Assembly: GCF_900128965.1 (NCBI RefSeq) | Contig: NZ_FQUL01000002.1 | Location: forward strand, 62,001-126,000 | Length of the DNA: 64,000 nucleotides | Direction: 5' to 3' | From: Ferrithrix thermotolerans DSM 19514 | GTDB lineage: Bacteria > Actinomycetota > Acidimicrobiia > Acidimicrobiales > Acidimicrobiaceae | Shown: positions 1-64,000 of the stretch, one piece after another | Layout of the letters: every line of letters begins with the position of its first letter | Position numbering within the stretch: the first letter of the stretch is position 1 | Program-made: the position numbers and the translations under genes | The notes under the pieces: model-generated | What the model was told of the DNA's origin: nothing | Databases searched by the model: none | What the model saw: the letters and a program-made list of their open reading frames with translations, nothing else

Positions 1-504
1 CACCAAAGACGCTGGCAGAAAGCCTCGTAGTCCGATGTCAACTATGAGTCCGCCCTTGACGACCTCGATTACAACACCTTTTACCACACCGTCACGTTCT
101 TTGACAGCCTCAATCTCACCCCAAGCGCGCTCATACTGAGCGCGTTTCTTGGATAAAATCAGTCTTCCTTCTTTATCCTCTTTTTGAAGGACGAGCGCCT
201 CAATCTCATCTCCGACTGAGACGATCTCAGACGGATCTACGTCCCTGCGTATTGAGAGTTCTTTGGCGGGAATTACTCCCTCGGACTTAAATCCTATATC
301 CAGCAGAACTTCATCTTTGTCGACTTTAACTACCTTGCCTCTGACAAGGTCGCCGTCCTCAAAGCTGATGATCGTGCCTTCGATAGCTTCATCGAACGAG
401 AGTCCGTCGAGATCATCGAGAACGATAGGTGAGGTTTGGGAGTTGATCTCCTCAGTAGTTGATACACCCTCTGCAGTCTCTGCTGGGGATGATATTTCGG
501 TCAT
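1..504 (-). CDS. rpsA: 30S ribosomal protein S1 (N-terminal part, truncated by window edge)
   Basis: Ribosomal protein S1 binds mRNA on the 30S subunit and helps initiation. Reading leftward from the ATG at 504 gives 168 open codons that run off the window. The visible protein has an acidic, Ser/Thr-rich leader of about 35 residues. A first S1 (OB-fold) repeat follows, including 'GTIISFEDGDLVRGKVV' and 'VLLDIGFKSEGVIP'. A second repeat begins with 'GVVKGVVIEVVKGGLIVDIG', the usual S1 repeat signature. A purine-rich stretch containing GAAGG lies just upstream of the ATG. The gene lies downstream of polA on the same strand, with about 225 bases between them, so it probably has its own promoter. 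Identification is firm; only the 5' third is present. Confidence 0.93.
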   Translation of the reverse strand, partial: MTEISSPAETAEGVSTTEEINSQTSPIVLDDLDGLSFDEAIEGTIISFEDGDLVRGKVVKVDKDEVLLDIGFKSEGVIPAKELSIRRDVDPSEIVSVGDEIEALVLQKEDKEGRLILSKKRAQYERAWGEIEAVKERDGVVKGVVIEVVKGGLIVDIGLRGFLPASLV

Positions 505-594
505 ATTTCTTAGAGCCTTCTTTCCTAGACTGTATGTCGCTCGCCTGAAGGTATAGACGAGAACATGCAACTATGTTACCGTATCCAAAGAGAG

Positions 595-640
595 AAACGA
601 TCAAAACTAGTCTTTGCTATCAACTATTTACCGATCGTTT
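595..640. repeat. Inverted repeat upstream of rpsA
   Basis: AAACGATC at 595-602 is mirrored by GATCGTTT at 633-640, with about 30 bases between the perfect 8-base arms. It sits in the rpsA 5' region, about 90 bases before the start codon, so it could be part of the rpsA leader or promoter. A separate perfect 12-base palindrome, CCTCTCGAGAGG, lies close by at 661-672. No promoter boxes could be assigned with confidence. Confidence 0.35.
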
Positions 641-729
641 ATGCAAGGATGACCGACTTGCCTCTCGAGAGGTGAAAACCCCACCTAAAACTGATGCACG
701 GGAGCGAATCGACAGCACGCCCCACTCCT

Positions 730-3411
730 TTACTTAGCGTCAGACCATCTCTTTCCGATACCAACGTTTACAACAAGGGGTACCACAAGTTTCATTGCGT
801 TGCTCATTGCGTCTTCGACGATTTCAGCGACCTCAGCAGCGATACTTTCTTTGCTCTCGACGACCACCTCGTCATGGATCTGCAGAACCAACTGTGCCTC
901 TTTGTCGCTAAGCCTCTCTTCAATTCGTAGCAGCGCCACCTTGAAGATATCCGCAGCTAGGCCCTGGATACCAGCGTTCATCGCCTGTCGTTCAGCTGCT
1001 AGTCGCAAGGACCGATTAGCCGAGTTTAGGTCTGGGAAGTAACGGCGTCTACCCAGTAGCGTCTTGGTATACCCCAGCGACCTTGCCTCTGCAACGGATC
1101 TCTCGGTGTAGGACTTCACCTTCGGGAACGCCGAGAAAAAAGATTGAAGAATATCCTCCGCCTCCAAAGTCGAGATATTTAGACGTTGAGCAAGACCGTA
1201 CGCCTCCATACCATAAGCAAGACCGTACGCAACCATCTTCGCCTTACTTCTCTGTTCAGCAGTGACGGCATCGATAGGTACTTGAAACACCATGGAAGCA
1301 GTCTCAGAGTGTACATCGTGATCAGAGGTCAGCGCAGCGATGAGGCTTTCATCATGTGACAGATGAGCGATCACTCTCAACTCAATCTGAGAGTAGTCAG
1401 CTACTACAAGCACCGAACCTTCAGGCGCCACAAAGACGTCCCGAAACAGTCTCCCTCTCTCGCTTCTTATCGGTATGTTGTGCAAATTGGGTGACTCTGA
1501 TGAGATGCGTCCTGTTCTTGCCACTGTCTGGGAGAACGTGGCGTGGATACGTCCATCATCACGCACCTCCGCTAAAAGTCCTTCTGCAAAGGTCGACCGA
1601 AGCTTGTCAACCTCCCTGTAGGAAAGTATCAACTCCACGACGGGATGAACTCCTCGGAGCTTTTCAAGGACTTTAGCATCGGTCGAATAACCCGTCTTAG
1701 TCTTCTTGCCTGCTGGAAGCTTTAGGTCTTCGAAGAGTACTTTAGCGAGTTGCTGAGGCGAGTTAGGATTGAGATCCGGCCGAGTGAGACTGCGAATCCT
1801 ATCCAAAAGCTCAGCGCTCTCTCTTTGGAGATCAAAGTTCAGCGACCTAAGCACTGAAACGTCTACCAACACCCCTCTCACCTCCATACGGGCAAGCACT
1901 TTGGAAAGGGGCACCTCGACGCTTTCAAACAGCTCCATAAGTCCACCATCAGTAAGCCGTTGTCTAAGAGGTTCTGCTAGAGCTGCCAAAACCTCTAGGC
2001 GGCGTTGGAGCTTCTCCGACGAATGCTCGGAGACGCCTTGGAGAAGGTTTGACTCCTCCGACCCTTGACTCGCAGATATGTTCAGATACCGCCAAGAGAT
2101 AGAGTCAAGGTCAAGAGACCGAGATCCAGGATCTATGAGATACTCCGCTAAGGCACAGTCCATGACTACGTCCACCTCACCCAAGCCCATCATTCCCAAG
2201 GCACGCAACAAGGACTTAAGCGAGATACCCCCTACGGCTCGACCCTTCAACTTCCCTATGAGCTCTCTAAGCTCCTCGACAAATCCTTCCTTATCCGCTT
2301 TGAGAACTGCGAAGTTCCTACCATTCGCAACGGCCAGGTATTCGAGTTCATCGCGCGATCCACTCCCTAGCGAGTAGTCCAAGGTGGGAACAGATTCATC
2401 GAACTCAAGTTGCCCTATTGATACGGGTAAAAGAGTGGGAATTTCAACTCTGGCGCCCCTTGCAGTGGTATCTTGAAATAGATCGTCGTCCACATTCGTT
2501 GGTCGCTGTGTGAAAGCTTTGCGAAATGCAGTATATGCACTTCGTAGATCCAGTCCGATAAAGGTTGCCTCGGCCATTTGCGGGTTCCATTCCGCAATCC
2601 GTAAGTCATCCATGGTCTCCGAGAGCGGTACATCCCTTACCATCATCGTCATCTTTAGGTTCAGATCCACCTGATCCTTGCAGGTAGATAGAGCCTGCCT
2701 CTGTTTTTCAGGTAAAGCATCAAGGTTCCTGTAAACCTCTTGCACCGACCCATAGGTCTGGACTAGTTTCGCAGCCGTTTTTTCGCCAATACCTGGAACG
2801 CCGGGCAGGTTATCAGAGGGGTCCCCTCGTAAAGCAGCAAGATGTGGGTACAGCCTTGGCGGGACTCCAGTCTTTTTCTCCACGGCTGATTCATCCATGA
2901 GATCGATCTCACTGACTCCCCGGCGGTTGTAAAGTACCGCTACCAAAGGATCTTCGACGAGTTGGAAGGAGTCTCTGTCCCCAGTCACAATAAATGACTT
3001 TATGGCGCGATCACGCGCAAGCGTAGCCAGCGTTGCCACCACGTCATCAGCCTCGTACCCCTGCTGTTCAACTACCTTCACACCAAGGCTTGCGATAAGT
3101 GGACGCAATATCTCGAGCTGGGCTTTGAGTGCCTCTGGTGTCGTGGGTCGTTGCCCCTTATAGGTCGCAAGTAGTTCGTCTCTAAATGTCGGGGCTGGAA
3201 AGTCCAGTGCAACTGCGAGGTAGTCCGGTCTGTAACGTTCGATTAGGGTTGCAAGCATCTTAGAAAAACCATGAAGAGCGTTAGTGGGTTGGCCAGAGGA
3301 GTTTGTCAGCGTTTGAGGAAGCGCATAAAAGGCTCTGAACGCCAGAGAGTAACCATCAACGAGCAGGCAGGTGTCCAACAAAGTATCCTTATTCCAGGCC
3401 TCTGAATACAC
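730..3411 (-). CDS. polA: DNA polymerase I
   Basis: Repair and Okazaki-fragment polymerase of 893 residues. Order of domains: 5'-3' exonuclease (about 10-295), a 3'-5' exonuclease-like region (about 330-500) and the family A polymerase (about 510-893). Polymerase motif A 'VVADYSQIE' is at 669-677 with catalytic D672. The motif B helix 'RSKAKMVAYG' is near 721-730. Motif C 'QIHDEV' is at 844-849 with D847. I see no DxE motif in the middle domain, so proofreading is probably lost, as in many actinobacterial and Thermus PolA proteins. The coordinates begin at a GTG without a clear SD. TTG codons at 3381 and 3378 follow an AAGGA and would give a start just before 'CLLVDG', so the first 10-11 residues may not be translated. 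Confidence 0.96.
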   Translation of the reverse strand: MYSEAWNKDTLLDTCLLVDGYSLAFRAFYALPQTLTNSSGQPTNALHGFSKMLATLIERYRPDYLAVALDFPAPTFRDELLATYKGQRPTTPEALKAQLEILRPLIASLGVKVVEQQGYEADDVVATLATLARDRAIKSFIVTGDRDSFQLVEDPLVAVLYNRRGVSEIDLMDESAVEKKTGVPPRLYPHLAALRGDPSDNLPGVPGIGEKTAAKLVQTYGSVQEVYRNLDALPEKQRQALSTCKDQVDLNLKMTMMVRDVPLSETMDDLRIAEWNPQMAEATFIGLDLRSAYTAFRKAFTQRPTNVDDDLFQDTTARGARVEIPTLLPVSIGQLEFDESVPTLDYSLGSGSRDELEYLAVANGRNFAVLKADKEGFVEELRELIGKLKGRAVGGISLKSLLRALGMMGLGEVDVVMDCALAEYLIDPGSRSLDLDSISWRYLNISASQGSEESNLLQGVSEHSSEKLQRRLEVLAALAEPLRQRLTDGGLMELFESVEVPLSKVLARMEVRGVLVDVSVLRSLNFDLQRESAELLDRIRSLTRPDLNPNSPQQLAKVLFEDLKLPAGKKTKTGYSTDAKVLEKLRGVHPVVELILSYREVDKLRSTFAEGLLAEVRDDGRIHATFSQTVARTGRISSESPNLHNIPIRSERGRLFRDVFVAPEGSVLVVADYSQIELRVIAHLSHDESLIAALTSDHDVHSETASMVFQVPIDAVTAEQRSKAKMVAYGLAYGMEAYGLAQRLNISTLEAEDILQSFFSAFPKVKSYTERSVAEARSLGYTKTLLGRRRYFPDLNSANRSLRLAAERQAMNAGIQGLAADIFKVALLRIEERLSDKEAQLVLQIHDEVVVESKESIAAEVAEIVEDAMSNAMKLVVPLVVNVGIGKRWSDAK

Positions 3412-3476
3412 AAGACAGTGAAAAGATATGTAGCTTCACGTTCCAAGTCTACTCACAGGTAGCTAACGTAGCTATC

Positions 3477-3647
3477 ATGAACACCCTACTGCCGCTCATT
3501 CTCGCTCTCTTTGGGGTATCGATGATCTATTGGACCACAAAAAGAAGATCCGTATTTCCAAAGGCGATCGTTATCGCCTCTTATATCTTCTACTTTGCAA
3601 TCGTCGTGGTCTCCATAGCCGACGCCGCAGGGGTTCTTAGGAGATAG
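3477..3647 (+). CDS. Small two-helix membrane protein (56 aa)
   Basis: An ATG-initiated frame between polA and the CtaG-family gene, on the opposite strand to both. It encodes two hydrophobic helices ('LLPLILALFGVSMIYW' and 'IVIASYIFYFAIVVVSIADA') joined by a basic loop (TKRRS). It ends in a short basic tail. Clean hydrophobic patterning and a basic loop argue for a real gene; an SD sequence is weak. It is divergent from polA and convergent with the CtaG gene. The function is not recognised; its position suggests a possible link to oxidase assembly. A competing frame on the other strand (3486-3722) has no hydrophobic or motif structure and looks spurious. Confidence 0.5.
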   Translation: MNTLLPLILALFGVSMIYWTTKRRSVFPKAIVIASYIFYFAIVVVSIADAAGVLRR

Positions 3648-3711
3648 CAACAAAGAGCATTGGCATCTGAAACTAAGGTCACAACCACAAGTTGCAGGCG
3701 AGGGAACCTCG

Positions 3712-4629
3712 TTATAGCTCACCTCCGTTGGCCAAAGTATCAGAGCTAGATACTTCCTCGTATCTGCGGTCTAACCTTTGAGCCTCCCTCTCCTCTGCCG
3801 AGAACCACTGGAAAAAGATTGGAACTATACCCCCGACTATTGAGAACTCACTTAGACCCCAAAGCAACGCACCGCCAGCATGCGTAGTACCTAGAGAGTA
3901 CATAGATGCAACTGGCGTGGAGGCGCTCATAAGCGCAATACCTAAGAAGGTATCAAAGGGTACGCCAAGAACCAGCGCAAGAAACTTCATACCGAATCCC
4001 ATCTTCCACCTTACAATTGGGTCCGGGCTCACAAGTGGCCACCAAAACAGCGTCGCACCAAACAAAAACCCCAGGTTGATTAGATCCATCAGCCACATAT
4101 GCAACATTGCAATGTTGATGAGGGGCGTGAGAAAAAACACGTACATCACACCGTAGTACAAAGTCCAAGCACTGAGAGGATTTGATATAAGGAGAAAGGG
4201 TTTAGAGTGCAGGACAGATAACCAACGGCTCTTTGTCTTTCTTGAAGAGGTCTGAAGCAACAATGTGCTCGGTGCCCCGAGCGCCAACAAGGGCGGGGAC
4301 AGCGCCATGAGAATCATGTGCTGAGTAACATGAACAGAAAATGACGAACCCGCAAGTGTAGCTATAGGGGACTGTAGCGCTATATCAACGGTCAATAGAC
4401 CGATGAGGAAATTCACCGTTCTTGAGGTCTTCCAGTGAACCCCTCTCGTTCTAAGCTCTCTTACACTTTTTAGATACCAGATGCCCACCAGCACTACGAG
4501 AACGAGAATAAACATAGAAAATGGCGACCAACTCCACGAGCTCAGCATCGCCCCCCAAGAAAACCGAGGGAACATCATGGACTTAGATGGACCCATGCTC
4601 ATCTGCGCCAACAGATAGAGGTTATACAC
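3712..4629 (-). CDS. CtaG-family cytochrome c oxidase assembly protein (copy 1)
   Basis: Polytopic membrane protein of the caa3-type CtaG family, whose members help copper reach the CuB site of haem-copper oxidases. It is 305 residues long with about seven hydrophobic helices. Family-like features are 'HVTQHMILMALSPPLLALGAP' and the later 'LHMWLMDLINLGFLFGATLFWWPLVSPDP', with histidines inside or near helices. The GTG start at 4629 has a good AGGAG eight bases upstream. A paralogue follows 114 bases upstream on the same strand, and a SCO1-type protein lies beyond it, which supports a copper-delivery role. CtaG family membership is clear; the oxidase served is not visible here. Confidence 0.82.
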   Translation of the reverse strand: MYNLYLLAQMSMGPSKSMMFPRFSWGAMLSSWSWSPFSMFILVLVVLVGIWYLKSVRELRTRGVHWKTSRTVNFLIGLLTVDIALQSPIATLAGSSFSVHVTQHMILMALSPPLLALGAPSTLLLQTSSRKTKSRWLSVLHSKPFLLISNPLSAWTLYYGVMYVFFLTPLINIAMLHMWLMDLINLGFLFGATLFWWPLVSPDPIVRWKMGFGMKFLALVLGVPFDTFLGIALMSASTPVASMYSLGTTHAGGALLWGLSEFSIVGGIVPIFFQWFSAEEREAQRLDRRYEEVSSSDTLANGGEL

Positions 4630-4743
4630 GTTTCACACTCCTGCTTCCGACAGTGAAAGAACCTTCGGATCCCGGCATCACATGACTTAAAGGTACCACG
4701 GTTACCTGCAAAGCCAAAATCTGCCACATAGATCTTTCAACAG

Positions 4744-5706
4744 TTAGTTCTGTGATCCAGGAGGCACCACAACCGGCCGCTTGATCCGCTTCAGCCATGG
4801 GGTAGGTTCGTTGTACTCGCCTGCGTCAGACTGAGACATCCATAGTTTGATGTTGTAATAAGCTGTATACACAAAGGGCTCCATACACAAAACCCAAAGC
4901 ACTGAAGCGGCAATCTGCTGGTCAGCCATTGCACTTAGAGTCTTCCCTGGAATATGGGAGTATACCGAAAACCAAGGACCTGAAGAAAGTCCGAGCAACA
5001 TAGCCAACATGAAGGACGAGTATGTGCCAACGAGGATCATACCAAGCCGGATAACGGGGTTTCCTACCCTCTTTGGGAAAGGTGGATTATCGATGAGATG
5101 CACAAATAGACCGATCCCAGCCGTTATGAAGGTGAAGTGCATAAGGTCCATGACGTATTCGTTCGTAACGGCGTAGGTCATCAAAGGGGGATAAAACCAC
5201 ACCCACATCACAGCTATGAAGTAGATCAGGGCGAGAAGCGGATTGGTAAGAAACCTCATAATCGAAGCCAAAGGACCTTCAAGAGACACGATCGTTGCCA
5301 ACTTGTCCATCGCTCCGTCAAGCCGATTTGGAACGCCAAGTCTCATAATTTGCCAAGGCTTCGAGCCAACGATAAAAGGGGGGACGGCAATCATCACGAG
5401 AACATGGATCAACATGTGCATGTAAAGATACACCATCGACCAGTACATCACCGGAGTAAAAAAAGATACCGACATTAAGAACATGCCGATCATGAACATA
5501 ATGACACTTTGGGTGTCTGCACCTACAGACAGAGGCCTACCCTCACTTTGATCCCTGTAGGCGACCTTTAGACCCCTGAAGTATAGAAGTGAAGGAACGA
5601 TGATAAACGGCAGCGTTATTATCAGATCCAACGACCAGTTGGATAGAAGGTACTTGACCACAAACCCAGCGTGCGACGATACCGCCGACATATTCATATC
5701 AGGCAC
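4744..5706 (-). CDS. CtaG-family cytochrome c oxidase assembly protein (copy 2)
   Basis: Second CtaG-like membrane protein, 320 residues from the GTG at 5706. That start has GGGAG eight bases upstream; the longer frame starting at 5715 would overlap its own SD. About seven helices are visible. Family-type segments include 'MHMLIHVLVMIAVPPFIVGSKPW' and 'YVMDLMHFTFITAGIGLFVHLIDNPPFP', with conserved-looking histidines. It is clearly diverged from the neighbouring copy, so it is an old paralogue rather than a fresh duplication. It probably acts with its neighbour and the SCO1 fusion in metallating a terminal oxidase. The C-terminal tail is basic and likely cytoplasmic. Confidence 0.78.
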   Translation of the reverse strand: MPDMNMSAVSSHAGFVVKYLLSNWSLDLIITLPFIIVPSLLYFRGLKVAYRDQSEGRPLSVGADTQSVIMFMIGMFLMSVSFFTPVMYWSMVYLYMHMLIHVLVMIAVPPFIVGSKPWQIMRLGVPNRLDGAMDKLATIVSLEGPLASIMRFLTNPLLALIYFIAVMWVWFYPPLMTYAVTNEYVMDLMHFTFITAGIGLFVHLIDNPPFPKRVGNPVIRLGMILVGTYSSFMLAMLLGLSSGPWFSVYSHIPGKTLSAMADQQIAASVLWVLCMEPFVYTAYYNIKLWMSQSDAGEYNEPTPWLKRIKRPVVVPPGSQN

Positions 5707-5804
5707 GAATACCACTCCCTAGTATAAAATTTAGTTCCTCGTCGCGGTAATTGTCGGATATCTCTCTCATCACAGCCTCACCTCTGCACGCCTTAGTGGT
5801 CAAC

Positions 5805-7025
5805 TTAGTTGGCTCTGGTCTGCTTAAATACATAGGCCAATACTCCATTGATCGTGCCAGAGAAATTCGATCTAGCACTCAAATCCCTTAGCTCTACCTG
5901 GTTCGGAGTACCTGAGTACAAAAACAGGTCGCTCCCGAAGGAGACAGGCAACACATTAGACATCGAGACCGCTGGCACAGAAAAAGACTCAAGCGGCGCG
6001 TTAGAGCCAGCACGCGGAAGTTCAGTTATGTCGATGTGTCCATCGGAACCCTTCGACAATATCGAGATAGCGACCAAGGGCTGCACCTGACTCGGAGTGC
6101 ACCCAATAAACTGACTCGGCACTACATTTGTGGTTTGTACTATTGGCGAGGAAGGGTTGTATCCGTCGCCAAATACCCGAGTGGTTACAACCTCAGAGTC
6201 CGAAGACGATCCGCTTGGAGTACAGGTCGCGGCCACCTCCCCCGATGAGGTCAAAAGAGTGACACCCCTAAGTAGAGGTGAGACCGTTCCGTAGCTAGTC
6301 CAAGTTCCACTTGACGAAGAGTACGAGGCCTCATAGGTTGTACTAGATCCCGATCCTCGGTAGATAGCGATAACACCAGAGCCAAATCCCAAAAGATCTT
6401 CAACCTTGTACATTCCAGGAGGAGTTGGAACTGCGCTAAATCCTCCCTGCAGCGGCAAAGAAGCTCGCACGACGGAGTCAGATCCGTTCTTTTTGGCAAC
6501 AGCTACGTAGATACCACGACTGGTAACAGCTATAGGGCTCGTGATGGGCGCCATAGGAAACCCTAGCTCCGCCGTCGACCAAGTCTTACCAACAGTCGAG
6601 GACACGAAGATAGGAGAGAGTAGCATAGACTGATATGCGTGCACCCCCGCAACCAAATAACCATCTCCGTTTGCAGCGACCGCAATCCCTCCACGAGTGC
6701 TTACCCCAGGCGGAGTTATGAACTGGGTCTGATGAGTCTGGGTATTAAACCCCACGAGAGCCCAGTAAGGACCAGATCTTCCAGTCAGGACCATCTCGCT
6801 GGGAGAGTACTGAATCGCATTGCTAAGAACACTTTGGCTGGTGGATAAAGACGAAGACAGCTCCGCAGGTGAAGAAGGTAAAGCTGGAGAGCTTTGACAA
6901 CTTGTAAGCGCCAAGGAGGCTAAAACTGCTAAGGCCGGCGCCGAAACCTTAGTAGTTTTCCCCTTGTTCTCAAACCTCCTCCATGATCTCACTAGAGCCA
7001 GCCCGCAAGAGTTATTGCTTGACAC
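5805..7025 (-). CDS. Secreted lipoprotein, Ser/Thr-rich, possible beta-propeller
   Basis: About 406 residues with a basic N-terminus, a hydrophobic stretch and a lipobox 'LTSC' with C43, so export and lipid anchoring are likely. After a Ser/Pro/Ala-rich linker comes a run of short beta-strand-like segments such as 'GIAVAANGDGYLVAGV' and 'IFVSSTVGKTWSTAELGFP'. The latter resembles the Asp-box loops of sialidase-type propellers. I do not recognise a catalytic family. The GTG start at 7025 has no clear SD, and a later GTG at codon 12 is possible; neither affects the lipobox. It lies between the CtaG genes and the SCO1 fusion on the same strand and may belong to the same unit. Confidence 0.6.
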   Translation of the reverse strand: MSSNNSCGLALVRSWRRFENKGKTTKVSAPALAVLASLALTSCQSSPALPSSPAELSSSLSTSQSVLSNAIQYSPSEMVLTGRSGPYWALVGFNTQTHQTQFITPPGVSTRGGIAVAANGDGYLVAGVHAYQSMLLSPIFVSSTVGKTWSTAELGFPMAPITSPIAVTSRGIYVAVAKKNGSDSVVRASLPLQGGFSAVPTPPGMYKVEDLLGFGSGVIAIYRGSGSSTTYEASYSSSSGTWTSYGTVSPLLRGVTLLTSSGEVAATCTPSGSSSDSEVVTTRVFGDGYNPSSPIVQTTNVVPSQFIGCTPSQVQPLVAISILSKGSDGHIDITELPRAGSNAPLESFSVPAVSMSNVLPVSFGSDLFLYSGTPNQVELRDLSARSNFSGTINGVLAYVFKQTRAN

Positions 7026-7105
7026 GTAAATACTGTTCGCTTTCTAACTACTGAATAGATTTCCCAAAGATAACACTCACTAACCATACGCAGAATCACT
7101 CTGCC

Positions 7106-8863
7106 CTAACCGACGATTGGCTGCGCCGCCTTGTAGATCAAAGACACGTAGCTAGTCGTCAACTGCTCATTGGCTGTATCTTCAAGAACCGATACCTCTT
7201 GACCCTTTGGATTTATAAAGTACAGCAGCTGCGAGTGAAGCACCATGCCCTCTCTCGGCGTTACCACCGTGACCTCATAACCGTTCCAGATCTTTTGCAA
7301 CTGGGCATCACTACCTGTTAGGAAGTAAAAGTTCTTGTACTTAGAGAGACTATGAGAGACAACAAACGCCGAGGTGTCTGCGACAGAGTGAAAAACCGGA
7401 TCCGCTACCACGGCGACAAGAGCTACGTTCGACGCCCTAGAGCCAAACTCAGAGTCGGCAGCAACCATCTCCTGTGCTATGAGCGGGCAGGAGTCGTAGC
7501 ACACCGGATCAAGGAACGTTAGGATCACCGGTCGTCCCCTAAATGACGAAAGCGATACCTTCTGGCCGTTGTAGTTGGTAAGAGAAAATCCAGGAGCCGG
7601 CGTCTGCTGTAGTGGCTGTACACCAGCGGAGTCCACCTGGGCCATTGCGTCTGAGGTGGGGCCAGGCACCGCTACGGCGACTATACCCAAAGAAAGTAAA
7701 AGACCGGTTAGTGGCAGTCCCGCAACAAACCCCTTTATCTTCGAGAACGGACCCTCCAATACCTCCCTCTCAAGGGGAACGCTTGCTCGATCGACCGCCA
7801 CAGCCTCGGCGCTTCGAAGCAAAGATAGGGCTAGCACGATGAATGGAAGGCCCGAGTTGAAGTCCGTAGCCGTCGATGAAAACACACCGAAGTCCATCCC
7901 GACCCACCATCCGAAAAACATCACCACCGACGCAGAGATAGAAGAGACCTTCGACTTTGGAAGCACATAAAGCAAAAGGGCTGAGGCGATCGGCAACACC
8001 ACGAGCATCGAGTTAGCAACGATAGGAGAGGCTGAAGCCAACGAGGCGAACTCTTTAACTCCGAATGAGGCAAAGCCTGGCTGATTGGCCTGGGCCATCT
8101 GCGACATCATCGACGACAACCCACCCGGTTTCCAGTACCCTTCACTTGGAAGAGCCTGTAGCACACCACCGACTAAAAGAAAGGCAGCCGAGAAATAAGC
8201 CACGACTCGAGCGTCTTTGACCCACGGTCGTCCAGACTCGGCGGCCAGGAGGTAGATAGCCGCAAAGCCGTAGATCAGAATCGCAGCGGGGGCACCGGTT
8301 ACGAACGCCGCACCATGGTAAAACACTCCAGCACCGTTACCCACTACAAAGACGATCAAAGACCATATGAGCGAGACGTATAAGACGCCTCTTCTAAGCA
8401 CCCCCCTTGAGAGCGTCAAAAGACCAATTCCGATCGCTAGCTGTATCCACGCAGTGGCTAGGTCAACCCTGATTGGGTGCGCGTTCCAAATATTTAGAAA
8501 CACGTTAGCAATAGATACAATAAAGGAGGGAGCTCCTTGCAACGCAGGTTGCGCAACTTGGGATATGAATCCACCGGGCATATCGGGCCTTAGTTGGAAC
8601 AGTCCATCTACAACCCAGAGAACTCCAAAGCCGATCCGTATGAAATGTGCCCTAGGAGAGGTAGAGAGGTCTTCTCCATTCATCCACGGCCTGCCGTCAA
8701 AGAAACGATCAAAACGCCCTTTGAAACTCACACCGAATAGAGAGGTTGTAATCCCTAGTATCACAACAAGACCCAAGGCAGCTACCGCACTAAGCAGCAA
8801 CAACGAATATAGCGAAGACGCCAGTACGCCGTAGTCTTGGGCAGATGAACCCATTCCTGGCAT
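7106..8863 (-). CDS. Multi-pass membrane protein fused to a SCO1/SenC thioredoxin-fold domain
   Basis: 585 residues from the ATG at 8863, which has AAGGAAG eight bases upstream. Residues about 15-410 contain roughly ten hydrophobic helices of unrecognised family ('GFGVLWVVDGLFQLRPDMP' is a striking segment). Residues 423-585 are a SCO1/SenC domain with 'DPVCYDSCP', i.e. the CxxxC copper-binding pair C455/C459, and the conserved His in 'VLHSQ' (H543). SCO proteins deliver copper to the CuA site of cytochrome oxidase or act as thiol reductases. The usual SCO is a single-anchor protein of about 200 residues, so the large membrane part is unusual. The location near two CtaG paralogues supports a copper/oxidase role. 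Confidence 0.8.
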   Translation of the reverse strand: MPGMGSSAQDYGVLASSLYSLLLLSAVAALGLVVILGITTSLFGVSFKGRFDRFFDGRPWMNGEDLSTSPRAHFIRIGFGVLWVVDGLFQLRPDMPGGFISQVAQPALQGAPSFIVSIANVFLNIWNAHPIRVDLATAWIQLAIGIGLLTLSRGVLRRGVLYVSLIWSLIVFVVGNGAGVFYHGAAFVTGAPAAILIYGFAAIYLLAAESGRPWVKDARVVAYFSAAFLLVGGVLQALPSEGYWKPGGLSSMMSQMAQANQPGFASFGVKEFASLASASPIVANSMLVVLPIASALLLYVLPKSKVSSISASVVMFFGWWVGMDFGVFSSTATDFNSGLPFIVLALSLLRSAEAVAVDRASVPLEREVLEGPFSKIKGFVAGLPLTGLLLSLGIVAVAVPGPTSDAMAQVDSAGVQPLQQTPAPGFSLTNYNGQKVSLSSFRGRPVILTFLDPVCYDSCPLIAQEMVAADSEFGSRASNVALVAVVADPVFHSVADTSAFVVSHSLSKYKNFYFLTGSDAQLQKIWNGYEVTVVTPREGMVLHSQLLYFINPKGQEVSVLEDTANEQLTTSYVSLIYKAAQPIVG

Positions 8864-8919
8864 TGTCTTTACTTCCTTTCTCAATACAGACTAAAACCAT
8901 ACCAAACAAATCCAACAGG

Positions 8920-9753
8920 TCAGAGTGTGACCTTGAAGGTAGCGTCCACCTTGCGCTCCAATGGGCTACAGGGCAAGGCAGCTACTGTCTTTGAAGCTGT
9001 TACAGCAACCAAGCTATGGTGGCTGTAAGCGCTTGAGGCTTCGACCTTCGCTATCGAAGAGGTAATCAAAATCGGAGCCAGAACCACCAGCGCCATGGCC
9101 ACCCGATACCTCCACCTCGTTATTGGGGACTCTGACACCACTCTTACAATTTCTTTCGTTACAGCCTTCGATTGAGATTGGCTCATCGATCTAACCAGTA
9201 AATCAGAGCCGATATAACTCATAGATAGTGCAACTGTCTCGACGAGGAGGTTCAAAGATAGGAACTCCCCAGATACATAAGTCGCAACTAACAGTATTGC
9301 GATAAGCGCAAGCCCTAGCCTGAGAATGGATCTAGCAAGCACAGCGAAGCGCTGCACATAAAAGCCGAACCAAAATAAAGACGCTAACACCAAAAGCGCT
9401 ACCAGAGCTGCACCAAGCAGCGAGGCTCCGTTCTTCACTGACCCGAGGGTAGTCTTGACCACGTAGATATCTAGAAGAGTTGAGACGACACCGAACATCA
9501 TCGCTGTCCATCTGAAACTCTTCCTCTCCACCGCGTAAAGTACAGATCTAAGCGGAGCGGATGACTCGACTACCAGGCCTCGCTTTCTGAGCTGCATCAT
9601 ACCCACTTGCGCCTCAAGTGACGTGAAGACGTACTCTCGGCAAACTGGACACACCGAAAGATGGCGATCAAAGTCACTCCAAGGCATAGAGTCTTCAGCG
9701 TCCAAGAACGCATCGAAACTTTCACAAAAGCTTTCGCAACTAGTTGTTCTCAC
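8920..9753 (-). CDS. Membrane anti-sigma factor with zinc-finger (ZAS) N-terminus
   Basis: 277 residues. The N-terminus holds the anti-sigma zinc motif H31-x3-C35-x2-C38 ('HLSVCPVC'), typical of ZAS-domain proteins that sequester ECF sigma factors. Several hydrophobic helices follow between about 85 and 235, then a short outer tail. The gene is divergent from an ECF sigma gene, with only 57 bases between the two starts. Anti-sigma genes usually lie downstream of and co-directional with their sigma gene, so the divergent arrangement is less usual. Pairing is inferred from adjacency. The signal could be redox, metal or envelope stress; the neighbouring copper/oxidase genes are plausible targets. 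Confidence 0.75.
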   Translation of the reverse strand: MRTTSCESFCESFDAFLDAEDSMPWSDFDRHLSVCPVCREYVFTSLEAQVGMMQLRKRGLVVESSAPLRSVLYAVERKSFRWTAMMFGVVSTLLDIYVVKTTLGSVKNGASLLGAALVALLVLASLFWFGFYVQRFAVLARSILRLGLALIAILLVATYVSGEFLSLNLLVETVALSMSYIGSDLLVRSMSQSQSKAVTKEIVRVVSESPITRWRYRVAMALVVLAPILITSSIAKVEASSAYSHHSLVAVTASKTVAALPCSPLERKVDATFKVTL

Positions 9754-9810
9754 CGATATGGCATTCGCTGGAAGTACTCAAAAAGTTGGAAGCAATTTAG
9801 ACTTGAGGAT

Positions 9811-10383
9811 ATGGCAGCTGGAGGTTTCCGGGATAATCACGACGACAGCCTGAGGGAGCTTCTAGTGGATGCCTCCAAAGGCGACGTCCTTGCGTTTGAA
9901 GAGTTCGTGCGAAATACCAGGGCAATGGTATTCTCCTACGTTTTAGGAATGGTTCCAAGAGACATGGTCGAGGACGTGGTACAAGATATCTACCTTAGGC
10001 TGTGGAGAGCTAAAGGCTCATACAACTCTGACTTTGATGCAAAGGCCTTCCTTTTCACGTTAGCCTACAGAAGTTGCACCGACGCACTGAGGTCCCACTC
10101 AAAACAACTTCGCAACATTGCCGCCGTCGCAACTGAAGCCCAAGGTACAGGAGAGATCTTCCCAATCTCGCAGTCTGATCTTGCCATTGATCTTACCGTC
10201 CTTAGTAAAGAACAAAAAGAGGTGTTGTTACTAGTTGGCGGAGAGGGCTTTTCTTACGCTGAAGCTGCAGAGATACTAGGCATCAAGGTCCAAACTGTAA
10301 AGTCTCGTCTGCACGAGGCACGCCGTCTACTGCAAAGATCAAAGGAAAACTCCAGGGACTCTTCACGGGAAAATCTTGCCTAA
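9811..10383 (+). CDS. ECF-family RNA polymerase sigma factor
   Basis: 190 residues from the ATG at 9811. A longer frame reaching back to 9661 would overlap the divergent anti-sigma gene. Region 2 covers about 12-85, including 'MVEDVVQDIYLRLWR' and 'LAYRSCTDALR'. Region 4 covers about 130-180, with the helix-turn-helix 'FSYAEAAEILGIKVQTVKSRLHEARRLL'. Sigma region 3 is absent, as expected for the ECF group. The GAGG upstream is very close to the ATG, so the initiation site is not certain. The facing anti-sigma gene is its probable partner. A perfect hairpin overlaps the stop codon (10381-10396). Confidence 0.85.
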   Translation: MAAGGFRDNHDDSLRELLVDASKGDVLAFEEFVRNTRAMVFSYVLGMVPRDMVEDVVQDIYLRLWRAKGSYNSDFDAKAFLFTLAYRSCTDALRSHSKQLRNIAAVATEAQGTGEIFPISQSDLAIDLTVLSKEQKEVLLLVGGEGFSYAEAAEILGIKVQTVKSRLHEARRLLQRSKENSRDSSRENLA

Positions 10384-10396
10384 AGCTGTCGCTTTA
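10381..10396. terminator. Hairpin between convergent sigma and ANTAR genes
   Basis: TAAAGC-TGTC-GCTTTA forms a perfect 6-base stem with a 4-base loop, beginning in the sigma gene stop codon. It lies between two convergent genes, where a bidirectional terminator is expected. No U-tract follows, so the terminator call is inference. Confidence 0.4.
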
Positions 10397-10400
10397 CCCT

Positions 10401-11015
10401 TTAGCGGTCGGCCGTTTCGCTCGGCACCAACTCTCCGTCAATAACTGCGTTCGCCACCTCTCTCATAGATAACCTGCGATCCATAGCGGTCTTTTGAATA
10501 AACCTAAAGGCCTGTGGCTCGGTCAGCGCGTAAGCCTCCATTAGCTTGCCCTTAGCACGGTCAAGCGCCTTGCGAGTTTCAACCGCAAACTCTAGGGCCG
10601 TCTTTTCGTCACGTACAAGGTCGAGCTCTTCCTCCAAGGCTATAGCTTCGTTGTAACGCGCAATGGCAAGCTCGATAGAGGGAACTAGCTCCGATGCTTG
10701 AAATGGTTTCACAAGATACGCCATAACACCAGCTTCTCTAGCAGCCTCCACCAACGAACGTTGAGAGAATGCAGTAAGAATCAAGGTGGCACAGATCTTC
10801 TCCTTACGTAAGATCTTCGCCACTTCGATCCCGTCCATACCTGGCATCTTCACATCTAGGACTGCTATATCAGGTTTTTGCTCCATGGCAAACTTTAGCG
10901 CCTCATCCCCTGCACCAAAGTCACCGACAACGTCGTAACCCTCTACCCTTAGCATCTCTTTGAGGTCCAGACGAACAATGGCTTCATCTTCTGCCAACAA
11001 AACCCTGACTGGCAT
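10401..11015 (-). CDS. pdtaR: ANTAR-domain response regulator (PdtaR type)
   Basis: Two-component response regulator that acts on RNA rather than DNA. Residues 1-120 are a receiver domain with the acidic pocket (E9, D10), phosphoacceptor D54 in 'VLDVKMPG' and K103 in 'YLVKP'. A coiled linker follows, then a C-terminal ANTAR domain (about 135-195, 'KLMEAYALTEPQAFRFIQKTAMDRRLSMREVA'). ANTAR proteins bind paired hexaloop hairpins in mRNA leaders and cause antitermination. At 204 residues it matches mycobacterial PdtaR (Rv1626). The ATG has AAGGGAG eight bases upstream. The partner kinase (PdtaS) is not in this window. Confidence 0.88.
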   Translation of the reverse strand: MPVRVLLAEDEAIVRLDLKEMLRVEGYDVVGDFGAGDEALKFAMEQKPDIAVLDVKMPGMDGIEVAKILRKEKICATLILTAFSQRSLVEAAREAGVMAYLVKPFQASELVPSIELAIARYNEAIALEEELDLVRDEKTALEFAVETRKALDRAKGKLMEAYALTEPQAFRFIQKTAMDRRLSMREVANAVIDGELVPSETADR

Positions 11016-11120
11016 TTACCACACTCCCTTAGAGACTCTCAACTACCACACATCAGCTCCCCCGACCCATTGCTCTAGTATCTTTGAGTAAAGAGACTTG
11101 GCACAACAAAAGGAGTACGT

Positions 11121-11789
11121 ATGATCGTAGTGGGACTTCCGCTATGGGTGGCTCAAACCAACTGCTGGATAATCTCGCAAGACGGTAGCGAATGCGTGCT
11201 AATCGACGTACCTCCAGACCCTAACACCATCGTGGATGAGCTGCGACAGCGAAACATGAAGGCTGTTGCAGTCATAGCCACCCATGGACACGTAGATCAC
11301 ATCGGTGGGATCTCCTCAACGGTGGCTGAAGAAGGACACCACACCCCAGTACACATTCATCCCAACGATAGACACATGCTTATGGACCCACTGGTCAATA
11401 GCTCGATGCTCTCGGAACACCTTTTAGCTTCCGGTGTGGCACTTACTCCTCCGGAAAACATCGTCGGAGTCACAGATGGAGATCACATAAAGGGTGCAGG
11501 CATGGACTTTGAAGTTTTGCACACACCTGGCCACACCCAGGGGTCCATATGTCTGAAGGTCACAAACGAAGATAATGAGACTCTTTTATTTAGCGGCGAT
11601 CATCTCTTTAGGAACTCAATCGGGCGCACAGATCTACCAGGTGGATCGTTAGAGCAGCTTATGGTGTCGATGAAAGAAAAGATACTGCCACTTCCCGACG
11701 ACATAACTGTTTTGCCTGGTCACGGCCCTACTACGACTATAGGTCGAGAGAGAACACACAACCCCTTTATTTTACAGATAGACCGCTAG
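11121..11789 (+). CDS. MBL-fold metallo-hydrolase (glyoxalase II-like)
   Basis: 222 residues with a complete metallo-beta-lactamase metal site: 'THGHVDHIGG' (H55, H57, D59, H60), H138 in 'HTPGHTQGS', D160 in 'LFSGDHLF' and H201 in 'LPGHGP'. This set binds two metals and is typical of glyoxalase II-like thioesterases/hydrolases. The protein is shorter than canonical glyoxalase II and lacks its C-terminal helical domain, so the substrate is open. An AAAAGGAG lies five bases before the ATG. It is transcribed divergently from the ANTAR regulator, with about 105 bases between. Confidence 0.85.
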   Translation: MIVVGLPLWVAQTNCWIISQDGSECVLIDVPPDPNTIVDELRQRNMKAVAVIATHGHVDHIGGISSTVAEEGHHTPVHIHPNDRHMLMDPLVNSSMLSEHLLASGVALTPPENIVGVTDGDHIKGAGMDFEVLHTPGHTQGSICLKVTNEDNETLLFSGDHLFRNSIGRTDLPGGSLEQLMVSMKEKILPLPDDITVLPGHGPTTTIGRERTHNPFILQIDR

Positions 11790-11838
11790 CACGAGCTCAA
11801 CATACGTCGCTCACACAAAGGTCGTAGTAACGAGGGGT

Positions 11839-12093
11839 CTAGCTACCTTCAATCTCTGAAGAGATCCGTTGACGAAGATAAGTATATCCCTTGAAGTTAT
11901 CTTCGACGTCTCTATGCACTCCAGTTAGCCACGTATCAAAGTCTTCCCTTGGCTCCAGATCTTTGATAACCTTCTGGCGCTTGATGCGCTCCTCTTGAGC
12001 ACGAACCTCGCTCTCAAAGTACCGATCATACGCTATAGTCAGCAAAATCAAGACTACGCACGCTATCACCAAAGCGATCATCCCCACCCCCAA
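11839..12093 (-). CDS. Small single-pass membrane protein
   Basis: About 80-84 residues: one hydrophobic helix at the N-terminus ('MIALVIACVVLILLTIAY') followed by a highly charged, probably cytoplasmic segment rich in Glu, Arg and Lys with heptad character. There is no recognised domain. The start is uncertain: TTG 12093, GTG 12087 and ATG 12081 are all in frame within four codons, behind G-rich sequence. It is convergent with the MBL hydrolase gene. Its function is unknown. Confidence 0.55.
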   Translation of the reverse strand: MGVGMIALVIACVVLILLTIAYDRYFESEVRAQEERIKRQKVIKDLEPREDFDTWLTGVHRDVEDNFKGYTYLRQRISSEIEGS

Positions 12094-12206
12094 GCTGAGA
12101 CCTAAAGCTAGTGCTGTCCTCCTAGCAAGCTATAGATCTTCGCCGTCTATGACCCAATAATGAAATGTTACATAACGCCTACTACAAAAATTGGGGTAAA
12201 AGTATC

Positions 12207-12221
12207 TATTACGTAGTAATA
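12207..12221. promoter_or_regulatory. Palindromic operator-like site upstream of lysozyme-like gene
   Basis: TATTAC-GTA-GTAATA is a perfect inverted repeat with 6-base arms and a 3-base centre, about 80 bases before the ATG at 12301. Size and position fit a dimeric repressor or activator site. No regulator is assigned. Confidence 0.3.
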
Positions 12222-12300
12222 CCGCCCTAGGTTATTTACAGGACTCAAGCAAGCAGCTTGGATCGGTCTGCGAGATTGAGCGGTTAGGGAGCACGTTATC

Positions 12301-13647
12301 ATGGGTAGCTGGAAGAAGATTGTGTCTGTACGCTTCGTGTTTGCGCTTGCTATGGTCGTAACTTTATGGACTTCCCTCACCAAAGCAGCCTCTTATCAAC
12401 TGCGAGATCAAAGCCTTGTACAAAGTTCAAATCCCCTTAGCGTGGGGGGCTATACAGAAGTTGCCTCTGACGGGGGTATATTCAACTTTGGAACGTCCCG
12501 GTTTTATGGTTCTATGGGTGGTCAACCCCTAAATCAGCCGATAGTAGGGATGGCCTCAGACCCACAGACCGGGGGATATTGGCTTGTGGCCGCAGATGGC
12601 GGAGTTTTTTCCTTCAACGCTCCGTTTTTTGGATCCATGGGTGGACATCCACTAAACAAACCGATCGTTGGAATGGCTTCAACTCCTGATGGACGTGGAT
12701 ATTGGCTTGTGGCCGCAGATGGCGGAATCTTCACCTTTGGAGATGCGGCTTTTTATGGTTCTATGGGTGGTCAACCCCTAAATCAGCCGATAGTAGGGAT
12801 GGCCTCAGACCCACAGACCGGGGGATATTGGCTTGTGGCCGCAGATGGCGGAGTTTTTTCCTTCAACGCTCCGTTTTTTGGATCCATGGGTGGACATCCA
12901 CTAAACAAACCGATCGTTGGAATGGCTGCGGTGCCACCAACTTCAACGCTTCTAAGTCCGGGGGCTCAGGGTTTCGACTTGTCCAACTTCCAATGTCAAG
13001 ACTATCAGGGAGCAACCGGTGGAGTGTTTTACATTGATGAGGTTTCCGGAGGGCCATTCTTCAATAACACCTGCCTCACCCAGGAGGCTAGCTACTTCGG
13101 TTCTGCGTCGGCTCAGGGGTATATCTTTATGGGCAATACAGTACCGCCTCCACCAAATGCACCGCCTCCACCACCTTGCCCAGCACAACTAGCACCTACC
13201 CAATGCCCTTACTATCAGGTGGGCTACCAAGAAGCGATGAGCTCTTACACCTATGCAACCCAGACATCTCAGGTATTCCCCACCATTTGGTGGCTCGACG
13301 TCGAGGGCAACGACTGTGCAGCTTTTACAAACGGTCAGTGGTCCGTCGAAGGCGGCGGACAAGGAGCATGCTCCCCAAATCCGACGTACAATACAGCCGC
13401 AAATGCAGCGACGATTCAAGGAGCGGTCGACTTTCTTGAAAGCGTAAAAGGACTGACCGTAGGTATCTACTCCACATCTACCTACTGGTCAAGTATCACC
13501 GGCGACCTGATTCTCCCCATAGGTACCCCGCTTTGGGAACCAGTTATCGGGGGTAGTTGCAGTAACGCACTGGCCTTTGGCGGCGGATCAATATCTATAG
13601 TCCAGTATCAGATAACAGGAACATACGACCAAGACGTAGCCTGCTAG
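12301..13647 (+). CDS. Secreted repeat protein with GH25-like lysozyme domain
   Basis: 448 residues. A signal peptide ends near 'SLTKA-ASYQ' (about 29/30). Residues 51-212 hold four repeats of about 41 residues with the pattern 'YWLVAADGGxFxF...GSMGGxPLNxPIVGMA', a repeat type seen on many secreted Acidimicrobiia proteins. From about 222 a TIM-barrel-like domain begins with 'GFDLSNFQ' (D226) and includes 'IWWLDVEGND' (D333, E335), 'VGIYSTSTYW' and 'ISIVQYQ'. These fit the DxE chemistry of family 25 muramidases or the related DUF1906 fold. A Pro-rich insert (about 281-293) interrupts the domain. It probably acts on peptidoglycan or binds the cell surface. AGGGAG lies nine bases before the ATG. 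The repeats include an exact DNA duplication (see repeat entries). Confidence 0.72.
   Translation: MGSWKKIVSVRFVFALAMVVTLWTSLTKAASYQLRDQSLVQSSNPLSVGGYTEVASDGGIFNFGTSRFYGSMGGQPLNQPIVGMASDPQTGGYWLVAADGGVFSFNAPFFGSMGGHPLNKPIVGMASTPDGRGYWLVAADGGIFTFGDAAFYGSMGGQPLNQPIVGMASDPQTGGYWLVAADGGVFSFNAPFFGSMGGHPLNKPIVGMAAVPPTSTLLSPGAQGFDLSNFQCQDYQGATGGVFYIDEVSGGPFFNNTCLTQEASYFGSASAQGYIFMGNTVPPPPNAPPPPPCPAQLAPTQCPYYQVGYQEAMSSYTYATQTSQVFPTIWWLDVEGNDCAAFTNGQWSVEGGGQGACSPNPTYNTAANAATIQGAVDFLESVKGLTVGIYSTSTYWSSITGDLILPIGTPLWEPVIGGSCSNALAFGGGSISIVQYQITGTYDQDVAC
12502..12678 (+). repeat. 177-base perfect direct repeat, copy 1
   Basis: This 177-base stretch inside the lysozyme-like gene is identical, base for base, to 12751-12927. 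The offset is 249 bases (83 codons), so the frame is kept. It encodes the second half of one 'GSMGG' repeat and most of the next. Confidence 0.95.
12751..12927 (+). repeat. 177-base perfect direct repeat, copy 2
   Basis: Second identical copy of 12502-12678. The 72 bases between the copies are also related to repeat-unit sequence. Silent positions are identical too, which points to recent duplication or gene conversion. Confidence 0.95.
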
Positions 13648-13751
13648 ATACCCTCACACAGGTCCGGCCCCTTTCGAGAACTCAATATTGTCACGTCTTT
13701 GCAGAACCCTTAGGCACTGCCCTCGCCGTCACTGGCTAAATGCGTCGTAAT

Positions 13752-14426
13752 TTATTCAACCAAAAGGCGCTTCTTGGCAACTTGGGCTTGAAACACTGCT
13801 CGGCCAATTCGACGCTCTGCTTCTGGCTTTAGCCGACTGAAATGCAGTCCCACCACACCGGTGCGAACTGAAGCTACAGACGCCTCTACTTCAAGAACAC
13901 CATCTGGAAGATGGAGAGACACATGGACTAAGGTTCCTTCTACAAACTCATCTGTTCCCTGGGTCAGAACTCCAATACCTGAATTAGAGATATCTTTGGT
14001 TAGAAGGACTCTAGAGATCTTCCGGTCACCCTCTACCGCCTCAACGGTAACGGAGTACTCCACCGGAACACGTACATAGGCTCTGCGATTTAATACGCTC
14101 CACTCAGAAAGTATCTGAAGGTTGAACCCAAACTCCCCAAGGTCAACGGCTGGCTTAACCAGAACCCGACATTCATAGCTCTCCGAAAACAGTGAGTAGA
14201 TTAGACGGGCCTCTTTGGAGACTATCTGTTTTCTTGGAACATCGCGCAACAGTGCAAAGATGGAGGTGTTGGTACGGTAAAGAACTTCGCCAACCACGAT
14301 AAGGTCGGCCTGGCTCCCAGACAGATCAATGACGCCTTGTTCCGATGATTTAGTCGAACCCACCGAAGGTTCCCTTACGACATATAAGGAGATACGAGAA
14401 CCCTCGTCTATCTCAACTTCCTCCAT
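13752..14426 (-). CDS. PilZ-domain (c-di-GMP-binding) protein
   Basis: 224 residues from the ATG at 14426, which has GGAGG eight bases upstream; a GTG five codons earlier lacks an SD. The C-terminal half is a PilZ domain with the RxxxR-type loop 'NRRAYVRVPV' and the 'DISNSGIG' (DxSxxG) motif that together bind cyclic di-GMP. The N-terminal half resembles the YcgR-type flagellar-brake-like barrel. It may regulate motility, secretion or polysaccharide production in response to c-di-GMP. A diguanylate cyclase lies elsewhere in the window (45420-46445). It ends convergently with the lysozyme-like gene. Confidence 0.82.
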   Translation of the reverse strand: MEEVEIDEGSRISLYVVREPSVGSTKSSEQGVIDLSGSQADLIVVGEVLYRTNTSIFALLRDVPRKQIVSKEARLIYSLFSESYECRVLVKPAVDLGEFGFNLQILSEWSVLNRRAYVRVPVEYSVTVEAVEGDRKISRVLLTKDISNSGIGVLTQGTDEFVEGTLVHVSLHLPDGVLEVEASVASVRTGVVGLHFSRLKPEAERRIGRAVFQAQVAKKRLLVE

Positions 14427-14571
14427 CGCCCACACCTCCACATCAAGCGCACGATCGAACCATCAAGATTAGCGTCGTCAAACCAAGGACAACCTCTTTG
14501 GCAACCATCTGCTCGGATATATCGGTAGGAGCTGAGTTGACTTTAGACGGAGTAGACATGATCGAGGTTAG

Positions 14572-14654
14572 TACCCGGGGCGGGACTCGAACCCGCATGC
14601 CCTTTCGAGCAAAGGCTTTTGAGGCCTCCGTGTCTACCATTCCACCACCCGGGC
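14572..14654 (-). tRNA. tRNA-Leu (anticodon CAA)
   Basis: Read on the minus strand, the acceptor stem GCCCGGG pairs with CCCGGGT (one G-U). The anticodon stem GAGGC/GCCTT closes the loop CTCAAAA with anticodon CAA, decoding UUG. There is a long variable arm of class II type. The T arm carries GGTTCGAGTCC. The discriminator base is A and no CCA is encoded. Total length is 83 bases. Confidence 0.93.
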
Positions 14655-14869
14655 AGGACAACACGATAAAGCATAACATAGGAGAGAGCAGTCGATGTCC
14701 GTCGAGGATAAGAACCAATCTAAATCTCAAAAAGATTGCAAATGGTTGTAACCAACAGAAACCGACTGCGGTCTAACCAATGTAAGTCGTAATAAATTTC
14801 GGTGAAGCAAGTAGATCGTCGGAAACGGTCATGTAAAGTTAGGTGACGGTTCTCGGGGAGGGAGTCAAT

Positions 14870-16066
14870 TTGATCTGTTTTGTATTTCCCGGACAGGGTT
14901 CCCAGCGTGAGAAGATGGGTGAAGCATGGACAGATCATCCGTCATGGGAGCTCGTTGAAGAAGCATCACAGGTAGCAAATCGGGATCTGGGCCACTTATT
15001 GCTGAGCGCTGACTCAGCCGAACTCTCCATGACGCGCAACACCCAGATATCGACGTTCCTTATGTCGATGATTGCACTCGACTCGATAGAGCGGCTCGGT
15101 ATCTCGCCTCAGATCTGCGCCGGACACTCGCTAGGTGAGTACTCCGCCCTAGTGGGAGCAGGAGCCATGACCTTCGATGCAGCAGTGAAGCTCGTAGCAG
15201 AGCGTGGCGAGGCGATGCAGCTTGCTGCAGAAGAGAATCCTGGTGCAATGGCAGCAGTCTTAGGGGCATCAGACGAGTCTGTCCTAAGCCTATGTGATGC
15301 AGCGGGAGAAGGTGTCTTCATTGCAAACTACAACTCCGATGGTCAGACCGTTGTTGCTGGAACCATCGAAGCGATCGATAGGCTCATCGCCCTACACAAG
15401 GACTTCGGTATTAAAAGAGTTATCAAGATTCCAGTCGGCGGTGGATTCCATACACCACTTATCAATTCAGCACAACCCAGATTGAAAAAGGCTCTCGGAG
15501 CCACTCGGTTCTACGATTCCGACATACCCGTCATATCGAACGTAGACGCTCGGGAACACTCAAAGGCGTCTGAGTGGCCAGAGCTACTGCTTGAACAGCT
15601 ATGTTCGCCCGTCCTTTGGAAACAAAGTATGGAGTTGTTGCGGAAGAGCTCGCCAAAGCTAGTAGTTGAAGTCGGTCCTGGTGGCGTGCTTACAGGGCTA
15701 TTCAAACGTTCTATGCCCGAGGTAACAGCTCTGTCGGTATCAAAGCCCGAGGATCTTGAGTTCCTAATTGAACAGGTTGCCGATCAGGGTCCTCTGCACG
15801 AGTGGGCAACTTACCACCACGGTGAACGCTTCTACTCCTCCGAGCGTCTTGTAGTTGCCGATTGCGCAGGAGTATTCTCCCCAGATCCAGAGCTAGTAAA
15901 AACTGGCCAAGGTGCAACGATACTTGTAGGGCAACGAGTTGGCTCGATCGGATCCAGGGACGTAAGATCACCGTTTTCTGGAAAGCTCCAGAGCATGATA
16001 GCGGTGGAGGGAGAGAGAGTCACGACAGGCCAGCCTATAGCGTGGTTACAAAGCGAGGAGATGTAG
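14870..16066 (+). CDS. fabD: Malonyl-CoA:ACP transacylase with C-terminal biotinyl-like domain
   Basis: 398 residues from the TTG at 14870. The TTG has GGGAG(G) just upstream and gives the classic start 'MICFVFPGQGSQ'. The transacylase part (1-300) has catalytic S87 in 'GHSLGE' and H194 in 'GGGFHTPL'. It moves malonyl groups from CoA to ACP for chain elongation. FabD is normally about 310 residues; here residues about 326-398 add a biotinyl/lipoyl-type barrel ('SPFSG...GERVTTGQPIAWL'). The hairpin that should carry EAMKM reads 'GSIGSRD', so there is no lysine to biotinylate. First gene of a fabD-fabH-fabG-acpP-fabF operon; fabH starts five bases after its stop. The transacylase call is firm; the role of the extra domain is unknown. 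Confidence 0.93.
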   Translation: MICFVFPGQGSQREKMGEAWTDHPSWELVEEASQVANRDLGHLLLSADSAELSMTRNTQISTFLMSMIALDSIERLGISPQICAGHSLGEYSALVGAGAMTFDAAVKLVAERGEAMQLAAEENPGAMAAVLGASDESVLSLCDAAGEGVFIANYNSDGQTVVAGTIEAIDRLIALHKDFGIKRVIKIPVGGGFHTPLINSAQPRLKKALGATRFYDSDIPVISNVDAREHSKASEWPELLLEQLCSPVLWKQSMELLRKSSPKLVVEVGPGGVLTGLFKRSMPEVTALSVSKPEDLEFLIEQVADQGPLHEWATYHHGERFYSSERLVVADCAGVFSPDPELVKTGQGATILVGQRVGSIGSRDVRSPFSGKLQSMIAVEGERVTTGQPIAWLQSEEM

Positions 16067-16070
16067 ATAT

Positions 16071-17006
16071 ATGGCCAAGGGGTCCAAGATAATTGGCGTG
16101 GGCAGCGCTCTGCCTACACAGGTCGTTACGAATGCAGACTTTGAGCGAAGGCTGGAAACCTCAGACAGATGGATCACTGAAAGAACAGGCATCCGTGAGC
16201 GCAGGATGGGGGGGACCACCTCCGAACTAGCGGTCGAGGCCGGGATTGAAGCCATTAAGTCCGCTGGTTTAGCCCCATCCGACATCGACTTCCTGATACT
16301 TTCCACCACCACGCCAGATCAAACCGTACCGGCTACATCGGCAGTTGTCTCTGACAAAATAGGTACGGCGGGCGGAGCTATGGACCTAAACGCTGCGTGT
16401 GCAGGCTACGTTTATGCTTTAGTAGTCGCCAACTCCCTCATCGTTACAGGTCAGCATCGAGTGTTGGTAATCGGTTCCGATACGTTATCCAGAATAACGG
16501 ATCAAAACGATCGCTCTACTGCGGTACTATTCGCAGACGGAGCGGGCGCCGTTGTACTTGAGGCGACGGAAACACCATCCCTCCTTGGCTGGGATCTCGG
16601 AATAGACGGCTCTGCCCAACCCATTCTCTACTGTGATCACGGCGGCTACATGAAAATGGAAGGCAGGGAGGTCTTCAAAAGAGCCGTGCGAGCGATGGTC
16701 GACTCTGCTAACAAGGCTATGGAAATGGCCGGAGTCGAGGCACGTGATATATCACTTGTAGTGCCCCATCAAGCCAATATCAGAATTATTGAGGCCGCCA
16801 ACGAGAGACTCGGGATCGATATGGCTAAGACAGCTATAGTTTTGGATAAAACCGGCAACACATCTTCAGGATCGGTTCCGCTAGCTTTACACGATGCGAT
16901 AACAAAGCAGATGATCCAGCCCGGGGAACTGATTCTCTTTAGTGGATTTGGGGCCGGGATGACCTGGGCATCAGCGGTTATGAGATGGGAAGACCAACTT
17001 GTCTGA
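16071..17006 (+). CDS. fabH: 3-oxoacyl-ACP synthase III
   Basis: Starts fatty acid synthesis by condensing an acyl-CoA primer with malonyl-ACP. It is 311 residues, the usual length, with the complete Cys-His-Asn triad: C110 in 'NAACAGYVYAL', H233 in 'PHQANIRI' and N263 in 'GNTSSGS'. The ATG has GAGGAG nine bases upstream, inside the end of fabD. Its 3' end overlaps the fabG start by eight bases, so the two are translationally coupled. The operon context is consistent with the primary housekeeping FAS II enzyme. Confidence 0.96.
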   Translation: MAKGSKIIGVGSALPTQVVTNADFERRLETSDRWITERTGIRERRMGGTTSELAVEAGIEAIKSAGLAPSDIDFLILSTTTPDQTVPATSAVVSDKIGTAGGAMDLNAACAGYVYALVVANSLIVTGQHRVLVIGSDTLSRITDQNDRSTAVLFADGAGAVVLEATETPSLLGWDLGIDGSAQPILYCDHGGYMKMEGREVFKRAVRAMVDSANKAMEMAGVEARDISLVVPHQANIRIIEAANERLGIDMAKTAIVLDKTGNTSSGSVPLALHDAITKQMIQPGELILFSGFGAGMTWASAVMRWEDQLV

Positions 17007-17739
17007 AAGCACCGATAAGAAAGGGCATGCCCTAGTCACCGGAGGCACCAAGGGAATTGGGAGGGCGATTGTCGAGAGACTCATCAGCCTCAACTACACA
17101 GTTTCAGCGACATTTCGCAGTACCGATCCGGACCCTATACTAAGAGAGCAGGAGTCCTTACACACCTTTCGCTGTGACGTGTCCGACAAAGACGATATCG
17201 ACAGAGCACTGGAAAGTGCAGTTGAGACCTCCGGCCCGGTAACGCATCTCGTGACCAACGCTGGTATGACTAAAGATGCACTTCTACTTCGTATGAAAGA
17301 CGAAGATTTTGACGAAGTACTACAGACCAACCTCTACTCTACATATCGTCTCACTAAAGCTGTACTTCCCGGCATGGTAAAAGCTAGACGTGGCAGAGTT
17401 GTATACATCTCCTCGGTGGTTGCCTTGATGGGATCGCCCGGCCAGTTCAATTATGCCGCATCAAAGGCAGGCCTTATCGGGATGGCTAGAGCCTTAGTCA
17501 GGGAGGTTGGGTCACGAAATATAACGGTCAACGTCGTAGCACCAGGAGCCATCGACACCGAGATTTTCCGAGGCGCCGGTGAACAGCGGATAAGCTCCAT
17601 AACGCAAAGCATTCCCTCCGGTCGGGTTGGACGGCCCGAGGAGGTAGCATCTTTGGTCGGTTACCTACTCTCTGATGATGCAAGCTACATCACCGGAGCA
17701 GTAATACCCATCGACGGTGGATTGGCGATGGGTCTATAG
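16999..17739 (+). CDS. fabG: 3-oxoacyl-ACP reductase
   Basis: NADPH-dependent reduction of 3-oxoacyl-ACP in FAS II. 246 residues of classical short-chain dehydrogenase: cofactor motif 'TGGTKGIG' (14-21), 'NAG' (87-89) and the catalytic set S138/S139, Y152, K156 ('YAASK'). The C-terminal 'SYITGAVIPIDGG' is typical of FabG. The TTG start lies inside fabH and follows a GGGAAG. Position between fabH and acpP separates it from the general SDR at 36108. The 69-base gap to acpP shows no terminator. Confidence 0.94.
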   Translation: MSESTDKKGHALVTGGTKGIGRAIVERLISLNYTVSATFRSTDPDPILREQESLHTFRCDVSDKDDIDRALESAVETSGPVTHLVTNAGMTKDALLLRMKDEDFDEVLQTNLYSTYRLTKAVLPGMVKARRGRVVYISSVVALMGSPGQFNYAASKAGLIGMARALVREVGSRNITVNVVAPGAIDTEIFRGAGEQRISSITQSIPSGRVGRPEEVASLVGYLLSDDASYITGAVIPIDGGLAMGL

Positions 17740-17808
17740 ATTAGCTGCAACGCTTTACTCGCAGCACGGTTCTACATTCTGAAAACAGGAGATTGAAAGG
17801 AAATCAGT

Positions 17809-18048
17809 ATGGATAGAGAAGAAGCATTTAGTCGGTTCAAAGACTGCACAGTAAAGGTTCTGCACGTCGAGCCAGAGAAAGTGGTACCCGAGGCTACCTT
17901 CGCGGAGGACCTCGAGATAGACTCACTTGACCTTGTGGAGTTGGTAATGGCTCTTGAAGACGAGTTCTCCATTAGTGTTCCGGAGTCCGATCTCGAAGGT
18001 GTCGACACCGTAGGAAAGGCTTTCGATCTCGTTTATGGGAAACTGTAA
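17809..18048 (+). CDS. acpP: Acyl carrier protein
   Basis: 79-residue acidic ACP that carries growing acyl chains on a 4'-phosphopantetheine arm attached to S39 in 'EIDSLDLVELVMALEDEF'. The helical layout and length are normal. The ATG is preceded by AAAGGAAA at a good distance. Its stop codon overlaps the fabF start (TAATG), indicating coupled translation. Confidence 0.96.
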   Translation: MDREEAFSRFKDCTVKVLHVEPEKVVPEATFAEDLEIDSLDLVELVMALEDEFSISVPESDLEGVDTVGKAFDLVYGKL

Positions 18049-19262
18049 TGCGTCTCACATGGGACAGTAATCATCCCGACGGCGGACTAAGAGCCACAAG
18101 GAAGGTGGCAATTGTTGGCGTGGGTGCTGTGTCTGTGGCAGGCATCGGCAAGGAAGAGTTCTGGAATGGACTCTTCCAGCCTACTGTACCGGGAGTCAAG
18201 AGAATCGAAAACTTCGATCCATCGCCCTGGCTTAACCCCAAGGAACTACGGAGATATGACCGTTTCAACCAATTTGGAGTTGCAGCTGCAGATCTAGCCA
18301 TGAAAGATGCGGGAGACCTAGGCCTGCCATCGGAGAGCGTGGGTGTCTTCATGGGTTCGGGGGTCGGCGGACTCGAGAGCCTCGAAAATCAGATTATCCT
18401 TGCTCAACAACGTGGATACAATCGGGTTACTCCGTTCTTGGTTCCGCTGCTGATGACCAACGCTGGGTCCGCATCTATCGCTATGAGATTCGAGCTAAGA
18501 GGACCATGCGAGACTACATCTACGGCATGCGCCTCTTCAAATCACGCTATCGCTAACGCCGCACGGCTCATCGCAACAGGTCGTTGCGATGCCATGTTAG
18601 CTGGAGGACAAGAGGCTGCTATCACACCAGCCGCCACTGCTGGCTTTACCAACATGACCGCCATCAGTTCTTGCGGTATATCCCGCCCCTTCGATGTCGA
18701 AAGAGACGGTTTTGTTCAAGCTGAAGGTGCTGGAGTCTTGGTCCTAGAGGAATACGAGCATGCGGTTTCGCGCGGAGCTCACGTATACGCCATCATCGAA
18801 GGCGCAGCTTCAAATGAGGACGCCTATCACATCACTGCACCGTTGCCTGGTGGCAAAGGAGCGGAAGCATGTATGCGTCTCGCTCTTGATGATGCCGGAA
18901 TATCACCCGATATGGTGACTCACATCAACGCACACGGCACATCTACTCCACTTAACGACCTCTCCGAATCTCAGGCAATCTATTCCATATTCGGAGACAA
19001 CTGTCCCCCAGTTACTTCAGTAAAGGGCACGTTAGGTCATGCTCTTGGCGCAGCTGGTGCGCTAGAGGCAATTGCGGTAGCACTAACCTATGAACGATGT
19101 CTCATTCCAGTAACCGCTAACACCAAGTCGATTGATGAAGATATGAAGATCGACCTCGTCATGGATGAACCTCGAGACTTCAAAAAAGGGCATGTCATAT
19201 CCAACTCGTTCGGCTTTGGAGGGCACAACTCCTGCATAGTCTTTGGACCAGCACCAGCCTAA
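18048..19262 (+). CDS. fabF: 3-oxoacyl-ACP synthase II
   Basis: Elongating condensing enzyme of FAS II, 404 residues. Catalytic residues: C161 in 'TSTACASSNH', H296 in 'NAHGTST', and K326/H331 in 'KGTLGHALG'. The C-terminal 'SNSFGFGGHN' loop is present. It has about 18 residues ahead of the usual 'VAIVGVGAVS' start, but the overlap with the acpP stop makes the ATG at 18048 convincing. Last gene of the FAS operon; a strong hairpin follows at 19302-19348. Confidence 0.95.
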   Translation: MRLTWDSNHPDGGLRATRKVAIVGVGAVSVAGIGKEEFWNGLFQPTVPGVKRIENFDPSPWLNPKELRRYDRFNQFGVAAADLAMKDAGDLGLPSESVGVFMGSGVGGLESLENQIILAQQRGYNRVTPFLVPLLMTNAGSASIAMRFELRGPCETTSTACASSNHAIANAARLIATGRCDAMLAGGQEAAITPAATAGFTNMTAISSCGISRPFDVERDGFVQAEGAGVLVLEEYEHAVSRGAHVYAIIEGAASNEDAYHITAPLPGGKGAEACMRLALDDAGISPDMVTHINAHGTSTPLNDLSESQAIYSIFGDNCPPVTSVKGTLGHALGAAGALEAIAVALTYERCLIPVTANTKSIDEDMKIDLVMDEPRDFKKGHVISNSFGFGGHNSCIVFGPAPA

Positions 19263-19301
19263 CTGAAGACAAATTTGTAATCCAAACTATCTATAACCCT
19301 T

Positions 19302-19348
19302 ATAGAGTGAGAGGAAATCGCTTTTAGAACCGGTTCCTCTTACTCTAT
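19302..19348. terminator. Strong hairpin between convergent fabF and DUF4389 genes
   Basis: ATAGAGTGAGAGGAA (19302-19316) pairs with TTCCTCTTACTCTAT (19334-19348) over 15 positions, with a single G-U, around a 17-base loop. It lies between two convergent genes and is the longest stem seen in the window. There is no T-run on either side. Probably a bidirectional terminator or an RNA 3' end stabiliser. Confidence 0.6.
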
Positions 19349-19368
19349 CCGTGTCGCAATAGAGCTGA

Positions 19369-20235
19369 CTAGGGCGCGATAACTAAGGACTTTGAACTGT
19401 GGGACTGCGTTATTTTTGAATTGTGGAACTGCGTTATTGATGAACTTGTTGAGGTAGATGCAGAAATGCTAGAACCTTGCGTTGCAGCAGACACAACAAG
19501 GCCAACGACCAGCATCCCCGCTACGAGTACTTTAGAGGTCTTAGTGTGGCTTTGCAACTTCTCCTCAGAAAACTTAGGCACAACCTTACTTCCCGCATCT
19601 AAGCTGTACAACTCTTTACTTACGTCTCTAGCTATCTGGACCCTAAAGTCTTCTCCGAAGAGACCGTTTGGATAAATAGAGCTCAGCATCAAAAGCCACG
19701 CTTGCGCTCGAATGATAAAACGTATCGCTGCGTAGTTCGCCAAAAAGATCGAGATCGGCACCTCACCCAAGATCACGACCATCGCCCATTCAACGACGCC
19801 TACGAAAAACAGTCCCGACGACAACAGTTGTCCAATAAATAACGCAGGCCAGGCTAGCACTGCCCTGAACAGGATCGATAGACGCCCCATCTTCGCTGGC
19901 GTGAACTCTACCTTCACCGGATAATCTTCTGCGGCACCAAGCAACGGGGGGTATTTATTTGAGAGGAAGTAGAGGTAGGAGATTAGCCGAGCATAGTAGC
20001 CGGTCAGGTAAGCAAAAACATTTACCCCGAATTTTGGAAGCCGCCCCATTACGAGCGTAGCCAGCCAGATAAAGGGGGCAGCGAAGCCAACCACAAGCGA
20101 AAGGACCAGGTAAAGAAATATATGCGGTAACGCTAGAACAAACCTCAGGCCAACTGAGATTCTGCTTACGTATCCCTCGTAGCTTACCTCCAAATCGGTA
20201 GGCCTGGCGACGTTATCTTCGTAGACGTAACTCAT
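19369..20235 (-). CDS. DUF4389-family membrane protein
   Basis: 288 residues with the DUF4389 pattern: 'RISVGLRFVLALPHIFLYLVLSLVVGFAAPFIWLATLVMGRLP' in the first half, then 'YPVKVEFTP' and 'LSILFRAVLAWPALFIG'. About five helices are expected. After residue 235 there is a further hydrophobic segment and a Ser/Thr-rich tail. That tail ends with a short tandem repeat ('ITQFHNSK', 'ITQSHSSK') encoded by a 24-base duplication at 19391-19438. The family's role is not established. It is a monocistronic gene, convergent with fabF. Confidence 0.75.
   Translation of the reverse strand: MSYVYEDNVARPTDLEVSYEGYVSRISVGLRFVLALPHIFLYLVLSLVVGFAAPFIWLATLVMGRLPKFGVNVFAYLTGYYARLISYLYFLSNKYPPLLGAAEDYPVKVEFTPAKMGRLSILFRAVLAWPALFIGQLLSSGLFFVGVVEWAMVVILGEVPISIFLANYAAIRFIIRAQAWLLMLSSIYPNGLFGEDFRVQIARDVSKELYSLDAGSKVVPKFSEEKLQSHTKTSKVLVAGMLVVGLVVSAATQGSSISASTSTSSSITQFHNSKITQSHSSKSLVIAP
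19391..19438 (-). repeat. 24-base tandem repeat (two copies) in the DUF4389 gene
   Basis: TTTGAACTGTGGGACTGCGT... at 19391-19414 is followed at once by a copy at 19415-19438 with two changes. It encodes two 8-residue repeats near the C-terminus. Confidence 0.8.
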
Positions 20236-20445
20236 TTTTCCCCCACCCTTACTACATACAGTTTCATTTTATCCCTCATAAAATTTTCGATCAAGTGATA
20301 AATGATGGTTAATCTCTCCCTAGAGGAGAACCTCTGAGGAACTAGTTGATCTCGTGGTCTGGAACAAGGTGCACTTCCTAAGACCTGGATCTCACTCACA
20401 GCAACTATACAGCAGCAAAACACCAGCGCCAACTAGCATGGAGAT

Positions 20446-22137
20446 GTGCTGGCGAATCAAGAATCGATAGATGAAGACATGCGGGAAGACCTTACACCTA
20501 GCAAAGACTACTCTTACGCATCTTTCACCCCGAAGGGACCATGGAACCTGGATCTAGACAAGATCGAGTGGCTGCCGATGACATCTTCGCTTAGAGCTCG
20601 TTCTAAGGCGTCGGTTCCAAGGCTAATTCGACACAGATCCTTACCACCGACCCAACGAGTTTTAGGCACAGGGTTTCGTTTGGGTTCCGCACTTCTCCTA
20701 TGGAAGTTTATCGACAAGCAGAAGGGACAGTCGAACTCTCGCAAAGGGATCTCAAGGCGGCTGCGAAACTCCTTTGAGGCACTTGGCCCCACCTATATCA
20801 AACTCGGCCAGATCATATCGGCAGGAGAAGGAATCTTTCCAGACGAACTCGTCCAGGAGTTCAAGCAGCTACGAGACCATGTAACGCCGCAGGACTTTGC
20901 GACCGTCAGAACGACCATTGAGTCGGAGTTCCAAGCCGACTTAGAAGATATATTTTCCAAGTTCGAGGAGACTCCGATCGCTGCAGCATCGATAGCACAG
21001 GTACATCTTGCTACCTTGCGCAGCGGGGAGGACGTCGTTGTCAAAGTGCAAAGATCTAACGTCGCTGATCTTGTTCGCAAAGACTTAGCCGCAATGTCTT
21101 GGATAGCACCGCAGTTAGTAGGTCGAATCCCAATTGCAGCTCTGGCTAATCCTCCAGCGTTTGTTGAACTCTTTGCTGAAACAATTGTAGAGGAACTCGA
21201 CTTCAGGCTTGAAGCGGCCAACATGTTAGATATTGCCGAGATCCTAGCCGAGACAGACCAAAGGTCTATAGTGGTACCACGGCCGCATCCGAGGCTTGTC
21301 ACCAAGAAGGTTCTAGTGATGGAACGTCTTTCAGGGTACAACTGGGATGACGTCAACTCAATGACGGACGCCGGAATCGATACTCAAAAAGTAGTTCGCG
21401 CCGCACTCATATCTTTCCTGGAAGGCGCAATTTTGCATGGCGTGTTCCACGGAGACCTGCACGGGGGAAATTTACTCGTGCAATCCGATGGGAAGGTCGC
21501 TCTATTGGACTTCGGAATGACCGGCCGCTTGGAGGAGTCCAAGCGCGTCGCATTCCTAAAGCTGATGTTTGGAGGCACAACCAACGACATAAAGATGCAG
21601 GTTGCGGCGTTGAGAGACCTAGGTGCCCTACCCAGAGACACCAACATAGATGAGGTCATCAAAGACTTAGCCCTCGATCAGCCTGCTAAAGATCCAACTC
21701 AGATGAGTCCAGACGAGCTGATGGCCGAGATAAGAGACATCACCAAAGCGTTGTTGGGTTACGGGGCAAAGTTACCCAAGGAACTCATTCTCTTCGTAAA
21801 GAACATGCTCTTTCTAAACGCCTCTATTGCGTTTTTAGCGCCTGACATCGATATATTTCAGGAGATAATGTACTTAGTTACATACTTCACGTCTAAGTAC
21901 GGGACAGTCATAACAGAAGAGATAGGGGTTGACGTCACATCCATGCCGATTGACCTAGACGGCGTCAAAGGTAGCCTGGGTCTCGATGGGTCTGTAGAGC
22001 AGATCACCTACCGGGAACTACAAGAAAGAAGAGAACTAATCAGGAAGAGGATGGAAGAACACAGCCGTTCGCGAAAAGTGGCCGCAAGCAAAAGGTCTCC
22101 ACTCGGTACACTAAAATCGCGCCTAAATCGTCCCTGA
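20446..22137 (+). CDS. ABC1/UbiB (AarF) family atypical kinase
   Basis: 563 residues. The family hallmark 'YIKLGQ' (KxGQ-type) lies near 130, followed by an Ala-rich nucleotide loop 'AAASIAQVH'. Further on come 'FHGDLHGGNLLV' (catalytic loop) and 'LLDFGMTG' (DFG metal site). UbiB/AarF proteins are ATPases/kinases linked to quinone biosynthesis or lipid handling at the membrane. In a menaquinone organism the exact role is less clear. The usual C-terminal paired transmembrane helices are weak; the tail is strongly basic. The GTG start at 20446 has GGAG only two bases upstream; ATG 20479 is an alternative. Confidence 0.85.
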   Translation: MLANQESIDEDMREDLTPSKDYSYASFTPKGPWNLDLDKIEWLPMTSSLRARSKASVPRLIRHRSLPPTQRVLGTGFRLGSALLLWKFIDKQKGQSNSRKGISRRLRNSFEALGPTYIKLGQIISAGEGIFPDELVQEFKQLRDHVTPQDFATVRTTIESEFQADLEDIFSKFEETPIAAASIAQVHLATLRSGEDVVVKVQRSNVADLVRKDLAAMSWIAPQLVGRIPIAALANPPAFVELFAETIVEELDFRLEAANMLDIAEILAETDQRSIVVPRPHPRLVTKKVLVMERLSGYNWDDVNSMTDAGIDTQKVVRAALISFLEGAILHGVFHGDLHGGNLLVQSDGKVALLDFGMTGRLEESKRVAFLKLMFGGTTNDIKMQVAALRDLGALPRDTNIDEVIKDLALDQPAKDPTQMSPDELMAEIRDITKALLGYGAKLPKELILFVKNMLFLNASIAFLAPDIDIFQEIMYLVTYFTSKYGTVITEEIGVDVTSMPIDLDGVKGSLGLDGSVEQITYRELQERRELIRKRMEEHSRSRKVAASKRSPLGTLKSRLNRP

Positions 22138-22153
22138 AAGACACTTTCTCCCT

Positions 22154-22450
22154 TCAGAACCACCACGGCCTACTCTTTGGTCTTGCATGCATGTGGAGAT
22201 GGTCAGGAATCTGACGCATGGTCTCGTCGATGAAGAACTCTTTAGAATCGAAAATCTCACTTGCCGCTTCAACTAGGCGAACTCTGATTGAATCTTTAAG
22301 CGATTCTTCCACCATCACTCTATGATCCCTTAGTACTGCCATGGGGACCTCGCACGACTCACACAATATGACAACGATCGTGTCGTCTTCATAAAGCCAC
22401 TGGGTAATCTTGGCCAGCTCACAGAGACCACATAAAGGGTCGTAGACCAT
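22154..22450 (-). CDS. Small Cys/His-rich protein downstream of trpA
   Basis: 98 residues with two CxxC pairs (C7/C10 in 'CGLC', C30/C33 in 'CESC') and a C-terminal 'DHLHMHAR' cluster (H84, H86, H88). The pattern suggests a bound metal, probably zinc. It starts four bases after trpA and appears to be the last gene of the trp operon. 'HLHMH' recalls HIT-type motifs, but the fold is not established. The function is unknown. Its end is convergent with the UbiB gene. Confidence 0.7.
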   Translation of the reverse strand: MVYDPLCGLCELAKITQWLYEDDTIVVILCESCEVPMAVLRDHRVMVEESLKDSIRVRLVEAASEIFDSKEFFIDETMRQIPDHLHMHARPKSRPWWF

Positions 22451-22454
22451 TACT

Positions 22455-23228
22455 TTAGCCGTCTAACGCACTTCGTAACTCTGATACAAAGCCATAAGCC
22501 CCCTTCGGTCCTTGACCCTCCAGTAGCCTGCGCACAAGCGCTGAACCCACCACCACGCCGTCGGCAAACTCAGATACAGCGCTAGCTTGCTCGGGGTTGG
22601 AGACTCCAATACCCACAAGGATCGTCTTTTCACTTAGCGACTTCAGCCTCTTTGCTATCTCCAAAGCTGACTCTTGAACATTTGCACGTTCGCCCGTCGT
22701 CCCCATAACTCCAACTGCATAGACAAACCCCTTCGAGGCATCACAGAGTTTCTTGGCGCGATCCTCCGCCGTAGAAGGTGCTACCAGCTGCACGGTCTCG
22801 AGTCTAAGAGCATCAGCCACCGACCTCCAAGGATCGCTCTCTTCGAAACAGAGATCAGGCAGTATTACACCTGAGACCCCAGCATCTACCATCCAGCCGG
22901 CAAATCGTTTGGGACCCGCATGGTGCACTACGTTGTAGTAGGTCATCACCGCTGTAGGGACACCGAGGTCTATTCCCCTGAGTTCGCTAAAGACGCTAAG
23001 CGGAGTTGTACCTCTATCAAGGGAACGTTGAGATGCCTCCTGCACGGTAGGTCCGTCTATCATAGGGTCTGAGAAAGGAACTCCAATCTCAACAGCATCC
23101 GCACCCGCATCGACTACAGCTCGAAGAACATCTGTCCACTCGTCATCCAGTCCCCCTGTAATGTAGGGCACCAACAACTTAGAACCCTGCAATCGCTTAA
23201 GTTCTAAAGAGCTCTCCAGTGATATCAT
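22455..23228 (-). CDS. trpA: Tryptophan synthase alpha subunit
   Basis: Cleaves indole-3-glycerol phosphate to indole, which is passed to TrpB. 257 residues, TIM barrel. Catalytic E48 ('[10 protein letters not shown]') and D58 ('MIDGP') are present, together with the phosphate-binding '[10 protein letters not shown]' and 'GVVVGSALV' loops. Its ATG overlaps the trpB stop by four bases (ATGA), so the two subunits are translationally coupled. Confidence 0.97.
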
Positions 23229-24406
23229 CTTTCCCCAAGCCTTGCACCGATCATGGACGCAACCACCTCAGCGTCTTTATCTCCCCTACCGGACATCGTG
23301 AGAACAACTTTAGAGCCTTTAGGTATCTCCTTGCCCGCCTCTCGAGCTAGATAAGCTACTGCGTGAGCTGGCTCCAACGCCGGCACTATGCCCTCCAGCC
23401 GTGACAGCATCACGACGGCCTCTAGAACCTCATCATCTGAGACGGCACGATAAGAGGCGCGCCCTATCGACGCAAGATAAGAGTGTTCCGGACCCACACC
23501 CGGATAATCAAGTCCCGCCGAGATACTCTTTGCTTCTTCGACTTGACCGAACTCGTCCTGCAGAAGATTCGAACGCATCCCATGGACTACCCCTGGAGCA
23601 CCTTTGCCGATCGCCGCACCACCCTCAGGTTCAACCCCAATTAGCTTTGCCGTCGAGTCTACAAAGCCTGCAAAGGTACCAGCGGCGTTGGATCCCCCGC
23701 CAACACAGGCCAGTACAAAGTCCGGTGACCCCCCATGTTGCGACCTGAACTGGTCAGAGGCTTCCTCTCCGATTACCCTCTGAAACTCCCTAACCATGTA
23801 AGGGTAAGGGTGGGGACCCATTACTGAGCCTATACAGTAATGGGTAGTATCCAGCTCCGACACCCACGCTCTCATCGCCTCATTGACGGCGTCTTTAAGT
23901 GTCTTGGACCCAGAGGAGACAGGGATCACCTCAGCGCCGAGGAGTTGCATACGAAACACGTTGAGAGCCTGCCTCTTTACATCTACCTCTCCCATGTATA
24001 CCTTACACTCCAGCCCAAATAGGGCCGCTGCTGTAGCGGTCGCCACGCCGTGCTGACCGGCTCCTGTCTCGGCAATTATCCTCGACTTGCCCATCTTCAC
24101 CGTCAAGAGAGCCTGCCCTATAACGTTGTTAATCTTGTGGGAACCAGTGTGGGTGAGATCTTCTCGCTTTAGAAATACCTCCACTCCCAACTGGCTCGAC
24201 AGTCGTTTCGCATGGGTAAGAGGAGTAGGTCTTCCTGCATACTCTGAAAGAATCTGCCGGTACTCTTCTACAAAGTCGTCGTCGGCCCAGAACTTCTCAA
24301 AGAACGACTCAACCTCTTCGCATGCCCTAAAGAGGGACTCGGGCACAAATCGGCCGCCGAACTCCCCAAACCTACCGTTGTGAGGCTGGCCCATCAATGT
24401 ATTCAT
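23225..24406 (-). CDS. trpB: Tryptophan synthase beta subunit
   Basis: PLP enzyme joining indole and serine to form tryptophan. 393 residues. The PLP lysine is K91 in '[10 protein letters not shown]'; the phosphate loop is 'GGGSNAAG'; 'ETGAGQHG' carries the conserved catalytic Glu. The N-terminal '[13 protein letters not shown]' is diagnostic of TrpB1. It overlaps both neighbours by four bases. Confidence 0.97.
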
Positions 24407-25098
24407 CTACCTATCTCCCAGTTGTAAGGAACCACATCTTCGTCGTCTGAGACAGCATCTTTTCGAGAGCGAACATCGAGATCGTCTGAATCGATGTCAT
24501 CACTACTCCTAGCCTGCGCAATAAATTTTCGCAATTTCATAGGATCTTTCTTCCCCGGTTCTAACTCAACGCCGCTTGAGACGTCAACTCCAAATGGCCG
24601 AAGTACACTAACTGCTTCCTTGACGTTTTCTGGCGTGAGTCCACCGGCCACGATCATCTTCGTCCGCTCTGGAACAGCCTCTACCAACGACCAGTCAAAC
24701 ACCTGTCCCGACCCTGGCGACGGTGAGTCGACGAGTATAGCCCAGGCACTAAAAGACTTCACTCTCTCTAGGCGCTCTCGCCCAGCAACGATCGCCCTAA
24801 CTGTGTACATCACTCTCTCCGAGATATGGTCGATCTGCTCCGGTAGGTAGTTTCCGTGTATCTGAGCACCTGATAGGCCCAGGGTGTGGGTGATCTCAAC
24901 GATCTTCTCGGGCCGTTCGCCAAGAAAGACTCCAAAGGTCATAACAGAAGAAGGGATCTGAGAGTGGATAGATCTAACCTGATCTACAGTCACCTGCCGA
25001 GGAGATGAGGCAAAAACGAACCCGAGGGCATCGGCACCAAGCGCCACACTTAGCAGAGCGTCTTGAGCGTTAGTAATGCCACAAATCTTTACGAACAT
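24403..25098 (-). CDS. trpF: Phosphoribosylanthranilate isomerase
   Basis: Third dedicated step of tryptophan synthesis. 231 residues, TIM barrel. Catalytic C6 ('VKICGIT') and D124 ('[10 protein letters not shown]') are present, as is '[11 protein letters not shown]'. The fold ends near residue 197. A further 34 residues form an unusually acidic tail (many Asp/Glu, '[11 protein letters not shown]') that overlaps the trpB start. Actinobacteria often use PriA for this reaction, so a dedicated TrpF is notable. It lies three bases after trpC. Confidence 0.92.
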
Positions 25099-25101
25099 CT
25101 A

Positions 25102-25893
25102 TTATCTTCCTCGCTTAGGGACAGTGGAAAGAGCTGAAACCAGATCACCATTACCCCTGGATCGCATCAAAGACTCTCCAACCAGTACTGCGTCACACCC
25201 CGCGGCGGCAACTCTTTCTATCTGTTCCCTATTGGAGATTCCAGACTCCGCAACCTTACATATCCCCGAAGGTATCTCCTCAATTAACTTTACCGCTAAC
25301 TCGTAGTCAACCTCAAAGGTATGAAGGTTCCTTTGATTTACCCCCACAATATCTGTGCCAATCTCTAAAGCACGGTGGAGCTCTTCGAGCGTGTGCACCT
25401 CAACCAACGTATCGACCCCTAGGTCTTTCGCTACCTTTAGAAGCTCTACAAGCTCACCAGGAGCTAGTATCGCCACTATAAGCAGTACCGCCGAGGCTCC
25501 CCAAATCTTCGCATCCAATACGTCCTTGACTGACACGGTAAAGTCTTTACGCAAGAGGGGCAGATTGCAGAGGGTTCCTACCGTTATAAGGTCATCCATG
25601 GAACCTCCAAAGTGCTTCTCGTCGGTTAGCACAGAGATGGCGCTCGCTCCGCCTGCGACATAGTGTGAAACCATCTCCCCTAGATCGATCTCTTTAGCTA
25701 TGACCCCCTTTGAGGGCGACCTTCGTTTGATCTCGGCGATTAGAGCAACCTGGTCACCTAAGGTCAGAGCGTCTTTGAACGAGGTTGGCGATTGCACCTT
25801 TTCAGCCGCTCGATAAAGCTCTCTTTCATCACGATCGTCTCTGCGTGCGCGATCCCTATGGAATGCGGCGATCTCATCTAAGTATGTAGCCAT
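25102..25893 (-). CDS. trpC: Indole-3-glycerol phosphate synthase
   Basis: Closes the indole ring before TrpA/TrpB. 263 residues with 'LIAEIKRRSPSKG' (catalytic E54 and K56), 'LRKDF' and 'AESGIS'. It is the first gene of the compact trpC-trpF-trpB-trpA unit. The 270 bases upstream show no Trp-rich leader peptide and no T-box that I can recognise. trpE, trpG and trpD are not in this window. Confidence 0.96.
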   Translation of the reverse strand: MATYLDEIAAFHRDRARRDDRDERELYRAAEKVQSPTSFKDALTLGDQVALIAEIKRRSPSKGVIAKEIDLGEMVSHYVAGGASAISVLTDEKHFGGSMDDLITVGTLCNLPLLRKDFTVSVKDVLDAKIWGASAVLLIVAILAPGELVELLKVAKDLGVDTLVEVHTLEELHRALEIGTDIVGVNQRNLHTFEVDYELAVKLIEEIPSGICKVAESGISNREQIERVAAAGCDAVLVGESLMRSRGNGDLVSALSTVPKRGR

Positions 25894-26094
25894 TGGATAA
25901 AAGCCTACCCAATGATCGAGGCACTTTTACAGATAACGCATGACGAGCTGTTCAGTAGACATCCCTTACACAATATTTAACAGTTCTATAACATCTATCC
26001 TCCCTCAACAGGAATTTTGCACCTTTCCGCAAGAACAACTTTACGCGTGTCACAGTAGAGCTGCACACTACTATGACAACAGTGGGGGGGGACG

Positions 26095-26170
26095 CACTTA
26101 GGAGGCTCCAGACTAATACGATGAAAAAAGCGATATGAAGGCTTATGGCTTAGGACGGAACTCCTAAGTG
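26095..26170. repeat. Inverted repeat in the trpC / membrane-protein divergent region
   Basis: CACTTAGGAG (26095-26104) and CTCCTAAGTG (26161-26170) are perfect 10-base arms 56 bases apart. The right arm overlaps the GTG start of the membrane protein gene at 26168. A run of eight G lies just outside the left arm (26084-26091). It could form a looped operator or an RNA stem that hides the start. Confidence 0.4.
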
Positions 26171-27364
26171 AATCACCACTCTTACCCATCCATCAAGAGC
26201 GATGCGTCAAAGACGCCGCTTTTAGCCGCGCTTATGGCTGTCGTTGCTTACGCGATCTTTGTGGTCGTTCGGACCGTCTTTGCAGCGAAAGGAAACATCG
26301 CAGCCTTCATCGTCCTGGGGAACAGCTTTGTAGACAGACATGCGCTGCCTATCCAACATCTACCTCAGGTAAACGGGCCAGGGTACGACGGACAGTTCTA
26401 CTTCAGAATGTCGCTAGACCCGTTCAACCTGAATGAACATGCATTTGGAATAACCTTTGACACTCCTTATCGACCATCAAGAATCGGCTACCCACTCATA
26501 GTCTTCGTACTAGCCGCCTTCGATAAGGCACTAGTTCCTGCATCTCTTGTCTACACCAACCTCTTAGCAGTTGGCGCGATAGCTTTCTTAGGCGCGCATA
26601 TGGCAAAAGACGCCAAGATCTCGCCTTTTTACGGACTTCTTCCAGCGGGTTACTTTGGCTTCACCTTCTCGATCTCAAGAGACTTGACGGAGATAACGGG
26701 AACGGTGTTTGTACTTGCAGCACTGTACTTTATGAGAAGACAGAGATGGAAGCTTGCAACCTTAGCCTTTTCCTACTCGGTCATCACCCGAGAAACCGCT
26801 ACTTTGGTAGTATTCGCCATCGGCATCTATTGGCTGTGGTGTCATAGATACGTTATCTCCCCAAGGTTTGACCGGCACAAAGCTCCTTTTCCGCCTTACA
26901 TATGGATCGTTCCGGCATTTGTTTATGCTTTTTGGGGAGTTGTCACATTTTTGAACGTCCACCAGGTTGGGCTAAAATCAGACCTAGCAGCAAACCTGTA
27001 CTTTCCTTTGGCTGCCCCGATCGAAGCCTTGGCTGAAAGACTGTCTGATATCAACCAACTGTCATCTTTACTCTGGCTTGGCCAGAGCGCTTCATGGGCT
27101 ACAACGCAAGCAGTTGCAGCTGCTCAGTACAGGCATAGCAAGGCAACGCCTTGGGAAAAGCTTGCCTGGTTGGTAACCGTATTAGCCTCTCTATCTCTCT
27201 CTAGCGAGATATGGGGAAACACCAACTATCTCCGCTCTGTCTCGCTATCGTGGATACTGGCCGTGGTAGTTCTCTGGGGCTCAAAGCCCTCACGGAGGTT
27301 TATCGCCTCCATCTCATTAGTTAGCTGGTTGATCAGTGCGCTGCCACTTCTTCTATTTATTTAG
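26168..27364 (+). CDS. Polytopic membrane protein, possible GT-C-like
   Basis: 398 residues with about nine hydrophobic helices. A conserved-looking first outer loop reads 'GPGYDGQFYFRMSLDPFNL', followed by 'YRPSRIGYPLIVF'; helix 5 begins near 'SRDLTEITGTVFVLAALYFMRR'. The acidic-aromatic loop after helix 1 resembles the catalytic loop of GT-C glycosyltransferases, but no family is certain. The GTG start lies within an inverted repeat and has no clear SD. It is a single gene, divergent from the trp operon. Confidence 0.6.
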   Translation: MNHHSYPSIKSDASKTPLLAALMAVVAYAIFVVVRTVFAAKGNIAAFIVLGNSFVDRHALPIQHLPQVNGPGYDGQFYFRMSLDPFNLNEHAFGITFDTPYRPSRIGYPLIVFVLAAFDKALVPASLVYTNLLAVGAIAFLGAHMAKDAKISPFYGLLPAGYFGFTFSISRDLTEITGTVFVLAALYFMRRQRWKLATLAFSYSVITRETATLVVFAIGIYWLWCHRYVISPRFDRHKAPFPPYIWIVPAFVYAFWGVVTFLNVHQVGLKSDLAANLYFPLAAPIEALAERLSDINQLSSLLWLGQSASWATTQAVAAAQYRHSKATPWEKLAWLVTVLASLSLSSEIWGNTNYLRSVSLSWILAVVVLWGSKPSRRFIASISLVSWLISALPLLLFI

Positions 27365-27587
27365 GTCGCCCCCGACTATAACATCGATACCCTAACGCTT
27401 CTCTTGACACCTCAGGGTTTGCTCAAGTAGGAGATACCACAGCATCACCACTTACAAAACTCATCTTCTACCCATCGACGCCAAAGGTAGGAGACAACTA
27501 ACATAAATTTTCTTACAAGAGGTGAAATCTGAAAGCCGTCCCAATAGGTCTTCTTAGTAGTTCCGAAGTACTTTCATAACAATTACT

Positions 27588-27596
27588 TACTATGCT
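27588..27596 (+). promoter_or_regulatory. Possible -10 element for the response regulator gene
   Basis: TACTATGCT contains two overlapping -10-like hexamers 11-14 bases before the ATG at 27608. There is no SD before that ATG, so a leaderless or near-leaderless transcript is likely. The -35 box is weak. Confidence 0.25.
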
Positions 27597-27607
27597 CATC
27601 TGCATCT

Positions 27608-28285
27608 ATGGACACCAATGCAAAAGTGGTCGTTGTGGAGGACGATAACTCGATCGCTGATCTCCTTCGAACCTATCTAACAAAGGAATGCTTTGAGGTA
27701 TCGGTTGCCACTCAAGGAGCCGAGGCGTTGGCTCTAATAGCGGAGTTAAAGCCCAACATCGTCGTCTTGGATCTAAACCTTCCAGGCGCTCTGGATGGAT
27801 TGGACGTATGTAGAGCACTCCGCAAAACATCAGACACCCCGATCGTCATGGTGACAGCAAGGGACGCAGAGTTGGACCGGGTACTCGGTCTTGAGCTTGG
27901 AGCAGACGACTACGTAACAAAACCATTTTCGCCTCGAGAACTGACCGCCCGGATAAAGTCGATACTGCGCAGGTACAACCACTCCCCTGTTACAAACACA
28001 GACACTCTCACCTTGGGCGGAGTGGTCGTCGATCAAAAGCGTCGGGTAGTTACTCTATTTGGAGAACCGGTGGCCTTGACAACCCGAGAGTTCGATCTGC
28101 TCGCCTTTCTCCTTCAAAATCGAGGCCTGGTTCTCACCCGAAAACAGCTACTCGACGGAGTCTGGGGTCCCGAGTGGTACGGTGACGATCGAACAGTAGA
28201 CGTTCACGTCAGACAACTTCGTAAAAAACTCACGGATGAGTTTCCCCTTGCAACGGTTTGGGGAGTGGGATACCGGCTCGACTGA
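27608..28285 (+). CDS. OmpR/PhoB-type response regulator
   Basis: 225 residues. The receiver domain has 'VVEDD', phosphoacceptor D55 ('VLDLNLPG') and K in 'YVTKPF'. The C-terminal winged helix (about 130-225) includes 'LTTREFDLLAFLLQNRG' and 'VDVHVRQLRKKL...VWGVGYRLD', the DNA-binding signature of the OmpR class. No SD is seen. It is followed after 19 bases by its likely kinase partner. The regulated genes are not evident; the two flanking genes are candidates. Confidence 0.92.
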   Translation: MDTNAKVVVVEDDNSIADLLRTYLTKECFEVSVATQGAEALALIAELKPNIVVLDLNLPGALDGLDVCRALRKTSDTPIVMVTARDAELDRVLGLELGADDYVTKPFSPRELTARIKSILRRYNHSPVTNTDTLTLGGVVVDQKRRVVTLFGEPVALTTREFDLLAFLLQNRGLVLTRKQLLDGVWGPEWYGDDRTVDVHVRQLRKKLTDEFPLATVWGVGYRLD

Positions 28286-28304
28286 CAAGAAAACTGGCTC
28301 AACG

Positions 28305-29657
28305 ATGAAACGCAAGTTAGTAGTGGCCTTCGTGGCAGCCGTAGCGGTGACCGTTCTAGCTGCCGGACTAGGTGTACTTCTTGTGACGAACCGAATCGAC
28401 AAGGATCAAACGATCACTATTTTGTCTCGTTCTAGCGCCATCTTCGTTACTCTTGCCCAGCGCGCGCCTTCTAAGTTCTACCTCGATCTGCTACAGGGTC
28501 GCAGGCTTGGAGGTGCTCTCCTTGGTGTGATCTCACCCACCGGTAAGGTTTTGGGACATCAAATCGCAAGGATACCTGCGAGTCTCATCAAGCCAAAGCT
28601 ATTGCTGAAGGGACACGTAGTAACGTGGATATCGCACAATCGTCTGTACTTTGCACGCCCCTTCCCCCTTGCCAAGCCACTCTTTCATTCCCTGACGGGA
28701 GTTATCGTTCTCGCACGAATTATCCCCGGTAGCGCCATCTCCATCGCCTACCTTTTGACGGTAAGCGCTTTGGTGTTGTTATTCGCCTATCTGATCTCCA
28801 GCATCATATCGGACCGAATTACAAGTGGGCTGTATTCACTAATTGAGGTCACCAAACGGATCGCCAAGGGTGACCTTGGTGCCAAGGTTACCCTTGGCGA
28901 AGACGCAGATAAAGAGCTTCAAGATCTCGCCTTTGCAATAAATACAATGGCCGATGAGCTTGCTGAGTCTAAGGAGAAGGAACAGCAGTTTTTGCTCTCC
29001 GTTTCCCACGATCTAAAGACCCCTCTCACCTCGATCGTCGGCTTTTCTGAGTCCATATTAGACGACGCCGTGGACGATCCAAAACGGGCAGCTGAGACGA
29101 TCCTAAAGGAGTCACGCCGCCTTGAACGTCTTGTTGGGGACCTGCTTGAGCTTGCTAAGGTACAGTCTCCCACCTTCTCTTTAGAGATAACCACCTGCGA
29201 ACTGACTCAGTTGATTAGCGATCTGGCAAACGCTTACGCCCTGCGGTCCAAGGAGTCCAAGGTCGAGTTTCAATTTGAAGGCATCTCAAGAGCCCTAACG
29301 CTTGAGACGGACCCACAGCGCTTCATGCAGATTATCGCAAACTACTTAGACAACGCTTTTAAGTTTGCCTCAGGCTCGGTCTACCTTGGAGTCTCTGAGG
29401 ACGACGACAACGTGGTCGTCTCCGTAAGAGACGATGGCCCAGGAATTGCAGCAGAGGACAGTGCAAAGGTCTTTAAGGAGCAGTACCGCTCACCGAGGAC
29501 CTCTTCCAAGCCAGGTAGCGGAATAGGTCTTCTTATCGTCGGACAGCTAGCCAAAGCTCTTGGATTCCAGGTTGACTATCGATCTCCAATTACCCCCTCC
29601 GGACGTGGAACTGAGATGAGGCTTCTAATTCCAAAGAGCAAGCTTTGGATCACCTGA
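28305..29657 (+). CDS. Membrane sensor histidine kinase
   Basis: 450 residues from the ATG at 28305, chosen to avoid overlap with the regulator gene. Helix 1 is at about 7-27; an outer sensor of about 115 residues follows; helix 2 is at about 146-168. Then comes a HAMP domain, the H box 'SVSHDLKTPLTS' with H235, the N box 'NYLDNAFKFA', and the G boxes 'DDGPGI' and 'GSGIGL'. It is a complete HisKA/HATPase kinase. The signal is unknown. It is co-transcribed with the response regulator, and a perfect hairpin lies just downstream. Confidence 0.92.
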   Translation: MKRKLVVAFVAAVAVTVLAAGLGVLLVTNRIDKDQTITILSRSSAIFVTLAQRAPSKFYLDLLQGRRLGGALLGVISPTGKVLGHQIARIPASLIKPKLLLKGHVVTWISHNRLYFARPFPLAKPLFHSLTGVIVLARIIPGSAISIAYLLTVSALVLLFAYLISSIISDRITSGLYSLIEVTKRIAKGDLGAKVTLGEDADKELQDLAFAINTMADELAESKEKEQQFLLSVSHDLKTPLTSIVGFSESILDDAVDDPKRAAETILKESRRLERLVGDLLELAKVQSPTFSLEITTCELTQLISDLANAYALRSKESKVEFQFEGISRALTLETDPQRFMQIIANYLDNAFKFASGSVYLGVSEDDDNVVVSVRDDGPGIAAEDSAKVFKEQYRSPRTSSKPGSGIGLLIVGQLAKALGFQVDYRSPITPSGRGTEMRLLIPKSKLWIT

Positions 29658-29715
29658 CCCCTACTAATGCCCTACCAACACGCACGGCAAGGATCGATCA
29701 AGGATTAACCACTCA

Positions 29716-29733
29716 TCAAAGACCTGTCTTTGA
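29716..29733 (+). terminator. Hairpin after the histidine kinase gene
   Basis: TCAAAGA-CCTG-TCTTTGA is a perfect 7-base stem with a 4-base loop, about 60 bases past the kinase stop codon. No U-tract follows. Confidence 0.45.
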
Positions 29734-29860
29734 CTCCGGGGCTATCGTTAGTGAACCTTCATGGGGATATCATCGAAGTAGTTTCATGTAGGTAAATTAA
29801 CGAAGTTTTGGAATAATGTAGATTATCAGTAACAGACATATTGAACGGAGGAGAAAAGCC

Positions 29861-30862
29861 GTGCAAGAGGTGGTCAGATTTGAGCCCCGGCCAGAGCAGT
29901 ACGTATGGACTTTTGGAGGCGCGTCGCCTGCGATGAGTATCGATCCTGGGACTGTTTTGGACCTATACACCGAAGACTGTTTTGCCGGTCGGGTGCGATC
30001 TACTGCCGATTTGGTCTCCCAGGTCTGCGAGTTCCCTTTCTTAAACCCCCAGACAGGGCCGTTTTACATAAACGGCTCGGAACCAGGCGACACGCTGGCT
30101 ATCCACTTCGTCTCTATAGAGCCTGCTAGAGACTGGGCCGTCTCCTCTACGGTCCCACTGTTCGGAGCACTAACATCCACCCGCACTACCGCTACCTTAC
30201 AAAGCCCACTTCCAGAGATCACCTGGATCTGGGAGATCGACAAGGACAAGCGCATATGCAGGTTTCATGCAAAAGACAGCGCCTTCTCACACAACTTTGC
30301 CTTGGAGCCGATGCACGGAACCGTAGGCGTTGCTCCTGCAAACCTTGAGGTAAGATCGGCTCTTGTACCAGACTCCCACGGCGGCAACCTAGATACCCCC
30401 GAGATGCGCGCCGGAGTGACCTGCTATATCGGAGTCAATGTGCCAGGTGCGCTTTTTTCACTTGGAGACGGACACGCCCGTCAGGGAGAGGGGGAGACAT
30501 GCGGTGTAGCCGTGGAGTGTGCGATGAACACCAAGGTGGTAATCGAACTTATCAAAGATGTTGCGACACCTTGGCCCAGACTCGAAAGTGATACCCACAT
30601 TATGACCACGGGATCAGCGCGACCACTGGAAGACGCCTTTCGGGTCGCCCAGCATGACATGGTTCTTTGGCTCATGGAACTCCTAGGTCTTTCCGCCATG
30701 GACGCTTATCAGTTTGCCTCTCAGGCTGTAACCTCGCCGCTTGCGAACGTATGTGACACAAACTACACCTCTGTAGCAAAGGTGTCAAAGGAGTATCTCC
30801 GATCAGCTGAAATCTACCGAGGAGTACACAGTCACCTGAGGGAGATATCGAAGAACCTTTAG
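29861..30862 (+). CDS. Acetamidase/formamidase family protein
   Basis: 333 residues of the FmdA/AmdA family, which hydrolyse short amides to ammonia and acid. Family marks are 'YINGSEPGDTLAIHFVSIEP', 'MHGTVGVAPA', 'HGGNLDTPEMRAG' and 'LFSLGDGHARQGEGE'. The last two carry the acidic and histidine residues proposed for metal binding. The GTG start has GGAGGAG eight bases upstream. It is followed by the carboxylase genes after about 135 bases. The substrate is undecided. Confidence 0.88.
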   Translation: MQEVVRFEPRPEQYVWTFGGASPAMSIDPGTVLDLYTEDCFAGRVRSTADLVSQVCEFPFLNPQTGPFYINGSEPGDTLAIHFVSIEPARDWAVSSTVPLFGALTSTRTTATLQSPLPEITWIWEIDKDKRICRFHAKDSAFSHNFALEPMHGTVGVAPANLEVRSALVPDSHGGNLDTPEMRAGVTCYIGVNVPGALFSLGDGHARQGEGETCGVAVECAMNTKVVIELIKDVATPWPRLESDTHIMTTGSARPLEDAFRVAQHDMVLWLMELLGLSAMDAYQFASQAVTSPLANVCDTNYTSVAKVSKEYLRSAEIYRGVHSHLREISKNL

Positions 30863-30998
30863 ACCTAGCCGAGACCCTGACAAGAACATCCTTATGGCTC
30901 TATCGCTGCCTTCGTTTTGATCGTTGGTGCCCCGAGGTTTGACTGAAGGGATAGTTGTCCTGATAGCATTAGATTCAGGTTCGCATCTCGGAGGTAGG

Positions 30999-32624
30999 GT
31001 GATCAGGAACAAAGCCGCGATAGAGCGAGATCAGATTATAAGTTCGTTCGATCCGCAGTCCGAAGCAGCTATCACGAATCGTAAAAAGATTATGGAGTTG
31101 CTCGAACGTTACAACCAACTTGTGGCAGAGGCAGCCGCTGGTGGTGGCGAGCGCTACGTGTCAAGGCACAAGAAAAGAGGAAAACTTCTAGCTAGAGAGA
31201 GGTTAGAGCTGCTTCTCGACCCAGACTCGCCGTTTTTGGAGTTATCACCGATTGCAGCGTACGGCACTAACTTCCACATAGGTGGATCCATAATTACTGG
31301 AATTGGCGTCGTCAGCGACGTTGAGTGCGTCGTGATCTGCCATGAACCTACGGTCCGTGGTGGATCGATGAATCCCTACACCCTCAGGAAGAACCTAAGG
31401 GCTCTCGAGATAGCGCGTGTAAATCGTCTTCCTGTAATCAACCTTGTCGAGTCTGGAGGCGCAGACCTTCCTACGCAAGCCGATCTCTTTGTCCCTGCTG
31501 GCCAGATCTTTCGAGACCTAACTCGCCTTTCGGGTCTAGGCATACCTACGATATCTATCGTCTTTGGCAACTCTACCGCTGGTGGAGCCTATGTTCCTGG
31601 AATGTCAGACTACACGGTGATGGTCGATCGAGGTGCAAAAGTCTTTCTCGGAGGTCCGCCTCTAGTGAAGATGGCTACCGGCGAAGAGTCGAACGACGAG
31701 GAGCTTGGTGGAGCAGAGATGCACTCCCGTACATCTGGACTCTCTGACTTCTTTGCGCGCAACGAGATAGACGCCATCAGGATCGGGCGAGAGATCGTGT
31801 ACGACCTCAACTGGAGAAAACTTGGCCCTGGTCCGAGCGTTAGATCGGACGACCCGATGTACGATCAAGACGAACTTCTTGCGATAGCACCCTACGACTT
31901 AAAGCAACCCGTAGACCCACATGAGGTGATCGCCAGAGTTGCAGATGGATCCCGGTTCCATGAGTATAAAGCAACCTATGGCACCTCTTTGGTGACAGGA
32001 TGGGCTTCGATTCACGGTTACCCAGTCGGCATACTAGCCAACGCTAGAGGAGTGATATTCAACGAAGAGGCTAAAAAGGCTACCGAGTTCATAATGATTG
32101 CAAATCAAAGCGACACGCCACTTATCTTCATTCAAAACACAACGGGATACATGGTGGGAAAGAACTACGAGCAGGCTGGAATAATAAAGGACGGCGCAAA
32201 GATGATAAACGCTGTCACCAACTCAACGGTTCCGCACATAACTCTAATAATTGGAGCCAGTTACGGGGCAGGTAACTATGGAATGTGCGGACGAGCTTAC
32301 GACCCAAGATTTCTCTTTATGTGGCCCAACGCAAAGGTCGCAGTCATGGGTCCCCAACAGCTAGCTGGCGTGATGTCGATAGTAGCTAGAGAGTCCGCCG
32401 CATCACTCAACAAACCCTTCGACGAAGAGGCTGATGCCGCCAATCGAAAGGCCATTGAGGATCAGATCGAACGCGAGTCCGAGGCCTTCTTCATGAGTGG
32501 AAAGGTCTATGACGATGGGATCATAGACCCTAGGGATACGAGAATCGTACTTGGCATGGCCCTCTCAGCAGTTCACTCTCAGACAGTTTCAGGAAGAAAG
32601 GGTTACGGAGTATTCCGTATGTAG
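30999..32624 (+). CDS. Acyl-CoA carboxylase beta subunit, methylcrotonyl-CoA carboxylase-like
   Basis: Carboxyltransferase subunit moving CO2 from biotin to an acyl-CoA. About 541 residues from the GTG at 30999, which follows GGAGG; the frame could extend to 30924. The N-half has 'VVICHEPTVRGGSMNPYTLRKNLRALEIA' and 'NSTAGGAYVPGMSDY'. The C-half has 'GYMVGKNYEQAGIIKDGAKMINAV' and 'GAGNYGMCGRAYDPRFLFMWPNAKVAVMG'. These oxyanion-hole and acyl-binding segments are closest to MCC-type (AccD1) rather than propionyl-CoA carboxylases, pointing to leucine breakdown. The alpha subunit gene starts two bases after the stop. Confidence 0.88.
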   Translation: MIRNKAAIERDQIISSFDPQSEAAITNRKKIMELLERYNQLVAEAAAGGGERYVSRHKKRGKLLARERLELLLDPDSPFLELSPIAAYGTNFHIGGSIITGIGVVSDVECVVICHEPTVRGGSMNPYTLRKNLRALEIARVNRLPVINLVESGGADLPTQADLFVPAGQIFRDLTRLSGLGIPTISIVFGNSTAGGAYVPGMSDYTVMVDRGAKVFLGGPPLVKMATGEESNDEELGGAEMHSRTSGLSDFFARNEIDAIRIGREIVYDLNWRKLGPGPSVRSDDPMYDQDELLAIAPYDLKQPVDPHEVIARVADGSRFHEYKATYGTSLVTGWASIHGYPVGILANARGVIFNEEAKKATEFIMIANQSDTPLIFIQNTTGYMVGKNYEQAGIIKDGAKMINAVTNSTVPHITLIIGASYGAGNYGMCGRAYDPRFLFMWPNAKVAVMGPQQLAGVMSIVARESAASLNKPFDEEADAANRKAIEDQIERESEAFFMSGKVYDDGIIDPRDTRIVLGMALSAVHSQTVSGRKGYGVFRM

Positions 32625-32626
32625 CT

Positions 32627-34618
32627 ATGAGCAGCAGAAGTATCAAACGAGTGTTAGTGGCAAATCGAGCCGAGATCGCTTCCCGTATATTTCGAACCGC
32701 TCATGAGTTGGGAATCGAGACGGTAGCGATATACTCCGACCCCGATTATGAGCTGCCTTACGTGAGAGAAGCGACTCTTGCACTCAGGATCCCCGGACAG
32801 TACCCAAGAGATACCTACCTCAACATAGAGGCGATAATGGAAGCGATAGAACGATCTGGAGCCGATGCTGTCCATCCAGGATACGGATTTCTCTCCGAGA
32901 ACGCCAAGTTTGCTAGTGCTATCGAGAGCGCTGGAGTAACCTTTATTGGTCCTTCGTCGGATACCATTCGAACTATGGGCTCGAAAACAGAGGCTAAGGC
33001 TCTCATGCAAGACGCCTACGTTCCCACTCTCCCTCAGGTAGTGATAGACAAGGACTCAGAGGTCGATGTTGAGACTCTAAGTCGTCTACCCTATCCACTC
33101 TTGGTGAAGGCAGCTTACGGCGGGGGTGGAAGGGGTATGCGAATCCTAACCTCTCCCTCTGAGGCCCTATCTCTTATAAGGGCTGCGCAGCGAGAAGCCC
33201 TTTCGAGCTTTGGGGACCCACTTGTCTTCGTCGAGCCTTATATAGAACGCCCAAGGCACATCGAGGTGCAGATTTTTGGCGATAGGTTCGGAGATATTGC
33301 TCATCTATTTGAGCGCGAGTGTTCCTTACAGCGCAGATATCAAAAGATAATCGAAGAGTCGCCCTCACCACTTTTGAACCAGGAACAGCGAACAAGCCTT
33401 CTTGAGACGGCGGTTAGGGCGGGTAAGGCTGTCTCCTACGTAGGCGCTGGAACCGTTGAGTTTATCTTTAGCCCCGATGGAGCTTTTTATTTTCTTGAGA
33501 TGAACACTAGGCTACAGGTCGAACATCCCATAACAGAGATGGTAACGGGACTGGACCTGGTCAAAGAGCAGTTCCGAATCGCGCAAGGTGAGCCGTTATC
33601 TAAAGAGATTAGAGAGGCTGCCCAAAGAGGGTGGGCCATCGAGGCACGAATCTACGCAGAAGACCCACTCGACAACTACACTCCTCAAGCGGGACAACTT
33701 CGAGACTTTTCATTTGACATAGACACCGTCAGGGTCGACAGCGGCTTTGAGAGCAACACATCGGTCTCGAGTTTCTACGATGCAATGCTGGCTAAAGTTA
33801 TCGCCTTCGCAGATACGAGAGAACAGGCAGCGTCGAAACTAGAGCTTGCGCTAAGGCGAGCTCAGATCGCAGGAGTTCCCACCAACACATCGCTTATAAG
33901 AGCGATTTTGAAAGAAGAGGAGTTTTTGCGCGGCGACATCGACACCGCGTACTTGTTGCGCCACACGCCGGCTACGCTCATTGAAACTCTCCAGCTCGAC
34001 ACAGACGACATGAATCTTTACCTCTCCGCCCTTGTTCTCTACGTGTCGAACAAAAGGTCAAAAAGGCGCACATCTCTACATGAAATACCCTTTGCCTGGC
34101 GCAACGTCTATAACTCGGACCTCTCAGAGAGGGTAAGCGTTGGAGATAAAGAGTTTTTGGTCTCCTATGGTTTTAGACCGAAGCTGGCCGTCAAAGTGGA
34201 CGAAAGAGAGATTAGAGATCCAAAGATCGACTGCCTTGATGAACACTACGTCAGATTTGAGGGCAACGGCAGACTCTACAACTTTTGGATCCACGAGAAC
34301 GGCGATGGTACATACATCGTCAATGGCCCGGCGGGATCGGTAAACGCAAGGATCAGCGATCGATTTCCAAGTACTCAACGTCAAGAACACCGAGGGTCAT
34401 TACTTGCTCCTATGCCCGGTACAGTAGTGGAGGTATACGTACTCGCTAACGACAAGGTTCTAGCGGGGGACCCTCTCTTATCTCTTGAAGCTATGAAGAT
34501 GCAGCACGTCATCACCGCACCCAATGATGGGGTCGTAACGGAGATACGGGTAAAGTCTGGGGACCAAGTTGGACTGAAAGACTTACTGGTAGTCCTGGAT
34601 GAGTCTTCTAACGATTAG
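32627..34618 (+). CDS. Acyl-CoA carboxylase alpha subunit (biotin carboxylase + BCCP)
   Basis: 663 residues. The biotin carboxylase part (1-450) has 'VLVANRAEIASRIFR', 'HPGYGFLSEN', the Gly-rich ATP loop 'KAAYGGGGRGMR', and 'EMNTRLQVEHPITEMVTGLDLV'. A middle region of about 150 residues bridges to the C-terminal biotinyl domain. There, 'APMPGTVVEVYV...LLSLEAMKMQHVI' carries the biotin-accepting lysine. This layout matches MCC/AccA1 alpha chains. Together with the preceding beta chain it makes a complete enzyme, probably methylcrotonyl-CoA carboxylase; other acyl-CoA substrates cannot be excluded. Confidence 0.92.
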   Translation: MSSRSIKRVLVANRAEIASRIFRTAHELGIETVAIYSDPDYELPYVREATLALRIPGQYPRDTYLNIEAIMEAIERSGADAVHPGYGFLSENAKFASAIESAGVTFIGPSSDTIRTMGSKTEAKALMQDAYVPTLPQVVIDKDSEVDVETLSRLPYPLLVKAAYGGGGRGMRILTSPSEALSLIRAAQREALSSFGDPLVFVEPYIERPRHIEVQIFGDRFGDIAHLFERECSLQRRYQKIIEESPSPLLNQEQRTSLLETAVRAGKAVSYVGAGTVEFIFSPDGAFYFLEMNTRLQVEHPITEMVTGLDLVKEQFRIAQGEPLSKEIREAAQRGWAIEARIYAEDPLDNYTPQAGQLRDFSFDIDTVRVDSGFESNTSVSSFYDAMLAKVIAFADTREQAASKLELALRRAQIAGVPTNTSLIRAILKEEEFLRGDIDTAYLLRHTPATLIETLQLDTDDMNLYLSALVLYVSNKRSKRRTSLHEIPFAWRNVYNSDLSERVSVGDKEFLVSYGFRPKLAVKVDEREIRDPKIDCLDEHYVRFEGNGRLYNFWIHENGDGTYIVNGPAGSVNARISDRFPSTQRQEHRGSLLAPMPGTVVEVYVLANDKVLAGDPLLSLEAMKMQHVITAPNDGVVTEIRVKSGDQVGLKDLLVVLDESSND

Positions 34619-34820
34619 TCTCCACTCAAAGGCTATCGGGGAAACTTACCCACCAAAGTTCCAACAACCTCAGATAGCTTTGCATAAGAGGCTAGAACAA
34701 CTAGAGGGTACAACGACTCAAGCTAGGCAAAACCTACACCTCGAAAACTAATCTCACCTAAAGTGGTGTTCATATCGCTCCGACTACTCTAAGTGATATT
34801 CATCTCGAAGTTGGAGCTCT

Positions 34821-35588
34821 ATGAAACGTCGAAACACACTAACCGTATCGGCAGCCGTGCTGACTGTAGCGGTTGTTGCATCGATACAACACGCGTCGCA
34901 TCACAACTCGATGCTCCCATCCTCTGCAACTATGAAAGATGGAGGTTTAGTACATATCTCTCAAAGTATAAATGGGGGCCTAATACACCTTAGCTACGCC
35001 TATCCCCTTGTCAAGGTTGGTCGATCAGTAGATATGAAGGCTACCACCTTGATAGAAGATGCAGAGAACCGTTGGGGCGTTGAGTACGTCCAGGCGGTCA
35101 ACGACATGTGCGGGTTAGATGACTCGTTGGCAGATCAGCATGGGAAAATCTACAGTATGATCCTTACGCCCGTGGAAATGTTCCAAGATAGACGTTACGT
35201 CTCATTGAGTGTACTCGCTTCCTACAACTTCGCCAAAGGTATATACCAGCACTCTTACTACACCGTAAATATCGATCTTCCGTCGAATCGAATCGCAACA
35301 CTAAGCTCGATCGTCTCCACGAGGCAGATGACTAGAGAGATACTTACAACTGTGCAAAGGAGCATCATGTCAAAGTACGGTCCGCCAACTCAAGGCAACC
35401 CCTATGGTTTCACGCAGATCGAGAGTTACAGTGGATTCCATATCATCCCCGATGGACTGGACTTTGAATATCTTTCATGTACGGTGGCTGCGTGTGGATC
35501 TGGTCCAGTAACGATATTCGTGCCATTTAGCGAAGTTCCAAGTATCAGACCCCTGATTGCTCCGGGCAACCTAAAGCACTTCAAGTGA
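34821..35588 (+). CDS. Secreted or anchored DUF3298-type protein
   Basis: 255 residues. A signal or anchor helix occupies about 7-22 ('LTVSAAVLTVAVVASI'). The remainder is mixed alpha/beta. The C-terminal third matches the DUF3298/RsiV-like pattern ('SGFHIIPDGLDFEYLSCTVAACGSGPVTIFVPFSEVPSIRPLI'), a fold known from lysozyme-binding anti-sigma proteins and other envelope proteins. Two cysteines in 'SCTVAAC' could form a disulfide. GGAG precedes the ATG. It is a single gene with its own upstream region of about 200 bases. The function is unknown. Confidence 0.65.
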   Translation: MKRRNTLTVSAAVLTVAVVASIQHASHHNSMLPSSATMKDGGLVHISQSINGGLIHLSYAYPLVKVGRSVDMKATTLIEDAENRWGVEYVQAVNDMCGLDDSLADQHGKIYSMILTPVEMFQDRRYVSLSVLASYNFAKGIYQHSYYTVNIDLPSNRIATLSSIVSTRQMTREILTTVQRSIMSKYGPPTQGNPYGFTQIESYSGFHIIPDGLDFEYLSCTVAACGSGPVTIFVPFSEVPSIRPLIAPGNLKHFK

Positions 35589-35600
35589 CAAGCCGTCACT
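35584..35600 (+). terminator. Hairpin at the end of the DUF3298 gene
   Basis: AGTGAC-AAGCC-GTCACT, a perfect 6-base stem that includes the stop codon. No U-tract follows. Confidence 0.4.
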
Positions 35601-36107
35601 AATTTATCGAACAAGTGATAGGACTCTCCTGCCCTTGCAACTATCAACTTACGCTATGGGGAAAAGGTAGATGGTCTTAGATGATTCGATCTGTGGACAG
35701 TTCCATATGCGGGCGTTAGTTAACCATGAAAAGAACGTTCTCACAGGCTACATGGAAGTTCTTGTACAAGTCGCCTGATAGCACTACAGAGATCTCCCGA
35801 TGGTCCAGCGAATCCAGAAGCGCTCATTTTCCACTTCACAAAGGAAGAACATCGCTTACCTTTAGGTCTACCGAGATCACTTTCGCAGAGATGACAAAGC
35901 GGAGAACTCGAATCGTCACACAGCCAAGGACGAATTGCCTCTCGTTTTGACACTTACCGACGAAATCACCTAGGGTTATCTAAACATCATGGCAAAACTC
36001 TTAGGTGCATCTATAAGACATTGGCAGAGTTACCGAACAACTAGATATATGCGGGTTCCAAGTGCCTCGAATCAGCGCGACGACAGTCCGTAAAGAAGGG
36101 AGTCAAG
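35601..36107. other. 507-base stretch without a convincing gene
   Basis: Frames on both strands are short and carry no motif. The best is a 35-codon plus-strand frame at 35671-35778 (ATG after AAAGGTAG) that ends in TGATAG. Coding-like sequence appears to continue in other frames up to about 35950, which could mean a decayed gene. The last 70 bases hold the SD for the SDR gene. Otherwise I see nothing here. Confidence 0.5.
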
Positions 36108-36896
36108 TTGTTAAAGCTAGATCTAAGTGGGAAAGTGGCTGTGGTCACCGGTGGTAACTCTGGACTGGGGGCTGCCTCCACCAAGGCTTTGTCCCAGTGC
36201 GGTGCTAGAGTTGCAATCTGCCACCACCCATCAAAGAAAGTCGAAGCTTTAAAGTTCATAGAGACTCTCGGAGGACCAGATAGCGAAATAATCGCGGTCT
36301 CTACAGACGTCTCAGACTACAGCTCTGTAACAAACGCCTTCTCTGAAATCAGGTCAGCCTTTGGTGATATCGACATTTTGATCAACAACGCCGGTGTCGA
36401 CGGCAGTCGCGAGACCCTTGCATCCTGTGACATATCGAGGTGGGAGAGTGTGATCAAGGTTAATCTCTTTGGGTCAGTTTACTGTGCAAAAGAGGCGCTC
36501 AAAGATATGACCAAAAATCAGCGGGGGACTATCGTGAATATGACATCTGTCCATGAGTTCATACCCTGGAGTGGATATAGCGCTTACACAGCCTCAAAGG
36601 CAGCTCTCTCTATGCTCACCAAGACTCTTGCACAAGAGGTTGGAGACCTCAACATAAGAGTCGTTGCTGTTGCGCCAGGAGCCATTAAGACCGAGATCAA
36701 TAAGGATGCATGGTCTTCACCTGCGTCCCTCAAGGATCTCGATAGCAAGATACTTCTTGGTCGTCCCGGTGAACCGCACGAGATCGGCGAAGTAGTCGCC
36801 TTTTTATGTTCACCATTAGCTAGTTACATAACAGGAACGACCATCGTTGTCGATGGTGGAATGTTAGACTACCCTGAGTTCCGGCATGGGGGATAA
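36108..36896 (+). CDS. Short-chain dehydrogenase/reductase (glucose 1-dehydrogenase-like)
   Basis: 262 residues of classical SDR: cofactor motif 'TGGNSGLG' near 15-22, 'NNAG' near 92, catalytic Ser in 'NMTSVHEF' and 'YTASKAAL' (Y-x3-K). The C-terminal '[12 protein letters not shown]' is intact. The overall pattern is closest to glucose/polyol dehydrogenase-type SDRs, but the substrate cannot be read from sequence. The TTG start has GGGAG five bases upstream. It is convergent with putA. Confidence 0.85.
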
Positions 36897-36913
36897 CCAA
36901 CTGGCGGTAACTT

Positions 36914-36951
36914 GTGAACAATAAGACTCATTCAGCGTCTAATTAGTTCAC
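36914..36951. terminator. Two-stage hairpin between SDR and putA
   Basis: GTGAAC (36914-36919) pairs with GTTCAC (36946-36951). Inside, AGAC (36924-36927) pairs with GTCT (36937-36940). The stem sits between convergent genes and overlaps the last putA codons. A bidirectional terminator is inferred. Confidence 0.4.
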
Positions 36952-39900
36952 GATATCGGGCGTAAATCCCTGTCTAACTGTGTTCTCAGAGATCACATAG
37001 GGATCCAGGAACTGAAACAGGTAGTCCGGACCCCCCGACTTCGAACCGATCCCCGACATCTTAAAGCCTCCAAATGGGTGTCGACCCGGCACAGCTCCCG
37101 TTATATGTCGATTGATATAGATGTTTCCGGCTAGGAGTTCGTTCTTGATAAACTCAATGTTCTGCGGCGATCTAGAAAACAGTCCAGCCGTCAACGCGTA
37201 GTCTGTACTGTTAGCCAGCCATACAGCCTCTTCAAGGTCCTCAGCTATCTCCACGGCAAGAAGTGGACCGAAGATCTCCTCGGTCAGTACCGGCGACTCC
37301 TTTGGAAGCTCAAGAGCGACAGAAGGTAAAACGTAGTATCCCTCATCGGGAATAGCAAGCTTAGCAGTTGCCACTTCACCTTGACTTTGGGCCATGTCGC
37401 TGTAGTACTTTAGGCGCTGTTGGCTCGCATAGTCGATAAGCGGGCCCATATCGGTCTCAGGTCTTTGAGGATCCCCAACCAACAGTGTGTCCATCGCCCC
37501 GATAACACGGGATATAACCTGTTCTGCACTGCTTCTTAGCACAATCAACCTCGAACAAGCAGAGCACTTTTGACCCGAAAATCCAAACGCTGAGTAGATC
37601 ACACCGGGCACAACCTGATCTAAATCTGCGTCACTATCGACGATTATTGCATCTTTGCCACCTAGCTCTGCGATCACCTTCTTGATATGGACCTGACCTT
37701 TTTGCCATTTAGAGGCAGTCTCAATTATCTCAAGCCCGACCGACCTGGACCCTGTAAAGGCCACGACAGCAACGTCTTTATGTCTGACCAGATGGGCACC
37801 AACCTCCTCACCAGGTCCTGGAAGGAAGTTGAGGACCCCATCGGGTAGTCCTACAGCTCTAAAAGCATCCACCAGCACCTTAGCTGTTGCTGGCGTCTGC
37901 TCAGCGGGCTTTAGTACCACAGTGTTACCTGCCACTAAGGCTGCTACGGTCATACCGGTAGGGATCGCAAGGGGGAAGTTCCAAGGGCCAATAACTGCCG
38001 CCACTCCTTTAGGTCGATAAAACATATCATTATGCTCACCTTTGGGGGACAAAAGCCCAACTCCCTTACCCAGCCTCACCATCTCATGGGCGTAGTAGTT
38101 GCAGAAATCTATAGCCTCTACAACGTCTGCGTCCGCTTCCTTCCAGGGTTTTCCTGCCTCGAGCACTTCGAGTGCGGCTATCTCCTTGCGACGATCATGC
38201 ATCCACCTCGCCGCCTCCATTAGGTAGCCGGCTCGCCGCTCAATCGGCGTTCGGGACCAATCCGAAAGTGCTGCCATCGCTGCTGACACCGCCTCATCGA
38301 CTAACTCGGAGGTGGCGTTGATGACCTCAGAGACTACATCACCTGGATGCGCAGGATTTATTGAGACCTCCTTGGCACCTCGATCGATTTCTCTTCCTCC
38401 AACATAAGGAACGGTAAGCGGAAAATAGGGCTTGGAACGACTCGATATAGCCTGCAGTGCACGTCCAAACTCTGCACTTACATGTGGTCTGTGAAACTCA
38501 AGTGTGCCTAAGTGTTGATAGGGTTGATCGAGGGCGAGCTGGTGCTCGGAAGATGACGGTCGATAGTAGTCGCTGGTTGGCTTCGGTGCCTTTAACAAAG
38601 CTTTGTAACTACCTCTCGAAGCAAAACCCTGCCTTAAAAACCCTTCATTAGCAGTGTTTTCTAAAAGACGCCTAACCAAGTAGCTCATTCCGGGAATTAA
38701 CTCTCCCATCGGAATATACATTCTGACTCTCTTGCCAAGCCCGGCAACGGCCTTTGCGAGATCATCCGCCATACCGTAGAGCATCTGCACCTCATAGTCA
38801 CTTGAGGGAACATTCAGCTCTGATGCTTTGGCGTGTAGATAGGAGATAGACCGTACGTTATGAGAGCCAAACGTCGGTCTGATATATTCAATAGACCCAA
38901 GAAGCAGATCTACGGCTCTTTCAAAGTTGTAGTCACTGTCTACCTTATGAACAAATGTCGGCGTCTGGTACCCCTCAGCCTCCGCCTTGACGAGCTCGCT
39001 GTCGAAGTAGGCCCCTTTTACCACACGCACCCAAAGAGGCGTGCCCCCCATCTTTACACGCTCTTGCGATAATGAGACAAACCTATTCAAATCGATAAGT
39101 GACTCCCTAAGATAGACCTGCACGACCAAACCTAGGTGATAGTCCATGAAACGTGGGTCTCTCACCAAAGTGGAAAACACCTCCCACGTAAGCGGCTTTG
39201 TTTCGTAGTCCTCCATATCCAAAAACACAATAAGTGAGTCGCCACCAAAGCTTTTCAAAACCGTCTCGAACCTATTTACAACCTCCCTTATACCTACCGA
39301 GGCGCTGAGGGGATGGTAGTGCGCCGACAACGCAGATGACTTAACAGAGATTGAACTCTTTGGGAACTCCCCTTTCGTGTCAAAGTCAAGCTTGGTAGAC
39401 TCCCACCCCGATGCCGCTTTTTCCAACTCCGCCGCAAGCTCTTCGACCCTAGTTGCATAAGCAGCGGCCTCCGGTTCGGTCAAAGTTTTCTCACCAAGGA
39501 CATCAACCGTCCCCAAAATACCCTCAACTCGATATCGAGTAAGTACCTTAGATATCTCCTTTGGAGAGGTCCCAGCGATAAAGTGTTGCGCAACACCTTC
39601 AAGGTTTTTACGCGTCAAAGACAGTGTTATTCCTCTGGAGAGTTTGGACGAGGTAGCGTATCTCGTTCCGACAGCGGCGATCTTAGCAAAGCGACCCCCA
39701 TCTTGGGCGCCTTCAAAGTACTCCTTCATATGAGAGAGGATCTCCTCGTCGGTTCTGAGCGTCGGAAAAACATCCACAAGGCGAAATAACTGGGATCTAA
39801 AGACAGGATCCTCCATAGCAAAGCTCATCATCTGCCTGGCTAAAAGTGGTAGCTCTTTGATCCCCGTCTTGGATCCCGCAGCCTTAAAAACCTGCGCACC

Positions 39901-39957
39901 GAAGCGCTCGATCTCTCGTTGAAGCGGTGCATCAGCACCTTTTGTAACTGAACTCAC
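36943..39957 (-). CDS. putA: Bifunctional proline dehydrogenase / P5C dehydrogenase
   Basis: 1004 residues converting proline to glutamate in two steps. Residues about 1-450 are the FAD-dependent proline dehydrogenase barrel ('SVKSSALSAHYHPLS', 'RVVKGAYFDSE', 'EVQMLYGMADDL'). Residues about 500-1004 are the aldehyde dehydrogenase: 'GPWNFPLAIPTGMTVAALVAGNTVVLKPAEQ', the Glu in 'AELGGKDA', catalytic C798 in 'SGQKCSAC', and 'EIFGPLLAVE'. The ribbon-helix-helix repressor domain of enteric PutA is absent, so it is not self-regulating. Many Actinobacteria keep these two enzymes separate. The start codon lies near 39957. Confidence 0.95.
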   Translation of the reverse strand: MSSVTKGADAPLQREIERFGAQVFKAAGSKTGIKELPLLARQMMSFAMEDPVFRSQLFRLVDVFPTLRTDEEILSHMKEYFEGAQDGGRFAKIAAVGTRYATSSKLSRGITLSLTRKNLEGVAQHFIAGTSPKEISKVLTRYRVEGILGTVDVLGEKTLTEPEAAAYATRVEELAAELEKAASGWESTKLDFDTKGEFPKSSISVKSSALSAHYHPLSASVGIREVVNRFETVLKSFGGDSLIVFLDMEDYETKPLTWEVFSTLVRDPRFMDYHLGLVVQVYLRESLIDLNRFVSLSQERVKMGGTPLWVRVVKGAYFDSELVKAEAEGYQTPTFVHKVDSDYNFERAVDLLLGSIEYIRPTFGSHNVRSISYLHAKASELNVPSSDYEVQMLYGMADDLAKAVAGLGKRVRMYIPMGELIPGMSYLVRRLLENTANEGFLRQGFASRGSYKALLKAPKPTSDYYRPSSSEHQLALDQPYQHLGTLEFHRPHVSAEFGRALQAISSRSKPYFPLTVPYVGGREIDRGAKEVSINPAHPGDVVSEVINATSELVDEAVSAAMAALSDWSRTPIERRAGYLMEAARWMHDRRKEIAALEVLEAGKPWKEADADVVEAIDFCNYYAHEMVRLGKGVGLLSPKGEHNDMFYRPKGVAAVIGPWNFPLAIPTGMTVAALVAGNTVVLKPAEQTPATAKVLVDAFRAVGLPDGVLNFLPGPGEEVGAHLVRHKDVAVVAFTGSRSVGLEIIETASKWQKGQVHIKKVIAELGGKDAIIVDSDADLDQVVPGVIYSAFGFSGQKCSACSRLIVLRSSAEQVISRVIGAMDTLLVGDPQRPETDMGPLIDYASQQRLKYYSDMAQSQGEVATAKLAIPDEGYYVLPSVALELPKESPVLTEEIFGPLLAVEIAEDLEEAVWLANSTDYALTAGLFSRSPQNIEFIKNELLAGNIYINRHITGAVPGRHPFGGFKMSGIGSKSGGPDYLFQFLDPYVISENTVRQGFTPDIVN

Positions 39958-40011
39958 ACCAATAAATGTAACCGAAATCGAGTATTTCTCAAACTCAGCG
40001 CCTTACAGTAG

Positions 40012-40584
40012 CTAAGCTCCACGCACTCCAGGAGATATACTCAAAAAGCTGGATCGTCTCATCAGATAAGATACGCCTGCCCCTAGTAGAGTCACCCAAG
40101 TCTTTCCCAACACCTGGCCCAAGAAGGCTATCTGTAAAGGTATGTGAGCAAGCGTCAAAAAAAGATACGAATCGACAACGTCAGATACCACTCCAGCTAA
40201 CAGTACAGCGCCAGGGAAGCTCTTTTTCTGTAAGGGAGTAAAGATGAGGAAATCAGTACTTTCTGAGACCAAGAAGGTCAGCCCTGAGGCCAGCGCCAAC
40301 GTCGGAGACGAGACAAGCACCGAAATTAGTGCTCCTACAACGATTGCTGCAAAGCCGTACTTTGGACCTAGGGCACGCTGAACAAAGTCCCTCGCTATAA
40401 AGGCTGCACCGGCGAGATATACACCAGATGGCGCCTTGAGGCCGAACCCCACAGGTAAGAGATGGCCACCGGGAACGGGCTGGCCGACGTGTGCAATCAT
40501 CCAGTTGGCACCTACGATAGTGCCACAGAATAATAAAAACGCTAGAGCGCCTAAAACAGTTACTTTCCTAGAGTCACGAACCAC
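40012..40584 (-). CDS. VUT/YhhQ-family queuosine precursor transporter
   Basis: 190 residues with about six hydrophobic helices and the family-like segments 'SGVYLAGAAFIARDFVQRALG' and 'FLVSESTDFLIFTPLQKK'. YhhQ/VUT proteins import 7-deazaguanine precursors (preQ0/preQ1). The gene begins 13 bases after queF on the same strand, and that pairing strongly supports the role. The GTG start has GGGAG nine bases upstream. None of the other preQ0 pathway genes (queC, queD, queE) are in this window. Confidence 0.78.
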   Translation of the reverse strand: MVRDSRKVTVLGALAFLLFCGTIVGANWMIAHVGQPVPGGHLLPVGFGLKAPSGVYLAGAAFIARDFVQRALGPKYGFAAIVVGALISVLVSSPTLALASGLTFLVSESTDFLIFTPLQKKSFPGAVLLAGVVSDVVDSYLFLTLAHIPLQIAFLGQVLGKTWVTLLGAGVSYLMRRSSFLSISPGVRGA

Positions 40585-40597
40585 GTTTTATCGCTCC

Positions 40598-41080
40598 CTA
40601 CCTTTTACTTCTGCTAAAACGATCATAGGACCGTACTATCTCCATCACATCCCCTCGCCTATTCTCATCTATGTCCTCTCCCCAGTTGACCGCGACCGGC
40701 TTAATCGCGATACCGCCCCGTGCGTTGAAGTCGCCGATAACGCGAATAAAAACCGGGGCACAGACGGCTACGATATCGTCCAAAATAGAGTTCACGCAGT
40801 CCTCATGGAAGGCGCCATGATTACGGTAAGCGCCTAGATACAACTTGAGCGACTTACTCTCTATGCAGAGCTGATCAGGCACATAAACTACGTCTATCTC
40901 GCCGTAGTCTGGCTGGCCCGTAATCGGACAAAGACTTGTGAACTCCATGCACTCAAGTGCTATCACAAAGTCACGCCCCGGTCTTGGAGATGAAAATACA
41001 TCCATGATGTCTCTCGATGGAGAGTCATACCTATAAGAACTTTCACCACTTCCCAAGTGGGTAAGACTGTCTCTAACCAC
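40598..41080 (-). CDS. queF: NADPH-dependent 7-cyano-7-deazaguanine (preQ0) reductase
   Basis: Reduces preQ0 to preQ1 for queuosine in tRNA. 160 residues from the GTG at 41080, which has AAGGAG five bases upstream; a TTG five codons earlier would overlap that SD. It carries the QueF signature 'EFTSLCPITGQPDYGEI' with catalytic C51 and D58. It also has 'ESKSLKLYLGAYRNHGAFHED', the substrate/NADPH site. The size fits the short (unimodular, YkvM-type) class. It is co-directional with the transporter gene. Confidence 0.94.
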   Translation of the reverse strand: MVRDSLTHLGSGESSYRYDSPSRDIMDVFSSPRPGRDFVIALECMEFTSLCPITGQPDYGEIDVVYVPDQLCIESKSLKLYLGAYRNHGAFHEDCVNSILDDIVAVCAPVFIRVIGDFNARGGIAIKPVAVNWGEDIDENRRGDVMEIVRSYDRFSRSKR

Positions 41081-41226
41081 ACGTTCTCCTTGCAAACACT
41101 ATGTCGCTCAATCAACCTAGCGGGGGAGCCACGAAGCGAACCCACCTATAAGAAGGTCCTGAGTCCAATAAAGGCAAATAAAGAGGCCACAGTCTTCGGA
41201 AGGTTGGACGACGGTAGTATCTTTGT

Positions 41227-42000
41227 GTGCAGATCTGGCCAAACACCGTATCTTCATCACCTACTTGGACCGTCAAACACAAAGGAAGTCGCTACCGTAT
41301 CTTGTCACTAATTACAGTTGCGACCTTAGCGTCTGGGTGCGGCCTTACTGCTCCACCTTCTTTCCCTACGACCACCCAGCATAAGTCGGTTTCGACCGCT
41401 TCAACCATACATGTGGTCCCCTCAACGACATCGACTACATCTGCGCCCACAACAACAACGACCATTGATCCAGGAACCCTGCCACAGACAACCCAAGAAC
41501 CCTCCACCAACACAATACAGTTTCAGCAGATGATGCAAACCCTCTGGCTAGGTATAGTCAACGACGATATGGCGTATGCTACTCAAGCGTTTTTTCCCTT
41601 GGCAGCTTACCTTCAAATAAAGGCCATCTCGGATCCCGGGCCAGACTATGCCTATCGCCTCATGGAGCACTTCACTATGGATATTGAAGCAGCACACAAC
41701 CTGATCATGTCCCAAGGAAGCGATCCTAAGTTTCTCTACGTCGCAACTCCAACTGCCAATGCCGCTTGGATCGTTCCTGGGTACTGTTACAACAAGGAAG
41801 GCTACTGGCACCTACCTGGTTCAAGACTGGTTTACTCGGTAAATGGTGTGGAACACTCGATCGGTATCGAGTCCCTCATATCCTGGCGGGGTGTCTACTA
41901 CGTTGTGCACCTTGGAGCCATTTCCAGAAGTGCAAACATAGGTTATGTCGACAATCCAGCTTTAGGGCAAGGTTCTTTTGGACCGCCAGGCGGCTGTTGA
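41227..42000 (+). CDS. Lipoprotein with Thr/Ser-rich linker
   Basis: About 257 residues. A basic N-terminus and hydrophobic stretch end in a lipobox 'ASGC' (C38). A linker rich in Thr, Ser and Pro (about 45-95) follows, then a folded domain of about 160 residues without a recognised family ('YAYRLMEHFTMDIEAAHNLI', 'GVEHSIGIESLISWRGVYYVVHLG'). The linker suits spanning the cell wall. The true start is unclear: GTG 41227 has no SD. It is divergent from queF. The function is unknown. Confidence 0.6.
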   Translation: MQIWPNTVSSSPTWTVKHKGSRYRILSLITVATLASGCGLTAPPSFPTTTQHKSVSTASTIHVVPSTTSTTSAPTTTTTIDPGTLPQTTQEPSTNTIQFQQMMQTLWLGIVNDDMAYATQAFFPLAAYLQIKAISDPGPDYAYRLMEHFTMDIEAAHNLIMSQGSDPKFLYVATPTANAAWIVPGYCYNKEGYWHLPGSRLVYSVNGVEHSIGIESLISWRGVYYVVHLGAISRSANIGYVDNPALGQGSFGPPGGC

Positions 42001-42122
42001 ACTACACCTACCGATCGCTGCGTACCTCAAAGCCCTACTCTCGGATGAGCCACTTCGAAGAGATGCAAAACCCACCCAACAAGAAGAGTGCCAAATCGAT
42101 ACTGTGGATGTGACTACCCAAT

Positions 42123-42134
42123 AAGTTGCAACTT
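42123..42134. repeat. 12-base palindrome downstream of the lipoprotein gene
   Basis: AAGTTGCAACTT is a perfect palindrome in the roughly 195-base region between the convergent lipoprotein and ABC permease genes. It could be a protein site or part of a 3' end; nothing else is visible in that region. Confidence 0.3.
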
Positions 42135-42195
42135 TATTCCTCGAAACGCACCTTTTGATAGTGTTAACTCACTTGCAACGTGACTTTAGCTGTGG

Positions 42196-42951
42196 TTACT
42201 TGACGAGAACAGCCTGATCAGATCGATAACGGCGCAACAGAAGCACACAAAAGACCAAGGTGTAAGCCAAAAGTATCAGAAAGGAGTGCAAGGTGGAAAC
42301 GCTCACACCCAGCCTGCTCCAACCTAGCGTCGCCATGTTGTAAGTAGGAAGCCACTTTGCGACCGCTTGAAGTCCTTTCGGGAAGAACTTAATAGGAGTA
42401 AATAGTCCTCCAACAAAGGTAAGTCCAAAAAGTAGTACGTTGGAGATACCTTGAGTAGAGTTTGAGGTAGTTAGAAATCCCATAAGGACTCCCAGCGAAG
42501 AAAAGACCAAAGACGCCGCCCAACTGAGAAACGTGATGGACACCCATGTCCCCACCCCCAGAGAAACTTTCCCAACGACCGAAGCCACAACCTCGACTAA
42601 CAAAATCGTTGGCAAGGTAACCACCATCGATGATATGAGTTTGGACAGGACATATCTAGGCCCGGAAAGGGGTGTAAGTCTAAGTCTACGTACCCATCCC
42701 GCAGCTCGCTCAGAAGCCATTCTCGCACCCCCAGCGTTAAAGGATGCCACTATGGTACCGTAAGTAACCATCGAGACCATGTAGTACTTACTCCAGATCG
42801 TATTGTCGATGGGGGTCGAACCGCCATGGGGAGCGTTCTTCAGGAAAAATGAGTAGAAAAGTGCTGGGAAACCGATCGTCGTAATCAGGAAAGGCTTGCT
42901 CCTGAGCACCCTCTTCACCTCAAATATCGAGATCGCCACAAATCCTTTCAC
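42196..42951 (-). CDS. ABC-2 type transporter permease
   Basis: 251 residues with about six helices in the ABC-2 layout. A cytoplasmic N-terminal segment 'FEVKRVLRSKPFLITTIGFPALFY' is followed by 'GGARMASERAAGWVRRLRLTPLSGPRYVLSKL', the coupling region typical of DrrB/NodJ-like permeases. The gene overlaps the ATPase reading frame by four bases (ATGA), so it was built as a coupled operon. Such pairs export drugs, lipids or polysaccharide, or act in immunity. Function may now be impaired because the ATPase gene is interrupted. Confidence 0.82.
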   Translation of the reverse strand: MKGFVAISIFEVKRVLRSKPFLITTIGFPALFYSFFLKNAPHGGSTPIDNTIWSKYYMVSMVTYGTIVASFNAGGARMASERAAGWVRRLRLTPLSGPRYVLSKLISSMVVTLPTILLVEVVASVVGKVSLGVGTWVSITFLSWAASLVFSSLGVLMGFLTTSNSTQGISNVLLFGLTFVGGLFTPIKFFPKGLQAVAKWLPTYNMATLGWSRLGVSVSTLHSFLILLAYTLVFCVLLLRRYRSDQAVLVK

Positions 42952-43870
42952 GCTACTTCCACCCCCATGTGTCCCTCTGTCAACGTGAAAAATGCCTCTT
43001 CTAGATCAACCCCCTTGACTTCTAGTCCGACAAAATTCACAGATCGAAGGAAAAGCTGTCGAACAACTAGATCAGAGTCGGTTGCAACCACCGTCAATTC
43101 TTTGTCTCTAGTCGTTACCTCTAGAACTGATGGCCATGTAGAGATCTCCGCAACCAGATCATCGACCACGTCGTCTTCGTCAAGCTTGAATCTGACAAAG
43201 CGCCTGTGTACCAGGGACTTTATATCTTGGGGAGATCCCGACGCAACCTTCTTGCCCTGCGCGAGCACGACTATCTCGTCAGCCATCTCATCCGCCTCGT
43301 TCAGGTAATGGGTAGCAAAGACAATCGTCTTAGACCTCTCCCGAAGCCGACTCACCACATCCCAAAAACCTCGTCGAGCCTCAACGTCCATAGCAACGGT
43401 TGGCTCATCCAAGAACAGCAACTCAGGATCGCCCAAGATTGCTAGGCAAACGATAGCCTTTGAGCTTCGCCGCCCGATAACCTGTCGGTTCGTCTAGCTT
43501 CAAGGTCTTCCAAAGCACTAAGTTCTATAACTTCTTTATACGATAGTGGCCTTGGATAAAGCTTGCGCATCACAGAGATAAGTTCACCAACTCTTATCTG
43601 GGCTGGTACACCGACTCCGCTGTTTGATTGAATCATCGCACCAACACGGCCTTTGGCCATCGCCTCATGAGGCGTGGTTCCAAGCACCTCCACTTCCCCA
43701 CCATCAGATTTCAAAATGCCAAGCATGATATTTATACTCGTGGACTTACCAGCTCCGTTTGGTCCCAGGATTGCGGTACAGGAGCCCCTAGTTATGTTAA
43801 AGCTTGCACTATCTAGAGCATGAACAGACCCAAACGACTTTCTTACGTTATCGAAGGTAACCGAATACAA
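42948..43870 (-). pseudogene. ABC transporter ATPase, interrupted by a single-base frameshift
   Basis: The first part (43870-43442) encodes Walker A 'GPNGAGKST', the Q-loop region and signature 'LSGGEAQRLSFA', then hits TAG. The second part (43436-42948) resumes in another frame with Walker B 'DPELLFLDEP', 'FATHYLNEADEMAD' and a DrrA-like C-terminal domain. If one base is added in the C run just before the TAG (43444-43448), the reading becomes 'LSFALAILGDPELLFLDEP', a normal family sequence. So the gene has lost one base, or the sequence has an error there. The restored protein would be about 306 residues. The TTG start has AAGGAGG nine bases upstream. Confidence 0.85.
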
Positions 43871-44008
43871 CTACTACGTCCTCCTTGGGGTCATACGGCT
43901 TCCCGTACGACGTAACTCTACCACAGCACCCCATTCTCCTTTTTAAATTGAGAACTTTTTGATCTTTCCTGCGCCATACCTTAGGCCTTGGTGTGATAGA
44001 AAGTAGTC

Positions 44009-44467
44009 ATGACAACAACAAAGATAGAAGGTATCGAAGGTCTGCGAGAATTAGTGGGAAAACACCTTGGATACACTTCGTGGCATCGAATTACACAAGG
44101 CCAGATCGATGCATTTGCAGAAGCCACCGGCGATCATCAGTGGATCCATGTTGACGTGGAAAAGGCCAAGCAAGGCCCCTTCGGTCAAACCATCGCACAT
44201 GGGTATCTGACTCTCTCCCTACTTCCAGTGCTTTTACCAGAGTTGATCTCTGTGGCAGGAGTGAGCATGGGAGTTAACTACGGTACCAATAGGGTGCGCT
44301 TTCCTTCTCCAGTTCCCTCGGGATCAAATATCCGTCTTGGTGCGACAGTTGCTTCAGTTACAGAGATAAACGGGGGTGCGCAGGCCGCAATCGACGTAAC
44401 CGTGGAGGTCGAGGGGGCTCCTAAACCTTCTATGGTAGCTCAGGTCCTCTACAACTACTACCTATGA
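44009..44467 (+). CDS. MaoC-type (R)-enoyl-CoA hydratase
   Basis: 152 residues, single hot-dog domain. Hydratase motif 'FAEATGDHQWIHVD', with the Asp/His pair, is followed by 'IAHGYLTLSLLPVLL' and 'GVNYGTNRVRFPSPVPSG'. It adds water to trans-2-enoyl-CoA. The sequence closely follows the widespread 'nodulation protein N-like' MaoC group. It overlaps the ppk2 start by four bases. Its role is probably in fatty acid or polyhydroxyalkanoate metabolism. Confidence 0.9.
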   Translation: MTTTKIEGIEGLRELVGKHLGYTSWHRITQGQIDAFAEATGDHQWIHVDVEKAKQGPFGQTIAHGYLTLSLLPVLLPELISVAGVSMGVNYGTNRVRFPSPVPSGSNIRLGATVASVTEINGGAQAAIDVTVEVEGAPKPSMVAQVLYNYYL

Positions 44468-45315
44468 AGAAGGCATCGGTACTGGCTTTGCCGAATGTGG
44501 CCAAGTACAAGGTAAGCCCTGGTGATGTCGAGTTTGTAGAAAGCGTAGACCCCGATGAGGTTCCAGATGGTCTAGGAAAGAAGGGCGCGAAGGCTACGGC
44601 CGAAGCGATAAGACCAGAGATTGAGGGTTATCAGTCCAAACTTTGGGCCGAAGCAAAAAGTTCTCTGCTAATCGTCCTCCAAGGGCTAGATACCGCTGGC
44701 AAAGACTCGACGATCCGAAGGGTCTTTGAGGGAGTGAACCCACAAGGTGTAGAGGTACACTCCTTCAAAGTTCCAACTGAAGACGAGCTAGCACACGACT
44801 TTCTCTGGCGTATCCATAAGGTGGCGCCAAAAATGGGGCAGATAACGATCTTTAACCGCTCGTACTACGAAGACGTACTAGTGCCAAGAGCAACCTCAGC
44901 GCTAGATAAGCATACAATCGATGAACGCTTGCAAAGCATATTGAACTTCGAGACTCACCTGAGCGCCAACAACGTCCACATATTGAAGTTTTTTCTAAAA
45001 ATTAGCTTCCAAGAACAGGACAGACGCCTACTTGAGCGATTAAGCCGGCCGGAGAAAAACTGGAAGTTTTCGACCTCAGATCTTGAGACGAGGAGGAAGA
45101 GGGAGAGTTTCCAAAGGGCCTATATCGACACGGTTGCAGAGACCTCTACGAAACATGCTCCATGGTATGTGGTGCCCGCAGATCATAGGTGGCTAAGAGA
45201 CCTGATCGTCCTTGAGGTTATTCTCGAGACCATGAGAGAGATAGACCCTAAGTTCCCTAAAGCTCATCTAACGAACCTCCCAGCGGCTCGCAAGGAGATC
45301 GAAGGCCAAAGCTAA
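44464..45315 (+). CDS. ppk2: Polyphosphate kinase 2 family protein
   Basis: 283 residues. It transfers phosphate between polyphosphate and nucleotides, usually making NDP or NTP from polyP. It shows Walker A 'GLDTAGKDS' (74-81), 'FNRSYYEDVLVPR' and the lid 'RRLLERL', followed by 'YVVPADHRW' and 'ETMREIDPKFP'. These match the single-domain PPK2 class. Class I versus class III preference cannot be settled by eye. It adds to the ppk1/ppx locus at 58.6-63.5 kb. It is translationally coupled to maoC. Confidence 0.93.
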   Translation: MKKASVLALPNVAKYKVSPGDVEFVESVDPDEVPDGLGKKGAKATAEAIRPEIEGYQSKLWAEAKSSLLIVLQGLDTAGKDSTIRRVFEGVNPQGVEVHSFKVPTEDELAHDFLWRIHKVAPKMGQITIFNRSYYEDVLVPRATSALDKHTIDERLQSILNFETHLSANNVHILKFFLKISFQEQDRRLLERLSRPEKNWKFSTSDLETRRKRESFQRAYIDTVAETSTKHAPWYVVPADHRWLRDLIVLEVILETMREIDPKFPKAHLTNLPAARKEIEGQS

Positions 45316-45419
45316 GTAAGTTTTGTTACAGACGTGAACTATGTTCCCCCTTAATCCTAAAGCGACCGACTCTCACTGACCGAAGTCGATATGACGGTAC
45401 ATGAGAGAGGACCAACTGG

Positions 45420-46445
45420 GTGAACAAAGGAGAGTGGAGCATCGACTGGAAGGAGAAGAGCCAAGCAATTTGGCGCGTTAGTGAACGCAACGCTCACAGC
45501 GCAACCACCGAACAAGCTAGCAAGTGGCTCAGTTTGTTAGAGATCGGCGCTGCGACCGTCTCATTAGCAACCATTTACTTGGCAGTATACAGCCAAGGGA
45601 TATCGCCTCTTTATTCGGAGATGTCCGTTCTGATCCTCCTCCTAGGGGTGTTTTCGCTCATCTTTGCAAAACGGGTCAAACCATGGATGCTTCACATTCA
45701 GCTGTTGGCTGGCACCGCTATGGTCTCATACACGATCTACATGTCGCAGCGCAGCGATCCTGCTGTATTTACCGTTGTTTTTTTCGCTTGGATTGTTATC
45801 TATGCTTATAGTTTCTTCAGTCCGCTCCAGGCTACCGCCCACCTCATCACAGTTTTCGTGGGATCTGCACTTGCCTTCGAACTCGGAGTTGGCATTACAG
45901 CCCCACTTGGAGATTGGCTGTTCGTCTCTGGGACAGCAGTAGTAACTGCAACCTTCACCTTGCGTCTCGTGGCGCAGTTGGCCAAGGTATCTCATCTGGA
46001 TCGACTTACAGGCCTACCTAATCGCCGATACGTCGAAGACAAGGTATGGCCCATACATAATGACTTTGCAATAGCGTTGATAGACCTTGACGACTTCAAG
46101 CGTTTGAACGATACCGAGGGCCATATCGCCGGAGATGATGTACTACAAGACCTGGCGTTTAGATGGAAAGGAGAGCTTCGTTTCTCCGACACTTTGGCGA
46201 GATGGGGCGGAGACGAGTTTCTCCTACTCATGCCAGGGTGCTCCGACCATCAGATGCGAGCTGTCTTGGAACGGCTCTTCGATTCATGCTTCCCTTTATC
46301 GTTCTCAGCGGGATTCACCACCTGCTTAAAGAACGAGACAGCGGATCTTAAAAGCCTCATTCTGGCCTGCGACAAAGCGCTGTATCAGGCAAAGGCACGC
46401 GCTCACAGCCAAAGACGTGAGGACGCAATTGTAGCTGTAAGATAA
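45420..46445 (+). CDS. Membrane diguanylate cyclase (GGDEF) with intact I-site
   Basis: 341 residues. About five to six helices lie between 38 and 190 and form a membrane sensor part without recognised ligand motifs. The GGDEF domain covers about 193-340: 'LTGLPNRRY', the metal site 'IDLDDFKRLND', the active motif 'RWGGDEF' (GGDEF at 263-267), and an RxxD inhibitory site 'RFSD' (254-257) exactly five residues upstream. It is therefore probably an active, product-inhibited c-di-GMP synthase. There is no EAL domain. The GTG start is preceded by purine-rich sequence. The PilZ protein at 13752-14426 is a possible receiver. Confidence 0.92.
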   Translation: MNKGEWSIDWKEKSQAIWRVSERNAHSATTEQASKWLSLLEIGAATVSLATIYLAVYSQGISPLYSEMSVLILLLGVFSLIFAKRVKPWMLHIQLLAGTAMVSYTIYMSQRSDPAVFTVVFFAWIVIYAYSFFSPLQATAHLITVFVGSALAFELGVGITAPLGDWLFVSGTAVVTATFTLRLVAQLAKVSHLDRLTGLPNRRYVEDKVWPIHNDFAIALIDLDDFKRLNDTEGHIAGDDVLQDLAFRWKGELRFSDTLARWGGDEFLLLMPGCSDHQMRAVLERLFDSCFPLSFSAGFTTCLKNETADLKSLILACDKALYQAKARAHSQRREDAIVAVR

Positions 46446-46482
46446 TCTTGCGACAGCTAGTTCAGCAGAAAAGAGGTCTCAG

Positions 46483-46671
46483 ATGCAGATATCGAATCTC
46501 ATTCGAGATGCAATAGAGTTACTCTTTGTCGTTGCAATCGCTGGAATGATTGGGTCGATCCTGAAACGTATTACCAGGGGAGGTGTACACGTATACCTGT
46601 GCCCTACGTGTTCACGACCTACCTCCAGAGCCTACCCCCGATGCCGCCACTGCAACTCAGGTCTTCCATAA
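46483..46671 (+). CDS. Small membrane-anchored zinc-ribbon protein
   Basis: 62 residues: one hydrophobic helix (about 12-27) followed by a basic stretch and two CxxC knuckles (C40/C43 'CPTC' and C54/C57 'CRHC'), typical of a zinc ribbon. A GAGGTC lies before the ATG. It is the next gene after the diguanylate cyclase, 37 bases away, on the same strand. The function is unknown; similar small zinc-ribbon proteins are often overlooked. Confidence 0.7.
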   Translation: MQISNLIRDAIELLFVVAIAGMIGSILKRITRGGVHVYLCPTCSRPTSRAYPRCRHCNSGLP

Positions 46672-47020
46672 CTACCAGAAGCTGGTATTCGAACTAGATT
46701 TTAGAAGCAGCAGTAACTTCCTAACGGCCCTAGCCGCTTGCACATCCAACTCTTATTATCTGTGACCTTCTGAAACTAATGCGTCTCATGAAGATGAAGG
46801 AGTGGCACAAGAACGTTGTGCAGAACAAGATCCACGAAGCTTCGGCGAGACTTACGAAAGACTAGATTTCCTTATCACCTTCAGCAACCCCACGGCGATG
46901 AAACACGTAACTAGCCTCGCCAGCACATAAGAAAGAGCACGGTCACAGAAGGCACAAAGCGAGACTCTCGACACAACCAAGTTATCACTCACATTGTTCA
47001 AGCTGTTACTATTACTAATT
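46672..47020. other. 349-base intergenic stretch
   Basis: It begins with a short hairpin, TACCAG-AAG-CTGGTA (46673-46687), right after the zinc-ribbon gene. A 28-codon frame at 46779-46865, rich in Lys and Met, has no motif and is not called. Towards the right a TACTAT (47007-47012) lies eight bases before the merR ATG and could be a -10 box. I see nothing else. Confidence 0.5.
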
Positions 47021-47788
47021 ATGTCTTTACAGCTCGAACCACGGAGTGTGTCTCAGTTAGAACCATCAGAACTGGCTGAGGAGAGTGCGGTTCCGATCGA
47101 GACGATCCGTTACTATCAAAGCATCGGCTTACTGCCTCCGCCTACTCGCTCTGGACGAAAGGCACTCTATAGCAGAGCTCACTTGGAGCGACTTACAAAG
47201 ATCAAGGAACTGAGATCAAAGGGATGGTCCCTAAAGGCTATATCGGCTTTTTTGGAGGACGATAGGCACAAGGACCAGAAGTCTTACAGTCGAGCCTTGC
47301 GGGGCAACTACTCACTCTTGGAGCTATCGCAGATAACAGCAGTTCCTACCGAGATACTAGACGCCTTGGTCCAAGACGGTGTTCTCAAGCCAAAAGATGT
47401 AGATGGAAAAACGTTCTCCGAGATCGATGTCGCACTGGCAAAAAACTCTCTTTCTCTTCTATCTTTCGGACTACCGCTAACTGAGGTCCTGAGATTAGCC
47501 AAGTCATATCATTCAGCGGTTGAAGAGCTCGCCGAGGCGGCGGCTGAACTATTTGCCAAAGAGATTCGAGAGCCAATCCTTTCTAAGAATGGAGCAGATG
47601 CCGCAGGAAGAGTTGTCGAGACCTATGAGGCAGTCTTTTCCAACGCTGTTGAGCTCGTAACACTACATTTTGAGAAGGAGCTCGCCTTAGCCTCATTCCG
47701 TCTGTTGGAAAGGATCGGAACTGATGCAGAGCTAACAATTGTCAAAGAACGCATAGAGCGTGAAGATGAGGTGGGTGCCAATGAGTAG
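47021..47788 (+). CDS. MerR-family transcriptional regulator
   Basis: About 255 residues from the ATG at 47021, chosen because a TACTAT box lies eight bases upstream and no SD is present, as for a leaderless mRNA. The N-terminal winged helix shows the MerR signature 'VPIETIRYYQSIGLLPPPTRSGRKALYS' followed by 'LKAISAFLEDD'. The remainder (about 95-255) is helical and lacks a cysteine metal site, so the effector is unlikely to be a heavy metal. It overlaps ubiE by eight bases, so it is co-transcribed with menaquinone genes and may regulate them. Confidence 0.85.
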   Translation: MSLQLEPRSVSQLEPSELAEESAVPIETIRYYQSIGLLPPPTRSGRKALYSRAHLERLTKIKELRSKGWSLKAISAFLEDDRHKDQKSYSRALRGNYSLLELSQITAVPTEILDALVQDGVLKPKDVDGKTFSEIDVALAKNSLSLLSFGLPLTEVLRLAKSYHSAVEELAEAAAELFAKEIREPILSKNGADAAGRVVETYEAVFSNAVELVTLHFEKELALASFRLLERIGTDAELTIVKERIEREDEVGANE

Positions 47789-48488
47789 CACCCCTCTACC
47801 CAGCCCCAAGGATAAAGAGCGGTTCGTACGAGCTATGTTCGACGATATATCGGTGAGATATGATCTTGTGAATCGAATCATGACCTTCGGAGTGGATCAA
47901 AGTTGGCGCAAGAAGGCAATCTCTAGAACTCAACTACGCTCCGGTGAGACGCTAGTAGATGTCGCAAGCGGGACTGGGGACTTCTTAGTCATCGCTCAGA
48001 AGATAAGCGATCGTCTAATAGGCATCGATCTTTCTCTTGGGATGTTGAGATACAACAGAAGTCAGGCGCCCCTTGTCCAAGGCTCAGCACTCTGCCTCCC
48101 CTTGAAAGATCAAAGCGTAGACGTCATAACCTGCGGATTTGCACTTAGAAACTTCAAGGAAATTGAACCTGTATTCAAAGAGTTTCATCGTGTCCTAAAG
48201 ATAGGGGGCCGTCTCGCCATAATTGAGGTTTCAAAGCCTCCCAACCCGTTAGTTGGCTCGGTGCATGAGGTGTACTTCAACAAGATAGTTCCGGCGATCG
48301 GAGCACTTTTTTCAAAGGCTAGTGCCTATCGCTACCTGCCCGCATCTGTCTCCTACCTCCCTTCACCTAAAGATCTAGTGGACATGTTGAGATCCGCTGG
48401 CTTCAGCGGAGTAACAAGGCAAGAACTAACCCTTGGAGTTGCTCAGATGTTGTTGGCCCGAAAGGATAAATGCATTGAAGCTAAGTAG
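47781..48488 (+). CDS. ubiE: Demethylmenaquinone C-methyltransferase
   Basis: Also called MenG: the last methylation step of menaquinone. 235 residues from the ATG at 47781, preceded by GAGGTG. SAM-binding 'LVDVASGTGDFL', 'IGIDLSLGMLR' and 'DVITCGFALRNF' fit UbiE/MenG exactly, as does the C-terminal 'SYLPSPKDLVDMLRSAGF'. It overlaps merR upstream and menF downstream (14 bases). Confidence 0.93.
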   Translation: MSSTPLPSPKDKERFVRAMFDDISVRYDLVNRIMTFGVDQSWRKKAISRTQLRSGETLVDVASGTGDFLVIAQKISDRLIGIDLSLGMLRYNRSQAPLVQGSALCLPLKDQSVDVITCGFALRNFKEIEPVFKEFHRVLKIGGRLAIIEVSKPPNPLVGSVHEVYFNKIVPAIGALFSKASAYRYLPASVSYLPSPKDLVDMLRSAGFSGVTRQELTLGVAQMLLARKDKCIEAK

Positions 48489-49725
48489 CATCGAAATCTA
48501 TCGCAAGCAGATCGGAGTGTTTCATGCAACTCTAGAAGATCTCTTACTAGCGATAGATCCAACGTTTTTCTTAGAAGGAAGATCTGGCTGGGTAATGGGG
48601 ATTGGGGAGATCTTCGTGTTCCACGGCGCATCGTTATCCAACATCAGAGAGGCCAGCCCTAGCAATGCCCTGCCAAAGATTCACTCTGAAGTCGAGAGAG
48701 GCACTCCACTGTATCTGATCTCCGCTCCATTTGAGCCACACAGCCCCCTAAAGATATCCATACCCGAGTTTGCCATCACAGGATCAGACAACCAAGACAC
48801 CGTGGCGGTAGTGGCGCACTGTAGACAAGACAGTGACTTCAACTATCGGCGCCAACAAGCGCTCCTAGATTCTTTAGAGCAGTTGCAGATAGGAGCTATG
48901 GATCGTCTCAACTACCCTCCCCTGGTAGAGGATCTTCACAGACTTGATTCAATTGCGTGGAGCGACCGATTTGATCGCGCTGCCGAGGCGATCCAAAACG
49001 GGACCATCGATAAGGTCGTTCTGTCGTTGACCACAACCGCCACAAAAACCCCCGCTTACAAAAAAGGCAAAGCGATGCTTCGCCTCAGAAAGTCCCTCCC
49101 AACTTCACATCTATTTGCCACCGATAGCTACATAGGGGCGTCTCCTGAGTTGCTCGTGGACCTAAAGAACTCTGTTGCGATCTCAAAGCCCTTAGCAGGA
49201 ACCCGAGAAACACAGCGGCGAGGCGAACTTAGTTCATCGACGAAGGATCTTCGTGAACATGACATAGTAGTGCAGTCGATCTCAGCTGGACTTTTGAGCC
49301 ATACAAACAAGGTCAAAGTCCTAGCCAAAGAGCTCTTTGACGCAGGACCAATTAGCCACATAGCAACCGAGATTCAGGCACTAGACCTGTCTCCTGAACT
49401 AGGACTACTCGATCTTCTTGGATCCATAGCGCCCACTCCAGCGATAGCGGGATATCCCAGCGATGAGGCCATCGAGCTGATAAAAAGCCTTGAAGGTGAA
49501 CGTGGACTCTTTGGCGGTTTCGTAGGATTTATGGACGATACGTTAGATGGAGAGGCATACCTAGCCATTCGAAGCGTAAGGGATCTGGGTTCAGATCTAC
49601 TTTTTCAAGCCGGCGTGGGAGTAATATCTTCTTCCGAGAAAGATCAAGAGTTCCATGAGATAGAACACAAGATCCACGCTGTTCATCATCCACTACACGA
49701 ATCTCTCGCACTGACTCACGAATAA
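48475..49725 (+). CDS. menF: Isochorismate synthase
   Basis: Converts chorismate to isochorismate, the first committed step of menaquinone synthesis. 416 residues from the TTG at 48475, which has AAAGGA eight bases upstream, inside the ubiE end. The chorismate-binding half carries 'GASPELLVDL', 'SKPLAGTRETQRRG', 'DLREHDIVVQSI', 'THIATE'-like 'SHIATEIQALD', 'PTPAIAGYPSDEAIELIKSLEGERGLFGGFVGF' and 'QAGVGVISSSEKDQE'. The ubiE neighbour favours MenF over the related TrpE or salicylate-type enzymes. Confidence 0.88.
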   Translation: MKLSSIEIYRKQIGVFHATLEDLLLAIDPTFFLEGRSGWVMGIGEIFVFHGASLSNIREASPSNALPKIHSEVERGTPLYLISAPFEPHSPLKISIPEFAITGSDNQDTVAVVAHCRQDSDFNYRRQQALLDSLEQLQIGAMDRLNYPPLVEDLHRLDSIAWSDRFDRAAEAIQNGTIDKVVLSLTTTATKTPAYKKGKAMLRLRKSLPTSHLFATDSYIGASPELLVDLKNSVAISKPLAGTRETQRRGELSSSTKDLREHDIVVQSISAGLLSHTNKVKVLAKELFDAGPISHIATEIQALDLSPELGLLDLLGSIAPTPAIAGYPSDEAIELIKSLEGERGLFGGFVGFMDDTLDGEAYLAIRSVRDLGSDLLFQAGVGVISSSEKDQEFHEIEHKIHAVHHPLHESLALTHE

Positions 49726-49752
49726 CCTAGATAGAAAGTATTCACACTGTAA

Positions 49753-49773
49753 AGAGGTCTCTGTTGGACCTCT
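49753..49773. terminator. Hairpin between convergent menF and DUF2079 genes
   Basis: AGAGGTC-TCTGTTG-GACCTCT: a perfect 7-base stem, 7-base loop, 28 bases past the menF stop. No U-tract follows. Confidence 0.5.
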
Positions 49774-49828
49774 GCTGACTCTGATGAGGAACCCATCGCA
49801 ACAGTAGCAATCTGTGATTTATTTGGAG

Positions 49829-51436
49829 CTATTCGTTATGGCACGACACCGATGGTGACATGGGAACTACCTTGTTACCAGGCAGTTCCACCGCACGTCC
49901 TAGGCGAAATGATGTCTCAAATATCCAGGTTTGCGGACCCTTTCGAATGAGCTTCGTGCCTCCCATACCTTCAAGGAGCTTAGCCTCCATCACGACAACT
50001 CCTCGATTTAGGGGAGATGTGTCGGAGTTTCCAACCAACACAACGATCTGCTGCAGTGTACATATCGGAAAGGACTGTGGATCACCAAACCATGCATAGA
50101 TAGATCTCCTCGACGCGTAACGCCCCACAACGTTCATCGTGGCGATAACCTCTTTCTTATGTCCGGGCGAGTAGCTCCTGAGAACGTTCGCTATCGGAAC
50201 CGATGTTCTGAGCCAAGATGGTGGAATTCCAAGATCGATAGGTAGCTGCACGAAGAATAGAACTACCGCCACGATGAGACTAAAGGCCCCCACCACCGAG
50301 TATGTCGTTTGAGTGTTCACAGAAGTGAAAAACTCTCGAACGAGCTTAGGAACAAAACGCACTAGAACAACGGCGGTTCCCATAGAAAGGAGTACGACCT
50401 CAGGATAGTTTTGAAATCCTTGACTCAGAGCGATGAAAGCCGATGAACTCGGCAGACCATTTACCAAAACAGCCACTATTGCCGGAACGAAGGCGGGTGG
50501 ATAACCGACACCAAATAGGCCAGAGAACTCAAATATCTGGGCGATCGGACCGCGCCGGGCGTTTAGGACAGAGACCGCCTGCAACGGATGGGTCACCACT
50601 CCTAATAAAATTGCCATAAGTGTCGGATTAGGACTTGAGCTGTGAGCTAGGTATCCATAGGTTGCGTCCAAGCTGGTACCTTGATGAGCGTTCAACAAAA
50701 CTATAAGTAAAAGCCAAAGGAACCCCATTACCATCAGAGTGGCACCTTGTCGTCTGAGGCCTCTAATCGCAACCATACCTAGCCCCATCGACGCCACATA
50801 GACAGCAGCGACCCCTGCTGCCATCAAAGTAAGAGCGGCTGCCAGGTAGCCAAAACCGTCTTTCTTAAAGTAGAAGCTGTAAAGACTCACCGCTAGTGTC
50901 AGGGCAAGTATTGGCTCCATGTGAAAGTCGAAGAAGTCCGCTTCAAAAGCCCATGGACTAGCAAACACAGAGACGGCACTGAGTCCGACTGCACCGATAT
51001 GCAAGAATATTGAGTCGCTACCACGAAAAGCTACCTTGATAGCAAATCGAACGACCACATAAGAAGTCAGTGATATCGCCACGGCTTGGACTACGAGAAG
51101 TGTCAGAGAACTAGGAAAGATGTCACGAAGTGCAGCTAATGGCCACGCGAGGATGTTGAATTGGTCCAGCAGGAATCGGTCATTATAAATTGTATCGAAG
51201 GGACTAAACTTGCCATGACCTATAAGGTAGGTCGCTTGATTGAAGATTGCATAGTCGACACCGGTATCGAAGTGGCGAAATCGATTCACTGAGAAAACAA
51301 GCAACACGTAAAACTGGGATAACGCACCAAGTATCGCAAGATACTCAAAGTTACGCTCCGATAGAATCGAGGCAAGAGATCTATGAGGCCTTTGAAGGTC
51401 AGTCATTCCCCATAGTGTAAAGGGTGCATAGCGCAA
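49829..51436 (-). CDS. DUF2079-family membrane protein
   Basis: 535 residues with about 10-11 hydrophobic helices. The N-terminal outer loop 'RFRHFDTGVDYAIFNQATYLIGHGKFSPFDTIYN' and the later 'EADFFDFHMEPILALTLAVSLY' are typical of DUF2079, a GT-C-like fold expected to act on lipid-linked sugars. The C-terminal 120 residues are outside the membrane and carry 'GRYASRRSIYAWFGDPQ'. The TTG start at 51436 follows AGGA; ATG 51406 is an alternative. Substrate and pathway are unknown. Confidence 0.82.
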   Translation of the reverse strand: MRYAPFTLWGMTDLQRPHRSLASILSERNFEYLAILGALSQFYVLLVFSVNRFRHFDTGVDYAIFNQATYLIGHGKFSPFDTIYNDRFLLDQFNILAWPLAALRDIFPSSLTLLVVQAVAISLTSYVVVRFAIKVAFRGSDSIFLHIGAVGLSAVSVFASPWAFEADFFDFHMEPILALTLAVSLYSFYFKKDGFGYLAAALTLMAAGVAAVYVASMGLGMVAIRGLRRQGATLMVMGFLWLLLIVLLNAHQGTSLDATYGYLAHSSSPNPTLMAILLGVVTHPLQAVSVLNARRGPIAQIFEFSGLFGVGYPPAFVPAIVAVLVNGLPSSSAFIALSQGFQNYPEVVLLSMGTAVVLVRFVPKLVREFFTSVNTQTTYSVVGAFSLIVAVVLFFVQLPIDLGIPPSWLRTSVPIANVLRSYSPGHKKEVIATMNVVGRYASRRSIYAWFGDPQSFPICTLQQIVVLVGNSDTSPLNRGVVVMEAKLLEGMGGTKLIRKGPQTWIFETSFRLGRAVELPGNKVVPMSPSVSCHNE

Positions 51437-51509
51437 CGTGCATAGTCCTGGTTCTCATGCCGAAGAGTAATGAGAGCTATCCTAAAACTCAGCTTTGAGT
51501 AGCCGTCAG

Positions 51510-51800
51510 CTACGATGCGTTAGCTAGCTTCCTCTCTCGACGCCTAGCTCGTCTGATTACTCGACGCTCTTCTTCATCTTTTCCTCCCCAGATGCCGTAC
51601 TCCTGGTTGGTACGCAGCGCGAACTCGAGACATTGAAGCTGAACCGAACAACAGTTACACACCGCCTTTGCCTCCCGGATCTGAATCTCAGCATCCCCAG
51701 TTACACCTACAGGGAAAAACAGCGAAGAGTCCATATCAGCACACTTCGCTAGAGAGCGCCAGCTGTCATGATTCCATGTTGCTAAAACCGCCGAGTCCAT
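51510..51800 (-). CDS. WhiB-family Fe-S transcriptional regulator
   Basis: 96 residues with the four WhiB cysteines that bind a [4Fe-4S] cluster (C20, C48, C51, C57; C50 is extra). The turn 'GIWGGKDEEERR' and a basic C-terminus for DNA contact complete the family pattern. WhiB-like proteins are confined to Actinobacteria and their phages and respond to redox or NO, often by binding the sigma factor. The subgroup (WhiB1, WhiB2 etc.) cannot be fixed by eye. A long AT-rich region lies upstream. Confidence 0.95.
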   Translation of the reverse strand: MDSAVLATWNHDSWRSLAKCADMDSSLFFPVGVTGDAEIQIREAKAVCNCCSVQLQCLEFALRTNQEYGIWGGKDEEERRVIRRARRRERKLANAS

Positions 51801-52006
51801 CTAGGGCATCCTCCACTCAGACCTACAGTCCGTAGCTTCTCCTGATACCCCCCGGTCAGAAGAATAAAACTCGCAGCCCCCACACTGCCTTATAACCGAC
51901 TTCAAATACGCTTCTAATACAAGTTTAACGCAAGTATGACACGAGTTTCACCTAAATTTAACCTTAGCCTTACTTTGTCTTAGTTGCCTTTAGTTTAAGT
52001 AACTTT
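51801..52006 (-). promoter_or_regulatory. AT-rich upstream region of the whiB gene
   Basis: About 200 bases clearly richer in A/T than the neighbourhood, with runs such as TTTAAACT and repeated CTTAG/AGTTT-like words. On the whiB strand a TTGACG is present near its distal end and could be a -35 box, but the -10 spacing is poor. A long, regulated 5' UTR is plausible; no riboswitch class is recognised. Confidence 0.3.
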
Positions 52007-52792
52007 TTACGTCAATAATTCCTTTGTCACGGACTTAGCTATAAAGTGAGCCACCAGGCTGGGACGAGTGGCTGGAAGGTTATGTCCACCACTTATGCAA
52101 AGAGTCATTGGGGCCTTTGGAAGAGTCTTTGACAGGGCAACGATCGATCTGAAGGGAACGACTCTATCGTTGGTTGCATAAAGCACACTTAGTCGATCAC
52201 CTACATCCAACACAGCTGGTCCGAGCATTGGAAGCTCCCTCAAGAGCCAGCGCTGCTCCAGCGAGAAGCTAGAAGCGCTTGATGCACCCCAGTGCGAGTA
52301 TCCAGTCTTTCTCCTGAGTAACTCGAGTGACACCTTTGCAACTGCACTACCTACGATCGGAAGTGCAATAGCGCTGTCTAGGGCCATCAATGCATCTCCA
52401 TTGAGAGCAGGAGAGACCGCCAGCACCCTCGGTAGGGTCTCACTGATCATAGATGCTGCTACCGTCGCAACAGCTGCACCCAAGGAGTGCCCAACGAGAT
52501 AAATTTTAGATCCTCTTGGAAGTGACTTAAGGATCTCTAGAAGATAGTAGGCGTTGCCTGAGATCGACATAGAGTCGATAGAGTTATCCCCCCATCCGGG
52601 TCGATCAAACACAATATAACGGTACGGAAATCTAGCGAGCCTCAAAAGTACCCGACTCCAGGACTCCTTGGATCCTGGCTGACCGTGCACGAACACCACA
52701 ACCCCTTTGTAAATACCGCTGGAGGGAAGTGTATCGATTAGCCACTGCGAAGACTGATCACCCCTAATGCGGTCGGGCGGCACTGTTGTCAA
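52007..52792 (-). CDS. Alpha/beta hydrolase
   Basis: 261 residues. It has the oxyanion segment 'VVFVHGQPGSKESW', nucleophile elbow 'GHSLGAA', an acidic residue in 'YATNDRVVPF' and the closing His in 'SGGHNLPATRP', completing a Ser-Asp-His triad. No lid domain identifies the substrate. It overlaps the upstream transporter gene by four bases (ATGA). Confidence 0.85.
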   Translation of the reverse strand: MTTVPPDRIRGDQSSQWLIDTLPSSGIYKGVVVFVHGQPGSKESWSRVLLRLARFPYRYIVFDRPGWGDNSIDSMSISGNAYYLLEILKSLPRGSKIYLVGHSLGAAVATVAASMISETLPRVLAVSPALNGDALMALDSAIALPIVGSAVAKVSLELLRRKTGYSHWGASSASSFSLEQRWLLRELPMLGPAVLDVGDRLSVLYATNDRVVPFRSIVALSKTLPKAPMTLCISGGHNLPATRPSLVAHFIAKSVTKELLT

Positions 52793-53655
52793 CCTTTTGT
52801 CCCTTCACCTCTTGAGACACTCTCCCGAAATCTGGACTCAGATACCGCAAGATAAAGCAGCGATACCGCCATCACTATAAGCGCAGCTATTCCTTGAACG
52901 ACCCCCTTCGAAGGCATCACTCCCTCACCGAGCATAGATGCGCCGAGCAAGAGCGCAGCGGTCGGCTCGCCAACCGTTAGGGTTGGAAGGACTGCCTTGA
53001 GACTCCCAAGCTGAAAGGCACTTTGCACAAGCAACAAAGAGATAGGCGCAAGTAGAATCAAAACCCAAGTAGGGGCGAAAAGCGCCGTGTAAAGTACCCC
53101 TTTGTGCAAAGAAATACCAACCTCCCGCTCAAGCACCGAACCACAACCTAACGATAGCGCCGCTGCAACTACGACGATCAGCTGTGGCACTGTGTTTTTG
53201 CGCACCTTACCAAGCAAAACCACCGACAGATCAAGAACGAGCACCGATATGGAGACAGTAAGAGTTGTACTAAATTGAACGTGGTCGATGACTTTAGTAC
53301 CGCGTAAGACTACAAAGTACGCTAATGACAGAGTAGTAATTACCGAGGCGATAATATCTAGTAGGCGAAACCTTCTCCCTGCAAGCTTGTGTTCGATCCC
53401 AAGGGCGAAGGCAAGACCCATAGCTAAGATAGGTTGAACGATTGAGATGGGCCCGATAGCAAGTGCAAAGAATTGAGCAATAACACCGATGATATCAAAT
53501 AAAGAGCCCTTTAAGAAATCAGCGTTCTTTAGCAGCTTGCCGATGAGGCTAATCCTCAGGTTTAGATCTTTAGAGAGACTCTGGCTCGCACGGTACTGCG
53601 CCACAGAGGCCAAGGCAAATCCCGCTGCCGCCACGAAAGATAAGACGTATACCAC
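52789..53655 (-). CDS. DMT-superfamily transporter (NIPA/EamA-like)
   Basis: About 288 residues with nine to ten helices and the repeated EamA-type halves ('GSLFDIIGVIAQFFALAIGPISIVQPILAMGLAFALG' and 'SAFQLGSLKAVLPTLTVGEPTAALLLGASMLGEG'). The pattern is close to NIPA/DMT proteins that move metabolites or Mg2+. The start is uncertain. GTG 53655 gives the family-like 'MVYVLSFVAAAGFALASVAQYRA', while ATG 53715 would overlap the divergent glycosyltransferase gene. It is coupled to the hydrolase gene. Confidence 0.72.
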   Translation of the reverse strand: MVYVLSFVAAAGFALASVAQYRASQSLSKDLNLRISLIGKLLKNADFLKGSLFDIIGVIAQFFALAIGPISIVQPILAMGLAFALGIEHKLAGRRFRLLDIIASVITTLSLAYFVVLRGTKVIDHVQFSTTLTVSISVLVLDLSVVLLGKVRKNTVPQLIVVVAAALSLGCGSVLEREVGISLHKGVLYTALFAPTWVLILLAPISLLLVQSAFQLGSLKAVLPTLTVGEPTAALLLGASMLGEGVMPSKGVVQGIAALIVMAVSLLYLAVSESRFRESVSRGEGTKG

Positions 53656-53680
53656 CTCTGAGAAGTATAGGCTAGAGAAG

Positions 53681-55438
53681 GTGTCTAAGAAAGTCCTAGT
53701 TGTATCTGCGCGCATGGGCGCTGGTCACGACGGCGCCGCTGCCCAGATCTGTGAACGCCTTGAAGCTAGGGGCTTTGAGACCAAGGTGGTGGACTTCTTA
53801 GATGCTAACGTTCGGATAGGAAAGTTCCTCTACGATACCTATCACTTCCAGATGGAGAAGTCACCGTGGTCCTATGAATTACTGTACTTGCTATGGTCCA
53901 AGGTTCGAAGCCTCTCCAAGGTAACCACCTTTCTCCTGGGCAGCTTATTTGAAAAGCAGATCCGAACCTGGGCAGAGGAGTTCCAGGCAGATGCAGTTGT
54001 GACCACCTACCCTTTTGCCTCTGTCGTACTTGGTAGAGCGCGCTCTAAGAGAAGGAACCCTCTAAGAACGACAAGTATTACATTCCTTACCGACTTCGCG
54101 GTGCATCCGCTATGGGTACACGACGGAATAGACGTACATGTATGCGTATCTCCGAGCGCAGCTGCAGGGGTCCGTGCACTCCTAAAGGAGCCCAAAGTCG
54201 AGGTATCAGGCCCCTTTGTAAATCCGAAGTTCTTCGAACCTATTGACCGCAGAGCGGAACGACAAAGTCATAGCATCCCTGACGGCAAGATTGCGGTCCT
54301 CATAGTCGCCGGCTCTTGGGGTGTCGGCGAGCTGGAACAGACATTTAAGGTACTGGGACAGAGAGATAACCTATTCCCAGTCGTGGTGTGCGGAAGAAAC
54401 ACACAACTGCAAAGGTCACTAGCTTCACTTGGTTTTGGCAAGGTAATCGGATGGACCGATGAGATGCATAAGCTAATGGGAGCGGTAGACGTAGTCGTAC
54501 AAAACGCTGGAGGACTTACCGCACTAGAGGCCTTTGCTGCCGGTGTACCTGTTGTTTCCTACCGACCTATTGCAGGTCACGGAAAAGACAATACAAAGAG
54601 AATGCATCTAAGTGGTGTAACGGTGTTTGCTCGAAACGAGGCGGAGCTTTACAAAGCAATTGAATATGCAGCGAGTGATGGACAGCGGCTGACATCGGCA
54701 GCACTTTCTATCTTCGAACCCTCTCCGGAGAACTTTATCATAGATGCGATCGGCGTATCTTCAGAGAGAAGACCAGAGAAGATAGACGACACCATCAGCA
54801 TGGCAAAGAAGCTCACATCTCGTACCGTCTTGGTTTCATCCGTCCTGTTCCTCTCGGCGAATCTTGGCGCAAACATTGTAGGTAATCATGGTATCAACGT
54901 AGATAAAGCAGCAGCAAGAATCCCATACATCTATTTAGCAGTGCGCCCCGGCCCACTAAACGTAACATCTAGCGCACTACCCAAGACGCTTATAAGAGAC
55001 GATATAGCGGCCGTAATTCCTGAGGACATTGCGGTTTCGAATCCGCAGACCGTTACCGCCTGGGCTCAACAAGGCGTCGAGATTCTAAACGGGGGTACAC
55101 CTACTGACGCAGACATACATCTGTTTCTTCCAAATAACGCAATATCGGGCACCACCACCTTGCTAGAGAAGCTCTCCGGCCAAAACATCAACGTCTACGT
55201 TCCACAGCAACAGATCAATAGTGTCGATCTAGCCTGGGCCGAGCTCCATCACGAAGTCGTCCCACCGGTCAAGATCGTAAGTACCATCACGCTTCCAAAG
55301 CTCATCCCTGGTGATACCGTCTATGAGATCAATGCCGATCATATGAGTAAGAAGCAGCTTAACGCAGAGATCAAGATGGTACTCAAAGCGGTTCACGAAA
55401 AGGGCTACGCAGTCGCTTCGATAACGACGCTCGGGTAG
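53681..55438 (+). CDS. GT28/MGDG synthase-like glycosyltransferase with extra C-terminal domain
   Basis: 585 residues from the GTG at 53681, giving 'MSKKVLVVSARMGAGHDGAA', the usual start of the family. Residues about 1-365 are a GT-B transferase of the MGDG synthase/MurG-like group: 'GHDGAA', 'YHFQMEKSPWSYELLY', 'TYPFASVVLG', and the donor site 'QNAGGLTALEAFAAGVPVVSYRPIAGHGKDN'. These enzymes add sugars to diacylglycerol or similar lipids. A moderately hydrophobic segment (about 380-400) separates a further 185 residues whose ending ('QLNAEIKMVLKAVHEKGYAVASITTL') resembles the close of a polysaccharide deacetylase fold but lacks its metal site. A real NodB gene follows five bases later. Confidence 0.82.
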   Translation: MSKKVLVVSARMGAGHDGAAAQICERLEARGFETKVVDFLDANVRIGKFLYDTYHFQMEKSPWSYELLYLLWSKVRSLSKVTTFLLGSLFEKQIRTWAEEFQADAVVTTYPFASVVLGRARSKRRNPLRTTSITFLTDFAVHPLWVHDGIDVHVCVSPSAAAGVRALLKEPKVEVSGPFVNPKFFEPIDRRAERQSHSIPDGKIAVLIVAGSWGVGELEQTFKVLGQRDNLFPVVVCGRNTQLQRSLASLGFGKVIGWTDEMHKLMGAVDVVVQNAGGLTALEAFAAGVPVVSYRPIAGHGKDNTKRMHLSGVTVFARNEAELYKAIEYAASDGQRLTSAALSIFEPSPENFIIDAIGVSSERRPEKIDDTISMAKKLTSRTVLVSSVLFLSANLGANIVGNHGINVDKAAARIPYIYLAVRPGPLNVTSSALPKTLIRDDIAAVIPEDIAVSNPQTVTAWAQQGVEILNGGTPTDADIHLFLPNNAISGTTTLLEKLSGQNINVYVPQQQINSVDLAWAELHHEVVPPVKIVSTITLPKLIPGDTVYEINADHMSKKQLNAEIKMVLKAVHEKGYAVASITTLG

Positions 55439-55443
55439 GCACA

Positions 55444-56184
55444 TTGAAGACTAAGCCGCTAACTAGCAAAAGAACGCTCGCAACCTTATCCGGAGCGTAC
55501 GGAGCGCTCGCTCTAGGGTTTAGGAGCTACCCAGCACTGGCCTCTGTGATATGGATTAAAGATGAACTATTTGAGTATCTGCAAGGGTGGGGACGCCCCA
55601 ATCACGTAGCCCTCACCTTCGATGACGGACCGGATCCGATCTCGACACCTCTGATCCTAGATGAGCTCAGGCGCTTAGAGATAAAGGCAACATTTTTTAT
55701 GCTTGGATCAATGGCCGAGGCTTACCCCTATGTAGCCCAACAAGTTGCAGAAGATGGGCACGAGATCGCTCTTCATGGTCACTGGCACAAAAACCATCTC
55801 TTTCGCAGCACCAGGACCATTAGGTACGATATGGAAAGATCACTGGAGACGGTCACGAACGCGACCGGCGTGAGACCTCTTTATTTTCGTCCTCCTTATG
55901 GAGTACTAACGGAAGGCACCCTAAGAACAGCTCGTGATCTTTCCCTCCGACCCGTTCTGTGGGGTGCGTGGGGTAGGGATTGGAGAGCAAAGGCTACTCC
56001 AATACAGGTACTAAACGACCTAAAGAAGCGCTTTAAACCTGGAGTTACCGTACTTCTACACGATTCAGACTGCACCAGCTATCCAGGCTCGTTCCGTTCT
56101 ACCCTAGGTGCACTTGAAGCGTTTACAAACCTATGTGAGCAGCATAGCCTTAGCGTCGGACCACTCCGAGAACACGGGTTTTAG
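55444..56184 (+). CDS. Polysaccharide deacetylase (NodB family)
   Basis: 246 residues. An N-terminal hydrophobic stretch could be an anchor. The NodB domain has 'LTFDDGPDP' (catalytic D60, metal-binding D61), 'HGHWHKN' (H111 and H115, the H-x3-H metal pair), 'RPPYG' (R149) and 'LLHDSD' near the C-terminus. All key motifs are intact, so it should remove N- or O-acetyl groups from a glycan. The TTG start is five bases after the glycosyltransferase, in one operon with it. The substrate is unknown: peptidoglycan, or the transferase's product. Confidence 0.88.
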   Translation: MKTKPLTSKRTLATLSGAYGALALGFRSYPALASVIWIKDELFEYLQGWGRPNHVALTFDDGPDPISTPLILDELRRLEIKATFFMLGSMAEAYPYVAQQVAEDGHEIALHGHWHKNHLFRSTRTIRYDMERSLETVTNATGVRPLYFRPPYGVLTEGTLRTARDLSLRPVLWGAWGRDWRAKATPIQVLNDLKKRFKPGVTVLLHDSDCTSYPGSFRSTLGALEAFTNLCEQHSLSVGPLREHGF

Positions 56185-56210
56185 CCCACCTACTAACAAG
56201 TGGCGACAAG

Positions 56211-57317
56211 TTATGAATGGATATCGGATTCTCTTTGATCTTCGTCTTTGGTCAACAAATTGTCGGTAGAGCTTTTTGGAAGCCTCTTCGAGTACTCTTC
56301 CCAAACAACCCTACCGATCACCTGGAGGCCACTGGCCACAGGTATCGCCAACAGCGCTCCCTCTAGATGTGCTAACTGGTCACCTACCAAAACCGCAAAT
56401 AGAATCCAAAATGGGTTGAGTTTTACTGCGCGAGAAAACACCAGTGGGTTCAGGACATGGTTCTCGATCTGCTGATAGGCGATAAAGACAATTAGCATAA
56501 CGACGCCAGCGGTCGTAGAGTGAATAAGTGCAATCAAGACCGTCGGAACACCGGCGAGCAGACCCCCGACCAATGGAAGCAGATCTACGAGCGCTACCCA
56601 TAGACCAAGAAGAGGAGCGTAGGAGACTCCAAGAAAGGAGAGGGATACCGATACGACGACGCCACCGATAATAGAGGTCAGAAGATTCCCCAGAACATAA
56701 CGTGTCACTCCCCTAGACGTCTCATCCACGACCCGCCTCACCAAGTAGGCACGCTCAGTTGGCACAACAGTCAGGACGCCACGAACAATTGCCGGTCCTT
56801 CGAGTGAGATAAATACAGAGAGAATAAAGATCGCTATTAGGTTGACAATGGTCGATAGGACGCGCTTAGCAGCCAGAAACGCTGGGTTGGCTGCACTAGT
56901 TATAAGCTGGGTAACCTTCACTGAGGAAGTCTGAAGATAGGTCTCAATATGAAGCTTCACCAATACCGAAGCAAGTTGTCCCTTATGGGACTCTATAGAT
57001 TTAACCAGGCTTGGCAATCTAACAATAACGTTTGCTATGCCGTGATAGATAGGAACGCTTAGCACAAATATAACCACGGCAACCAGGCCTAGTAGGAGCG
57101 TGAAGACCACGACCACCGACATCGAACGCCGCATCTTAAATCGCACTAGCAACTTTATAGCAGGCTCCGCAACGATCGCAAGTACTAAAGAAACCAGTAG
57201 TTCAAGTAGAAGATGTCTAAGCGTCCATAGCAGCGCAGCACCAAACACCATGCCAAGGGTCACAACCTCGACAAACAGAACCTTTCTTATGCTCCAACCA
57301 CCTGCACTACCCTCCAC
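56211..57317 (-). CDS. AI-2E/PerM-family transporter
   Basis: 368 residues. Helices lie near 12-45 and 65-90. The family's amphipathic middle segment follows, and then 'GNLLTSIIGGVVVSVSLSFLGVSYAPLLGLWVALVDLLPLVGGLLAGVPTVLIAL' and 'YQQIENHVLNPLVFSRAVKLNPFWILFAVLVG', both hallmark stretches of this family. The name comes from autoinducer-2 export, but other members carry Na+/H+ exchange or unknown cargo. It is convergent with the deacetylase gene. Confidence 0.86.
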   Translation of the reverse strand: MEGSAGGWSIRKVLFVEVVTLGMVFGAALLWTLRHLLLELLVSLVLAIVAEPAIKLLVRFKMRRSMSVVVVFTLLLGLVAVVIFVLSVPIYHGIANVIVRLPSLVKSIESHKGQLASVLVKLHIETYLQTSSVKVTQLITSAANPAFLAAKRVLSTIVNLIAIFILSVFISLEGPAIVRGVLTVVPTERAYLVRRVVDETSRGVTRYVLGNLLTSIIGGVVVSVSLSFLGVSYAPLLGLWVALVDLLPLVGGLLAGVPTVLIALIHSTTAGVVMLIVFIAYQQIENHVLNPLVFSRAVKLNPFWILFAVLVGDQLAHLEGALLAIPVASGLQVIGRVVWEEYSKRLPKSSTDNLLTKDEDQRESDIHS

Positions 57318-57454
57318 TAAACTCCCCTACCACAACTCGCCCCTAAAGACGAATACTCCTTACACATCTACTTCCCAGTTGAACAACACTGATAGACATC
57401 CCCGACACAAAGGTAGTATGCGTTAGGGTATTATCGTAATTGAAAAGGGTAAAG

Positions 57455-58555
57455 TTGCGGACACCAAAAAAGGACGAGCTAAAGGGTGCCCAACGTTCTA
57501 CTGCGAAGCTCATTAGAAGGTTCGCCATTCGAGGAGCGTCTGGGTTCATCGCTCTACTTGTAATTGAATACTTTGTACTTCCAGAGCTTGCCGGCTTCAG
57601 GAAGTCCCTGCACCTAATAACACAGGCCAACTATCTGCTTGTCGTAGTAGGCATCGTACTTGAGGCACTATCTCTCTCCGCATACGGCAAACTTACCCAG
57701 ACACTCCTGCCGGTACGAAATCGACCTAGCTACTCCCAGATTCTTCGTATCGACTTAGCATCTCTATCTGTATCACACGTTCTGCCAGGAGGAACTGCGT
57801 CTGGAGCGGGACTGTCATTACGCCTTATGAACTCCTCTGGGGTATCGGGTGCTGATACGGGTTTCGCAATTGCTACACAGGGAATCGGCTCCGCACTTGT
57901 TCTAAACGCTTTGTTGTGGGTATCTCTAATAGTCTCGATACCATTCGCAGGCTTTAACAAGCTTTACCTGACGGTGGCACTCCTAGGTGCCGTACTCATC
58001 GGAGTTGCGGCCTCTCTTATCTATCTCTTCACGAAGGGGAAGCGACACAGCCTTGAGATCCTAACTACAGTAACTAAGCGACTTCCACTTCTCAGACGCT
58101 TTGACTTCATCGGAGCCTTCGAGAAGATAGGTCAGAGAGTAACGTCTTTAATGGCCGATCCTGACCTTCTAAAGCGCGCCGCGATCTGGGCAACACTGAA
58201 TTGGATCTTAGATGCAGGGAGCCTTTGGGTTATGCTTGCAGCCTTTGGGCGTGTCGTCAATCCCGACTACCTTCTGGTCGCATACTCGGTTGCTAACGTT
58301 ATGGCCGTGCTACCCATTACACCATCCGGTCTTGGCGTGATCGAAGCCTTCTCTACACTACTACTCGTACAGTTTTTCAGCGTCCCAAGGGGGATCGCTA
58401 TCTTAGGAGTCATCACCTGGAGACTATTCAACTTTTGGGTACCTATTCCGGTAGGAGTAGTATCCTACGTATCACTTAAAATTTCCTCTGGTCGTGGTGC
58501 TGCAGATGTCACCATGGAGCTCGACAAGATCGACTCTCCTCCGGAACTTGAGTAG
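57455..58555 (+). CDS. LPG synthase transmembrane-type (UPF0104) flippase-like protein
   Basis: 366 residues from the TTG at 57455, which has AAAAGGG five bases upstream. It has about eight helices with the family segments 'VLPGGTASGAGLSLRLMN' and 'SVANVMAVLPITPSGLGVIEAFSTLLL'. The MprF catalytic domain is missing, so only the flippase-like membrane module is present. In Actinobacteria such proteins are linked to glycolipid or aminoacyl-lipid transfer. The nearby glycosyltransferase and deacetylase suggest a lipid-linked glycan pathway. Confidence 0.82.
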   Translation: MRTPKKDELKGAQRSTAKLIRRFAIRGASGFIALLVIEYFVLPELAGFRKSLHLITQANYLLVVVGIVLEALSLSAYGKLTQTLLPVRNRPSYSQILRIDLASLSVSHVLPGGTASGAGLSLRLMNSSGVSGADTGFAIATQGIGSALVLNALLWVSLIVSIPFAGFNKLYLTVALLGAVLIGVAASLIYLFTKGKRHSLEILTTVTKRLPLLRRFDFIGAFEKIGQRVTSLMADPDLLKRAAIWATLNWILDAGSLWVMLAAFGRVVNPDYLLVAYSVANVMAVLPITPSGLGVIEAFSTLLLVQFFSVPRGIAILGVITWRLFNFWVPIPVGVVSYVSLKISSGRGAADVTMELDKIDSPPELE

Positions 58556-58612
58556 ATATCCATCTGAAAGGCGCTACGTCGCTTAATCCGATCGCCGCTA
58601 ACTCTGACGACC

Positions 58613-60223
58613 CTAGCGCACCTTGACCTCTAGCGCCTTTGAGAGAACCTCCTCTAAGGCTCTCCCTTTCTTTCTGAGACCGTAAAGCTCTAAAGTAACG
58701 TCACCTAGGGCTTCAATCTCAATCAGCACCTTTGAGTCACCAACAGAGACGGAACAACTCTGTACAAGTGACTGATGTGACCTGTCTAAAGCATCCGCTG
58801 CGCGCAAAATCGCAACCAGGTAAGCGAGCCTGTCGATCTGGGCTTGAGGAAGGGTCTCTAAGAGGGGATAGTCCTCTATTTTTATAGAACCCTTTTTGTG
58901 GAACCTGCAAAGAGCTGCCAACATCCTCTGCTCCTCAAGTGTAAAACCTCGCAAAGAGGCCGCCTCGACTAAGTAAGCCGAATGCCGGTCGTGATGTCTG
59001 GAGGAGATGAAGGCCCCAACGTCGTGCACCATAGCGGCGAACTCCAATAACTCAATCTCGGACCTCGTAATGTCCAGGCTGTGGGACAACGATAGCGCTA
59101 TCTCTCTTGAAAGTTTTCGCACCTGTCTGGCGTGATCGTTGTAGCCACCAAACTTATCGAGAAACGCCACCAATGAGCCTATGCGCAACGACCCTTCGTC
59201 AAAGGTAAAGTCAAAGTCAGCCAGAGAGTCAACGTAGTCAAGGATCATGCCTTCTCTTAATGCCCAATCAGAGACCTCAACTCTTTGTACATCTAAGTAG
59301 CGTAGTACCGTCTTTAGCACCAGATAACCGATGGGTAGTTGATCGTTACGTTTGGGGTCAATACCTGGGATCTTTAATCTCTCAGCGGAGCTCTTTGATA
59401 GAACTAACTTATCTAGGATGAAAAGATCGTCTGCTTCAAGCGTCATCCCGTTGAGATCCTTGCCGAGTAACAACGGGTCAACTCCTCTGCTATGAAGGTA
59501 GCTAATGCGCACCAGCGCAGAGAACGTCCCAGAGCAAACCACAAGCTTACGAGGAAGATACGCTGCCGCACGGTCTAAAACCGGCCTTAGGTGTGTGTTG
59601 ATATACGACTCAACGGCTCCTATCTCTTTAGCCGTCATAGGATCGGATTGAGTAAAGCGCGAGATTAGACGTCCAACACCGAGACGCAAAGATACCGCAA
59701 AGTACATCTGTCCTTGATCACCAAGAGCAAGTTCCAAAGATCCCCCTCCGAGATCTGCGACTAGTGCTGGGGACAAACCAAGGTTAATAGAAGCACGAAC
59801 CGCCCTGAAGATCAGTTCTGCCTCCCTGTGCCCCGATATGACGTGCACCGTTACATGACATCTCTCCTCGATCGCATCGACCAGATCAGAGGCGTTCTCC
59901 GCCTCCCTGAAAGCAGCCGTCGCGTAAGCCACAATATCTTGGCACCCAACCAGACTTGCCGCCTTTACGAACCCCGCAACTACTTCTACCGCTCGCTCAA
60001 TGCTTTGAGGCAGAAAACACCCATGCCTTGCCACCTCTTCTCCAAGCCTAAGCATGACTTTCTCAGAGTAGAGCTCTTGAAAACTTCGATCCTTTCTAAC
60101 CCTGACAACCAGGAAATGAAAGGAGTTCGAACCTAGATCTAGGGCACCTACGACCGGCTCGTAAAACGTTTGCTCCCACTTGGATTTAAGGTCATCTATG
60201 CGATCTGCAAGGTTTTCATCCAT
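58613..60223 (-). CDS. ppx: Exopolyphosphatase / pppGpp phosphohydrolase with HD domain
   Basis: 536 residues. The N-terminal actin-like fold has 'GALDLGSNSFHFLVVRV' (phosphate loop 1), 'YATAAFREAENA', 'VISGHREAELIF' and 'VADLGGGSLELALG' (loop 2), the PPX/GppA pattern. The C-terminal half is an HD-type domain with 'AAMVHDVGAFIS' and 'HHDRHSAYLV'. It removes terminal phosphates from polyP, and possibly from pppGpp. It lies next to the CYTH gene, ten bases apart, and in line with ppk1. Confidence 0.92.
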   Translation of the reverse strand: MDENLADRIDDLKSKWEQTFYEPVVGALDLGSNSFHFLVVRVRKDRSFQELYSEKVMLRLGEEVARHGCFLPQSIERAVEVVAGFVKAASLVGCQDIVAYATAAFREAENASDLVDAIEERCHVTVHVISGHREAELIFRAVRASINLGLSPALVADLGGGSLELALGDQGQMYFAVSLRLGVGRLISRFTQSDPMTAKEIGAVESYINTHLRPVLDRAAAYLPRKLVVCSGTFSALVRISYLHSRGVDPLLLGKDLNGMTLEADDLFILDKLVLSKSSAERLKIPGIDPKRNDQLPIGYLVLKTVLRYLDVQRVEVSDWALREGMILDYVDSLADFDFTFDEGSLRIGSLVAFLDKFGGYNDHARQVRKLSREIALSLSHSLDITRSEIELLEFAAMVHDVGAFISSRHHDRHSAYLVEAASLRGFTLEEQRMLAALCRFHKKGSIKIEDYPLLETLPQAQIDRLAYLVAILRAADALDRSHQSLVQSCSVSVGDSKVLIEIEALGDVTLELYGLRKKGRALEEVLSKALEVKVR

Positions 60224-60232
60224 AGATCTCCC

Positions 60233-61369
60233 CTAAGGTAATAAGTACTCTTTCAGAGCTGCAACTGCCCCAAGCTGCAGCTCTGAAGCGATCTCTAGCG
60301 GCTTTACGTGGAGACCTGAGGCGAACTTGTCTGAGAGTTGCCTAATGTACTCAAGTGGTGTCAGCTCATAGACCCAGTAACTCTCCATGTCGATAGGTAA
60401 GTCCCGTCCGTGAGATAGGATCAACGAACTAACATTATCAACCTGGTGGAAGGAGTCACCTATAAGCAAAGTGTCAAGTATCCAACCCTTAATGGTCTTT
60501 ATGGAATCGGAAAACTCCTTAGAGTCTCGGCCCAAGACCAGATATCCAAGCGCTACCCAGTAAAGATCGGTACGTATGGCCTGGCAGTCAATCATTCCCA
60601 AGGCAGAGGCAAGTAAAAGTTGTTCTAAATATTGCCTCACGGGGGATTCAAGATTTCTATGAAGCCACAGTTCAAAGCGCAATGCAACCTTTAGTTCACT
60701 ACGTGTTGCAAAGTCTTCGAGCGAGTTCGGGACCTGCGGAGTTTCAGCGCCTAAACTGAGCGCACCTTCGAGCTTAGATCGCGCACTTATCTTTCCGCCC
60801 ATCGCAGTAAGTTGTGACGCCATTTTTTCACATAGTGAAGCCGCTTTAGGAGTAAGACATTCAAGCTCGACCTCCAGATAGCTTCTTTGGCGTGGATACA
60901 TAACCTCTACTCTGTCCTTATCAACCTCCACTATCTCTCGCCCATCCTCAAATAGCCTGCTCCATTGCCGCAAATTGTGTATCTCTGCAATTTTTTTTAG
61001 TTCTTCCACAGATGGAACCACTGCGGTTATCGGTTCGAAAAACTCCGAAGGTGGATGAGCCGCTACGCCCTCTACCTCGAACTCATGGCGAACCACAGCT
61101 AAAGTGGATCTTGACACAGGAACTGTCTTTACACCCCACACACCTTTGCCAAGTGAGGACTCGTTGCGCTCCGGTGCGTAATACCTAAAGCGAAGTCCTA
61201 TCCCCAGCCTTAGGAGCCGGTAGTCAGCGGTGTCGAAGTACAAAGATACAAGTTCTTTGCTACCTTGCCTCGAAACCTCCACTCCAACCGTTTCAGCCAA
61301 GGTGGCTACATCTACATCGTCTTTGAGGTGTCGGCCTTCAAACTCGAGCTTGTACTCACGCTCCAGCAC
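60233..61369 (-). CDS. CYTH-domain protein (triphosphate tunnel fold) with helical C-terminus
   Basis: 378 residues. It opens with the CYTH signature 'EREYKLE' (ExExK); further tunnel residues follow in 'YFDTADYRLLRLGIGLRFRYY' and 'VWGVKT'. CYTH enzymes hydrolyse tripolyphosphate or bind polyP. The C-terminal part (about 225-378) is helical and sits where a CHAD domain often lies, but its histidine pattern is weak. The gene is between ppk1 and ppx and overlaps ppk1 by 14 bases, so a role in polyphosphate metabolism is very likely. Confidence 0.85.
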   Translation of the reverse strand: MLEREYKLEFEGRHLKDDVDVATLAETVGVEVSRQGSKELVSLYFDTADYRLLRLGIGLRFRYYAPERNESSLGKGVWGVKTVPVSRSTLAVVRHEFEVEGVAAHPPSEFFEPITAVVPSVEELKKIAEIHNLRQWSRLFEDGREIVEVDKDRVEVMYPRQRSYLEVELECLTPKAASLCEKMASQLTAMGGKISARSKLEGALSLGAETPQVPNSLEDFATRSELKVALRFELWLHRNLESPVRQYLEQLLLASALGMIDCQAIRTDLYWVALGYLVLGRDSKEFSDSIKTIKGWILDTLLIGDSFHQVDNVSSLILSHGRDLPIDMESYWVYELTPLEYIRQLSDKFASGLHVKPLEIASELQLGAVAALKEYLLP

Positions 61370-63458
61370 TTTTTCTCCTCACAAAGCTCGCTTTCGTTCT
61401 CTCCAAGGCTAGCTCAGCTAGACGCCTTTGTGCATGAACACCGGTAGTTGTAGGCACTCTTCTCCACTGACCTTCGCCAGAGAGCTTCCAGGATCTTGTG
61501 TCATCCATAAGTTCCAAATTTATCGTCTCAAGCACGCTCCTTTTTGCGACCTCATCCTCGATCGGAAAGAGTGCCTCAACTCTTCTGTCGAGGTTCCTAG
61601 ACATTAGATCCGCAGAGGCTAGATAGACCTCACATTGAGCGTCATCTATACCTCCAAAGCAGTAGATCCTCGAGTGTTCAAGTACAGATCCGACTATCGA
61701 CTTTACCGATATCGTTTCAGAGAGTCCCGGCAGCCCTGGCCTTAGAGAACAGATTCCCCGCACGATAAGGTCGATACGAACACCCGACTGTGACGCTAGG
61801 TAAAGTTCATCGACCATCTCTGGGTCCACCAGCCCGTTTACCTTGATAACTATCGATCCCTGAGCACCTAGGCGTGACTGTTCATGAATCTTCATTGTCA
61901 GAAAGTTCCTTAGCTCTGAAGGTGCAAGGACCAGGCGCAAGTAATGGGTCTTTGCGGAAAATCCCGTTAGCATATTGAAAACTTCAGTGAGGTCTGCTCC
62001 CATCTCTGGATCCGCACTAAGCAGGCCAAAGTCTTCATAAGATCGAGCCGTCTTAGCGTTGTAGTTTCCGGTACCTAAGTGGAAGTATCGCTTGAGCTGA
62101 GACCCTTCTTTACGCACCACTAAAGCCGCCTTTAGATGGGTCTTTAGACCGACCAGACCGTAGACTACGTGCACACCTGCCTCTTCCAACTTTCTAGCCC
62201 AGTTGATATTGGCCAGCTCGTCGAAGCGGGCCTTGACCTCAACCAGAACGGCAACCTGTTTGCCTTGTTCAGCCGCCCTTACTAGGGACTCTACGATAGT
62301 GGAATCGCCAGAGGTACGGTACAAGGTCTGCTTTATCGCCAGTACGTCAGGATCGTCAGCTGCTTGAGCGATGAACTGTTCGACCGACGCTGAGAAGGAC
62401 TCGTAGGGATGGTGCACCAGCACATCGCGTTCTGTTAGTACAGAAAAGATGTCTGCCACCTCGCCGGTCTCGCCCACGATCATAGGAGAGGGAACCAAAG
62501 GCGCTGCCTCGGACTTTAGCTCGGGCCGATCTAACGCATAAAAAGACCATAGGCCATCCAAAGCTATCGGAATGGTCATTGGGTAGACGTCGTCGGGGTG
62601 GAGATCTAACTCCTCGATCAATAGCGTCACTATATCGGACTCAGCTAGTGCATCGATCTCCAACCTAACCGCTCGTCCAAATCTACGGCGCCTGAGCTCA
62701 GACTCAACCAGGAGAAGGAGATCGTCTGCCTCACCTTCTTCGAGGATAAGATCTGCGTTTCTAGTCACTCTGAAGAAATGCCTGGATCCAATGCTCATGC
62801 CTGGAAATAGGAGTTGCGCATGTGCACTGATGACCTCCTCTAGAGCGACATATCTATGCGATCCAAGAAGCTGGATGAATCGTGGAACAAGAGGTGGCAC
62901 CTTCACCCTTGCGACCCGAAGCTCATCCTCTGCTCCCCCGTACACCTTTACCACGAGGTTTAGAGACAGGTTAGAGATGTAAGGAAATGGGTGGGATGGG
63001 TCGACTGCTAAGGGTGTGAGTATCGGATATACGTCTTCAACAAAGTACTTATTTAGATATGAGAGCTCATCTTCAGTAAGCTGGGAGTACTCCACTATCG
63101 CAATTCCCTCGTTCTCCAGGCTTGATCGAAGCAACGGCCATAAAGCACTGATGCGCGCAAGAACTCGATCCATCTCAGCCTTCACAGCTTGCAGCTGTTC
63201 TCTTGGGTTCAAACCGTCGGGAGAACGGAGCCGGTTGTTTGAGGCCAGCTGGTCCTTCAATCCAGCGACTCGAACCTGAAAAAACTCATCAAAGCCTTGA
63301 AAGACGATCGCTAGGAACTTCGTTCGCTCCAGGAGCGGCACAGAGCAGTCCTCGATTAGATCTACAAGACGGTTTGCGAACGCCAGCCAAGACAACTCGC
63401 GATTGATAAAACGATCCGGACCGAAGCTTCTGATGTTTTCAAGTAGTTCTAACTCCAC
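61356..63458 (-). CDS. ppk1: Polyphosphate kinase 1
   Basis: Makes polyphosphate from ATP at the membrane. 700 residues, the usual length. The N domain begins with 'FINRELSWLAFANRL'. The catalytic core has 'VHHPYESF', 'AIKQTLYRTSGDS', the phospho-histidine H441 in 'GLKTHLKAALVV' and the second conserved H595 in 'EHSRIYCF'. The C-terminal tail is basic. First gene of the ppk1-CYTH-ppx unit; the same enzyme set that makes and degrades polyP is thus co-expressed. Confidence 0.96.
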   Translation of the reverse strand: MELELLENIRSFGPDRFINRELSWLAFANRLVDLIEDCSVPLLERTKFLAIVFQGFDEFFQVRVAGLKDQLASNNRLRSPDGLNPREQLQAVKAEMDRVLARISALWPLLRSSLENEGIAIVEYSQLTEDELSYLNKYFVEDVYPILTPLAVDPSHPFPYISNLSLNLVVKVYGGAEDELRVARVKVPPLVPRFIQLLGSHRYVALEEVISAHAQLLFPGMSIGSRHFFRVTRNADLILEEGEADDLLLLVESELRRRRFGRAVRLEIDALAESDIVTLLIEELDLHPDDVYPMTIPIALDGLWSFYALDRPELKSEAAPLVPSPMIVGETGEVADIFSVLTERDVLVHHPYESFSASVEQFIAQAADDPDVLAIKQTLYRTSGDSTIVESLVRAAEQGKQVAVLVEVKARFDELANINWARKLEEAGVHVVYGLVGLKTHLKAALVVRKEGSQLKRYFHLGTGNYNAKTARSYEDFGLLSADPEMGADLTEVFNMLTGFSAKTHYLRLVLAPSELRNFLTMKIHEQSRLGAQGSIVIKVNGLVDPEMVDELYLASQSGVRIDLIVRGICSLRPGLPGLSETISVKSIVGSVLEHSRIYCFGGIDDAQCEVYLASADLMSRNLDRRVEALFPIEDEVAKRSVLETINLELMDDTRSWKLSGEGQWRRVPTTTGVHAQRRLAELALERTKASFVRRKSAGA

Positions 63459-63531
63459 ACCTAGTAAAGTATGGCTAGAGAAAGAAGTTTCAATCGTTTA
63501 TCAAAAATAAATCATAGAAGGAAAGACGCCT

Positions 63532-64000
63532 TTGGCCTCAACGACGTTCCGAAGGACAGGTAAACGAGCCACCCTAACCGCTAAAGCGACTATCCCTCGG
63601 CGGCGTTTTGAAGTAGGACTCCTCGTAATCTCTAACATAGCCACAATAGTCGCTTTCCTCCTTGCAAAGTTTGGACTCGATCAGTCTTACTCGCCCACGT
63701 TGGACCCTTACGTGGTTGCGATCGTTTTGCTCCCATACTTTGGACATCTAGCAAATCGTATCAGCGCGCCCGACACCGACCCGGCGATACTTCCAGTCGC
63801 AGCGCTACTAAATGGAATCGGGTTTGTCATGATCGACCGCCTCGACCCCACGGAGGCACATCTTCAGGTCCTCTGGACTGCGCTTGGGATCGGTCTGTAC
63901 TCGCTAACTCTTTTTTTGGTAAAGAACTCTGACACCTTGGACCGCTTCAGATACCTCTTGGTGATGGTAGGCATCGGGCTTGTCCTGTCTCCTTTAGTGC
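63532..64000 (+). CDS. FtsW/RodA/SpoVE-family protein (N-terminal part)
   Basis: 156 codons run to the window edge. The TTG start has AAGGAAA seven bases upstream. A basic N-terminus is followed by helices including 'EVGLLVISNIATIVAFLLAKFG', 'PYVVAIVLLPYFGHLANRI', 'PILPVAALLNGIGFVMIDRLDP'-like residues and 'LLVMVGIGLVLSPLV'. These match the N-terminal SEDS glycosyltransferases for septal or lateral wall synthesis; RodA is the closer look-alike. Divergent from ppk1 with about 70 bases between. Truncated, so the polymerase loop with catalytic Asp is not visible. Confidence 0.85.
   Translation, partial: MASTTFRRTGKRATLTAKATIPRRRFEVGLLVISNIATIVAFLLAKFGLDQSYSPTLDPYVVAIVLLPYFGHLANRISAPDTDPAILPVAALLNGIGFVMIDRLDPTEAHLQVLWTALGIGLYSLTLFLVKNSDTLDRFRYLLVMVGIGLVLSPLV

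Follow-up and report, generated by a model that had tools for sequence, protein, structure and literature searches.

The window, a stretch of 64,000 nucleotides from Ferrithrix thermotolerans DSM 19514, encodes a 585-amino-acid protein in which a SCO1/SenC domain is joined to a large membrane domain built from a duplicated four-helix unit. We lean toward reading the protein as a factor dedicated to delivering copper to a heme-copper oxidase. The domain composition, its conservation, the gene neighborhood, and the swapping of domains among relatives were observed directly; copper binding, hand-off at the outer face of the membrane, and the identity of the client are inferred.

Domain structure and the duplicated membrane domain

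The fusion open reading frame begins with an ATG at position 8863 and runs on the minus strand to 7106, exactly the span given in the initial annotation, and a purine-rich stretch of the ribosome-binding-site type (AAAGGAAG) lies approximately 10 bases upstream of the ATG. Because the fusion is kept over many genomes, it is neither a chance product nor an assembly artifact, and we conclude that the frame is a real gene. The protein and its parts are as follows.

7106 to 8863, minus strand: membrane-SCO fusion protein, 585 amino acids, ATG start
8747 to 8815, minus strand: N-terminal transmembrane helix, residues 17 to 39, from hydropathy; N terminus predicted outside by positive-inside count
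8219 to 8668, minus strand: membrane repeat 1, residues 66 to 215, a four-helix unit, from repeat profile comparison
7793 to 8218, minus strand: membrane repeat 2, residues 216 to 357, a four-helix unit, from the match of repeat 1 to repeat 2
7670 to 7729, minus strand: transmembrane helix preceding the SCO domain, residues 379 to 398, from hydropathy
7199 to 7591, minus strand: SCO1/SenC domain, residues 425 to 555 (Pfam PF02630, E = 1.8e-13)
7487 to 7501, minus strand: CxxxC copper motif (of 40 fused loci, 39 keep C455 and 38 keep C459)
7235 to 7237, minus strand: copper-ligand residue H543 (in 38 of 40 fused loci)

The Pfam SCO1-SenC profile scored 51.1 bits relative to a cut-off of 22.8, and the closest SCO sequences with a solved structure were those of B. 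subtilis YpmQ/Sco1 (E = 1e-7). The CxxxC motif and the distal His of the SCO1/SenC group were present as C455, C459, and H543, and they follow approximately 400 membrane residues as had been described in the initial annotation. The motif was retained in 38 of the 40 fused loci examined, the exceptions being L029, where the SCO domain lacks C459 and H543, and L219, where it lacks both Cys residues and the His. A profile search of the genome that contains the window returned a single SCO above the family cut-off.

Nine Kyte-Doolittle peaks above 1.4 were found in the approximately 400 residues preceding the SCO domain and, together with the Pfam match and the conservation of the fusion, they bear out the earlier claim of a SCO1 domain on a large polytopic membrane protein. 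A tenth transmembrane helix, at residues 72 to 91, is predicted from repeat symmetry, and a low-confidence AlphaFold model (pLDDT 35.6) built from the window protein and its two close relatives likewise shows a helix there. Profile-profile (HH) comparison based on 72 sequences matched repeat 1 to repeat 2 with a score of 112.5 (E = 1e-18), and reversed profiles and other membrane families scored at most 22.4 in the same comparison, save MauE (30.1 with repeat 2 and 28.5 with the whole). As the two halves are homologous at this level, we conclude that residues 66 to 357 are a duplicated four-helix unit.

In the topology assigned in this analysis, Lys and Arg account for 17 of 80 residues in the inner loops versus 4 of 121 in the outer loops, a distribution that places the SCO domain outside. 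Under the same assignment, conservation was higher on the outer side, both in the loops (1.84 versus 1.06 bits) and in the transmembrane halves (2.03 versus 1.38 bits). Conserved residues include W83, D86, Q90, M95, P112, H129, Q141, W167, P192, and Y198 in repeat 1 and P262, W319, T333, D334, and N336 in repeat 2. Over the 72 sequences, which comprise fused and stand-alone forms, Q141, Y198, and D334 were invariant, M95 and N336 were each found in 71, and H129 was found in 61. At three positions, the window protein itself has a residue other than the consensus of the 72 sequences: R92 where 65 have Q, N176 where 52 have E, and M323 where 50 have Q.

Residues 66 to 357 matched no family in Pfam, NCBIfam, or the PDB, the search of solved structures giving a single hit at E = 1.8, and no relatives of the membrane part were found in the viral and plasmid collections searched. 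The initial annotation had likewise been unable to assign this part; a match to a known family unrelated to metals or electron transport, which would speak against its proposal of a copper transporter or reductase, was looked for, and no family matched. Specific candidates were rejected as well: CopD (no Pfam match; HH score of 15.6 versus 14.8 for a reversed control), CtaG (HH score of 17.1 to the CtaG set; no Pfam match), and COX1 and COX3, for which homology was not established against reversed-profile controls. Homology to DoxX/MauE was also not established against such controls and amounts to a sub-threshold hint; the phylum contains too few DoxX_3 and DUF6041 proteins to build profiles from. 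Neither a CopD, nor a heme-reductase, nor a Cys-relay mechanism was seen in the membrane part, in which H129 is the only well-conserved His, arguing against a bis-His heme reductase, and which in the window protein contains no Cys. The initial proposal is supported in part: a link of the membrane part to copper or oxidase assembly is borne out by the CtaG and COX neighbors and by the CopC-CopD tail swap described below, and a transporter or reductase was not demonstrated.

The hint of DoxX/MauE similarity bears on a rival explanation that treats the membrane part as a redox module, a duplicated and distant MauE/DoxX-type unit that would convey quinol-derived reducing equivalents to the SCO thiols or copper. 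The helix plan is the same as that of MauE/DoxX, the match of repeat 2 to MauE had 33% probability, below significance, with controls scoring up to 22, of 24 members, 3 had a sub-threshold Pfam match to DoxX_3 (best E = 0.079) and 1 to MauE, and stand-alone relatives adjoin genes for NrfD and 4Fe-4S proteins. The DoxX and MauE profiles detect one another with a score of 60.3, however, and yet neither matches the membrane family significantly; moreover, the membrane part lacks both Cys and a conserved His pair. We consider a redox module unlikely.

Distribution of the fusion and exchange of the tail domain

Of 198 genomes sampled from the class, 20 have the membrane part. Among 397 genomes sampled from the order, 118 matched the fusion profile at an E value of 1e-10 or lower, a count that includes SCO-only matches, and 57 carry the fused gene by hand count of the listed rows; a gene was taken as fused if one match began at or before profile position 34 and reached position 560 or beyond. 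A tree was built from 72 of 89 membrane domains after removal of identical sequences, and one branch with a support of 100 (SH-aLRT) separated 47 SCO-fused, 2 tail-swapped, and 2 SCO-less sequences from 17 stand-alone and 4 Met/His-tailed rows. The pattern fits one origin of the fusion followed by two losses (L040 and L042) and one replacement (L187 and L188), although the membrane-SCO family may have had another history. L040 and L042 lack SCO within the fused clade and, judged from their placement, look like secondary losses.

The initial annotation had suggested looking for stand-alone versions next to separate SCO genes. Stand-alone forms do exist, but most of them make up a separate sister group without an adjacent SCO gene; for the SCO-less L040, a separate SCO gene was found in the same genome, within an oxidase cluster (L087). 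At L083, the membrane part and SCO lie in two frames, but a natural split was rejected in favor of a probable sequencing frameshift, as one frame adjoins the other at the point of continuation expected for a fused protein and no stop closes the first. The membrane-domain gene at L194 (375 to 2474) is split by an in-frame TAG, and several further stand-alone matches contain one stop within the match, which may represent broken genes, separate open reading frames, or readthrough.

Within the fused clade, L187 and L188 carry, instead of SCO, the domain that forms the outer tail of CopC-CopD proteins. A search of 296 genomes with the L187/L188 tail gave one match, L223, in which CopC and CopD (Pfam E = 2e-16 and 3e-15, respectively) are followed by the tail, and 21 plasmid records matched as well, of which 20 are labeled as CopC or CopC/CopD copper resistance proteins and 1 is labeled hypothetical. 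When compared to a profile built from L223 and eight of these plasmid proteins, nine CopC-CopD sequences in all, the tail scored 224.9 (HH E = 7e-35), versus 26.6 for a reversed control. Moreover, the gene for the membrane-tail protein of L187 lies 140 bases from CtaG. In the four sister-group proteins L182 to L185, the linkers are rich in Met, and the tail, which has no Pfam match, is rich in His and Cys. Their C-terminal approximately 250 residues share conserved QWHxHxNLC and CxPG motifs, and that the ligand of this tail might be copper is a guess.

Gene neighborhood and the proposed role in copper delivery

The fusion gene of the window is followed by genes for a lipoprotein and two CtaG proteins, and a divergent extracytoplasmic function (ECF) sigma factor gene lies upstream.

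5805 to 7025, minus strand: putative lipoprotein, no family match; its own or a weakly similar sister family occurs at 21 of 40 loci
4744 to 5715, minus strand: Caa3_CtaG oxidase assembly protein (Pfam E = 1.5e-33)
3712 to 4629, minus strand: second Caa3_CtaG protein (Pfam E = 9e-57)
8920 to 9753, minus strand: putative membrane anti-sigma-like protein, assigned only by its position and a CPVC motif, with nothing in Pfam above cut-off
9661 to 10383, plus strand: ECF-type sigma factor, divergent (Pfam Sigma70_r4_2, E = 3.5e-14)

Neighbors within 6 kb were tallied for 40 fused and 29 membrane-only loci picked from the search hits, with L083, classed as fused in the tree, counted here as membrane-only. 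CtaG was found at 22 of 40 fused versus 3 of 29 membrane-only loci (Fisher P = 1.3e-4, which is optimistic as the loci are related), or at 23 of 41 versus 2 of 28 with L083 counted as fused. COX1 was found at 11 of 40 versus 1 of 29 of these related loci, and either of two lipoprotein families was found nearby at 21 of 40 versus 1 of 29. In several genomes, the order was fusion, CtaG, cupredoxin-like protein, COX2, COX1, and COX3. The cupredoxin-like protein is secreted, carries a CxxxCG..GxM motif, precedes COX2 at many loci, and is sometimes present in several copies; examples, none with a Pfam match above cut-off, occur at L034 (5354 to 6037), L040, L098 (5417 to 6097), L190, and L193. The window lipoprotein showed no more than a weak link to the F510_1955 propeller family, found beside CopC in Rhodococcus.

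ECF genes lay within 6 kb of 11 of the 40 fused loci, mostly on the opposite strand, suggesting regulation, and the anti-sigma-like gene was retained in L004 and L005. As listed, the ECF sigma and anti-sigma-like genes of the window overlap on opposite strands (8920 to 10383), and the true start of the sigma factor gene is probably downstream of the listed one.

Stand-alone relatives adjoin genes for lysyl oxidase (L049), NrfD and 4Fe-4S proteins (L048), or cupredoxin-like proteins, and the variety of neighbors suggests that the membrane family may serve more than one purpose. Both L048 and L040 are SCO-less membrane proteins near NrfD, the former with a 4Fe-4S protein and the latter with cupredoxin-like genes, surroundings that possibly represent an electron-transport cluster.

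CtaG and COX synteny, together with the interchangeable tail domains, would also be expected if the membrane part were a mere docking scaffold that brings SCO to CtaG and the oxidase subunits. The outer-face residues that are invariant in fused and stand-alone forms suggest an active or ligand site instead, and stand-alone forms exist without any such tail, such that a scaffold seems improbable to us. That the client is another extracytoplasmic cuproenzyme and not an aa3-type oxidase is very unlikely, as CtaG or COX1/COX2 adjoins 23 of the 40 fused loci, even though 8 of the 40 lack any tested neighbor within 6 kb (one of them, L029, has a flank of just 0.6 kb at one end) and lysyl oxidase or cupredoxin-like genes neighbor some of the stand-alone relatives.

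Delivery of copper to a heme-copper oxidase is the reading supported by the SCO profile and motif, by CtaG/COX1 synteny, and by the presence of only one SCO above cut-off in a genome with two COX1 genes, and it is further supported by the CopC-CopD tail swap, the Met/His/Cys tails, and the conservation of the outer face. Against it stand the absence of profile similarity to CopD or CtaG, the 8 of 40 fused loci without tested neighbors, the other neighbors of stand-alone relatives, and the loss of SCO motif residues in L029 and L219; in addition, the sidedness comes from a topology that we assigned ourselves, and the two COX1 genes of the genome are both on contigs other than that of the window. 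In copper delivery as we propose it, the outer SCO domain would bind copper through C455, C459, and H543 and assist assembly of the oxidase copper centers, and the duplicated eight-helix domain, with two further helices, would anchor it beside CtaG and the nascent oxidase subunits. The membrane domain most likely would handle copper too, through a conserved outer-face site (D86, M95, H129, D334, and N336), and would pass it to or from the attached chaperone, occupying the position that CopD has in CopC-CopD-tail proteins. A further step is tentative and in our estimate rather doubtful: the duplicated domain could be a new copper-handling family, unrelated in sequence to CopD and CtaG, that directly loads an exchangeable attached chaperone, be it SCO, the CopC-CopD tail, or a Met/His-rich tail. 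The route of copper to SCO and the oxidase copper centers is poorly known in actinomycetes, and the fusion offers a specific candidate, open to testing, for the membrane step that is missing. Moreover, the fusions to SCO and to the CopC-CopD tail give a widespread membrane family its first functional frame.

Comparison with known systems

Known SCO proteins have a single transmembrane or lipid anchor in the account of PMC9145763, and the membrane-SCO architecture is by that measure a variant. No paper found in our literature searches described SCO carried by a polytopic membrane domain. Like the SCO1/SenC chaperones (B. subtilis YpmQ/BsSCO), the window protein has a thioredoxin-like SCO domain with CxxxC and His, and genes of its type are linked to CtaG/oxidase genes in its group; unlike those chaperones with the one anchor described (PMC9145763), it has approximately 10 transmembrane helices. 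SCO1-MauG fusions near methanethiol oxidase, as outlined in PMC5739008, also combine SCO with another domain in one gene, but the partner there is a heme protein and not a membrane domain. MauE/DoxX proteins share the four-helix plan and a weak, sub-threshold profile hint, but there is no significant match, and the CGCFG-type Cys residues of the MauE profile are missing from the membrane part of the window protein.

Two systems are closer in overall design. CtiP of Corynebacterium glutamicum, which joins a CopD-like segment to CtaG, is likewise a large polytopic actinomycete fusion, required for oxidase assembly, but the relevant portion of PMC9145763 mentions no SCO domain in it. CopC-CopD-tail importers of the YcnJ type, in the part of PMC13344008 that treats them, combine a polytopic membrane domain with outer copper-binding domains and support oxidases. 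The tail of YcnJ is named there as YtkA, and the tail studied here is that of L223 and the plasmid CopC-CopD proteins. The window membrane domain, in contrast, has no detectable kinship to CopD, and SCO stands where those importers have CopC and their tail. Nonetheless, the CopC-CopD tail occurs on relatives of the window membrane domain, and the window protein shares with YcnJ a polytopic domain, an outer copper-related domain, and linkage to oxidase genes.

Follow-up and report, generated by a model that had tools for sequence, protein, structure and literature searches.

A biotinyl-like domain without the biotin lysine, fused to FabD or encoded beside it, and its possible link to acetyl-CoA carboxylase

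In mycobacteria, the FAS-II operon fabD-acpM-kasA-kasB-accD6 ends in a carboxyltransferase gene for the supply of malonyl-CoA. In plants, BADC is a biotin-less relative of BCCP that binds BC and BCCP and aids assembly of the acetyl-CoA carboxylase (ACCase); an inhibitory model for BADC was also proposed earlier (PMC11926652). The epsilon subunits of actinobacterial acyl-CoA carboxylases (AccE and PccE; PF13822) are small proteins without a catalytic role that are genetically associated with the beta subunit (PMC13118682).

The window (i.e., the whole stretch of 64,000 nucleotides that was analyzed) encodes a FabD with a C-terminal tail, termed X, that resembles the carrier domain of BCCP and lacks its lysine. 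Searches of the open-access literature turned up no description of either a FabD extended by a biotinyl-like tail or a fab operon containing a separate gene for a biotin-less carrier, in agreement with the first-pass annotation, which knew of no described function for such a fusion. Judged from that literature, the arrangement is likely previously undescribed.

The FabD-X gene and its operon

The fabD-X open reading frame (ORF) spans positions 14843-16066 on the forward strand, giving 407 amino acids counted from a GTG codon. The TTG at 14870 is likely the true start, because the FabD match begins only at residue 11. This match, to TIGR00128, covered residues 11-291 with an E value of 4.7e-75 and scored 252.8 bits, slightly below the curated equivalog cut-off of 260.9. 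The catalytic Ser, Arg and His were invariant in an alignment that included distant FabD proteins. TIGR00128 homology, these residues and the operon context identify the protein as a FabD, the transacylase part of which looks complete.

An AF2 model of the 397-residue FabD-X contained a confident FabD fold to approximately residue 305 (pLDDT ~90). The malonyl-CoA:ACP transacylase domain, including the last FabD helix, was placed at 14843-15781 (+) using TIGR00128, the invariant catalytic residues and AF2. With the confident fold ending near residue 305 in a 397-residue model, the extension amounts to about 90 residues, the same excess over the usual FabD length that the first-pass annotation had estimated. 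The extra residues begin with a linker (15782-15814, +), where AF2 confidence was low; it separates the FabD match from the point at which conservation of X sets in. The X domain, a putative biotinyl-like barrel without the biotin lysine, occupies 15815-16063 (+), as delimited by a family profile searched against the PDB, by controls and by family alignments. Both half-motifs of the BCCP barrel (RLVVADCAGVFSP and VRSPFSGKLQSMIAVEGERVTTGQPIAWL) were found in the tail where they had been reported, and the hairpin at 15941-15961 (+) indeed reads GSIGSRD in place of EAMKM, about four residues shorter than that of AccB.

Four genes follow on the same strand: fabH (16071-17006), an ORF whose orthologues adjoin X in relatives; fabG (16999-17739, ORF); acpP (17809-18048), encoding an acyl carrier protein with a DSLD motif; and fabF (18048-19262, ORF). 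The operon order is thus fabD-X, fabH, fabG, acpP, fabF, with gaps that are short or overlapping. A malonate-decarboxylase reading of the locus (MdcH-like FabD, carrier and carboxyltransferase) was rejected by the FabH-FabG-ACP-FabF context. Upstream, at 12301-13647 (+), the window encodes a putative secreted protein in which near-identical repeats (GYWLVAADGG...FG) precede a C-terminal domain.

Homology, lysine loss and conservation of X

By comparison of a family profile with the PDB, the final ~75 of the ~90 extra residues are homologous to biotinyl domains. As a single sequence, the tail had a weak PDB match (E 0.001) and a sub-threshold Pfam match to Biotin_lipoyl (E 0.009-0.013) that covered the second half only. 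The family profile, A5, was built from 34 relatives (78 positions) and searched against all PDB chains. Its top matches were biotinyl and lipoyl domains, with E values of 7e-11 for the Pyrococcus BCCP PH1284, 2e-10 for transcarboxylase 1.3S and 4e-9 for the E. coli BCCP (positions 4-75 of 78). In hhalign, the X profile reached 98-99% probability against small AccB, thumb-less biotinyl and lipoyl profiles, compared with at most 2.6% for 100 column-shuffled X profiles and at most 1.5% for the reversed profile. By the PDB profile search and by hhalign with its controls, homology to biotinyl domains extends across the whole barrel, and at the level of the family profile it is unambiguous.

The biotinyl-like domain had been called by pattern in the first-pass annotation. 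The call is supported by the family profile (E 7e-11 and 4e-9) and the hhalign controls; the single-sequence HMM check of the tail went no further than the sub-threshold Biotin_lipoyl match. AF2 confidence in the tail was low both for the tail alone (pLDDT 36), where the shallow alignment consisted of the window and two close relatives, and for the full FabD-X protein (tail pLDDT <50), again from a shallow alignment. X had no Pfam match to the epsilon-subunit family PF13822.

A lysine census was carried out on 139 distinct X-like domains aligned with the E. coli BCCP. The biotin-lysine column held Lys in eight of the 139, and all eight loci were true carriers by sequence or context: AccB, BC-BCCP, pyruvate-carboxylase-like and E2-like. 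Among the 131 distinct non-carrier relatives no lysine was found in this column (0/131); 71 had a gap and 27 a Gly, and the remainder had Arg, Ser, Asn, Asp, Ala or Gln. X therefore lacks the biotinylated lysine of an (A/V)MKM-type hairpin and, by the same census, the lipoylated lysine of the DK-A motif of lipoyl domains. Lipoylation of X was rejected because no lysine is available. The earlier proposal of a pseudo-BCCP fused to FabD is borne out by the homology and the census together.

In free X proteins the hairpin kept its length, with residues other than those of the carrier, and in the fused X proteins of the window's order it was approximately four residues shorter. The thumb stretch of free X was longer than that of thumb-less carriers and about three residues shorter than that of AccB. 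Ordinary biotinylated proteins are encoded elsewhere in the window's genome: a 608-aa BC-BCCP, a 694-aa BC-BCCP (within the window) and a pyruvate carboxylase. The 694-aa protein, with an intact EAMKM, follows a carboxyltransferase (567-aa ORF) at 30921-34600 (+), and the two form a separate acyl-CoA carboxylase whose type may be methylcrotonyl-CoA.

X constitutes a conserved family, encoded either within a FabD fusion or by a free-standing gene (80-110 aa) between fabD and fabH, and one of these two arrangements was seen in most loci read. It was present in 91 of the 247 sampled genomes of the class (E 1.2e-11 or better) and in further families of the phylum. Class and phylum matches with E values above ~1e-8 (e.g., L131, L143, L144 and L170) were left out of the X counts; some of them are true carriers. 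Within the window's family the tail aligned end to end in nearly all genomes; the survey of close relatives suggested in the first-pass annotation thus found it present and conserved, not absent or unconserved.

On the FabD tree the fused state needed five changes, at least three of them forced by well-supported branches, showing that X has switched repeatedly between fused and free. X stayed beside fabH with fabD located elsewhere in G042 and in some genomes of the phylum. In one genome (G050, locus L053), a FabD without the fusion was present in addition to the fused FabD. Two loci (L128 in G070 and L129 in G064) contained a diverged free X away from the fab genes and close to efp and nusB, in genomes with no fab-type AccD (defined below); these X proteins may be a separate branch with a different partner.

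The GER and QPxAWL motifs of X were nearly invariant. In comparisons among the three closest relatives, the tail had a pN of 0.11-0.16 versus a pS of 0.68-0.85, values that indicate purifying selection with synonymous sites near saturation. The lengths of the parts of X varied, and one FabD-fused X (L047 in G055) carried an insertion of ~40 residues inside the putative barrel.

Linkage of X to a divergent carboxyltransferase

X loci were searched with the carboxyltransferases of the window's genome. The AccD proteins formed distinct groups: the PccB-like type (orthologue of G000:C46), which every one of the 52 first-set genomes encodes at 53% identity or more; the fab-type AccD (orthologue of G000:C69:44161-45471), divergent and forming a single clade (SH-aLRT 100); and a third clade containing the X-linked AccDs of G547 and G372. 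The fab-type AccD is shorter at the N terminus, its blast alignments to the PccB-like protein starting at approximately residue 56-122. The idea that X fills this missing region was set aside, as the X-linked AccDs of G547 and G372 possess it. PF03255 (ACCA) matched all genomes and could not serve to tell carboxylase types apart. The PccB-type AccD is followed by a 66-aa ORF that was weighed as an epsilon subunit and had no Pfam match.

In many relatives accD directly followed fabF in the same operon, often as the last gene of the fab operon. In 23 genomes the gene for the fab-type AccD lay in the same orientation as X and downstream of it, typically at a distance of 3.2-3.9 kb. Two genomes contained X-accD pairs apart from fabD: in G547 accD begins 3 bp after X, and in G213 the pair lies away from the fab genes. 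G010 and G084 carry both X and the fab-type AccD. Neither the window's genome nor G010 has its fab-type accD near fabD; in both (L160 and L270) it comes immediately after an amine-oxidase-type gene (FAD-dependent, phytoene-desaturase-like) of the same orientation.

The fab-type AccD was present in 21 of 28 first-set genomes with X and in none of the 24 without X. A held-out set of 79 further genomes was searched with a fab-type AccD profile (A6) that was checked to separate the AccD types and that gave bimodal scores (at least 592 versus at most 541 bits). The fab-type AccD was found in 51 of the 59 held-out genomes with X and in 0 of the 20 without X (Fisher p 1e-12, a value overstated as the genomes are not independent). 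The eight held-out genomes with X and without the fab-type AccD were G220, G040, G046, G055, G062, G161, G070 and G064. Nor was the fab-type AccD found in the X-containing genomes of families f67, f99, f102 and f39, despite the presence of X in their fab operons. Altogether, the gene pairs, the same-strand AccD genes and the held-out co-occurrence support a link of X to acetyl-CoA carboxylase.

Members of family f23 without X fell among fused lineages on the FabD tree and retained FabD and FabH; in the three that were read, fabD-fabG-acpP-fabF lay together and fabH elsewhere, with no X. The fab-type AccD was found in none of the f23 genomes without X that were searched, and an f23 member with X (G275) had both the FabD-X fusion and the fab-type AccD. 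In families f37, f42, f45 and f51, fabD adjoins fabH; a lax threshold, too, revealed no X between the two genes, and the fab-type AccD is absent. As FabD and FabH are kept without X in f23, f37, f42, f45 and f51, FAS-II runs without X. The other genomes without X (f20, f27, f9 and G061) lacked a stand-alone FabD as well as a good FabH match, and so indicate only that X needs FAS-II. Among FAS-II genomes, X goes with the fab-type AccD and not with FabD or FabH as such.

Possible roles of X and comparison with known systems

The gene linkage and the co-occurrence, together with the parallels to plant BADC and actinobacterial epsilon subunits, suggest that X may act in the assembly or placement of a carboxylase. 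Homology, lysine loss, conservation, purifying selection, operon position, switching between fused and free states, and co-occurrence with the fab-type AccD are shown by the analysis. Building on these observations, X would be a bacterial, BADC-like, non-catalytic relative of BCCP that couples a FAS-II-dedicated carboxylase to FabD, a proposal to which we give an even chance. Descended from a biotin carboxyl carrier domain and no longer catalytic, X would serve a FAS-II-dedicated acetyl-CoA carboxylase made up of an ordinary biotinylated BC-BCCP and a dedicated carboxyltransferase, the fab-type AccD, which we infer to act on acetyl-CoA. Unable to carry biotin, X would keep the barrel and, presumably, a binding surface for AccD or BC-BCCP, and would help to assemble or position the carboxylase. 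Fusion to FabD would keep the malonyl-CoA-producing enzyme close to the one that transfers malonyl to ACP. On this view X would bind its partner physically and assemble or tether it, and some channelling of malonyl-CoA might result. The first-pass annotation had raised docking to the carboxylase with direct passage of malonyl-CoA, or a regulatory role, all of which are conjectural. A more specific form, put forward tentatively and at somewhat less than even chance, sees in X the BADC equivalent of bacteria: the third subunit of an ACC dedicated to FAS-II, a subunit whose fusion to FabD forms a physical bridge between the synthesis of malonyl-CoA and the transfer of malonyl to ACP. Against coupling stand the eight held-out genomes and the genomes of f67, f99, f102 and f39 that have X without the fab-type AccD, the distance of the fab-type accD from fabD in the window's genome and G010, and the absence from X of the N-terminal region present in BADC and AccB.

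The same four families provide the main argument for a role of X solely within FAS-II, as the part of FabD that scaffolds or docks ACP or FabH, with the AccD association reflecting a shared operon and ancestry. X adjoins fabD and fabH in far more lineages than accD, and it keeps with fabH where fabD is elsewhere. However, FabD and FabH operate without X in many genomes, their genes being adjacent or split as in f23, and these genomes also lack the fab-type AccD; the X-accD pairs of G213 and G547 have no adjoining fab genes; and X is homologous to the carriers of carboxylases and not to proteins that bind ACP. A role confined to FAS-II is accordingly considered rather unlikely.

The genetic evidence for coupling would serve equally for X as a decoy at the carrier docking site on AccD (or on biotin carboxylase), slowing the synthesis of malonyl-CoA and thereby tying its supply to the amount or occupancy of FabD. 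An inert carrier fold is expected to compete with the real carrier, and inhibition by BADC was once proposed, yet the BADC literature favors assembly over inhibition (PMC11926652), and a permanent one-to-one fusion to FabD in an accD operon resembles assembly more than a brake; a decoy is improbable. That X is a partnerless structural remnant of a carrier domain, retained as a folding cap for FabD, would fit its lost catalytic lysine, its varying lengths (including the ~40-residue insertion in G055) and the occurrence of FabD without X, but is very improbable given the free conserved gene, the nearly invariant GER and QPxAWL motifs, the purifying selection and the co-occurrence with the fab-type AccD.

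If X does couple a carboxylase to FabD, it would provide a natural and testable permanent link between ACC and FabD, which is a connection that has often been suspected and is difficult to demonstrate. Bacteria would then have a small, soluble counterpart of plant BADC, and the divergent AccD would be the FAS-II carboxyltransferase of many uncultured Actinobacteria.

Compared with known systems, the mycobacterial fabD-acpM-kasA-kasB-accD6 operon resembles the X operon in joining FAS-II genes to a carboxyltransferase and differs in gene content and order; we know of no X in the mycobacterial operon. The epsilon subunits, like X, are small, non-catalytic and genetically linked to the beta subunit (AccD), and have a role of the kind proposed for X (PMC13118682). 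Unlike X, which is a carrier-type domain without a PF13822 match, they belong to an unrelated family. The AccB-type BCCP (E. coli, 1bdo) shares with X the barrel sequence pattern and its G-x-F-x-x-P start, in free X the hairpin length, and perhaps part of the extra length at the thumb position, whereas X has no lysine, no EAMKM and no N-terminal part.

BADC of the plant plastid heteromeric ACCase (PMC11926652), at ~210 aa when mature and with a BCCP-like N-terminal region, differs from X, which is 75-110 aa (~80-110 aa when free), bacterial, often fused to FabD and without that region. The likeness drawn here is one of sequence features and does not imply common descent after lysine loss. Like BADC (PMC11926652), X is a BCCP homologue that has lost the biotinylation motif, appears non-catalytic and is tied to fatty-acid synthesis.
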